A DNA stretch of 40,580 nt, from NCBI GenBank assembly GCA_022768695.1, contig JALEPO010000089.1, positions 1 through 40,580 of the forward strand. Reading direction: 5' to 3'. This document shows, piece by piece, positions 1 to 40,580 of the stretch. The notes below the pieces were generated by a model. It saw only the letters and a program-made list of their open reading frames with translations. It searched no databases and was not told where the DNA came from. This DNA is from Clostridia bacterium (GTDB taxonomy: Bacteria > Bacillota > Clostridia > UBA1381). How positions within the stretch are numbered: position 1 is the first letter of the stretch; every line of letters begins with the position of its first letter. Position numbers and translations under genes: made by a program.

Positions 1-29
1 TGTATAGTTCAAAGGCATATAAATACAAG

Positions 30-54
30 AAATCCGCAAAAAATGCGGATTTCA
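30..54 (-). terminator. Perfect hairpin GAAATCCGCA-AAAAA-TGCGGATTTC immediately 3' of repeat copy 1; probable terminator of the carAB transcript
   Basis: 10-bp perfect stem; T-rich flank on the minus strand. Confidence 0.6.
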
Positions 55-60
55 ACGTTA

Positions 61-144
61 GTTTATTATGGGAATATTTACAGGCATAGATTTTATGCCA
101 TTTAATGCCTTTGAACGTTCTGCGCTAAAGGCAACAGCTCCTTT
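61..144 (-). repeat. 84-bp interspersed structured element, copy 1 (downstream of carB, same orientation as carB)
   Basis: Exact reverse complement of 27490..27573 over all 84 positions (read by eye). Contains GCCTTT...AAAGGC and GGCATA-AAATC-TATGCC hairpins. Confidence 0.93.
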
Positions 145-272
145 TAATAAATTTCTGTTTGTGCAGTAATTGCAAGGTTGTTTATTTTACAATATAGAAA
201 ATTGCCGATTAGGTAAGCAATTTTGGTTATTCAAAATTTACATCATTGCTACCGCGAGGATGATGTTAAATC

Positions 273-3200
273 TTATTTAATATCCGACAATGAGATAATA
301 TTCACGCTGTCAGCTGTATACTGCTTTTCCATAACGTCCACAAGAGCACCGACTGTATCAAGGCTTGTCATCAGTGACACAGAACATTCGATTGCGGTAC
401 GGCGGATTTTAAAACCGTCGGAATTAACATCATTGCCTTTTTTAGGGATGTCGATAATCAAATCTACAATTCCGCTTCTGATTACGTCAAGAACATTTGG
501 AATGCCCTCGGAAATTTTCTTTGCAACCTGAACAGGAATGTCATGCTCCTGTAGCATTTTTGCTGTTCCGGCGGTTGCTATAAACTTACAGCCCATTGCC
601 GCAAAGCGTTTTGCTATAGGAAGGAAGTTTTCCTTATCAAGGTCGCGGACTGTGACAAGAATAGTTGAGCCTGTCTTTGGAATAGTAGTTCCTGCGGCTG
701 TAAAGCCCTTGTACATTGCTTCAAGGAAGCTCTTTCCAACGCCCAGCACCTCGCCTGTTGAACGCATTTCCGGACCAAGACTTACTTCAACACGCGGAAG
801 CTTTTCGGTTGAAAATACCGGAACCTTAATTGCAACAGTATTTGTAACAGGTGCAATTCCTGTTGAATAGCCCATTTCCTTCAGTGTATGACCAAGCATA
901 ATTTTTGTCGCAATATCAATTACAGGCACATTTGTAACCTTTGTGATGTAGGGGACTGTACGGCTTGAACGCGGGTTTACCTCGATAATATACAGCTCAT
1001 TTTTAAATTCGATAAACTGAATATTAATCATACCGATAACCTTTAACTCGATTGCTATTCTGTAGGTTACATCCTTGATTTTTTCTATAATTTCGTCAGA
1101 AATATTCTGCGGAGGATAAATTGAAATTGAATCTCCGCTGTGAACGCCTGCGCGTTCAAGATGTTCCATAATACCCGGAATAAGCACATCGGTTCCGTCA
1201 CATATTGCGTCAACCTCAAGCTCGCGTCCGCCGAGATAGCGGTCGATAAGAACAGGATTTTTTGTATCCTTCATAAATGCGTCGGTAAGGTAGCGCACAA
1301 GATCAATTTCATTTCTTGTGATTTCCATACCCTGACCGCCCAAAACATATGACGGACGTACAAGAAGCGGATATTCAAGCTTGTTTGCTTCCTCAATACC
1401 TTCTTTGACGCTCCATACGGCTTTGCCCTTAGGACGCTTTATATCAAGCTTTTCAAGCATTTCATCAAACTTTTCTCTGTCCTCTGCTTCGTCAATATAT
1501 TTTGGCTGAGTTCCAAGAACAGGAACATTCATGTCTGCTAAGAAGTTTGCAAGCTTAATAGCCGTTTGACCGCCAAACTGTAATATTACGCCATCAGGCT
1601 TTTCAAGCTCTATAATATTGTAAACGTCTTCTTCGGTAAGCGGTTCAAAATACAGCTTGTCTGAGGTGTCAAAGTCAGTTGAAACTGTTTCGGGGTTATT
1701 GTTGATTATAATAGTTTCAACTCCGGCAGATTCAAGCGCAAGCACACTGTGGACAGAGCAATAGTCAAATTCGATACCCTGACCGATTCTGATAGGACCT
1801 GAACCGATAACTATAACCTTCTTTTTGTCGGAAGGGAAGGATTCTGTAACCTCATCGTAGGTTGAATAGTAGTAAGGTGAAACGGCTTCAAATTCACCCG
1901 CACAGGTATCAACCATTTTGTATACCGGTTTAATTCCCATTTCAATACGCTTTTTATAAATTTCATCAGCGTTGCAGTTTATCAGCTCTGAAATACCCTT
2001 GTCTGAAAATCCCATTTTCTTATATTTCCGCATTATTTCCGGAGTGATTTCAGAAAGTGTATATTTCTTTAATTCTTCCTCTGCATCAACTATATTTTTT
2101 ATCTTTTGCAGAAAGAATGGATCCATACCGGTTATTTCAGCAAGCTTATCCATGTTGTAATTTCTTCTTATAAGCTCTGCCAAATCGAAAAGTCTTTCGT
2201 CATCAGGGACAATAGCGCGCTGTTTAAGCTCTACCGTAGTACGCTTTTTAGATGATGCTCTTTCAAGCGTATACTGATTGATCTCAAGTGAACGCACACC
2301 CTTAAGCAGTGATGACTCCAGTGTGTTTCCGATAGCCATAATTTCGCCTGTTGCCATCATTTTTGTACCGAGATTTCTTTTAGCGCCGAAGAATTTATCA
2401 AAAGGCCACTTTGGAATTTTTGTTACTACATAGTCGATAGCCGGCTCAAAGCAGGCGTATGTTTTGCCTGTAACGGCATTTTTGATTTCATCAAGATTAT
2501 ATCCCAATGCGATTTTTGCCGCAATTTTTGCGATAGGATAGCCTGTGGCCTTTGACGCGAGTGCTGATGAACGGCTTACACGCGGATTAATTTCTATAAC
2601 AGCATAATTAAAGCTGTCAGGATCAAGTGCAAACTGTACATTACAGCCGCCTTTGATTTCAATAGAATTAATAATATCAATAGCCGCTTTTCTGAGCATC
2701 TGATATTCCTTGTCCGCAAGTGTAAGCGCGGGCGCTACAACTATTGAGTCACCTGTGTGAACGCCGACAGGGTCAATATTTTCCATTGAACAGATAGTTA
2801 TACAGTTTCCGGCACCGTCACGCATTACTTCAAATTCGATTTCCTTCCAGCCCTTGATGGACTTTTCAAGAAGAACCTGACCTACTCTTGAAAGGTGCAG
2901 TCCCTGCGAAAGAATTGTGACAAGCTGTTCTTCGTTTTCAGCTATACCGCCGCCTGTGCCGCCCAATGTGTAGGCGGGACGTACAATCACAGGATAGCCG
3001 ATTTTTTCGGCAAAAGCGATACCTGATTCAACATCCGTCACAATTTCCGATGGGGCGATAGGCTGATTTGTACGCTCCATAAGACGCTTGAAGCTGTCGC
3101 GGTCCTCACCCTCTTTGATTGAGGGGATGGAGGTGCCTATAACCTTCATATTATATTTGTCGAATATTCCCTTGTCATGAAGCTCGCAGGCAAGATTTAG

Positions 3201-3485
3201 ACCTGTTTGTCCGCCCATTCCGGCGATTACTGAGTCAGGGCGTTCCTGCTGTATGATTTTTTCGAGATATTCAGCTGTAAGCGGCTCAATGTAGGTATGA
3301 GTTGCCATACCGCGGTCGGTCATGATTGTAGCAGGATTTGAATTGACCAGTATAACGTCAATACCCTCATCCTTTATTGCCTGACATGCCTGTGTTCCGG
3401 AATAGTCAAATTCCGCTGCCTGACCTATAATAATAGGACCGGAACCAATAACTAAAACTTTTTTAATACTTTTATCTAAAGGCAT
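273..3485 (-). CDS. carB: Carbamoyl-phosphate synthase large subunit
   Basis: 1070 aa with duplicated ATP-grasp halves ([48 protein letters not shown]); adjacent to carA. Confidence 0.98.
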
Positions 3486-3486
3486 T

Positions 3487-4539
3487 TTATTTTACCTCCT
3501 TTAAAAATCTGTCAAACAGCCAGCCGGTGTCAAGAGGACCGGGTGCGGCTTCCGGGTGAAACTGAACGCTCTGAACTTGGAGCGATTTATGTCTGATACC
3601 TTCGCAGGTACCGTCATTTACGTTTATAAATATTTCTTCCACATCGTCAGGATAGTCGGAAACGATATAATTATGATTTTGGCTTGTAATATATACATTG
3701 CCGGTCGTTAAGTCCTTAACGGGATGATTGCCGCCGTGATGACCGAATTTAAGCTTTTTTGTTTTGCATCCAAGCGCAAGACCGATAATCTGATGTCCCA
3801 TGCATATTCCGCAGATTGGGAATTTTCCGATTAACGCTTTTACAGTATCGACAGTGCCGGGAGCGTCAAGCGGATCGCCGGGACCATTTGATATAAACAG
3901 CATATCCGGATTATTATCTTCAATCAGTGATGCCGGAATATTTGCCGGGAATACCGTCACTTCGCAGCCTCGTTTCTGCAAGTCGCGCAGGATACCGTCC
4001 TTTGCGCCCATATCTATAAATGCAACGCGCGGTTTTCCGCCCTTATTTAATGTATATATCTGATCTGTGGTTGTATCCATAATGACATGAGAATTATCCA
4101 GAGTGCTCATAAGGAGCTTAACATCTGCGTCTGACGGCTCGCCCTGCATAATAACGCCTGTCATAACACCGTGGTCGCGGATAATACGCGTAATGGCACG
4201 CGTATCGACTCCTTCAAGTCCGACAACACCCTGATCCCTAAGGAAATCATCAAGATTCATTTCATTTCTGAAATTTGACGGATGATTGCACTTTTCTCTG
4301 ACAATGAATGCTTTAAGATTAGTGTGTTTTGCCTCCATATCCTCAAGATTAATGCCGTAATTACCGATAAGAGGGAATGTCATTGTAACAATCTGACCTG
4401 CGAATGATGGGTCTGTGAGCGTTTCCTGATAGCCCGTCATACCTGTAGTAAAAACAACCTCACCGACAATATTTTTTATGTCGCCGAAAAGCGTTCCGGT
4501 AAAACGTGTGCCGTTTTCCAGAATTAATTGTCCTTTCAT
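3487..4539 (-). CDS. carA: Carbamoyl-phosphate synthase small (glutaminase) subunit
   Basis: Class I GATase motif [14 protein letters not shown] and [10 protein letters not shown]. Start placed at the second in-frame ATG (MKGQLIL), which is better spaced from AAAGGAG than the upstream ATG. Confidence 0.97.
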
Positions 4540-4591
4540 ATTAATCATGCTCCTTTCGCTGTGCTGTTTTTTTGGTATAGTGCAAAAAAAA

Positions 4592-4624
4592 AGACAAATG
4601 ACAGATAAAATCTAATCATTGTCT
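4592..4624 (-). terminator. Attenuator-type intrinsic terminator in the carA leader
   Basis: Minus strand AGACAA-TGA-tt-AGAT-ttt-ATCT-g-TCA-t-TTGTCT followed by a run of T; the 5' arm overlaps the uORF stop codon. Confidence 0.75.
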
Positions 4625-4712
4625 ATTGCTTTAAAAATAAAAAAGAAAATAAAGGGCTCATATACGATTCTATTGGCGTTTGTATTTGTTTGTCAAGTAC
4701 AAAATCCGACAT
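4623..4712 (-). CDS. Short leader ORF (29 aa: MSDFVLDKQIQTPIESYMSPLFSFLFLKQ*) upstream of carA
   Basis: ATG 8 nt after GGGAGG, about 25 nt downstream of a consensus promoter; the stop codon abuts the terminator hairpin. Below the length cutoff of the ORF track. Confidence 0.7.
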   Translation of the reverse strand: MSDFVLDKQIQTPIESYMSPLFSFLFLKQ

Positions 4713-4743
4713 TTTCGTAACCTCCCTTTATCATGCTTGCAAC

Positions 4744-4773
4744 ATTATAACACAAAAAAGCTTATCTTGTCAA
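4744..4773 (-). promoter_or_regulatory. Sigma-A-type promoter for the carA leader (TTGACA-18-TATAAT)
   Basis: Minus strand TTGACA agataagcttttttgtgt TATAAT. Confidence 0.85.
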
Positions 4774-4894
4774 TATCTTGTTTTAAAAAATTATACCGTG
4801 TTCATATTTTATTCATCTTTTGTTCATTTTTTCTTAAAATGGGCAAAATGAAAACTGTTGTTTTGTTAGTGTTGGCTAAAATTAAATTTGGGTA

Positions 4895-4923
4895 TTGACA
4901 TTATAGCCTGAGGAGAGTATAAT
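4895..4923 (+). promoter_or_regulatory. Sigma-A-type promoter for glnB-amt (TTGACA-17-TATAAT)
   Basis: Exact consensus -35 and -10 hexamers with 17-bp spacing. Confidence 0.9.
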
Positions 4924-4954
4924 AAGGGCATAGTTAAAGTTGTTAAGCACAAAG

Positions 4955-4997
4955 GTGTGTTTGCATGGAGATAAGTCCATGTAGATGCACTTTTTTT
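4955..4997 (+). terminator. Leader terminator unit 1 upstream of glnB
   Basis: 15-bp stem GTGTGTTTGCATGGA / TCCATGTAGATGCAC (with G-U pairs), loop GATAAG, then T7. Confidence 0.85.
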
Positions 4998-5034
4998 GCT
5001 TAACAAATACTTATAAATTAAAATTAAGCACAAT

Positions 5035-5084
5035 GGCGTGTTTGGCAGATTAGATTATAGTTTGCCGGACACGCCTTTTTGTTT
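5035..5084 (+). terminator. Leader terminator unit 2 upstream of glnB
   Basis: 13-bp stem GGCGTGTTTGGCA / TGCCGGACACGCC, then TTTTTGTTT; ends about 22 bp before the glnB ATG. Confidence 0.85.
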
Positions 5085-5106
5085 AAGAGAAAGGGGAGTT
5101 TTAGTC

Positions 5107-5457
5107 ATGGCAGAAATGACAAAAATCGAAATTATCACCAGACAGAGCAAGCTTGAGGAGTTAAAGACTGCTCTTAATGCAATCGGCATCAATGGTATGA
5201 CTGTAACCAATGTATTAGGTTATGGCGTGCAGAAAGGACAGAAGCATCAGTACAGAGGTGTTGAATATAATGTTGATTTGTTGCCGAAGGTAAAGATTGA
5301 AATGGTTGTATGCACAGTACCGGTGGAAGATGTTGTAGATACAGCTGTTTCAGTTTTAAGAACAGGCGAAATTGGCGACGGAAAGATTTTTGTTTCTCCG
5401 GTTTCAAGAGTAATTAAGGTTAGAACCGGTGAAGAGGACAGAGAAGCTTTGTTATAA
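5107..5457 (+). CDS. glnB: Nitrogen regulatory protein P-II
   Basis: PII family sequence MTKIEIITRQSKLEELKTAL...YGVQKGQKHQYRGVEYNVDLLPKVKIE; start after GGGGAG SD; followed by amt. Confidence 0.95.
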   Translation: MAEMTKIEIITRQSKLEELKTALNAIGINGMTVTNVLGYGVQKGQKHQYRGVEYNVDLLPKVKIEMVVCTVPVEDVVDTAVSVLRTGEIGDGKIFVSPVSRVIKVRTGEEDREALL

Positions 5458-5487
5458 AAAGCGTTAAAATTGGGAGGATGATTGATT

Positions 5488-6774
5488 ATGAGTACAGAAT
5501 TATTAACGGCAGCAGTGGACTGTTTCTGGCTATTCTTTGGCGGTGTGCTGGTGTTCTTTATGCAGACAGGTTTCACAATGGTTGAGGCAGGCTTTACAAG
5601 AAGCAAAAACACAGGTAACATTATTATGAAGAACATAGTTGACTTTATGTTCGGTTCAATTATTTACTGGCTAATCGGCTATGGACTAATGTACGGCGAA
5701 GGTAACGGTTTTATAGGAATTCCGTTTGGAGATATGTTCATGAACGGTCTTGCCGGAGCTGAAAATGTTGATTACACAGCGTTATTCTTCCAGACGGTAT
5801 TCTGTGCCACATCAGCGACTATCGTATCGGGCGCTGTAGCTGGAAGAACGGATTTTAAAGCATATTGTATTTATTCGGCAGCAATTTCATTGTTTATTTA
5901 TCCAATCGCAGGTCACTGGGTTTGGGGCGGCGGATGGCTTTCAGAGCTTGGCTTCCATGATTTTGCCGGTTCAGCTATCGTACATATGCTTGGCGGTACA
6001 ATGTCATTTGTTGGCGCAGCTATCCTTGGTCCGAGAATCGGCAAGTATACCAAAGACGGCAAGGTAAATGTTATACCGGGTCATAACATTCTTATCGGCG
6101 CGTTGGGCGTACTTATCCTGTGGGTAGGCTGGTTCGGATTTAACCCTGCTTCAACAGGCGGGCTTTCAGAAGGCGGTGTAGAAGTTGCCGCAAAGGTATT
6201 TATCACAACAAACCTTGCTGCTTGTGCAGCTGCAATTACATCAATGTTCTTTACATGGTTCCGTTACGGTAAGCCTGATGTTTCGATGACATTGAACGGT
6301 GTGCTTGGCGGTCTTGTTGCTGTAACAGCTCCTTGCGATGTTGTTTCACCATTTGCATCTGTTATTATCGGTGTTGTAGGCGGTATCTTGATGTGTCTTG
6401 CAATTCCGTTTATTGATACAAAGCTTAAGATTGACGACCCTGTAGGCGCTATCAGCGTGCATGGTGTATGCGGTCTTTGGGGTACGATTGCTGTAGGCTT
6501 GTTCGCAAGCGATCCTGCATTGTTAGGCGATAGCTTCCTGCCGGGATTGTTCTACGGTGGCGGCTTAAAGGCTTTGGGAGTTCAGACACTGGGTGCGGTA
6601 TCACTTATTGTATGGGCAGCTGTAGTAGGTGGATTGATGTTCTTAATTCTTAAGAAGGCAGGTATTCTTCGTGCTAAGCCTGAGGATGAAATCAAGGGTC
6701 TTGATTCAACAGAGCATGGTCTTGCATCAGCATATCCTGACTTTGTAAAGTCATATAACGAAAATATCGGTTAA
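5488..6774 (+). CDS. amt: Ammonium transporter (Amt/MEP/Rh family)
   Basis: GFTMVEAGFTRSKNTGNIIMKN, AGHWVWGGGWL, DDPVGAISVHGVCGLWGTIAVG; 11-TM-type hydrophobic protein. Confidence 0.96.
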   Translation: MSTELLTAAVDCFWLFFGGVLVFFMQTGFTMVEAGFTRSKNTGNIIMKNIVDFMFGSIIYWLIGYGLMYGEGNGFIGIPFGDMFMNGLAGAENVDYTALFFQTVFCATSATIVSGAVAGRTDFKAYCIYSAAISLFIYPIAGHWVWGGGWLSELGFHDFAGSAIVHMLGGTMSFVGAAILGPRIGKYTKDGKVNVIPGHNILIGALGVLILWVGWFGFNPASTGGLSEGGVEVAAKVFITTNLAACAAAITSMFFTWFRYGKPDVSMTLNGVLGGLVAVTAPCDVVSPFASVIIGVVGGILMCLAIPFIDTKLKIDDPVGAISVHGVCGLWGTIAVGLFASDPALLGDSFLPGLFYGGGLKALGVQTLGAVSLIVWAAVVGGLMFLILKKAGILRAKPEDEIKGLDSTEHGLASAYPDFVKSYNENIG

Positions 6775-6808
6775 TCTCTTTTTTCAAAAGATTAATATAT
6801 AACCCCTC

Positions 6809-6840
6809 GGAGAGTTGCGTTGCAACTCTCCTCCTTTTTA
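6809..6840 (+). terminator. Intrinsic terminator after amt
   Basis: GGAGAGTTGC-GTT-GCAACTCTCC followed by TCCTTTTTA. Confidence 0.85.
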
Positions 6841-6886
6841 TTTCTGCATTTATAAATTGTTGTTTAGCTTAATTAAGCCTCCCCTT

Positions 6887-7214
6887 GACACTTTTGCCTT
6901 TGGCAAAAGCCGCTTTGTGGGTTTCAAGGCTCCCCTAATAGGGGAGCTGTCACGAAGTGACTGAGGGGTTTTAATATTAAAATTTCCGCCATAAACCCCT
7001 CCGTCGCCTAACGGCGACACCTCCCCTATTAGGGGAGGCTTTTAATAACCTCTCCTTGAGGAGAGGTGCCCGAAGGGCGGAGAGGTGTTTGCAAACTGAC
7101 GACCTGAGCGTCAGTTTGCTTAAAATTAAAAAAGTTTCTATGGGAACTTTTTTAATTACTCTATTTTGAGATTGTCCGAAACGCAGTTTCGGGCGGCGTG
7201 CGGACGCGCACGCC
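6887..7214. repeat. Mosaic of clustered palindromic intergenic repeats
   Basis: Consecutive hairpins including CTTTTGCC..GGCAAAAG, GCTCCCC..GGGGAGC, GTCAC-GAA-GTGAC, GTCGCC-TAAC-GGCGAC, CCTCCCC..GGGGAGG, CCTCTCC-TTGA-GGAGAGG, GCAAACTGACG..CGTCAGTTTGC, GGCGTGC..GCACGCC. Confidence 0.8.
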
Positions 7215-7247
7215 TTTAAACAATAATTTATAACAGAAAGGCAATTT

Positions 7248-8402
7248 ATGAAAACATTAATCAAAAATGCAGAAATACTTACAATGACCGGCAAAAATTA
7301 TAATGACGGCTGTATCCTTTTTGACGAAAAAATCATATATATAGGCGAAAACAAACCCTTTGAGGCAGACAAGGTCATTGACGCAAAAGGCAACATTGTA
7401 ATGCCGGGTTTAATTGACGCTCATTGTCATGTAGGTATGTTTGAGGATTCACTCGGTTTTGAAGGTGACGACGGCAACGAGGACAGCGATCCCGTAACTC
7501 CTCATCTCCGAGCGATAGACGCAATAAATCCATTCGACCGCGGCTTTGAAGAAGCGCGCGGCGCAGGTGTTACCACTGTAGTAACAGGTCCCGGCAGCGC
7601 AAATCCTGTAGGAGGACAATTTGCGGCGGTTAAAACATACGGCATATGCGTTGACGATATGATTTTAAAAGCGCCGGCAGCAATGAAATTTGCCTTAGGA
7701 GAAAATCCAAAGGCTGTATATAACGAAAAAAATCAGACGCCTGTTACGCGTATGGGAACCATGGCGCTTATCCGTGAGCTGCTGATTAAAGCACAGAACT
7801 ACAAAGAACAGCTTGACAGATACTACGAGGACGAAGATGATAACGAAAAACCCGAATTTGATATAAAGCTTGACGCAATGCTCCCTGTTCTCAGCCGTGA
7901 AATTCCGGTTAAAATTCATGCGCACCGCGCGGATGACATTTGCAGCGCAATACGGTTAGGCAAGGAGTTTAATATTGACGTTACTATTGAGCATTGCTCA
8001 GACGGCGACCGCATAGCGGATATTCTTGAACAGGAAAAGCTTCCAATAATGTTGGGTCCTACGCTTTCGGACAGAAGCAAGCCGGAGCTTAAAAATCTGA
8101 CATTTGATACATACAGAAATCTCTCGGAAAGAGGAATAGATGTTGCCATAATAACAGACCATCCGGAAATAACAATAGGTAATCTGCCATTATGCGCGGT
8201 AATGGCGGTAAAAAACGGCATGAACGAAGAAAAAGCTCTTGAAGCGCTCACTGTTACAGCTGCAAAAAACTGTAGAATTTCCGACCGTGTAGGAACGCTT
8301 GAAATCGGCAAGGATGCCGACTTATGCATATGGACAAAAAAACCTACCGATTTCAATGCCGAATGTATAAATGTGTTTATTGATGGTAAGCAGGCAAAAT
8401 AA
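7248..8402 (+). CDS. Amidohydrolase (imidazolonepropionase-like metal-dependent hydrolase)
   Basis: VMPGLIDAHCHVGMFED, VKIHAHRADDI, VTIEHCSDG, ITDHPE metal-ligand motifs. Confidence 0.88.
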   Translation: MKTLIKNAEILTMTGKNYNDGCILFDEKIIYIGENKPFEADKVIDAKGNIVMPGLIDAHCHVGMFEDSLGFEGDDGNEDSDPVTPHLRAIDAINPFDRGFEEARGAGVTTVVTGPGSANPVGGQFAAVKTYGICVDDMILKAPAAMKFALGENPKAVYNEKNQTPVTRMGTMALIRELLIKAQNYKEQLDRYYEDEDDNEKPEFDIKLDAMLPVLSREIPVKIHAHRADDICSAIRLGKEFNIDVTIEHCSDGDRIADILEQEKLPIMLGPTLSDRSKPELKNLTFDTYRNLSERGIDVAIITDHPEITIGNLPLCAVMAVKNGMNEEKALEALTVTAAKNCRISDRVGTLEIGKDADLCIWTKKPTDFNAECINVFIDGKQAK

Positions 8403-8533
8403 AAAGGTCCCTATCGGGACTGTCGTTCTGCTTAGCTCCACTCCGATAAGCGGACTTTCAATAGTATCGAAAGGTACTATTTCCTGATAAATAAGAAAAC
8501 TTCTATTTTTACTGATGTGAGTTCAAACCAAAG

Positions 8534-8562
8534 GAGCCGCCGCATTTTGCGGCAGCTCTTTA
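8534..8562. terminator. Convergent terminator hairpin between the amidohydrolase gene and trmB
   Basis: GAGCCGCCGCA-TTT-TGCGGCAGCTC then TTTATTATT. Confidence 0.7.
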
Positions 8563-9339
8563 TTATTCCTGTTTATTTGATTTTTCGTCATCAGGCTGTT
8601 TTTTAATTTTATCTATAAGCTCCGGAATTTTCGCTGCTGTTTCCTGAACCATGTCCTGCACAACCTCGGGCAGTGTAGGTTTTTTTCTTTCATCCTTCCA
8701 GCCTATATATACCGCCTCAACTCTGTAAATCGGCATACCCGCTTCTGAAAAACGCTTCTCATATTCCGTCATAACATTATCCTTATAATCTGAATTGTGC
8801 AAATCAAAGGAAATATTCTCAAGCTTATAATTCTCCTGTACAAAGGAATTAAGAGAAAATTCAAAAAGGGCGCGATTATCTGTTTTAAAATATATATAGT
8901 CGCCCTCATTAAGAACATTCTTATAGCGGTCAAGAAAACGCTTATGAGTAAGACGGCGCTTTGCCTGTTTTTTCTTCTTCCATGGATCGGAGAAATTAAG
9001 ATAAATTCTTTCAATTTCACCCTTTTCAAAAATATCCTCTATCTTTTCAGCGTCCATATCCATAAAAAATACATTTTTAAGCTCCGCGTCAACAGCCTTC
9101 TCCATAGCCATAACAATTACATCTTCAACCTTTTCAATGGCAATAAAATTAATTTTGGGATATTTTTTTGCCATTCCCGTTATAAAGCTGCCCTTGCCGC
9201 AGCCTATTTCAATATGAATAGGATTATCATTTCCGAAAAGCTCCTTCCACTTTCCCTTCCAATCCTCAGGATTTGGAATATGCACGCTGCTGCAGCGTTC
9301 CATACGAGCGTCAAGATTTTTCTTTTTTCTTACTCTCAT
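8563..9339 (-). CDS. trmB: tRNA (guanine-N7-)-methyltransferase
   Basis: IHIEIGCGKGSFI, RIYLNFSDPWKKKKQAKRRLTHKRFL. Confidence 0.95.
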   Translation of the reverse strand: MRVRKKKNLDARMERCSSVHIPNPEDWKGKWKELFGNDNPIHIEIGCGKGSFITGMAKKYPKINFIAIEKVEDVIVMAMEKAVDAELKNVFFMDMDAEKIEDIFEKGEIERIYLNFSDPWKKKKQAKRRLTHKRFLDRYKNVLNEGDYIYFKTDNRALFEFSLNSFVQENYKLENISFDLHNSDYKDNVMTEYEKRFSEAGMPIYRVEAVYIGWKDERKKPTLPEVVQDMVQETAAKIPELIDKIKKQPDDEKSNKQE

Positions 9340-10064
9340 TATTTTACCTCCGCTTTAAGCATTTCTACTGCCTCGTCAAGCTTAACATCCCCCGTATACA
9401 AGGCGCGTCCGACAATAACACCCTCAACACCTGTAGGAATTAACGACTTGATATGCTCAATGCTTCCTACTCCGCCCGAAGCAATTATATCAGCTTTTAC
9501 GCTTGATACCATTTCCTTCATTGCCGCTGTGTTAGGTCCGGCAAGAGTTCCGTCTGTTGCAATATCGGTGTAAACTATAGTTGACACGCCAATATCAACC
9601 ATTTTTTTCGCAAATTCAACAGCTGTAAAATCACTTGTTTTTTCCCAGCCCTCTATTGCTACCATTCCGTCCTTAGCGTCAATTCCAATAACAATCTTCT
9701 CTTTGTGCTTATCAACCGCGCGCTTTACAAATTCACTGTCCGAAACCGCCTTTGTGCCTATGATTACACGGTTTATTCCACATGCCAGCTTCGCTTCAAT
9801 ATCCTCCATTGTACGAATTCCGCCGCCCGTCTGAACAGGTACGTTTACACTGCGGCAGATTTCCTTTATAATCTCCGCATTCACGCCATGCCCCTTAAGC
9901 GCCCCGTCAAGGTCAACAACATGGATAAATTCACCGCCTAAGCTTTCCCATTTCTTAGCCATATCCGCAGGACTGTTTCCGTAAACTGTAACATCAGAAA
10001 AACGTCCCTGCAAAAGACGAACGCAGTTTCCGTCTTTAATATCTATCGCCGGATAAATTCTCAT
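9339..10064 (-). CDS. hisA: ProFAR isomerase (HisA)
   Basis: MRIYPAIDIKDGNCVRLLQG, VPVQTGGGIRTMEDI, TDIATDGTLAGPN. Confidence 0.96.
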   Translation of the reverse strand: MRIYPAIDIKDGNCVRLLQGRFSDVTVYGNSPADMAKKWESLGGEFIHVVDLDGALKGHGVNAEIIKEICRSVNVPVQTGGGIRTMEDIEAKLACGINRVIIGTKAVSDSEFVKRAVDKHKEKIVIGIDAKDGMVAIEGWEKTSDFTAVEFAKKMVDIGVSTIVYTDIATDGTLAGPNTAAMKEMVSSVKADIIASGGVGSIEHIKSLIPTGVEGVIVGRALYTGDVKLDEAVEMLKAEVK

Positions 10065-10065
10065 A

Positions 10066-10707
10066 TTATTCCGCCTCCGTTAATTTAGTAAATTCTTCAA
10101 CAATATGCATGATACGTTCCTTTTCCATTTTCATGCTTACCTTGTTTACAACAAATCTTGCGCTTAACGGACAAACATCCTCAAGCACATCAAGACCGTT
10201 TTCCTTAAGTGTTTTTCCTGTTTCGACAATATCCACAATAACATCTGACAAGCCAACAAGCGGTGCAAGCTCAACAGAACCGTTAAGCTTTATAATATCA
10301 ATAGTCTGTCCCTTATCGTCCTGAAAATATTTAAGCGCAATATGCGGATACTTTGAAGCAACGCGAAGGTTTGTTATTTTATCAAGCTTCCCCTTTAGTT
10401 CAACAGGCCCGCAAACAGCCATCTTGCATTTTCCAAAACCCAAATCAACCATTTCATAAAGATTGCGGCATTCCTCAAGAATAGTATCCTTGCCGACAAT
10501 ACCTATATCCGCCGCGCCGTATTCAACATATGTAGGCACATCCGAAGCCTTAACAAGAATAAATTTCATCTTGTTTACCTCGTCGGTAAAAATCAGCTTT
10601 CTTGTTTTTTCTCTCATCTCGGCACAATCCATACCAATCTGTGTAAATATATCCATTGCAAGCTCGGCAAGTCTTCCCTTTGCCAAAGCGACAGTTAAAT
10701 ATCTCAT
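10066..10707 (-). CDS. hisG: ATP phosphoribosyltransferase catalytic subunit, short form
   Basis: [50 protein letters not shown]; 213 aa, adjacent to hisZ. Confidence 0.96.
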
Positions 10708-10732
10708 AATTCTGTTCCCTTTCTAAATAATA

Positions 10733-12064
10733 TCAGCAGCAGTCACAGTCGTGATGGTGATGGCCATCATGATGGTCATGACCGCAGCCGCAGTCGTCAT
10801 CACAACAGTCATCCTCATAATAGCCAAGAAATGCATTAGCTGTAGTTTCAATTATTTCCTGCTTTGTAAAATCCTTAATTTGCAGTTTTCCGTCAGGGAA
10901 CACTCTGAGCATACAGCCTATATCTGTTCTGTTAGAATATTCCTCCGCATCTCTGTAATCACCGTCGCCGATATACATTTCAACAAGACAGCCGTTTACA
11001 CGAAGATTATACGCAAGCTCATATGCAATGCCCTCGGCATTCTTCTCCGCAAAAATAAGCGATGCGGAAACACCCTCGGAAGCTTTTCTGCCAAGCGCCG
11101 TCATTATTCTGTTTATGCCTATCGCAACACCTACCGCACCCTTAGGCGCACCAAATCTGCCCATCAGCTTATCATATCTGCCGCCGGCACAAATAGGAAA
11201 TCCCACACCGTGAGTATAGCACTTGAATATTGAACCTGTGTAGTAATCTATACTTTGCAGCATACCCAAATCAATCGAAATATATTTTTCAAATCCATAC
11301 AGGCACAAAAGCTCATATATACGCTTAAGATTATCAAGCGCAAGCTTTGAGGTTTCATTAAGTCCGTTTACATATGCTTTTTCAATGGTGTTTAAATCGC
11401 CGAAAAGATACGGCAGCTCAATCATAAGATTTTTAATGTCATCATCTATGTCAAGCTTGTTTACAATAGTTTTAATTCCAACAGAGTCCTTTGAGTCAAT
11501 TCTTTCACGCAGCTTTTCAGTAAGCGCCTCATCAAGCCCTGCCTGTTCGACAAGACCGTTGAAGAAAGCAACCTGACCTATTTCCATTGAGAAATCCTCA
11601 ATTCCGACAGCCATAATCGCCTCTATCGCTGCTGATATAACCTCAGCGTCAGCAGCAGGTGAATATGAGCCTATAAGCTCTATTCCGCTCTGCGTAAACT
11701 CGCGTCTTCTCGCGCCCTGAGTCTGCTCCGCGCGGAAAACATTGCCAGTGTACATATAACGCAGCGGCATTACCTTATCAGCTTCCTTTGTTGCTGCCAT
11801 ACGCGCAATTGAAGTTGTAAAATCAGAACGGAGCGTAAGTATTCTTCCCTGCTCATCAAAAAACTTGAACATTGTTTCCTGAGAAATCTGTCCGCCTGTG
11901 CCAATATAACAATCATAGTATTCAAAAGACGGCGTTTCAACCTCCTTATAACCAATAGAGGTGAATACCGACCATATTGTACTTTCAATTTCTTTTTTTA
12001 TACTGCACTCCTCGGGCAGTATATCGTTTACACCATTAGGTGTATGCAGCTTCCAATCTGACAT
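10733..12064 (-). CDS. hisZ: ATP phosphoribosyltransferase regulatory subunit (HisRS-like) with a His/Cys-rich C-terminal tail
   Basis: HisRS-like core (PNGVNDILPEE, TLRSDFTTSIARMAA, YYTGSIFKCY, GGRYDKLMGRFG) next to short-form hisG; tail DDCCDDDCGCGHDHHDGHHHHDCDCC. Confidence 0.93.
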   Translation of the reverse strand: MSDWKLHTPNGVNDILPEECSIKKEIESTIWSVFTSIGYKEVETPSFEYYDCYIGTGGQISQETMFKFFDEQGRILTLRSDFTTSIARMAATKEADKVMPLRYMYTGNVFRAEQTQGARRREFTQSGIELIGSYSPAADAEVISAAIEAIMAVGIEDFSMEIGQVAFFNGLVEQAGLDEALTEKLRERIDSKDSVGIKTIVNKLDIDDDIKNLMIELPYLFGDLNTIEKAYVNGLNETSKLALDNLKRIYELLCLYGFEKYISIDLGMLQSIDYYTGSIFKCYTHGVGFPICAGGRYDKLMGRFGAPKGAVGVAIGINRIMTALGRKASEGVSASLIFAEKNAEGIAYELAYNLRVNGCLVEMYIGDGDYRDAEEYSNRTDIGCMLRVFPDGKLQIKDFTKQEIIETTANAFLGYYEDDCCDDDCGCGHDHHDGHHHHDCDCC

Positions 12065-12109
12065 ATTTTCTGTTTCCTTTCTGCTTTATCACTTTAGCAT
12101 AATAAAGTA

Positions 12110-12138
12110 ATTATACATTTATTTTTATATTTTGTCAA
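12110..12138 (-). promoter_or_regulatory. Promoter for hisZGA-trmB (TTGACA-17-TATAAT)
   Basis: Minus strand TTGACA aaatataaaaataaatg TATAAT. Confidence 0.85.
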
Positions 12139-12164
12139 GGGGTTAATGCGTAATTTCCCGCTGT

Positions 12165-13043
12165 TTACCCGATATTTTTTGGATTGACATGAACCATGCA
12201 ATGCTTCACATTAGGAAATGACTGTTCAATATTATCATGTACACGCTGTGCAATATCATGAGCCTTATATAATGTAAGATTTCCGTCAGCGCCTATCTCA
12301 ACATCCACATATACCTTTGAACCGAAAAGACGAGTTTTAAGATCATCAACAGACACAACACCCTCCTGCTTTTCTACCAGTTCACGAAGCTCACTGCAAA
12401 CGCTTTCGTCACAGGACTTATCAACAAGCTGATTTGTGGCGTCATAAAATATATCCCATGCCGCCTTTGCAATAAATATACAAATAATACCTCCGGCAAT
12501 AGGGTCACATATCGGTAAACCCAGACGCGCTCCCAAAATACCCGCAAATGAACCAATTGAAGAAAGCGCATCGCTTCTGTGATGCCATGCGTCAGCCATA
12601 AGCGCAGTAGAATTTATTTTCTTTGCGGCTCTTTTTGTAAAATGGAACATCCATTCCTTCACCGCTATTGAAATTACTGCGGCAACAAGCGCGAGTCGTC
12701 CCGGTGCCTGCAATTCACCGTAATTGCCGCCGATTATCTTCATAACAGCGCCGTAGCCTATTCCCAAACCGGTCGCAAAAAGCAAAACAGATAAGAGAAT
12801 TGAGAATATAGCCTCCATTCTTTCATGACCGTACTGATGTCCGCTGTCCGATTCACGCGCCGATATATTAACTCCGGCAATAACAGCTATCGTACTTACC
12901 ACATCAGACGCACTGTGTACCGCGTCCGAAACCATAGCGCTTGAATGAGCTATTAATCCCGCTATAAGCTTAAAAACAGAAAGAGCCATATTAACAGCAA
13001 TACTTATAACAGAAACACGATTTGCTATTTTTTTATTTTCCAT
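12165..13043 (-). CDS. Cation diffusion facilitator (CDF) family metal transporter
   Basis: SAMVSDAVHSASDVVSTIAVI, HQYGHERMEAIFSI, ALMADAWHHRSDALSSIGSF, C-terminal VDVEIGADGNLTLYKAHDIAQRVHDNIE. Confidence 0.95.
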   Translation of the reverse strand: MENKKIANRVSVISIAVNMALSVFKLIAGLIAHSSAMVSDAVHSASDVVSTIAVIAGVNISARESDSGHQYGHERMEAIFSILLSVLLFATGLGIGYGAVMKIIGGNYGELQAPGRLALVAAVISIAVKEWMFHFTKRAAKKINSTALMADAWHHRSDALSSIGSFAGILGARLGLPICDPIAGGIICIFIAKAAWDIFYDATNQLVDKSCDESVCSELRELVEKQEGVVSVDDLKTRLFGSKVYVDVEIGADGNLTLYKAHDIAQRVHDNIEQSFPNVKHCMVHVNPKNIG

Positions 13044-13081
13044 AACTAACACTCCTTTACATGAAAAATACCCATGAAACA

Positions 13082-13174
13082 GTTATATACTGTCCCACAG
13101 GTATATTATGCCCTGCTGCCGTATAAATACAGCCCGACTGACAAAATTAATTGCCGTCTGTTCAGTTATATATA
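13082..13174 (-). promoter_or_regulatory. Probable NiCo (czcD-type Ni/Co) riboswitch aptamer
   Basis: Minus strand AACUGA.CAG...CAGUCGGGCUGUAUUUAUACGGCAGCAGG...CCUGUGGGACAGU matches the conserved four-helix core as I recall it; sits in the leader of a CDF transporter. Confidence 0.8.
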
Positions 13175-13203
13175 ATATGTAATATTCATGGTAATTGACA
13201 ATT

Positions 13204-13232
13204 AGTATATAAAATTTTTTTCATTCTGTCAA
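13204..13232 (-). promoter_or_regulatory. Promoter for the CDF leader (TTGACA-17-TATACT)
   Basis: Minus strand TTGACA gaatgaaaaaaatttta TATACT. Confidence 0.8.
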
Positions 13233-13310
13233 GGGGGGTAATTGTAAACTTTTTAACAAAAAATCTTATGTTATGTCATAAAATATACTATATTTTAACC
13301 AAAATTGAAA

Positions 13311-13339
13311 TTGACAAACCAAAAAAATTATATTATAAT
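13311..13339 (+). promoter_or_regulatory. Promoter (TTGACA-17-TATAAT) for the GltD-like oxidoreductase
   Basis: TTGACA aaccaaaaaaattatat TATAAT. Confidence 0.85.
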
Positions 13340-13400
13340 AGAATTAAATTAATATTCGCCGACTTATAGCCGGCTTAGAACATTTATCGGAGGTAAATCA

Positions 13401-14633
13401 ATGGCTCTTCATGTAATAAATGAGGCAAAACGTTGTCTTAACTGCAAAAAACCAATGTGTAGAACAGGGTGTCCTATAAATACACCTATTCCGGATATGA
13501 TACATACATTTTTAGAGGGTGATATAACAAAAGCAGGAGAAATGCTTTTTTCTAACAATCCTCTTTCAGTAATATGCTCACTTATATGCAATCACGAAAA
13601 CCAATGTGAAGGACATTGTGTTCTTAATAAAAAAGGCGCTCCGGTTCAGATAAGCAGCATTGAAAACTATATATCGGAAAATTATTTTGATAAGCTGAGT
13701 TTTGACAAAATTGAAAAGAACGGTATACGCGCCGGCATTATAGGCTCAGGCCCTGCCGGTATAACCATCGCAATTTTGCTTGCGCAGCGTGGTTATGATA
13801 TAACAATTTTCGAAGCAAGGGAAAAAATAGGCGGCGTGCTGCGGTATGGTATTCCTGAATTCAGACTTCCGAAATCACTTTTGGAAAAATACAAGGAAAA
13901 GCTTATGGAGCTTGGAATTAAAATTCGTCCTAACACATCAATCGGCACAACAATCAGTGTTGACGATATGTTCCGCGACGGTTACAGCGCTATATTTATC
14001 GGTACGGGCGTCTGGAAGCCAAACACGCTGCATATCAAGGGCGAAACTTTGGGAAATGTACATTTTGCAATTAATTATCTTACAAACCCGGATGTATATA
14101 ACCTCGGCGAAAGTCTGAATATTATAGGCGCCGGAAACTCCGCAATGGACGTTGCAAGAACAGCTTTAAGACACGGCTGTAAGAAAGTAACGGTATTCTC
14201 GCGAAGCGACCATCTTGCCGCAAGCGACCGCGAGGTTGAATATGCAAAATTTGACGGTGTTGATTTTGTTATGCACGTTGAGCCGGTGGAAATCACTGAA
14301 GAGGGTGTTGTATTTGTCGAGCTTGAATGTGATGGAAGAGGTCATCTCTATCCGATACGCGGCACTGAGGATTTGTATCCGGCTGATTCTACAATCATAG
14401 CAATCAGTCAGGGACCTAAGGACAGAATTGTTTCAACAACAACAGGTCTTGAGGTGAACGAAAAGGGGCTGCTTGTAACAAATACCTTCGGAGAAACTAC
14501 CCGTGACGGTATCTTTGCTTCGGGCGATGTTGTAAGAGGCGCTAAAACGGTTGTTGAGGCTGTAAATTATTCCAAGCAGGTTGCAGACGCTATGGATGAA
14601 TATATGCAAAGTCTGCATACTAAGGAAGAATAA
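13401..14633 (+). CDS. NAD(P)-dependent oxidoreductase, glutamate synthase small-subunit-like (Fe-S plus FAD/NAD(P) domains)
   Basis: CLNCKKPMCRTGCPINTPIPD cysteine motif, GIIGSGPAGITIAILLAQRGYDITIFEA, GGVLRYGIPEFRLPK, INIIGAGNSAMDVARTALRHG-type motif, ASGDVVRGAKTVVEAV. Confidence 0.93.
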   Translation: MALHVINEAKRCLNCKKPMCRTGCPINTPIPDMIHTFLEGDITKAGEMLFSNNPLSVICSLICNHENQCEGHCVLNKKGAPVQISSIENYISENYFDKLSFDKIEKNGIRAGIIGSGPAGITIAILLAQRGYDITIFEAREKIGGVLRYGIPEFRLPKSLLEKYKEKLMELGIKIRPNTSIGTTISVDDMFRDGYSAIFIGTGVWKPNTLHIKGETLGNVHFAINYLTNPDVYNLGESLNIIGAGNSAMDVARTALRHGCKKVTVFSRSDHLAASDREVEYAKFDGVDFVMHVEPVEITEEGVVFVELECDGRGHLYPIRGTEDLYPADSTIIAISQGPKDRIVSTTTGLEVNEKGLLVTNTFGETTRDGIFASGDVVRGAKTVVEAVNYSKQVADAMDEYMQSLHTKEE

Positions 14634-14676
14634 AAAATTTAAATATCGTTTCATTATGAAACACCTCCCAAAAAAG

Positions 14677-14706
14677 AAACAGGATGCCTAAAGCATCCTG
14701 TTTTAA
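14677..14706 (-). terminator. Terminator of rpsF-ssb-rpsR
   Basis: AAACAGGATGC-CTAAA-GCATCCTGTTTT followed on the minus strand by TTTCTTTTTTGG. Confidence 0.8.
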
Positions 14707-14713
14707 AATTCAA

Positions 14714-14959
14714 TTATTCAGCAACGAAAGGCAATAATGCAACTATTCTTGCACGCTTGATAGCTGTTGTAAGCTGTCTCTGGTGCTTTGCACAGTTACC
14801 GCTGATACGTCTTGGAACAATCTTGCCTCTCTCAGATACATATCTTCTTAGCTTTGCTGTATCCTTGTAATCAATATGCTCTACCTTATCTACACAGAAC
14901 ATACAAACCTTTTTCTTAGGTCTTCTTGCTCTCTGTGGTCTGTCATTTCTTTCAGCCAT
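14714..14959 (-). CDS. rpsR: 30S ribosomal protein S18
   Basis: [64 protein letters not shown]. Confidence 0.97.
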
Positions 14960-14998
14960 GATGGTTTTCCTCCTTATCAAGATTTATCATTGTTTCAA

Positions 14999-15505
14999 TT
15001 AAAACGGCAAATCATCCTCGGAGCCGTCAAAATCCGCAAACCCCGACGAATCAAAATCGTCAAAGTTCGGTTCTGCACCCGGTGCCGGAGCTGGAGCGTT
15101 AAACCCGCTGCCCTGATATGAATTCTGATAGCCGTTCTGGTTTTGGTAACCGCCGCCTGTGTTTGTTCTTGCACCTGAGCCTGTTTCAGCCTTCGAGCCG
15201 GTAAAATACGCCTCGTCAACAACTACTTCAGTAGCATACTGTCTTTTGCCGTCCTGACCATCCCAGCTTCTTGACTGGATACTGCCTACAACAGCAATCA
15301 TACTGCCCTTCTGAAAGTAACGTGCAATAAACTCACCTGTCTGACGCCATGCAACGCAGTTTATAAAATCAGCCTGACGCTGTCCGTCCTTGCCGGAAAA
15401 ACGTCTGTCAACTGCGATTGAAAATCTTGCAACGCTTACACCGTTAGGCGTCTGACGCATTTCAACATCGCGTGTTAGCCTTCCCATTAAAATTACTTTG
15501 TTCAT
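14999..15505 (-). CDS. ssb: Single-stranded DNA-binding protein
   Basis: MNKVILMGRLTRDVEMRQTPNGVSVARFSIAVDRRF; acidic tip DFDGSEDDLPF. Confidence 0.97.
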   Translation of the reverse strand: MNKVILMGRLTRDVEMRQTPNGVSVARFSIAVDRRFSGKDGQRQADFINCVAWRQTGEFIARYFQKGSMIAVVGSIQSRSWDGQDGKRQYATEVVVDEAYFTGSKAETGSGARTNTGGGYQNQNGYQNSYQGSGFNAPAPAPGAEPNFDDFDSSGFADFDGSEDDLPF

Positions 15506-15508
15506 CGC

Positions 15509-15811
15509 TTATTCCTCATCTTTTCTGATGATGATAGTTCTAAGGATACCTTCTGTAATCTTATACTGTCTGTCCAATTCCTTTGGGAAATCAGCATCAG
15601 CCTTGAAGTTTACAAGATAGTAAAAACCTTCTGTTCTATCATTAATTTCATAAGCAAGTCTTCTCTTGCCCCACTCATCAACTGACTCAAGCTCACCGTT
15701 CTTTTCGATAAGTGATGTAAACTTATCCTTAAGGGCAGTTACGCTTTCCTCATTAAGTGTTGCATCAATGATAAAAATTGTTTCATAGCTGTTAATAATT
15801 TTTTCAGCCAT
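15509..15811 (-). CDS. rpsF: 30S ribosomal protein S6
   Basis: YETIFIIDATLNEESVTALKDKFTSLIEKNG...EWGKRRLAYEINDRTEGFYYLVNF. Confidence 0.97.
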   Translation of the reverse strand: MAEKIINSYETIFIIDATLNEESVTALKDKFTSLIEKNGELESVDEWGKRRLAYEINDRTEGFYYLVNFKADADFPKELDRQYKITEGILRTIIIRKDEE

Positions 15812-15817
15812 TTTCTA

Positions 15818-15866
15818 CACCTCCTTATGGACTTTAGTCCCGAAGCCCCGCTTCGGGCAAGGATTG
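15818..15866 (-). promoter_or_regulatory. Structured leader upstream of rpsF (candidate S6:S18-type autoregulatory element)
   Basis: CCCGAAGC-GGG-GCTTCGGG hairpin, GGAC-TAAA-GTCC hairpin, and CCTT that can pair with AAGG of the SD. Confidence 0.4.
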
Positions 15867-15896
15867 CCTGTTATCACAGACTTTGCTATTATACAA

Positions 15897-15937
15897 TAAA
15901 AGAGAAAAAATGTCAAGACATTTTTTCTCTTTTTTAA
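15897..15937 (-). terminator. Terminator of ftsH-xre
   Basis: AAAAGAGAAAAAATGTC-AA-GACATTTTTTCTCTTTTTT. Confidence 0.8.
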
Positions 15938-15966
15938 AATTTTTAACTAATATTAGACGCTTTTAA

Positions 15967-16299
15967 TTAATCCGCTCTGTATTTACTGTCATTTATTAAA
16001 AAACGGTAAAACTCTGCAAGCATTTTCATACCGTCCGCATTCAGCTTTGATAAATCAATTTCCGACGCGGGTGATACAATTACTTGTCTGCGTTCATTTG
16101 TTCTTCCGTACAGATAATCACTTGAAACATTGAAATATATTGCAAGATTTCTTAGCACTATCGGTGAAGGACATCTTATCCCCTTTTCCCAGTTTGCTAC
16201 CGCACTCCTGTTTACACCCGCAATATATCCGAGAGATTCCTGAGTTATGCCCTTCTCCTTGCGAAGCTGTCTGAGGCGATGCGCAAATGTATCAATCAT
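15967..16299 (-). CDS. XRE-family HTH transcriptional regulator
   Basis: FAHRLRQLRKEKGITQESLGYIAGVNRSAVANWEKGIRCPSPIVLRNLAIYFNVSSDYLYGR; ATG overlaps the ftsH end (ATGATTGA). Confidence 0.9.
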   Translation of the reverse strand: MIDTFAHRLRQLRKEKGITQESLGYIAGVNRSAVANWEKGIRCPSPIVLRNLAIYFNVSSDYLYGRTNERRQVIVSPASEIDLSKLNADGMKMLAEFYRFLINDSKYRAD

Positions 16300-18283
16300 T
16301 TGCGTTTTCCTCCGCCTGTTCAGCTGCTTCCTGCCCGTTATGTCTTTCATTCACCTTATTGAATATCTCCATAAACTGGTCGCCGGTTATGGTTTCCTTA
16401 TCAATAAGGAATTCAGCAATTTCATCAAGAGCCTCTCTGTTTTCATTAAGTAAAAGCAATGCCTTATCGTAGCAATTCTTCAATACAGATACAACCTCGT
16501 TATCGACAGCGGTTTTAGTTTCCTCGGAACAATTCGATACACTTCTGCCGTCAAGATATTTATTCTGAACGCTCTCAAGCCCCGCCATGCCAAATTTATC
16601 CGACATACCATACTGTGTAATCATATTTCTTGCAAGCGCTGTTGCGCGTTCAATATCATTTGAAGCTCCGGTTGTCTTTGTGTTAAATACAATTTCCTCC
16701 GCAGCACGGCCGGCAAGGAACACAGTAAGCTGATCAAGTATTTCATCCTTTGACATCAGATACTTTTCTTCCTCCTCAGGCATCTGCATTGTGTATCCCA
16801 AGGCGCCCATTGTACGCGGAACAATCGTGATTTTATGAACCGGCTGAGTATTTTTCTGGAGGGCGGTTGCAAGCGCGTGACCTACCTCATGGAAAGCAAC
16901 TATCCGCTTTTCATTTTCGGACAATATTCTATCCTTCTTTTCCTTACCCGCTATAATAACCTCAACAGCCTCCATCAAATCCTCCTGCAAAACAAGCTTT
17001 CTGCCCATACGCACCGCGCGCAGCGCCGCCTCATTTACCATATTTGCAAGATCCGCGCCTACCGCTCCGCTTGTAGCAAGAGCCATAGCGTGTAAATCAA
17101 TGGAAGGATCGGTTTTAACATTTTTAATATGCACCTTAAGAATATCCTCGCGTCCCTTTAGGTCAGGCTTTTCAACGATAATGCGTCTGTCAAAGCGTCC
17201 GGGACGCAGCAGCGCTTTATCCAAAACCTCAGGACGGTTTGTTGCGGCAAGGATAACAAGCCCCTTTGAGGAATCGAAGCCGTCCATTTCTGAAAGCAGC
17301 TGGTTCAGAGTCTGTTCACGCTCATCATTTGAGCTTAGCTGATTATCTCGTGATTTGCCTATAGCGTCAATTTCATCAATAAATATAATACACGGTGCTT
17401 TTGCGGAAGCCTGTTTGAATAAATCTCTTACTCTTGAAGCGCCCACGCCCACAAACATTTCCACAAATTCCGAACCGGAAAGCGAGAAAAACGGCACATT
17501 GGCTTCACCCGCAACAGCCTTTGCAAGAAGCGTCTTACCGGTACCCGGAGGGCCGACAAGCAATGCGCCCTTGGGCTGTTTTGCACCTATCGCCGTATAT
17601 TTTGTCGGATTATGAAGGAAATCAACTATTTCATCAAGCGATTCCTTAGCCTCCTCCTGCCCGGCAACATCCGCAAATGTAACTCCGGTCTTATTTTCTA
17701 TATTATACATCTTCGCATTGGACTGACCTATTCCCATAATTCCACCGCCGCCCATTTTCTTGGAAAGCGAGCGCGAAAAAAACATCATAAGAGCAAATAT
17801 AAGCAAAAACGGCATGATGTTCCACAGGAAAAATTCAAGCATTCCGCTTGAGTTTTCAAGTGAACGACCGTATGTTACACCCTTTTCATCAAGCTTTTCA
17901 AGCAGCCTGTCGTCGTTTATATAACCGGTATAATAAACCTTGCGCATTTCTTTTTTTGCATTTTCGATTATATCCGTACTGTCTGTATTTCTGCCGAAAA
18001 TTCTTTCCGAAAGATTGCCTGCCATTTTTCCGGCAGCTTCAATGTTTTTCACTTCCTCGGAATTTTCATCAACGTTTTCATATATAATCAATCTATCGGT
18101 TTTTAATACAACCTCGTTCACTTGATTATTATCAAGCATAGTCATAAATTCATTATAGGTTATTTCTTTTTTGGGCTGTGAGGCTGCAAAAGAAATAAAT
18201 ACATTCAGTAAAACCGTTAAACCCACCGATATTATAAGCATTGTTATCAGCGGATTTTTAAACGGTGATTTTTTCTCGTTCAT
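16292..18283 (-). CDS. ftsH: ATP-dependent zinc metalloprotease FtsH
   Basis: [53 protein letters not shown] zinc motif. Confidence 0.97.
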
Positions 18284-18493
18284 TTGGTGCTTCTCCTTTT
18301 CGCATTTTTGCATAGCATCTATTTATCCATTGTATCACTTTATCATAATTATTTCAATGATAAATAAATTAATTTACATATTTTTATTAATATTCACAAA
18401 TTTGAAATATTTTATTGATTGACTTATATGAAAAAAAGTGATAAAATAATAATATATGCTATTTATTAAGGATAAGAATGGGAGGACTTTTCA

Positions 18494-21400
18494 ATGAAGA
18501 AAAAATTTTCATTGGCGGCATTGCTTATAATGCTGCTTTCAATGGCATTTTCCGCCATTGCTTCTGCCGAATCCTTTACGGACATTAATGACAGTAAGTA
18601 CAGAGAAGCAATTATAACGCTTTCAAAGCTTAACGTTATCAATGGCTACGAGGAAAGTGACGGCACAAACACTTTTAGACCTGATAACACAATTACCAGA
18701 GCTGAATTTACAAAAATGCTTGTATGTATGATGGGATACGAGGACAAGCCTGTTTATAATTCGGCGCCCTTTAATGACATTGATATGTGGGCAAAGAATT
18801 TTATTAACACAGCCTATTCGCTCGGAATAATAAACGGAATGAGTGATGAGGAATTTATGCCGGACGACCCAGTTACATATGAGCAGGCACAAAAAATGAT
18901 GGTTTGCGCCTTAGGCTATGTAGATACCGCCGAATCAAAGGGTGGCTGGCCTAACGGATACACTCAGACTGCCGCTTCTCTAAAGCTTAAGGACCATATT
19001 TCAGGCACAAGCGATAAAGACGCAGCACCCAGAGGCGTTATTGCACAGCTTATGTATAACTCGCTTGAGGTAGAATTGATGGAATACCAGAATGCGCAGT
19101 GGGTTCCCACAGAAAAAACATTTCTTACCGATTACCTTAATGTAGTCAAGCTAAAGGGCACACTTGTCGGGGTTGAAGATTTCGTTTCCAGCGAATGTAC
19201 GGTTAAGCTTGCAAACCGTCAGATGGATATAATGAACGCTTCCGGCGAGGAAATAATTATCGATTTCTCAGACTATACGAAAAACGTTACTGATTTAAAC
19301 AAATTCCTTGGCAATATTATTACGATTTATTACAGACTGGATAAACTAAGCGATCATAAAACGCTTATTGCTATAGACGATGAAACAACAAAAAATACGG
19401 AATTTGAAGTAAACTTCGATAAAATTATAAGCTACAACGGCACAACGTTGGTTTATGATGAAAACGGTAAAAAGAAAAGCATAAAGGTAAGCACAAAAAA
19501 TGCTTCGGTAAGATACAACGGAAAGCCAATCAGCACAGATACAATCACTCTCGGCAATAACGATTATTCATTGTCAGAGGCTGTTGAGCAGTGGCTTTCA
19601 CCTGACAGCGAGCACTTTATATACGGCGATGTAAAGCTTACCGACAGCGGTTCGGACGGCGATATAAATCTTATTCAGATTTATAACTATGAAACAATCG
19701 TTGCATATCAGGCTCCCAAAACCTCAGATTACAAAATTACAGATAAGTTAGTTTCCGGAAGAAGCATTATTCTCGACCCTAACAGCTCGGAATATTCATA
19801 CACCGTTCAGAAAAACGGTTCACAAATAGAGCTGACAGCTATCGCAGCCGGCGATGTAGTTCTTTACGCAAAAAGTCTTGACGGTTCGTTATACACAGTC
19901 TATGTTACATCAAAGCCGGTTAAGGGTTCTATATCCACTACCGAAGAAGGATATATGTACATAGGCACTGATAAATACAAAATCGGCAGTATGTGCGAGG
20001 ATTACATAAACAAAAATCAATCGGGAAAAAGCATAAAGGTTGGTGTTTCGGGAACTTTCTATCTTGATATGTATAATACGGTTGTTTACGGTACAATTGA
20101 TACCGCAACAGAAAATCGTCCTTACGCATATATTGCAAATGCGTTTGTAGAAGAATGCGAAGACGCAGGTTATATTACACTTTACACCAACGGCACCGCC
20201 GCAAAAACCTACCAGCTGAAGGATAAGGTAAGATTAAACGGCAGCACCATGGATTACGACGCAGCTGTTGAGCATCTTGAGCAATCGGCTAAGTACAATA
20301 ACGCTGACGCTGAGGAATCAATGGCACAGGCAATATACGGCTCAGATAAGCCTAATATAACATCATGCTCACAGGTTGCAAGAGTTACAATTTCAAACAA
20401 CCTTGTAACAAGCATAGTCACACTTGACGCAGAAACAACCGGTACACAGAACGAAAGCACTGACACTATCGTCAAATACAGCGACCTTGATCAATATATA
20501 TTCTCAGCATCGGGCGGAACTGCATCAACAAAAAAAGGAAGCTTTAAAACTTTGGGCAGTACAACAAGCTCAACAGTGTTCTCAACCGATTCTTCAACAA
20601 CAGTAATATTTGTCCCGAAGGACAGAAAGGACAAAAACGGCTATGCTTCAAAGAACTTTACAAATAATACAAAATATTACGTTGAAGCATACGACTTAAA
20701 ATCTTCTAAAATTGCCGGTCTTGTTCTTGTTTATTCAAACAAGGATAATTCGGTTACAGAGGTTTCAAGAGCAACAAACTTCGGTATAGTGTCAGCACTT
20801 CCGTCATCAAGCTATAATACCGAAACCGATGAATCCGCACAGGAAATAAGCGTTTATTACGGTCCCGGCAATGATGCGCAGACAACGGTAAAATCATGGC
20901 AGACACTTACAGAAACAGAGTTCTCGGATATAGTAGTGGGCGATGTTATTCAGTTTGCATATGACACCTCAAAGCGTGTCAAAGACAGAATTAACAATAT
21001 TAAATTCAATGATATTGCAGCTGTTCTTGACGGTAACGTACAAAATGACGGCAAGCTTTACGACTGGAACGAGGAACAGGAGCCTACCGAGGAAAACAAC
21101 TATCAGTCATATAAATTTGACTACAGATATAAGACTCTTGACGCAGGCGGCAAGCCTTCATGGAACGCTGATGCAAACCAATACCGGGATGAAATTTATA
21201 CAAGCAGCTCAATCTCCACCATCTACTCAAGAGCTTGTATGTATAATGTAAGTCAGGTATTTGAGGATGAGAAGAAGCTGTACGTTACAAAGAACGGCTT
21301 CGACAGTGAAGGAAACGTTGACGATACAGATTATGAAGAGGTTGAAATAACCTCCTCAACAAAAATTATCCGCATGGAATCAAACAGAGAGGAGTTAAGC

Positions 21401-21535
21401 AAATATGCGGAGGATACTACCACCGAGATGGCATTTACTGATTTGAAATCGGCTCAGTATTACGGCAAGGATTGCTCAAAAATTCTTGTTTGCTCATCAA
21501 AAGGTGTTGCTAAATTGATTGTTGTATATAATTAA
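18494..21535 (+). CDS. Secreted S-layer-homology (SLH) domain protein
   Basis: Signal peptide MKKKFSLAALLIMLLSMAFSAIASA, then two SLH repeats (FTDINDSKYREAIITLSKLNVINGYE..FRPDNTITRAEFTKML; FNDIDMWAKNFINTAYSLGIINGMSDEEFMPDDPVTYEQAQKMM). Confidence 0.92.
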   Translation: MKKKFSLAALLIMLLSMAFSAIASAESFTDINDSKYREAIITLSKLNVINGYEESDGTNTFRPDNTITRAEFTKMLVCMMGYEDKPVYNSAPFNDIDMWAKNFINTAYSLGIINGMSDEEFMPDDPVTYEQAQKMMVCALGYVDTAESKGGWPNGYTQTAASLKLKDHISGTSDKDAAPRGVIAQLMYNSLEVELMEYQNAQWVPTEKTFLTDYLNVVKLKGTLVGVEDFVSSECTVKLANRQMDIMNASGEEIIIDFSDYTKNVTDLNKFLGNIITIYYRLDKLSDHKTLIAIDDETTKNTEFEVNFDKIISYNGTTLVYDENGKKKSIKVSTKNASVRYNGKPISTDTITLGNNDYSLSEAVEQWLSPDSEHFIYGDVKLTDSGSDGDINLIQIYNYETIVAYQAPKTSDYKITDKLVSGRSIILDPNSSEYSYTVQKNGSQIELTAIAAGDVVLYAKSLDGSLYTVYVTSKPVKGSISTTEEGYMYIGTDKYKIGSMCEDYINKNQSGKSIKVGVSGTFYLDMYNTVVYGTIDTATENRPYAYIANAFVEECEDAGYITLYTNGTAAKTYQLKDKVRLNGSTMDYDAAVEHLEQSAKYNNADAEESMAQAIYGSDKPNITSCSQVARVTISNNLVTSIVTLDAETTGTQNESTDTIVKYSDLDQYIFSASGGTASTKKGSFKTLGSTTSSTVFSTDSSTTVIFVPKDRKDKNGYASKNFTNNTKYYVEAYDLKSSKIAGLVLVYSNKDNSVTEVSRATNFGIVSALPSSSYNTETDESAQEISVYYGPGNDAQTTVKSWQTLTETEFSDIVVGDVIQFAYDTSKRVKDRINNIKFNDIAAVLDGNVQNDGKLYDWNEEQEPTEENNYQSYKFDYRYKTLDAGGKPSWNADANQYRDEIYTSSSISTIYSRACMYNVSQVFEDEKKLYVTKNGFDSEGNVDDTDYEEVEITSSTKIIRMESNREELSKYAEDTTTEMAFTDLKSAQYYGKDCSKILVCSSKGVAKLIVVYN

Positions 21536-21540
21536 CGCAA

Positions 21541-21577
21541 AAAAAAGGAAATTCCCATATGGAATTTCCTTTTTTTA
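21541..21577. terminator. Bidirectional terminator between the SLH gene and the clpC-like gene
   Basis: AAAAAAGGAAATTCC-CATAT-GGAATTTCCTTTTTTT. Confidence 0.9.
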
Positions 21578-21581
21578 TTCA

Positions 21582-23927
21582 TCACTGTGCCATCAAAACA
21601 GCATTAAGGGTAATTTCCTTTCCGTTCGCATCTGCGGTAATTTGTGTTCCCTCTTGAATTTGTCCCATAAGCGAAAGCTTCGCAAGCTTATCCTCAAGCA
21701 GCTTCTGTATAGCGCGCTTTAACGGTCTTGCGCCATATTTTTTATCATATCCATGATTTAATATCAATTCCTTAGCCTTATCCGTAACAATAAGCTCAGC
21801 GCCCTTTTCATTAAGCTTTTCAACAATATCCTTAAGCAACAGGTTAATAATCTGACGAAGCTCCGCTTGTGTAAGCGGCTTAAAGGTTACTATCTCGTCA
21901 ATTCTGTTCAGAAATTCAGGCTTGAAGAACTGCTTCAGGCTCTTATCGACATTATCCGCCATTGTAAGCGTATCATCCGACATAAATCCCGGAGCGGTAC
22001 TCTTAAATTCAGAACCGGCATTTGTTGTCATAATGATAATAGTGTTTTCAAAATTAACTATCTTGCCGTGACTGTCAGCAATTCTTCCGTCGTCAAGGAT
22101 TTGCAGGAATAAATTAAATACCTCAGGATGCGCCTTTTCAATCTCATCAAGCAGAATTACGGAATACGGCTTTCTGCGCACCTTTTCGGTAAGCTGACCG
22201 GCATCGTCATATCCGACATATCCCGGCGGCGAGCCGTTAAGCTTTGATACAGCATGCTTCTCCATATATTCCGACATATCTATTCTTATTAAAGCTTCCT
22301 CGGTATCAAACATTACCTCTGCAATAGTTTTTACAAGCTCTGTTTTACCCACTCCTGTAGGACCGGCAAATATAAAGGATACCGGTCTTTTTTTGTTTGT
22401 TATATCCGCTCTGCCGCGACGGATTGCCTGCGAAACAGCATTCACCGCTTCATCCTGACCTATAACGCGCTGATGAATTCTATCCTCAAGATTAAGCAGC
22501 TTCTGTGATTCATCCTCTGTAAGTCTGTGTACGGGTATCTTCGTCCAGCCCTCAATAACAGCCGCAATATCATCAAATGTAATTTCAACGTTTGCCGCAT
22601 CGGCCTCCGTCTTTGCAATGCTCTGTTCAAGCTGAAGCTTCTCGGTTTTTAAGTTTGCGACCTTTTCAAAATCAGCCTTTTCCGTAGCCTCCTCGGTCTT
22701 TAGATCCAAATCCGCAAGACGCTCCTTTAGCAGCTTCACTTCATAAATCGCCTTATTTTTCAAATTTACCTTTGAGCCGGCCTCATCGATTACGTCAATC
22801 GCTTTGTCAGGTAAAAATCTGTCAGTAATATATCTTTCCGACATTCTTACCGCATCTTCTATTATTCTGTCTGATATTTTTACCTTATGGTAATCCTCAT
22901 AATAATCCTTAATTCCTTTTAATATCTCTATGCTTTCATCAATAGACGGCTCGTCTATAAGCACCGGCTGAAAACGTCTTTCAAGAGCGGAATCTTTTTC
23001 GATATGCTTACGGTATTCTGTCAGAGTAGTTGCGCCTATAATCTGAATTTCACCGCGCGCCAGCGCCGGCTTGAGAATATTAGCCGCGCTCATTGCGCCC
23101 TCGGCATCTCCTGCCGCAACTATATTATGAATTTCATCTATAACAAGAATAACGTTGCCCATTTCCTTTGCTTCGTTGAGCAGACTTTTCAATCTTGCTT
23201 CAAACTGACCTCTAAACTGAGTTCCGGCAACAATTGCGGTAAAGTCAAGCAAATAGAGCTGATAACCAAACAGCTTAGGCGGAACCTGCTTTTCATAAAT
23301 TCTGCACGCCAGTCCCTCCGCAACCGCAGTTTTACCAACACCCGGTTCACCTAAAAGAACCGGATTATTCTTTGAACGTCTGTTTAGAATCTGAATTACA
23401 CGCTCAATCTCCACATCACGGCTTACAACACGGTCAACCTCTCCATGAGCCGCTTTCTCGGTAAGATTTGTGCCATAAGTATCAAGCATACTTTTTTTCT
23501 TCTTTTTATTGTTTTTTTTCTTTTTATCGGTTTCGCTTCCGTCTTGCTGAACGTTATCCGGTTTTTCTCCGCCGTTCATAAAATTAAACGGAAGATTTCC
23601 GAAAAGTCCGCCGAACATATCCCCCATAGGAGCAGTTGCGGCGCCGCCTTCGTCGTCCTCGCCTCCGTTTACCATTTCTATCATCGATTGCAAATCACCG
23701 CCCTGCGATATATCGCCCATATTTTCAAAAAACTCTGACATCTGATTATTTAGAGAATCCAAATCCTCATCAGACATACCAAGATTATTTATCATCCTAT
23801 TCAGCGGAGCAATACCAAGACTTTTCGCGCACGACAGACACAGTCCCTCGTATGTTGTTTTATCTCCCTCCATTCTTGTTATATACAAAACGGCGGGATT
23901 TTTTTTACATCTCGTGCATAAATCCAT
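21582..23927 (-). CDS. ClpC-like double AAA+ unfoldase with N-terminal CxxC zinc-finger module
   Basis: Two Walker A/B sets ([43 protein letters not shown]); N-terminus [21 protein letters not shown]...[15 protein letters not shown]-like middle region. Confidence 0.93.
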
Positions 23928-24239
23928 TATTTATAATCCTTTCTGATTTCATATGCTTCTATATTATTTTTCAATAAGCGGCAAAACCGCATCATTCAAC
24001 AGCGGCGGATAGTATCACCGCTGAAAAAGAGTAAGCGGCATCCGTCGGCTAAAATACGGTGGATGTCTTGCTTTTAGTTATATCATTTTTTTATTATACC
24101 ATACTTAATTAAATATTTAAAGTCTTTTTTAATGAATTAACAAACTGTTAATTTTTTTGTAAAAGCCAAAGTTAATTGGAATATTTTACCATGAAATACC
24201 ATATACATATACAAATATAATTGCAAAAGGAATGATAAT

Positions 24240-24401
24240 ATGAAAACACAAGCCATTAAAAACAATAAATATATCGCAGTTACAATGTACAGAAGACGCG
24301 AAAAGATTAAACAATTAAAATCTCAGCTTGCAACATTCTTTTTTTGTATATCTGTATTTTGTACCATAATATATTTAGTTATATCCTCCCTGCATTTCTA
24401 A
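24240..24401 (+). CDS. Small single-TM basic membrane protein (53 aa)
   Basis: MKTQAIKNNKYIAVTMYRRREKIKQLKSQLATFFFCISVFCTIIYLVISSLHF*; AAAAGGA SD 8-10 nt upstream; below the ORF-track cutoff. Confidence 0.6.
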   Translation: MKTQAIKNNKYIAVTMYRRREKIKQLKSQLATFFFCISVFCTIIYLVISSLHF

Positions 24402-24533
24402 CTGTATAATTTATGATAAAACTATACAGAATATTACTTCTACTGTAATAGCTTTTAATTTATTTTGCTTATTGATTTTTAACGCCGAAGGGGATAAAAT
24501 AGTTCATTATACACCCATTAAGGAGGTAATGCT

Positions 24534-25805
24534 GTGCCGGATAGTAATTTATTTCTTACAATATTCAGTATAATATTGCAAATATTTTCTCTGTCAATAG
24601 GTATATACTATTTGATTGTGGGATTTTTTGGTTTTCTTCCAGCAAAAAAATATAAGCAGGTATCTGATAAAATACATAAATTTGCGCTTATTGTATCAGC
24701 GCATAATGAGGAGTCTGTAATTGCCAATATGGTAACCTCTCTTAAATCTCTTGACTATCCCAAAGACGCATACGATATTTTTGTGATAGCAGATAACTGC
24801 GATGACAGCACCGCGGATAAAGCGCGGGCTGCCGGTGCGATTGTGTATGAGCGTTTTAACCAAAAGCTTCGCGGCAAGGGCTTCGCTCTTGAATGGATGT
24901 TTGAAAAGCTATATAATATGGAAAAAAAATATGATTACATATCCGTATTTGATGCCGATAATTTAATAGACGCAAATTTTCTTAAAGCAATGAATAAAAA
25001 GGCAAATCAGGGCTTCAAGGTTGTTCAGGGCTTTCTTGACAGCAAAAACCCCTATGATTCGTGGATAACCGCCGCCTATTCCTATTCATTCTGGAGTATA
25101 AACAGGATTTTTCAGCTTGCAAGACATAATCTTGGGCTTTGCTGCCAGCTTTCCGGAACGGGATTTATTATCTCGCTTGAAACATTGCAAAAGCTTGGCT
25201 GGGGCGCAACCTGTCTTACAGAGGATATGGAATTTACAATGAAGCTGTCGCTTAACGATGAAAAAGCGGCATTTGCCTATGATGCCGTTGTATATGATGA
25301 AAAACCGCTTACTTTAAAGCAGTCGTGGAATCAGCGCGTGCGGTGGATGCAAGGGCACTGTGATGTTGCGTCCAGATATTTTTTCAGGCTTATTAAAAAA
25401 GGAATTAAAGAAAAAAAGCTTAACTGCATAGACTGTGCGGTATATCTTGTTCAACCTATAAGAATAATCGCTGTAGGAATAATAACCTTTTTTGCATATG
25501 CTCAGACCTTTTATCCCGACGGCAGCATTGGGTTTGTACAGCTTTCATATTTATTTGATAATTCATTTATATGGAGCATAATAGTATTGATACAGTTTCT
25601 TTATACACCTTTTGTTGTATGGTATGAGCGGCGTAAAATCAGCTTTAAAATGATTTTGTACTATTTTACATATATATTATATAACTTTACATGGGCTCCG
25701 ATTGCAATTCAGGGATTTTTAAAAAAGAACAAAACAGAATGGAGTCATACCAAGCACACGCGCGCCATAACTATGGATGAGCTTAATGAAATGAACCGGG
25801 CATAA
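24534..25805 (+). CDS. Family 2 glycosyltransferase (processive, QxxRW type), membrane
   Basis: SAHNEESVIANMVTSL, DNCDDSTADKAR, FDADN, TEDMEF, QRVRWMQGH; TM segments; GTG start after AAGGAGG. Confidence 0.93.
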   Translation: MPDSNLFLTIFSIILQIFSLSIGIYYLIVGFFGFLPAKKYKQVSDKIHKFALIVSAHNEESVIANMVTSLKSLDYPKDAYDIFVIADNCDDSTADKARAAGAIVYERFNQKLRGKGFALEWMFEKLYNMEKKYDYISVFDADNLIDANFLKAMNKKANQGFKVVQGFLDSKNPYDSWITAAYSYSFWSINRIFQLARHNLGLCCQLSGTGFIISLETLQKLGWGATCLTEDMEFTMKLSLNDEKAAFAYDAVVYDEKPLTLKQSWNQRVRWMQGHCDVASRYFFRLIKKGIKEKKLNCIDCAVYLVQPIRIIAVGIITFFAYAQTFYPDGSIGFVQLSYLFDNSFIWSIIVLIQFLYTPFVVWYERRKISFKMILYYFTYILYNFTWAPIAIQGFLKKNKTEWSHTKHTRAITMDELNEMNRA

Positions 25806-25982
25806 TATTAAAATTACTGCTTATATTCAAAAAATTCTGAAAAAAAATATATATATAACAGGTTTATTTTATTAATATTTACAGATTTTGAAAAAAAATC
25901 TGATAAATGTATTGATATTTTTAAACATAAATAGTAAAATAAAATTATATTTTCATATAGAATGGATAATTGCAAAGCTGTA

Positions 25983-26011
25983 TTGACTTAACAGTATTTT
26001 TATGATATTAT
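25983..26011 (+). promoter_or_regulatory. Promoter (TTGACT-17-TATTAT) for the second GT2 gene
   Basis: TTGACT taacagtatttttatga TATTAT. Confidence 0.75.
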
Positions 26012-26055
26012 AGCATAAACTTAACATAATCTTAAAATACATACCATAAATAACG

Positions 26056-26170
26056 GTCAGAGCAAATAACGCTTAATTAATCTGCTGTTGTGCCTGACTG
26101 ATGACAATGCTGAAATTTATAATACATTTTATCGGAATATGCGGGGGACATCAGTGTTTTAAATTTCAGC
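26056..26170 (+). promoter_or_regulatory. Candidate structured 5' leader RNA (hairpin plus possible pseudoknot) upstream of the second GT2
   Basis: GTCAG[a]GCA/TGC-CTGAC stem; GCTGAAATTTA (26109-26119) / TAAATTTCAGC (26160-26170); crossing ACTGATG (26097-26103) / CATCAGT (26149-26155). Confidence 0.5.
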
Positions 26171-26209
26171 TTTACTAAGTTCTTGGAAGGATTTACAGAG
26201 GGGAATATA

Positions 26210-27487
26210 ATGATTATAGAAACAGTTGAACATATCGACCTATTGGTTGGCGCACTATTTTTTGTACTGTATTTTTATCAGTTGGTGTATATTATTATAC
26301 CTTTTATCAAGAAGGATAAGCCGCATAAGGAAACTAAGCTTCACAGATATGCGGTATTGATTTCAGCAAGAAATGAGGAAAATGTAATAGCTACGCTTGT
26401 AGACTCTTTGCACCATCAGGATTATCCTCAGGAATTAATTGATATTTATGTGATTGCGGATAACTGTACGGACAAAACAGCTGATGAAGCACAGAAAGCC
26501 GGAGCTATTGTATTTGTCAGAAACGATATGGAAAATGTCGGAAAAGGCTACGCGCTTGACTATGCTTTGCATAAAATTGCCGATGAGCACGATAAGGATT
26601 TCTATGACGGCTTTTTTGTTTTTGACGCCGATAATATCCTTGATACTAACTACATAAGCGCAATGAACCGCACCTTCTCTGACGGTCACAAAATAATCAC
26701 CAGCTACAGAAATTCAACAAATTACGGTACTAATTGGATAACCGCAGGATACGCATTATGGTACATAAGAGAATCGAAATTTCTTAATCATTCGCGTATG
26801 CTGCTAAATTCCGGATGCGCTATATCCGGAACAGGCTTCCTTGTTCATAAAGACGTTATACAGCGAATAGGCGGATGGAAATATTTCCTCTTGACTGAGG
26901 ATATAGAATTTTCAATCGCAAACGCTATGGCAGGAGAAAAAATCGCATTCTGCAGTGATGCAATTCTGTATGACGAACAGCCTCAGACCTTTAAGCAGTC
27001 ATGGACTCAGCGTCTTAGATGGGCAAGAGGATTTTTACAGGTATTCCATAAATACGGTCCGCGTCTTATTGCATCAATCTTTAAAAAGAACCGGTCTACC
27101 TGTTATGATATGACAATGACTATTCTTCCGTCCATATTTATTACTGTACTTATTGCAGTAATAAATGCAGCGGCAGTCATTATCGGAATATGCAGCGGCG
27201 AGGACTGGACTCCGATTGTAAAATCATTGTGTCAGTGGATATTCGGTGCCTATGTTATGATGTTTATGATAGGGCTAATCACCACTATTACCGAAAATAA
27301 ACGTATACATACCAGCACATGGAAAAAAATCAAATATCTCTTTACCTTCCCTATTTTCCTTTTTACATATGCCCCAATTTCAATTGTGGCAATATTTAAA
27401 AATGTTGAATGGGAACCAACAAGACATCATGGTCCTTCGGTAAGTGCTGACAAAATCGAAAAAAACAAAGAAAAGCAAAAAGGTTAA
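26210..27487 (+). CDS. Family 2 glycosyltransferase (processive, QxxRW type), membrane; paralogue of the upstream GT2
   Basis: SARNEENVIATLVDSLHHQDYP, DNCTDKTADEAQKAGA, FDADN, LTEDIEFS, QRLRWARGF; SD GAGGGG. Confidence 0.93.
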   Translation: MIIETVEHIDLLVGALFFVLYFYQLVYIIIPFIKKDKPHKETKLHRYAVLISARNEENVIATLVDSLHHQDYPQELIDIYVIADNCTDKTADEAQKAGAIVFVRNDMENVGKGYALDYALHKIADEHDKDFYDGFFVFDADNILDTNYISAMNRTFSDGHKIITSYRNSTNYGTNWITAGYALWYIRESKFLNHSRMLLNSGCAISGTGFLVHKDVIQRIGGWKYFLLTEDIEFSIANAMAGEKIAFCSDAILYDEQPQTFKQSWTQRLRWARGFLQVFHKYGPRLIASIFKKNRSTCYDMTMTILPSIFITVLIAVINAAAVIIGICSGEDWTPIVKSLCQWIFGAYVMMFMIGLITTITENKRIHTSTWKKIKYLFTFPIFLFTYAPISIVAIFKNVEWEPTRHHGPSVSADKIEKNKEKQKG

Positions 27488-27489
27488 TT

Positions 27490-27573
27490 AAAGGAGCTGT
27501 TGCCTTTAGCGCAGAACGTTCAAAGGCATTAAATGGCATAAAATCTATGCCTGTAAATATTCCCATAATAAAC
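27490..27573 (+). repeat. 84-bp interspersed structured element, copy 2 (directly downstream of GT2, same orientation)
   Basis: Exact reverse complement of 61..144; begins 3 bp after the GT2 stop codon. Confidence 0.93.
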
Positions 27574-27590
27574 TTTTGAAAATAGAGCGA

Positions 27591-27618
27591 ATAGAGCGGT
27601 TTTCCGCTCTATTTTTTT
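27591..27618 (+). terminator. Terminator following repeat copy 2
   Basis: ATAGAGCGG-TTTT-CCGCTCTAT then TTTTTT. Confidence 0.9.
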
Positions 27619-27698
27619 CTCCTATGATAAATATTTATTGATTAAGCGCAAATTATGGTGTATAATATGTATGAAAATATCTTTGAAAGGAATGCGCT

Positions 27699-28553
27699 AT
27701 GGATCTAACATCACCTAAAACAATAAAAAATATTCAGACACAATTCGGATTTACCTTCAAAAAAGGCTTAGGACAGAACTTTCTTACCTCCCCTGCCGTA
27801 TTGGAGGATATTGTTGATGCGGCAGAAATCGACGGCGGTGTTATTGAGGTCGGTCCCGGATTCGGTGTTCTTACAAAGGAGCTTTCCGCTGCCGCAGACA
27901 AGGTTGTTTCAATTGAAATAGATGACCGTCTGCTCGAAGTGCTTGAATATACGCTTGCAGAATGTGACAATGTAAAAATTATAAACGGTGATATTTTAAA
28001 GCTTGATTTGCACAAGCTGTTCGCGGAGGAGTTCCCCAACCAAACCGTAAGCGTTGCGGCAAATCTCCCCTATTATATAACCACACCCATAATAACAAAG
28101 CTTCTTGAGGAGCGTCTGCCCATCAGAAATATAGTGGTTATGGTACAAAAGGAGGTGGCTCAGCGTTTGCAGGCAAAACCCGCTTCCAAGGATTACGGCG
28201 CAGTCACGCTTATGTGCCGTTATTACACAGAGCCTGAAATTGTCACCATTGTTCCGGCAGGATTGTTTGTTCCGCCGCCAAAGGTAGACAGCGCTGTCTT
28301 AAAATTAAAAGTACTGGACAAACCAAGAGTTGATGTAAAAAACGAAAAAATATTTTTCCGTACAATTAAGGCAGCATTTTCGCAAAGACGGAAAACGCTC
28401 CTTAACTGTCTTTCATCGAATTTTTCTTTTTCTAAGGACGAGCTTACAGAAATAATGGAAAGTGCCGGTATAGAGCCGTCAAGACGGGGAGAAACATTAG
28501 ATATCAACGAGTTTGCAAAGCTTTCTGACAAGCTTTGGGAAAGGACAAAATAA
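27699..28553 (+). CDS. rsmA: 16S rRNA (adenine1518-N6/adenine1519-N6)-dimethyltransferase
   Basis: KKGLGQNFLTSPAVLEDIV, GVIEVGPGFGVLTKELS, VAANLPYYITTPIITKLLE. Confidence 0.97.
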   Translation: MDLTSPKTIKNIQTQFGFTFKKGLGQNFLTSPAVLEDIVDAAEIDGGVIEVGPGFGVLTKELSAAADKVVSIEIDDRLLEVLEYTLAECDNVKIINGDILKLDLHKLFAEEFPNQTVSVAANLPYYITTPIITKLLEERLPIRNIVVMVQKEVAQRLQAKPASKDYGAVTLMCRYYTEPEIVTIVPAGLFVPPPKVDSAVLKLKVLDKPRVDVKNEKIFFRTIKAAFSQRRKTLLNCLSSNFSFSKDELTEIMESAGIEPSRRGETLDINEFAKLSDKLWERTK

Positions 28554-28837
28554 TGAGCGATTCAATTTCCTTAACACTTGGAGAAAAAATATTATTATTC
28601 AGACGGCGCAAAGGATATTCAAGAACACAGCTTGCAGATATTATCGGAGTAACTGTTTCAACCATTGCAAACTACGAAAATGGTGTAACTCTTCCCGATT
28701 TGCAAAAGCTTTCTTCTATTGCGGAAGTGCTCGGCGTAAAGCTTGATTTATTGCTTTTCAAGCCCGAAACCGAACAGCTTAACAGTCATATTCACAAGTC
28801 TAAATTAACTCAAAGTCAGCTGGAGAATATGTTTTAA
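28553..28837 (+). CDS. XRE-family HTH protein, translationally coupled to rsmA
   Basis: LGEKILLFRRRKGYSRTQLADIIGVTVSTIANYENGVTLPDLQKLSSIAEVLGVKLDLLLF; TAATG stop/start overlap. Confidence 0.85.
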   Translation: MSDSISLTLGEKILLFRRRKGYSRTQLADIIGVTVSTIANYENGVTLPDLQKLSSIAEVLGVKLDLLLFKPETEQLNSHIHKSKLTQSQLENMF

Positions 28838-29018
28838 GCTTTTTCTTGCGTCTTACAGTCTTTTTGAATATATCATATCTGAATTTGCGGCACGCCTCGC
28901 ACGAAAAGGCGACCTCCTTATGCTTCAATCCACACTGCATAATGTCATCACTGCCCTCAGCCGGCTCTGCATATTGACAAAGTCCGCAGATTTTATTGAT
29001 TTCTTCGGAATATATCAT
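28800..29018 (-). CDS. Small Cys-rich (zinc-ribbon-like) hypothetical protein
   Basis: 72 aa with CGLC...CGLKHKEVAFSCEAC; SD-like AGGTGAAC upstream; 3' overlap with the HTH gene. Confidence 0.65.
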   Translation of the reverse strand: MIYSEEINKICGLCQYAEPAEGSDDIMQCGLKHKEVAFSCEACRKFRYDIFKKTVRRKKKLKTYSPADFELI

Positions 29019-29072
29019 GACTGTTCACCTCATATTTCGATATTGTTTATCTAAAGTATAGCATAAAATCCA

Positions 29073-29112
29073 TATATGGTAAAGAACTTTTAATTCTTTA
29101 CCATATTTTTTG
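29073..29112 (+). terminator. Terminator hairpin upstream of purC
   Basis: ATGGTAAAGAA-cttttaa-TTCTTTACCAT then ATTTTTTG. Confidence 0.75.
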
Positions 29113-29205
29113 TTGATTTTTATTGATTTTATGAAGATTATAATATATAATATATAGTTGTATAATTACATTAATTCAGCTATATATATGAAAGGAATGA
29201 AATAT

Positions 29206-29913
29206 ATGGAAAAGAAGGAACTTCTTTACGAAGGCAAAGCAAAAAAGGTTTATAAGACCGATGATGAAAATCTATACATCGTTGATTATAAGGACGATGC
29301 TACAGCTTTCAACGGTAAGAAAAAGGGTCAGATTTCCGGAAAAGGTATCGTAAACAACAGAATGTCAAACTTTATGATGCAGATTATGGAAAAACACGGA
29401 ATTCCTACTCATTTTGTTAAAGAAATCTCAGACAGAGAAACTGTTGTAAAAAAGGTTACAATCGTTCCGCTTGAGGTTATTATAAGAAATATTGCTGCCG
29501 GAAGCTTTTCAAAGCGTTTCGGTGTTGAAGAAGGAAAGACTCTTCTTAATCCAACTCTTGAATATTGCTTGAAGGATGACGCTCTTGATGATCCAATGAT
29601 TAATGATTACCAGATTACCGCAATCGGTGCCGCAACAAAAGAGGAGCTTGAAACCATCGCTGACCTTACATTCAAGGTTAATGATGTTTTAAAGGCTTAT
29701 TTTGCAGGCGTAAACATTGAGCTCGTTGACTTTAAGATTGAATTTGGTAAAACTCCTGACGGTCAGATTATACTTGCAGATGAAATTTCACCTGACACCT
29801 GCCGTCTTTGGGACGCTACAACTCACGAAAAGCTTGATAAGGACCGCTTCCGCCGTGATTTAGGCAATGTTGAGGAAGCATATGAGGAAGTATTTAAGAG
29901 ATTAGGACTATAA
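29206..29913 (+). CDS. purC: SAICAR synthetase
   Basis: LLYEGKAKKVYKTDDENLYIVDYKDDATAFNGKKKGQISGKG, LADEISPDTCRLWD. Confidence 0.97.
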   Translation: MEKKELLYEGKAKKVYKTDDENLYIVDYKDDATAFNGKKKGQISGKGIVNNRMSNFMMQIMEKHGIPTHFVKEISDRETVVKKVTIVPLEVIIRNIAAGSFSKRFGVEEGKTLLNPTLEYCLKDDALDDPMINDYQITAIGAATKEELETIADLTFKVNDVLKAYFAGVNIELVDFKIEFGKTPDGQIILADEISPDTCRLWDATTHEKLDKDRFRRDLGNVEEAYEEVFKRLGL

Positions 29914-29928
29914 TTTGGAGGAAAATTA

Positions 29929-31362
29929 ATGGCTACAGATACTTACGAAAGCCCATTAAATTCTCGTTACGCATCAAAGGAAATGCAGTACATCTTTTCT
30001 CCTGACAAGAAATTTTCAACATGGAGAAAGCTGTGGATTGCGTTAGCTGAAAGCGAACAGGAACTTGGACTTGACATAACAGACAAACAAATTGCTCAAA
30101 TGAAAGAGCATATTTACGATATAAATTACGATGTTGCACGCGAGCAGGAAAAAAAGGTTCGTCATGATGTAATGTCACATGTATATGCTTACGGTGTGCA
30201 GTGTCCTGATGCAAAGCCTATAATCCATCTTGGCGCGACAAGCTGTTATGTGGGTGACAACACAGACATCATTATAATGACTGAGGCTATGCAGCTTGTT
30301 AAGAAAAAGCTTGTATGCCTTATCGGTGAGCTTGCAAAATTTGCAAAGGAATACAAGGACCTTCCTACGCTTGCATTCACGCATTTCCAGCCGGCTCAAC
30401 CTACCACTGTCGGCAAGCGCGCGTCATTGTGGCTTGAAGATTTATTGATGGACCTTGAGGACGTGGACTATCAACTTTCAAAGGCAAAGCTGCTTGGCTG
30501 CAAGGGTACAACAGGTACACAGGCAAGCTTCCTTGAGCTGTTTGAGGGCGACCATGAGAAGTGCAAGGAGCTTGACAGAAAGATTGCAAAGAAAATGGGA
30601 TATAACGATTCCTTCCCTGTAAGCGGTCAGACTTATCCGAGAAAGCTTGATTCACAGATGCTAAACACTTTGAGCCTTATTGCGCAGAGTGCATATAAAT
30701 TCTCAAACGATATAAGACTTTTGCAGCACTTAAAGCAGATTGAAGAACCATTTGAAAAATCACAGATTGGTTCATCTGCAATGGCATACAAGAGAAATCC
30801 TATGCGTTCGGAAAGAATAGGCTCACTTGCAAGATACGTTATCGTGGATGCGCTTAACCCTGCAATCACAGCGTCAACACAGTGGTTTGAGAGAACGCTT
30901 GACGACAGCGCAAACAAGAGAATTTCAGTTCCCGAAGCATTCCTTGCAGTAGACGCTATACTTAGCCTTTACATCAACGTTGTTGACGGACTTGTTGTGT
31001 ATGACAAGGTTATAACTCAGCAGTTCATGCGTGAAATTCCGTTCATGGCTACTGAAAACATAATGATGGACGCCGTTAAGAAGGGCGGCGACAGACAGGA
31101 TTTACACGAGAAAATACGAGTACACTCAATGGAGGCAGGTAAAACGGTTAAAATGGAGGGTAAAGAAAACAATCTTGCAGAGCTTATTGCCGCAGACCCT
31201 GCATTTGGTCTTACTCTTGAGGAAATCAATGCTGTTATGAAGCCTGAAAACTTTGTCGGACGCGCTCCGCAGCAGGTTGAGGACTTCTTAAAGGATTACG
31301 TTGACCCTGTGCTTGAGGAAAATAAAGATTTACTCGGTATCGAGGTTGAGATTAACGTATAA
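29929..31362 (+). CDS. purB: Adenylosuccinate lyase
   Basis: HLGATSCYVGDNTD, THFQPAQPTTVGKRA, GSSAMAYKRNPMRSERI signature. Confidence 0.97.
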   Translation: MATDTYESPLNSRYASKEMQYIFSPDKKFSTWRKLWIALAESEQELGLDITDKQIAQMKEHIYDINYDVAREQEKKVRHDVMSHVYAYGVQCPDAKPIIHLGATSCYVGDNTDIIIMTEAMQLVKKKLVCLIGELAKFAKEYKDLPTLAFTHFQPAQPTTVGKRASLWLEDLLMDLEDVDYQLSKAKLLGCKGTTGTQASFLELFEGDHEKCKELDRKIAKKMGYNDSFPVSGQTYPRKLDSQMLNTLSLIAQSAYKFSNDIRLLQHLKQIEEPFEKSQIGSSAMAYKRNPMRSERIGSLARYVIVDALNPAITASTQWFERTLDDSANKRISVPEAFLAVDAILSLYINVVDGLVVYDKVITQQFMREIPFMATENIMMDAVKKGGDRQDLHEKIRVHSMEAGKTVKMEGKENNLAELIAADPAFGLTLEEINAVMKPENFVGRAPQQVEDFLKDYVDPVLEENKDLLGIEVEINV

Positions 31363-31390
31363 GCTTGGTTAAAAATACGGAGATAATAAC

Positions 31391-32209
31391 ATGAAAAAAA
31401 TATTATCTGTTTTTATAATGGCTGTTATGCTTGTGATGTCATTTACGTCGGTGCATTGCGAGGACGATATAAAGGTCACGCTTGACGGGCAGGAAATAGA
31501 GTTTGATGTGCCCCCGCAGATTATTAACGGACGCACACTCGTTCCAATGCGCGCAATATTTGAAGCGCTTGGCGCAGAGGTAGAATGGTCGCAAGAATTG
31601 CAGACCATCCATGCGGTTATGACAATCGGAAATAAATATCGTACTGTTACTATGATTATAGGCGATAACAGAATGTTCACTTACAGCGGTGACAGCACAG
31701 CAGAAATTGCCGTGCCGGGTGATGCAATGATTGAACTTGACGTACCGCCTGTGATTATTGACGAACGTACACTTGTCCCAGTGCGCGCGGTTGCGGAAAG
31801 CTTTGACTGCGATGTTGACTGGAATGGTGAGAACAGAACGGTAATAATCAGTTCGGCACTGCCCGAACCAACTGCCGCTCCGACGGCAGTACCGACAAAC
31901 GCTCCAGTGGAATATGTTATAGAATATGACGACACAAACGAACGTCAGGCACATTATATCAGAAATTTTACAATAACGAATATTTCCAAAAATTCCGACG
32001 GTAATTATGATATAAATTGCACACTTGAAACCTTCCTCGAAGGTAGAGGCACTGTAGGAGTAACATTTAATTGTCTTGATGAAAACGGGACGGTTGTTGA
32101 TACCTTCTCGAAAATGTTCGTGGGAACAGATTACACATGGAGTCCGCATACATCGTCTTTTACGATTTCGGGCAAAACAGCAAAAATAGAGCTTGTATTA
32201 AATCATTAA
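31391..32209 (+). CDS. Secreted protein with duplicated copper amine oxidase N-terminal-like (stalk) domains
   Basis: Signal peptide; INGRTLVPMRAIFEALGAEVEW and IDERTLVPVRAVAESFDCDVDW repeats; Pro/Thr linker EPTAAPTAVPTNAP. Confidence 0.88.
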   Translation: MKKILSVFIMAVMLVMSFTSVHCEDDIKVTLDGQEIEFDVPPQIINGRTLVPMRAIFEALGAEVEWSQELQTIHAVMTIGNKYRTVTMIIGDNRMFTYSGDSTAEIAVPGDAMIELDVPPVIIDERTLVPVRAVAESFDCDVDWNGENRTVIISSALPEPTAAPTAVPTNAPVEYVIEYDDTNERQAHYIRNFTITNISKNSDGNYDINCTLETFLEGRGTVGVTFNCLDENGTVVDTFSKMFVGTDYTWSPHTSSFTISGKTAKIELVLNH

Positions 32210-32268
32210 AAATTTTAAATAAAAATTAAGTCATTTTATAAAACTTGATTTGCATAGGAGGAAAAATT

Positions 32269-33549
32269 ATGGTAAAAGCAATCGTTGGCGCAAACTGGGG
32301 CGATGAAGGCAAGGGCAAAATCACGGATATGCTTGCCGCTGATTCTGACATCGTTATAAGATTTCAGGGCGGCGCAAATGCCGGTCATACAATTATAAAC
32401 GAATACGGAAAATTTGCTCTGCATCTTCTTCCGTCAGGTTCATTCAATCAGAATGTTACAAACATGATAGGCAACGGTGTGGCTCTTGATATACCTGAGC
32501 TTATAAAGGAGCTTGAAGAAGTTGTTTCAAGAGGAGTTCCGAAGCCAAATATAGCCGTTTCGGAAAGGACTCAGGTTCTTATGCCTTATCATAAGCTTTT
32601 TGACCAGTACGAGGAGGAAAGATTATCAGACCGTCAGTTCGGTTCAACAAAGTCGGGTATTGCTCCGTTCTTCTCCGACAAGTTCTCAAAAATCGGTTTT
32701 CAGGTATGGGAGCTTTTTGATGATGACGAGCGTCTTATGGAAAAGATTAAGAATGTGCTTGAAGTTAAAAATCTCATGCTTGAACACGTTTACCACAAGC
32801 CGCTGCTTGACGCTGACGAGCTCTTTGCAACTCTTAAGGAATACGGCGAAATGATTAAGCCGTATGTTATAGATTCAGTAGCTTTCATGCATGACGCAGT
32901 AAAAAGCGGCAAGAATATTCTTCTTGAAGGTCAGCTTGGTTCACTCAAGGATCCTGATTTCGGTATATATCCTATGACTACATCATCTTCAACTCTTGCC
33001 GGATATGGTGCTGTAGGCGCTGGTATTCCGCCTTATGAAATTAAGGATATAATTACAGTTGTTAAAGCATATTCATCAGCTGTAGGTGCAGGCGCATTTG
33101 TTTCAGAAATATTCGGTGACGAAGCGGACGAGCTAAGACGCAGAGGCGGTGACGGCGGCGAATTTGGCGCTACAACAGGCAGGCCAAGACGTATGGGTTG
33201 GTTTGACTGTGTTGCTTCACGCTACGGCTGCCGCGTACAGGGTACAACTCAGGTTGCATTTACAGTTCTTGACGTGCTTGGCTACCTTGACGAAATTCCG
33301 GTATGCGTAGGCTACGAGATTGACGGCGAAGTTATCCGCGACTTCCCTACTACCAACAAGCTTGAAAAAGCTAAGCCTGTACTTAAGGTTCTTCCCGGCT
33401 GGAAGAGTGATATAAGAGGTATCAAAAAATACGAGGATCTTCCTGAAAATTGCAGAAACTATATTGAATTTGTAGAAAAGGAGCTTGAAGTCCCAATTAC
33501 CATAGTTTCAAACGGTCCAAGCAGAGATGATATTATTTTAAGAAAGTAA
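32269..33549 (+). CDS. purA: Adenylosuccinate synthetase
   Basis: MVKAIVGANWGDEGKGKITDMLA, GGANAGHTI, EGQLGSLKDPDFGIYPMTTSSST. Confidence 0.97.
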   Translation: MVKAIVGANWGDEGKGKITDMLAADSDIVIRFQGGANAGHTIINEYGKFALHLLPSGSFNQNVTNMIGNGVALDIPELIKELEEVVSRGVPKPNIAVSERTQVLMPYHKLFDQYEEERLSDRQFGSTKSGIAPFFSDKFSKIGFQVWELFDDDERLMEKIKNVLEVKNLMLEHVYHKPLLDADELFATLKEYGEMIKPYVIDSVAFMHDAVKSGKNILLEGQLGSLKDPDFGIYPMTTSSSTLAGYGAVGAGIPPYEIKDIITVVKAYSSAVGAGAFVSEIFGDEADELRRRGGDGGEFGATTGRPRRMGWFDCVASRYGCRVQGTTQVAFTVLDVLGYLDEIPVCVGYEIDGEVIRDFPTTNKLEKAKPVLKVLPGWKSDIRGIKKYEDLPENCRNYIEFVEKELEVPITIVSNGPSRDDIILRK

Positions 33550-33651
33550 TAATAATGAACTTGAAAGAAGTCTCGAATTATCGAGATTTCTTTCCATATG
33601 GGATAAAAAAGTCTGCTGTATCCGATTCTTTTTGAAAGGGGCTGAATAATT

Positions 33652-35466
33652 ATGAATATACCCAAGCTTATTATTTGGGATCTTGACGACACCTTCTGGA
33701 AAGGGACCCTTTCAGAGGGCAGCGTTATTCCAATACAAAAATGTATAGACACCGTAAAGCTGTGCGCAAAAAAAGGAATTGTAAGCGCAATCTGCTCTAA
33801 AAATGACGAATCCACCTGTCGTGAACAGCTTACTGAATGGGGCATATGGGATTATTTTGTCTTTAACTCAATAAACTGGCAACCGAAAGGACAGAGAATT
33901 AAGCAGCTCATTGAGAATGTGAATCTTCGTCCGGCAAACGTTTTATTTATCGATGATAATCATCTTAATCTTGAAGAAGCAAAATACTATTCTCCGGAGC
34001 TTATGACTGCTTTTCCGGATATTATTGACGAGCTTTTTGACGCGGTAAGCAAAATAGAAAAGGATGATGCCGGTTTTGAACGGCTTAACCGCTATAAAAT
34101 TCTTGAAAAAAAGCAAAACGAAAAAAGCAGCATTGGTTCAAATGAAGAATTTTTATTACAAAGTAATATTAAGGTTCAAATACATTATGATTGCCTTGAG
34201 GAGATTGAACGTATTCATGAGCTTATCATGCGTACAAATCAGCTTAATTACACAAAGCTGCGTTCCACTCGCGAAGAGCTTGAAGCTCTTCTAAACAATC
34301 CCGATGTGATGTCAGGCTACATTACATCGGAGGATAAATACGGAGAATATGGAATTATCGGTTTTTTTGCGTATAAAGATAATAAATTAATCCATTTTCT
34401 TTTTTCCTGCCGTACTCTCGGCATGGGTATAGAGCAGTATATCTACGAGCGGATAGGCTTTCCGGAACTGACAGTTGAAGGCAGCGTTTCCGCAGAGGTT
34501 GGAAAAGCTCAGCCGCGCGTGACGTGGATTAACCGCGAAAGCTCTGACAATGCACACGATAAAATAACGGATATAACAAAAAACTTTCGTGTGCTTATGA
34601 AGGGGCCATGCGACCTTTTGCAAATTTTTTCATTCATTAAAAATGAGGATATTTTCGATTGTGAATTTACATACACAAGCGATGAAAAGCACTCGCTTGG
34701 AGTCGCTATTGAGGGTATGAACCACACAATGCAGATTGTGCAGTCGCTCACGCTTACCGACAGCGAAAAAGCCGAGGTCTGCAAGCTGCCGTTTTGCGAT
34801 TCAAAAATGTATCCGCAAAACATCTATCTCGGCAAATACGGCATGATTTTTATTAGCATTTTAACAGATGTAAATCTTGGTATGTATAAAAAAATCGGCG
34901 GCAATCAGATAATAGCCTTCGGAGAATGGCTGTATCCGCTTACAGATAAATCGAACTGGAATAAATACACCAACAAAGAGGTATACACCGCAAACTGTAA
35001 ATTTACCCGTGAAATACTTGAAAGCTTTTCTCAAGAATATGAATTTATCGGCAGAATGACTCCTCAAATGCTTGTGGAAAATCTCAAATTTATACGCGAA
35101 AACATTTCCGCAGAAACCGAGCTTGTGATTATGCTCGGCTGTGAAAAGGAGTTTAGGCAAAACAAGCTCGAGGCTTGGAAAAACCGTCATAACGAGCATA
35201 TTGAATTTAATAAAGCGGTGCGTAAATTTGCCGAAAATGCCACTAATGTCACGCTGTTTGACGTCAACGAATACATAACCTCCCAAGAGGATTTCAGCGA
35301 CAGCATAAATCACTATAAAAAGCGCATATATTATCTTATGGCGCAAAAATTTATTGAAATGATAAACAGTCATTCATCAATTACCGTCCAGCAGACATCA
35401 AAGCTCAAGCTGCTTTATCTTTCACTTAAGCAGCGCATAAAGGAAATCCTTACAGGCTACAGATAA
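33652..35466 (+). CDS. HAD-IIIC (FkbH-like) protein with an SGNH-like C-terminal region
   Basis: LIIWDLDDTFWKGTLSEG, ICSKNDESTCREQL, NVLFIDDNHLNLEEAK; C-terminal TLFDVNEYITSQEDFSDSINHYKKRIYYLMAQKF. Confidence 0.85.
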   Translation: MNIPKLIIWDLDDTFWKGTLSEGSVIPIQKCIDTVKLCAKKGIVSAICSKNDESTCREQLTEWGIWDYFVFNSINWQPKGQRIKQLIENVNLRPANVLFIDDNHLNLEEAKYYSPELMTAFPDIIDELFDAVSKIEKDDAGFERLNRYKILEKKQNEKSSIGSNEEFLLQSNIKVQIHYDCLEEIERIHELIMRTNQLNYTKLRSTREELEALLNNPDVMSGYITSEDKYGEYGIIGFFAYKDNKLIHFLFSCRTLGMGIEQYIYERIGFPELTVEGSVSAEVGKAQPRVTWINRESSDNAHDKITDITKNFRVLMKGPCDLLQIFSFIKNEDIFDCEFTYTSDEKHSLGVAIEGMNHTMQIVQSLTLTDSEKAEVCKLPFCDSKMYPQNIYLGKYGMIFISILTDVNLGMYKKIGGNQIIAFGEWLYPLTDKSNWNKYTNKEVYTANCKFTREILESFSQEYEFIGRMTPQMLVENLKFIRENISAETELVIMLGCEKEFRQNKLEAWKNRHNEHIEFNKAVRKFAENATNVTLFDVNEYITSQEDFSDSINHYKKRIYYLMAQKFIEMINSHSSITVQQTSKLKLLYLSLKQRIKEILTGYR

Positions 35467-35510
35467 AAAATGCGAAAAAAAATCCTTCTATGATTATCAC
35501 AGAAGAAATT

Positions 35511-35543
35511 AGAGGCTGTTGACATTATGTCGACAGCCTCTTA
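35511..35543. terminator. Convergent terminator hairpin
   Basis: AGAGGCTGTTGACAT-T-ATGTCGACAGCCTCT. Confidence 0.75.
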
Positions 35544-35568
35544 AATATCAATATCTAAATATTCTCAG

Positions 35569-37857
35569 TCAATTCATATATTTTATTTCAAAATTACCAA
35601 TAGGTATAGGTGCGTCAAAATAGTATCCCTGAATTTTGCTGTATCCACTGTCAAGCAGAAAATCTGCCTGCTTCTGCGTTTCAACACCCTCAAAAATAAT
35701 ATCCTTTCTTGAAGCCGATATTAAATCCGCAATTTGCTTTATGTACACTCTGCCCTTTTCCGAATCCGATTTATCAATAAAACGTTTATCTATTTTTACT
35801 ATATCTACAGGTATATCCATAAGCATATCAAGTGAGGAATAGCCGGTTCCAAAATCATCAATATCCACTTTAAAACCGCTTTTTCTTAAATTGTCTATAT
35901 TCCGTATCATAGCGTCGTTATCTGAAATTGTGCTTTCTGTAATTTCAATTTCGATATATTTTCTGTCCACACCATATTTTTCAGCCAATTCACATACATT
36001 ATCCACAAAATTAGGATTATTTGTATGCTTGCGTGAAAAATTCACAGAAATAGGTATAAGCTTCTTCCCCTCTTTCTTCCATCTTGCAAGACATTGCAAA
36101 ACCTGCTCATATATGCAATAATCAACATCCACAATATATCCTACACGCTCAAGCAATGGTATAAAATCAGCGGGACTCATCATAGTTCCATCCTTTTTAC
36201 ACCATCTTGCCAATGCCTCCGCGCCCAGAACCTCTTGTGTGCTTAATGAATACTTTGGCTGCAAATATGCTACTATCTCGCCGTCCTTAATGGCATTATG
36301 CACGCTTCCTATTATTTCAAGCTCTTTCTTTTTTTTCTCATTCAATTCCTCTGTATATACGGCATAAGATTGACTTCTGTCATTTTTTATCATTTTTCTT
36401 ATGGCGTTTGCTTTTTCAATTCCTGACTGAATATCGTCACCCTCCGGATTTAAAAAGTATATTCCGGTTGTTATTCTTAAATCACTTACAGGAAATCTCG
36501 CTCTTATCTGAGCATTTACATCATCGTTTATTGCGCTTACAGTATTTATAATTGTTTCTCTGTCAGCGCTGTGACAGAAGGTTAAAAACCGATCCGCACT
36601 TACTCGGCAGCCAATTTGAGGATGTTCATTAAGCTTATTCGCAAACATGGTAAGAATTTTATTTCCCTCAAAAAAGCCGAAATTTTCATTTACATACGCA
36701 AAATTATTTACATCCGCATAGGTAACAGCGCATACATCGCTACCTGAATTTTTGCTGTACTGCTTTGAAGCCTCCTGCATAAATAACGGGAATGACATAA
36801 GAGATGTAAGCGGATCTATTGATAACTGCTCAATTGCTCTTCTATCCTCGCGTATTCCCCTGCGCTTATCCAGGAATGCCGCTATAAGCTTCGACAGCTC
36901 ATATATCGTGCGTTTTTCATATTCCGTCCACTTACGGGTACGCTCGCAGTCACATAACGAAATATAGCCGTTTAGCTTTGTACCGGAATACAAAAGACAG
37001 TTTATCGCCGCTTTTATTCCTTTTTCATCAAAAAATGATTTATCTCTTTCAGAAAAGCCAACTGAGGTATCTTCTATAGCCATAAAACCATCACGGTCAA
37101 ATCCCTTCATAAAGCCATCCCACTGATTATAATCCCAGCTTACCTTATCCGGCTTTACAATTCCGTCCTCTTTTACCCATAAATAGCTTTCATCCATAGT
37201 TCCGTTGTCCATATTGTACTCATTTATCAATACAGAATTAACGTCAAAGCCTATTCCTATCATTCCGATAAGCAGATTTACAGAACTCTTTATACTGATA
37301 GCGTTAGCAAGAAGGCTCGCAGAAAATGCCAAAAATTCAATATTACATTCGCCGTGATTTGACGGAATATACGGTTTGGCTCTGCTTACTACAACCCCAT
37401 CTATCGCATCATGGTAATAGTATATTTTTCTGCTGTATTTTTTCGCAACAGCCAATGCTTTCCCTGCTTTTTGAATTGCATCCTCAAAATCGTCAAAAAC
37501 TCCCGATGCCACACCTATACGGCAGACAGGCACAACTCTTTTGCCGCCTTTTTCTCCCATATAGCAATTCTTCATAGCTTTCTCTATGACATCTGCCACA
37601 TCACTGTCCATTTTGTTCATCAAAATAAAAAACGAAGATTTGCCCTCTCTCATAATAAACATTAGCAAATCCTTTAAACATTCAGAAATACGATATAAGA
37701 ACCAGTCCATCGCTCCGTCAACAAACATAGGGCCAAAGTCTTTTATTGCGCTATTATAATTTTCTATATCTATTAGCAGTGCAGAACATTCTTGCTTTTT
37801 CTCTTTTAAAAACTTGTCCATCTGCTGCTGCATATTAACCGTATCATTGCATTGCAT
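35569..37857 (-). CDS. Multidomain c-di-GMP protein: degenerate GGDEF-like / GAF-like / degenerate GGDEF / EAL phosphodiesterase
   Basis: EAL motifs EALARW, ISVNFSRK, EIEITES, DIDDFGTGYSSL, VKIDKRF, FEGVET, QGYYF; GGDEF position reads RVSADRF. Confidence 0.9.
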   Translation of the reverse strand: MQCNDTVNMQQQMDKFLKEKKQECSALLIDIENYNSAIKDFGPMFVDGAMDWFLYRISECLKDLLMFIMREGKSSFFILMNKMDSDVADVIEKAMKNCYMGEKGGKRVVPVCRIGVASGVFDDFEDAIQKAGKALAVAKKYSRKIYYYHDAIDGVVVSRAKPYIPSNHGECNIEFLAFSASLLANAISIKSSVNLLIGMIGIGFDVNSVLINEYNMDNGTMDESYLWVKEDGIVKPDKVSWDYNQWDGFMKGFDRDGFMAIEDTSVGFSERDKSFFDEKGIKAAINCLLYSGTKLNGYISLCDCERTRKWTEYEKRTIYELSKLIAAFLDKRRGIREDRRAIEQLSIDPLTSLMSFPLFMQEASKQYSKNSGSDVCAVTYADVNNFAYVNENFGFFEGNKILTMFANKLNEHPQIGCRVSADRFLTFCHSADRETIINTVSAINDDVNAQIRARFPVSDLRITTGIYFLNPEGDDIQSGIEKANAIRKMIKNDRSQSYAVYTEELNEKKKKELEIIGSVHNAIKDGEIVAYLQPKYSLSTQEVLGAEALARWCKKDGTMMSPADFIPLLERVGYIVDVDYCIYEQVLQCLARWKKEGKKLIPISVNFSRKHTNNPNFVDNVCELAEKYGVDRKYIEIEITESTISDNDAMIRNIDNLRKSGFKVDIDDFGTGYSSLDMLMDIPVDIVKIDKRFIDKSDSEKGRVYIKQIADLISASRKDIIFEGVETQKQADFLLDSGYSKIQGYYFDAPIPIGNFEIKYMN

Positions 37858-37978
37858 ATCACAGCCCCCCTTATAATAACACAATAGTCCCCCTTATTAC
37901 TATTATACCACTCTTTCTATATTTTTCAATATGTTTTTATTTATTTTACACAAAAATAATATTTTTTGGCAATAACAA

Positions 37979-38008
37979 CAAAAACGGCATATCAAAATGC
38001 CGTTTTTG
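37979..38008 (-). terminator. Terminator downstream of the GH112 gene
   Basis: AAAAACGGCAT-atcaaa-ATGCCGTTTTT. Confidence 0.8.
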
Positions 38009-38027
38009 CCATTTATTGTACTCGTAA

Positions 38028-40169
38028 TTATAATTCTATAATTGCTGTATCAAATGCGCTTAATGTAATTGTCTTATCACCGCTATCAGTTTTAACTGTT
38101 GTTGTCTGTTCTGTATCAGCATTGTTTATAACAACAAGCTTCTTGCCGTCAGGATAATAGCAGCATTCCATATTTGCGTTATCTGTAAGATACTTCTGGT
38201 CTGTGCTTTCGCCTGCCGCCGCAAGGATAAGGTTAAGAAGTGTTCTGTTATTAACCTCGCCATGAGTGAAGCTTGACATATAAACTCCTGTACCCTTTCC
38301 AAACTTACGCATTGTTACTGTAGGCACACCTTCAGCCGCTGCAAGAACCTTAGTTTCTGCGTCTGTAAGATAAATATTCATCTTCGGAGCGACAGATGTT
38401 CCGTCTGCTACTGTACCGTCATTTTCAACATCAAAGGTATACTTACCATGGCAAAGTCTTGAGCCTGTGTCCTCGCTTACGCCAAGAATGTGCGACATAC
38501 GGAAATATGTATCATATCCGCAAACAGCGCTCGGTTCGTTTACACCAATGAACGCGCCGCCATTTGCAACCCATTCCGTAAGCATTGAAACAACCTTTTC
38601 GTCCTTCCACTTTTCACCGCCTGACCATGCGCTTCCCGCAAAGCCTGCGTTGATAACAACATCATAATTATCAAGACCATTTTCCTTTAAATCTTCAAAG
38701 CTGATGAAATCAACATCAAGAGGCATGCCTGCAAGAGCCTCGATAACATTGATAAGGTCAAGCTCAGGATGCTCGTGATAATGACCGCCGCAAGTCCATG
38801 AACGAAGTGAACCCCAGAAAGAAAGCACAGCAACACGAGGCTTTAGCACATACGGCTTGCCTGCCTTATGGAATTCACGGATTTCTCTGAATTCATCTGA
38901 AATCTTTTCAATATAATCCTGAAAATCAGGGAATGGAATTGTAAGTGAAAGATAACCGCCAAGACCTATTCTGTCAATCGGAGCGCGAAGAAGCGCGCGT
39001 CTTACGTTTTTCCAGTAGCCCTTTGCCTCAAGAGTCGGATTTCCGCCCTCCATGAATGTAGGAGCACCGCCAAGTCCTACAGGGAACAAATACGGATGAA
39101 GTCTTATTTCATGTGTGTCAACAGCGTCAACACCCGCGCAAAGTCTTGCTTCAAAGCCGTTAAATACGCACTTTATAAGGCCGTCAAAACCGAAATCCTT
39201 GAATCTTTCGCCCCAAGGCTCAACACCTACCCAGCTGTCGTCATAGAAAACATATGCCTTTTTACCGTATGTATGTACAAGGTCAACAAGCTGCTTACCA
39301 AAGTCAACAACAAAATCATTTATAAATTTCATCCAATCAAGCTTCTTTTCATCGCAAGTCATATGTGACGCATGAAGGTCACCCTTATTGATAAAGTCCT
39401 CAGAAGTCATTGCATAACCAAACTTTTCTTCAAATTCCTTTAACGCAAGCGGTGAAACTGTGAAATCATATGAAGCCCAATCCGAGAAAAGATGTCTGTT
39501 TCTCTCATTGCTGCCCCAAATCCATACGAAGTTATAGAACATCGATGTGAAACGCACAACAGTTGTTGCGGGATGTGTTTCGCACCAGTTCTTCATCCAG
39601 TCAAGCATATACTGCTGTGTTTCGGGATAGCGTGGGTCAATCTGCATAAGATGCTCCTTGTCCCAGTTGTTTGTTGTGTGATTGTACATGGAAATTTCTT
39701 CCCAAATTCTGTACGCAAGGAAGTTTACGGTGTACTTGTGCCATGGTGTTACGCCGTTTACTGTTACAACACCGTCAGCGTATGTCCAGTCCTTTATTTC
39801 CTCGTTTGTTGTGCGGTCAAACACCTGCCAGTATTCGATTGATTCCTTTGACTCGTTAATTTTAAATTGCTCTGCAAAGAAATCCTTCATTAAATCAATC
39901 TTAACGCTGTCACTCTCTGCCACAACAGGATTTGTCATAAGGAACGTCTGCTGCAGCTTGTCAAGATTCTGCTTTGCCCATTCGTTGTGGTCACGAATTA
40001 TACAGATAGTTGAATAAATACCATAGCCCGCGTTGATGATTTCGGGTGATAATTCAGTACCGTCCGAATCTCTGATTACGTCAGCACCCCATTTGTCAGC
40101 CATCTGAAGCGTCAGCTCCTCATATCCGCTTTCGCCCGGAAGTGTAAAACCGCCTTTTGTTTTTCCCAT
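38028..40169 (-). CDS. 1,3-beta-galactosyl-N-acetylhexosamine phosphorylase (GH112, lacto-N-biose / galacto-N-biose phosphorylase)
   Basis: Start TKGGFTLPGESGYEELTLQMADKWGADVIRDSDGTELSPEI and full-length resemblance to the GH112 family (VRFTSMFYNFVWIWG, AYVFYDDSWVGVEPWGERF, GGNPTLEAKGYWKNVRRALLRAPIDRIGLGGYLSL). Confidence 0.92.
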   Translation of the reverse strand: MGKTKGGFTLPGESGYEELTLQMADKWGADVIRDSDGTELSPEIINAGYGIYSTICIIRDHNEWAKQNLDKLQQTFLMTNPVVAESDSVKIDLMKDFFAEQFKINESKESIEYWQVFDRTTNEEIKDWTYADGVVTVNGVTPWHKYTVNFLAYRIWEEISMYNHTTNNWDKEHLMQIDPRYPETQQYMLDWMKNWCETHPATTVVRFTSMFYNFVWIWGSNERNRHLFSDWASYDFTVSPLALKEFEEKFGYAMTSEDFINKGDLHASHMTCDEKKLDWMKFINDFVVDFGKQLVDLVHTYGKKAYVFYDDSWVGVEPWGERFKDFGFDGLIKCVFNGFEARLCAGVDAVDTHEIRLHPYLFPVGLGGAPTFMEGGNPTLEAKGYWKNVRRALLRAPIDRIGLGGYLSLTIPFPDFQDYIEKISDEFREIREFHKAGKPYVLKPRVAVLSFWGSLRSWTCGGHYHEHPELDLINVIEALAGMPLDVDFISFEDLKENGLDNYDVVINAGFAGSAWSGGEKWKDEKVVSMLTEWVANGGAFIGVNEPSAVCGYDTYFRMSHILGVSEDTGSRLCHGKYTFDVENDGTVADGTSVAPKMNIYLTDAETKVLAAAEGVPTVTMRKFGKGTGVYMSSFTHGEVNNRTLLNLILAAAGESTDQKYLTDNANMECCYYPDGKKLVVINNADTEQTTTVKTDSGDKTITLSAFDTAIIEL

Positions 40170-40407
40170 ATTTGTCTCTCTCCTTTACAGTTTTTCTCAA
40201 TATTAGAATTATAACATATTGCACTACTATTGTAAAGCAAAAAAACAGTGATTTATGCAAAAATTACAGTAGATAAAAAAAATCTCTATCAGGCTTCGCT
40301 CCGCTCCAACAATCAGGCTTTTTTTCCGTAAGAAAACAGCACCGAAAGGTACTGACAAATAAAAACAAGGCGTTTTCAACATCGAAAAACACCTTGCTTT
40401 TATAGTA

Positions 40408-40580
40408 TTATTCATTTTCATTTATCATATGATTTAATCCGGGAATTTCATTTGTCACCACAAAATCCACACCGTAGGAGAGGAACTTTTTCGCCTCGTC
40501 AGCCGTATCAAGCGACCATACTCCGCAGTATATTCCCTGCTCGTGAAGAATGCGCACAACATCCTCCGTCACTACGGGAT
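40408..40580 (-). CDS. Glycerophosphodiester phosphodiesterase, C-terminal fragment (5' end outside the window)
   Basis: Minus-strand frame ...PVVTEDVVRILHEQGIYCGVWSLDTADEAKKFLSYGVDFVVTNEIPGLNHMINENE*; GDPD C-terminal pattern. Confidence 0.75.
   Translation of the reverse strand, partial: PVVTEDVVRILHEQGIYCGVWSLDTADEAKKFLSYGVDFVVTNEIPGLNHMINENE

Follow-up and report, generated by a model that had tools for sequence, protein, structure and literature searches.

A likely pyrBI-like, translation-dependent attenuator upstream of carAB in two families of Clostridia

Results

The carAB locus and its leader

The window analysed here, meaning the whole stretch of DNA, comprises 40,580 nucleotides of a Clostridia bacterium (GTDB lineage Bacteria; Bacillota; Clostridia; UBA1381; contig JALEPO010000089.1). 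The genes for carbamoyl-phosphate synthase lie on its minus strand behind a leader with the following features.

273..3485, minus strand: carB, carbamoyl-phosphate synthase large chain (Pfam)
3487..4539, minus strand: carA, carbamoyl-phosphate synthase small chain (Pfam; ATG 4539 preferred over 4548)
4550..4555, minus strand: SD of carA, AAGGAG (sequence)
4584..4624, minus strand: intrinsic terminator, a stem starting within the uORF TAG and followed by nine T; its arms covary (z = -8.8)
4623..4712, minus strand: leader ORF (uORF), 29 codons including TAG (ATG 4712, TAG 4625-4623); open in 31/31 clusters
4631..4655, minus strand: U-rich tract (18 U in 25 nt), where RNA polymerase presumably pauses
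4648..4656, minus strand: 3' arm (anti-SD strand) of the SD:U-tract helix, CCCUUUAUU, at the start of the U tract (fold and covariation)
4721..4726, minus strand: SD of the uORF, GGGAGG (sequence; by the detection rule an SD is present in 54/54 leaders)
4724..4732, minus strand: 5' arm of the SD:U-tract helix, GAUAAAGGG, overlapping the uORF SD (fold and covariation)
4744..4773, minus strand: promoter, TTGACA-18-TATAAT (TTGACA 4773-4768, TATAAT 4749-4744)

The start of carA is likely the ATG at 4539 rather than that at 4548, because the SD (4555-4550) ends 1 nt before the latter. A sequence-only reading of this region had claimed the promoter, the SD, a 29-codon uORF, the stretch of 18 U at 4631-4655 and a terminator beginning within the UAG; each of these elements was found in its place on the minus strand, and all of these claims held. 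That reading missed the helix between the SD and the U tract. The promoter matches the consensus at 12/12 positions, with TG ahead of the second hexamer, and transcription is predicted to start at about 4737 (minus strand). The uORF encodes the peptide MSDFVLDKQIQTPIESYMSPLFSFLFLKQ, four TTNTTT motifs lie within the last 50 nt before the terminator, and the terminator stem, AGACAATGA...TCATTTGTC, begins at 4624 inside the TAG, with nine T at 4592-4584. The entire leader folds better than its dinucleotide shuffles (z = -3.2). A density of 18 T in 25 nt was reached by none of the 27,469 sense-strand 25-nt segments in the 17 long ORFs of the window, where the maximum was 16.

Elsewhere in the window, the region 4895-5080 (plus strand), which precedes an ammonium transporter gene at 5482-6774, holds a perfect divergent TTGACA-17-TATAAT promoter with two tandem terminator-like hairpins (4951-4994 and 5035-5075) after it. 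This region has no Rfam match, and it is possible that it represents another attenuator. A NiCo riboswitch (RF02683, 50.7 bits) lies at 13088-13175 (minus strand), upstream of the ORF 13052-12165.

The arrangement is conserved before carA in two families

Relatives were gathered with the carA protein as query, and the 54 leaders accepted fell into 31 clusters at 75% identity. All of them come from the GTDB family of the window or from the Monoglobus family, and all stand before carA; nearly every standalone carA in these two families carries the same series of a promoter, an SD, an ORF of approximately 23-47 codons starting with ATG, GTG or TTG, a pyrimidine- or U-rich tract and a terminator. 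TTGACA...TA(A/T)AAT is conserved ahead of all family leaders, and the family terminators are often of the GACAATG...CATTGTC type followed by 8-9 T. The parts, their order and their conservation are shown by sequence and comparison, and the check set beforehand, that the uORF, U tract and terminator be kept in the carA leaders of relatives, was passed.

The exceptions within the family are of two kinds. Where carA sits within another operon, behind an ornithine-carbamoyltransferase-like gene (L101, L102 and L105) or a dihydroorotase-like gene (L103, L104 and L107), the leader series is not found. The remaining exceptions (L031, L048 and L096) all belong to genus g11; these carA leaders have neither the uORF leader nor a PyrR element and carry a different T-rich leader. 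Beyond the family, the arrangement was not found in 68 of 80 further Clostridia carA upstream regions. The other 12 comprise seven with the arrangement, which are those of the Monoglobus family, and five from families f37 and f64 with PyrR-type leaders.

Among the pyr genes tested in the window's genome only carAB has such a leader; pyrR-pyrB-pyrC-pyrF, pyrE and pyrG have none similar. In 216 kb sampled from that genome, no locus other than the carAB leader combined a promoter, an SD, a uORF and a terminator with a tract of at least 15 T in 25. Among such arrangements in 400 kb of a relative (G014), just one bore a promoter, namely that relative's own carA leader. Stop-to-terminator distances, considered as a possible proxy for coupling, of 12 nt or less made up 16% of 50 in the window's genome and 38% of 92 in G014, as counted with a crude ORF caller and without calibrated controls.

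Selection acts on the nucleotide tract rather than on the peptide

In all 31 clusters (31/31) frame 0 stays open almost as far as the terminator, whereas frames +1 and +2 do so in 6 and 3, respectively. This count is partly so by construction, as the ORF search demanded an open frame; few leaders were lost thereby. Across the 31 clusters the stop codon lies no further than 13 nt to either side of the terminator core (-13 to +13). The encoded peptides are unrelated between clusters, their C-termini are not conserved, and substitutions among close relatives are distributed 338:225:334 over codon positions 1:2:3. Gln occurs in 15/31 uORFs, Arg in 18/31 and Phe in 31/31, the last because of the U tract.

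Towards the terminator the T content rises at all three codon positions (0.47/0.44/0.54 at positions 1/2/3, compared with 0.25/0.32/0.33 in the proximal leader and 0.17/0.30/0.34 in ordinary genes), and the enrichment peaks 11-30 nt ahead of the terminator core. Two leaders (L010 and L060) read the string CCCTTTATTTCT in the same frame, and a third (L011) reads it in another. Given that the peptide is unconserved, that U is enriched to a similar degree at each codon position and that the same string is read in shifted frames, the object of selection is the nucleotide tract within a translatable frame and not the peptide. The lack of peptide conservation and the nucleotide-level enrichment themselves rest directly on sequence and comparison. 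The NusG pause motif TTNTTT (PMC9226507, PMC7819879) occurs in 26/31 tracts, only mildly above expectation (mean 1.4 vs 1.0 in base-shuffled tracts). U is favoured over C and remains high beyond the anti-SD arm (mean 7.5 of 14 nt), with few U in this part in L034, L098, L100 and L147; part of the U enrichment may nevertheless serve merely for pairing with the SD.

The SD pairs with the U tract, and no antiterminator is seen

Helices were assessed with an alignment-free permutation test, in which the duplex energies for a pair of regions are taken within each leader and set against those obtained after leaders are permuted. Every region enters each permutation once, which cancels effects of composition, and column alignment was avoided for pair counting because the spacing of the SD and the position of the tract vary; the test ignores shared ancestry among leader groups. 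Besides that between the arms of the terminator, covariation was seen between the SD region and the U-rich tract, with z = -6.5 for the 31 clusters and -5.1 for 25 stricter clusters, and two control region pairs showed no covariation in the same test. In the predicted folds of all 31 clusters, 40-100% of the SD pairs with the 3' pyrimidine-rich region, and in 26/31 clusters this pairing is better than with dinucleotide-shuffled tracts (mean z = -1.4). Pairing of the leader with either terminator arm gave z = +0.4 each, and therefore no antiterminator is seen. The terminator and SD:U-tract helices, and the lack of a covarying antiterminator, are shown by sequence and comparison. Riboswitch-like alternative pairings were also considered and rejected: none covaries, and there is no Rfam aptamer.

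The uORF leader and the PyrR RNA element exclude one another

The genome from which the window comes encodes the PyrR protein, in a pyrR-pyrB-pyrC-pyrF operon. That operon has a short leader with neither a PyrR RNA element nor an attenuator (L138, G000:C101), and it is possible that its PyrR acts solely as an enzyme or in some other way; no attenuator was found at pyrE or pyrG of this genome either. The PyrR RNA element (RF00515) was not found anywhere in the window's genome, including its carA leader, and was absent from all family genomes bearing the uORF leader. Across 70 genomes of the family it occurs only in genera g12 and g15, where five of seven hits lie on the carA contig some 1.3-1.4 kb upstream of carA; judged from these coordinates, the elements likely sit at the start of a pyrC-carA operon. 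Seven Monoglobus-family genomes have no RF00515, and genomes of f37 and f64 do have it. From this distribution it follows that the uORF leader and the PyrR element are mutually exclusive in this sample, which is shown by comparison. Such exclusion is as would be expected if the one had replaced the other, and among the indirect evidence for a response of the leader to pyrimidines it is the strongest.

In f37 and f64, five carA leaders (L148, L149, L150, L155 and L159) have a PyrR-like element directly before the SD of a short uORF. These elements score below the RF00515 gathering threshold (E 0.002-0.08); their closing strand overlaps the uORF SD, and the uORF mostly runs towards a terminator. 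PyrR might possibly block translation of the uORF in these leaders.

Discussion

Based on sequence and comparison, we propose that the carAB leader of this gut Clostridia lineage is a translation-dependent transcription attenuator that works like that of pyrBI and most likely senses UTP, a reading to which we assign a probability of roughly 0.68. The leader meets the membership tests for an attenuator of this kind, namely a translatable leader ORF with an SD upstream of a pyrimidine gene, a U-rich tract selected at the nucleotide level, a terminator within reach of blockage by a ribosome finishing the ORF (judged by the distance of the stop codon) and the absence of an antiterminator structure. 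Since the 29-aa leader peptide has no Pfam match at E 0.001, we say that it works like the PyrL system and not that it is homologous to it. We also infer that PyrR-RNA control of carAB has probably given way to this leader, whose U tract would serve as an anti-SD strand as well.

The pyrBI-type logic suggested by the sequence-only reading is thus supported by comparison, with the UTP signal, the pausing and the coupling still inferred. Its contrast with PyrR-binding attenuation held for the RNA element, which is absent; the PyrR protein is present in the genome. The alternatives that it had offered, an arrest peptide ending in FSFLFLKQ and sensing of Gln codons, both fared badly.

Our model, which is inferred and rests on no experiment as regards translation of the uORF, pausing, coupling, occlusion by the ribosome, the UTP signal or the timing role of the SD helix, is as follows. 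The layout would leave one obvious route to expression, a ribosome that has reached the uORF end while polymerase makes the terminator, and this would depend on two variables, how long polymerase dwells in the U tract and how accessible the uORF SD is. When UTP is low, RNA polymerase would dwell in the U-rich tract near the end of the ORF; with the tract still inside the polymerase, the SD would be unpaired and open, and a ribosome could load, close up and, near the stop codon, cover the 5' arm of the terminator, such that carAB is read. When UTP is high, polymerase would pass quickly, the emerged U tract would fold back onto the SD and shut the ORF to late ribosomes, and the terminator would form and stop transcription. 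Since the 3' arm of the SD helix is the start of the U tract, the helix could form only after polymerase has moved on, and it would in this way couple access to the SD to polymerase speed, open when slow and closing when fast.

That UTP scarcity acts on polymerase dwell is established for pyrBI (PMC10135430), and in E. coli ribosomes at such stop-terminator distances repress terminators, with an especially steep dependence for pyrBI (PMC4824070). Counting against a pyrBI-type reading, Firmicutes are predicted to be uncoupled, with transcription running ahead of translation (PMC10953045). A bolder reading holds that the U tract is one element with two jobs, a nucleotide-sensing pause site and the anti-SD strand of the leader ORF, that the time polymerase spends in the tract determines how long a ribosome has to start, and that a ribosome-dependent attenuator is thereby possible without general coupling. 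We put this forward tentatively, being inclined, by a small margin, to doubt it.

The main rival keeps the same attenuator but has uORF initiation as the regulated step, with an unknown ligand, a protein or the general state of translation opening the SD hairpin and the tract being pyrimidine-rich only in order to pair with the SD. In its favour, nothing apart from the terminator covaries more strongly than the SD:tract helix, and the f37 arrangement, with a PyrR element directly before the uORF SD and the uORF leading towards a terminator, makes control of uORF initiation plausible. However, U is preferred to C and stays high past the anti-SD arm, and there is neither an aptamer-like conserved loop nor an Rfam match; we consider this rival unlikely.

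We give still less credence to the remaining two. An amino-acid or arrest-peptide attenuator, with the ribosome stalling at a hydrophobic end or at Gln, Phe or Arg codons, could draw on the FSFLFLKQ end of the window's peptide and on the presence of Phe in every uORF. Given that the peptides are unrelated and lack a conserved C-terminus, that substitutions are not concentrated at third positions, that the tract is read in different frames, that Gln and Arg are each missing from many uORFs and Phe is explained by the U tract, and that there is no antiterminator for a stalled ribosome to free, we rejected both the arrest peptide and the sensing of Gln or Arg; an attenuator of the trp/his type was rejected likewise, there being no conserved run of codons for a single amino acid and no alternative antiterminator hairpin. 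Unconserved peptides and U enrichment at all codon positions fit a pause tract that acts at the nucleotide level. PyrR-dependent attenuation through a diverged PyrR site is also very improbable. It is favoured by PyrR being the usual regulator in Firmicutes and being encoded next to pyrB in this genome, but RF00515 was not found in this or any other leader-bearing genome by the same search that finds it in the sister genera, and no antiterminator was seen.

Ribosome-dependent attenuation is considered rare in Firmicutes. A family-wide attenuator that needs a timely ribosome at the terminator would lend itself naturally to testing for local coupling in this phylum, and the sister genera offer an instance of one regulatory logic, PyrR RNA or uORF, standing in for another at the same gene. 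The literature searched, which left out most subscription papers, describes no attenuator of the pyrBI type from Clostridia. What is new here is the phylum, the target operon, the probable replacement of PyrR RNA and the SD:U-tract helix; homology to pyrBI has not been shown.

Comparison with known systems

The carA motif (SRC-12-1) of Polynucleobacter is likewise a cis element upstream of carA, but it is a single extended imperfect hairpin of betaproteobacteria that was proposed as a riboswitch candidate (PMC8632094). Leaders of the vmlR/tlrB type in B. subtilis share a uORF, NusG (TTNTTT) pausing and ribosome-dependent attenuation in a Firmicute (PMC9226507, PMC6851288); they differ in taking antibiotic-stalled ribosomes as input and in using antiterminator/anti-antiterminator pairs. 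PyrR-binding attenuators (RF00515) also control pyr genes including carAB through a leader terminator, and sister genera use them at the pyrC-carA operon. In contrast to the leader described here, which lacks the element, they rely on binding of PyrR to an anti-antiterminator hairpin and need no translation of the leader.

The closest parallel is pyrBI (pyrL) of E. coli and its gammaproteobacterial relatives, for which pyrB leaders were taken from plasmid and E. coli collections. Common to both systems are a leader ORF, an intrinsic terminator at or within the end of that ORF, a U-rich tract in the distal leader and a first-step pyrimidine gene downstream, and neither has an antiterminator or a regulator protein. 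They differ in phylum (Pseudomonadota vs Bacillota) and target (pyrBI vs carAB); the pyrBI ORF runs through the terminator, whereas the Clostridia uORF usually stops at its edge, has no similarity to PyrL and precedes a weaker, A+U-rich terminator. In the predicted fold of E. coli pyrL (L284 4034-3900) the SD is complementary to the U-rich pause tract, CGGGAGGA with UCUUCCCG, and similar pairing is predicted for the pyrB leaders of Klebsiella, Proteus, Photobacterium and Aeromonas (L285-L288). While the helix is above permutation controls in Clostridia, in the gammaproteobacterial leaders it is not clearly above shuffles, except in Photobacterium. To our knowledge there is no published statement of such pairing in E. 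coli pyrL or its relatives, and the passages that we searched are silent too. The SD:U-tract helix is a further mechanical component, open to testing, which the textbook system of E. coli may have as well and, if the bolder reading is true, a U tract with two jobs may be an overlooked part of pyrBI-type attenuators across phyla.
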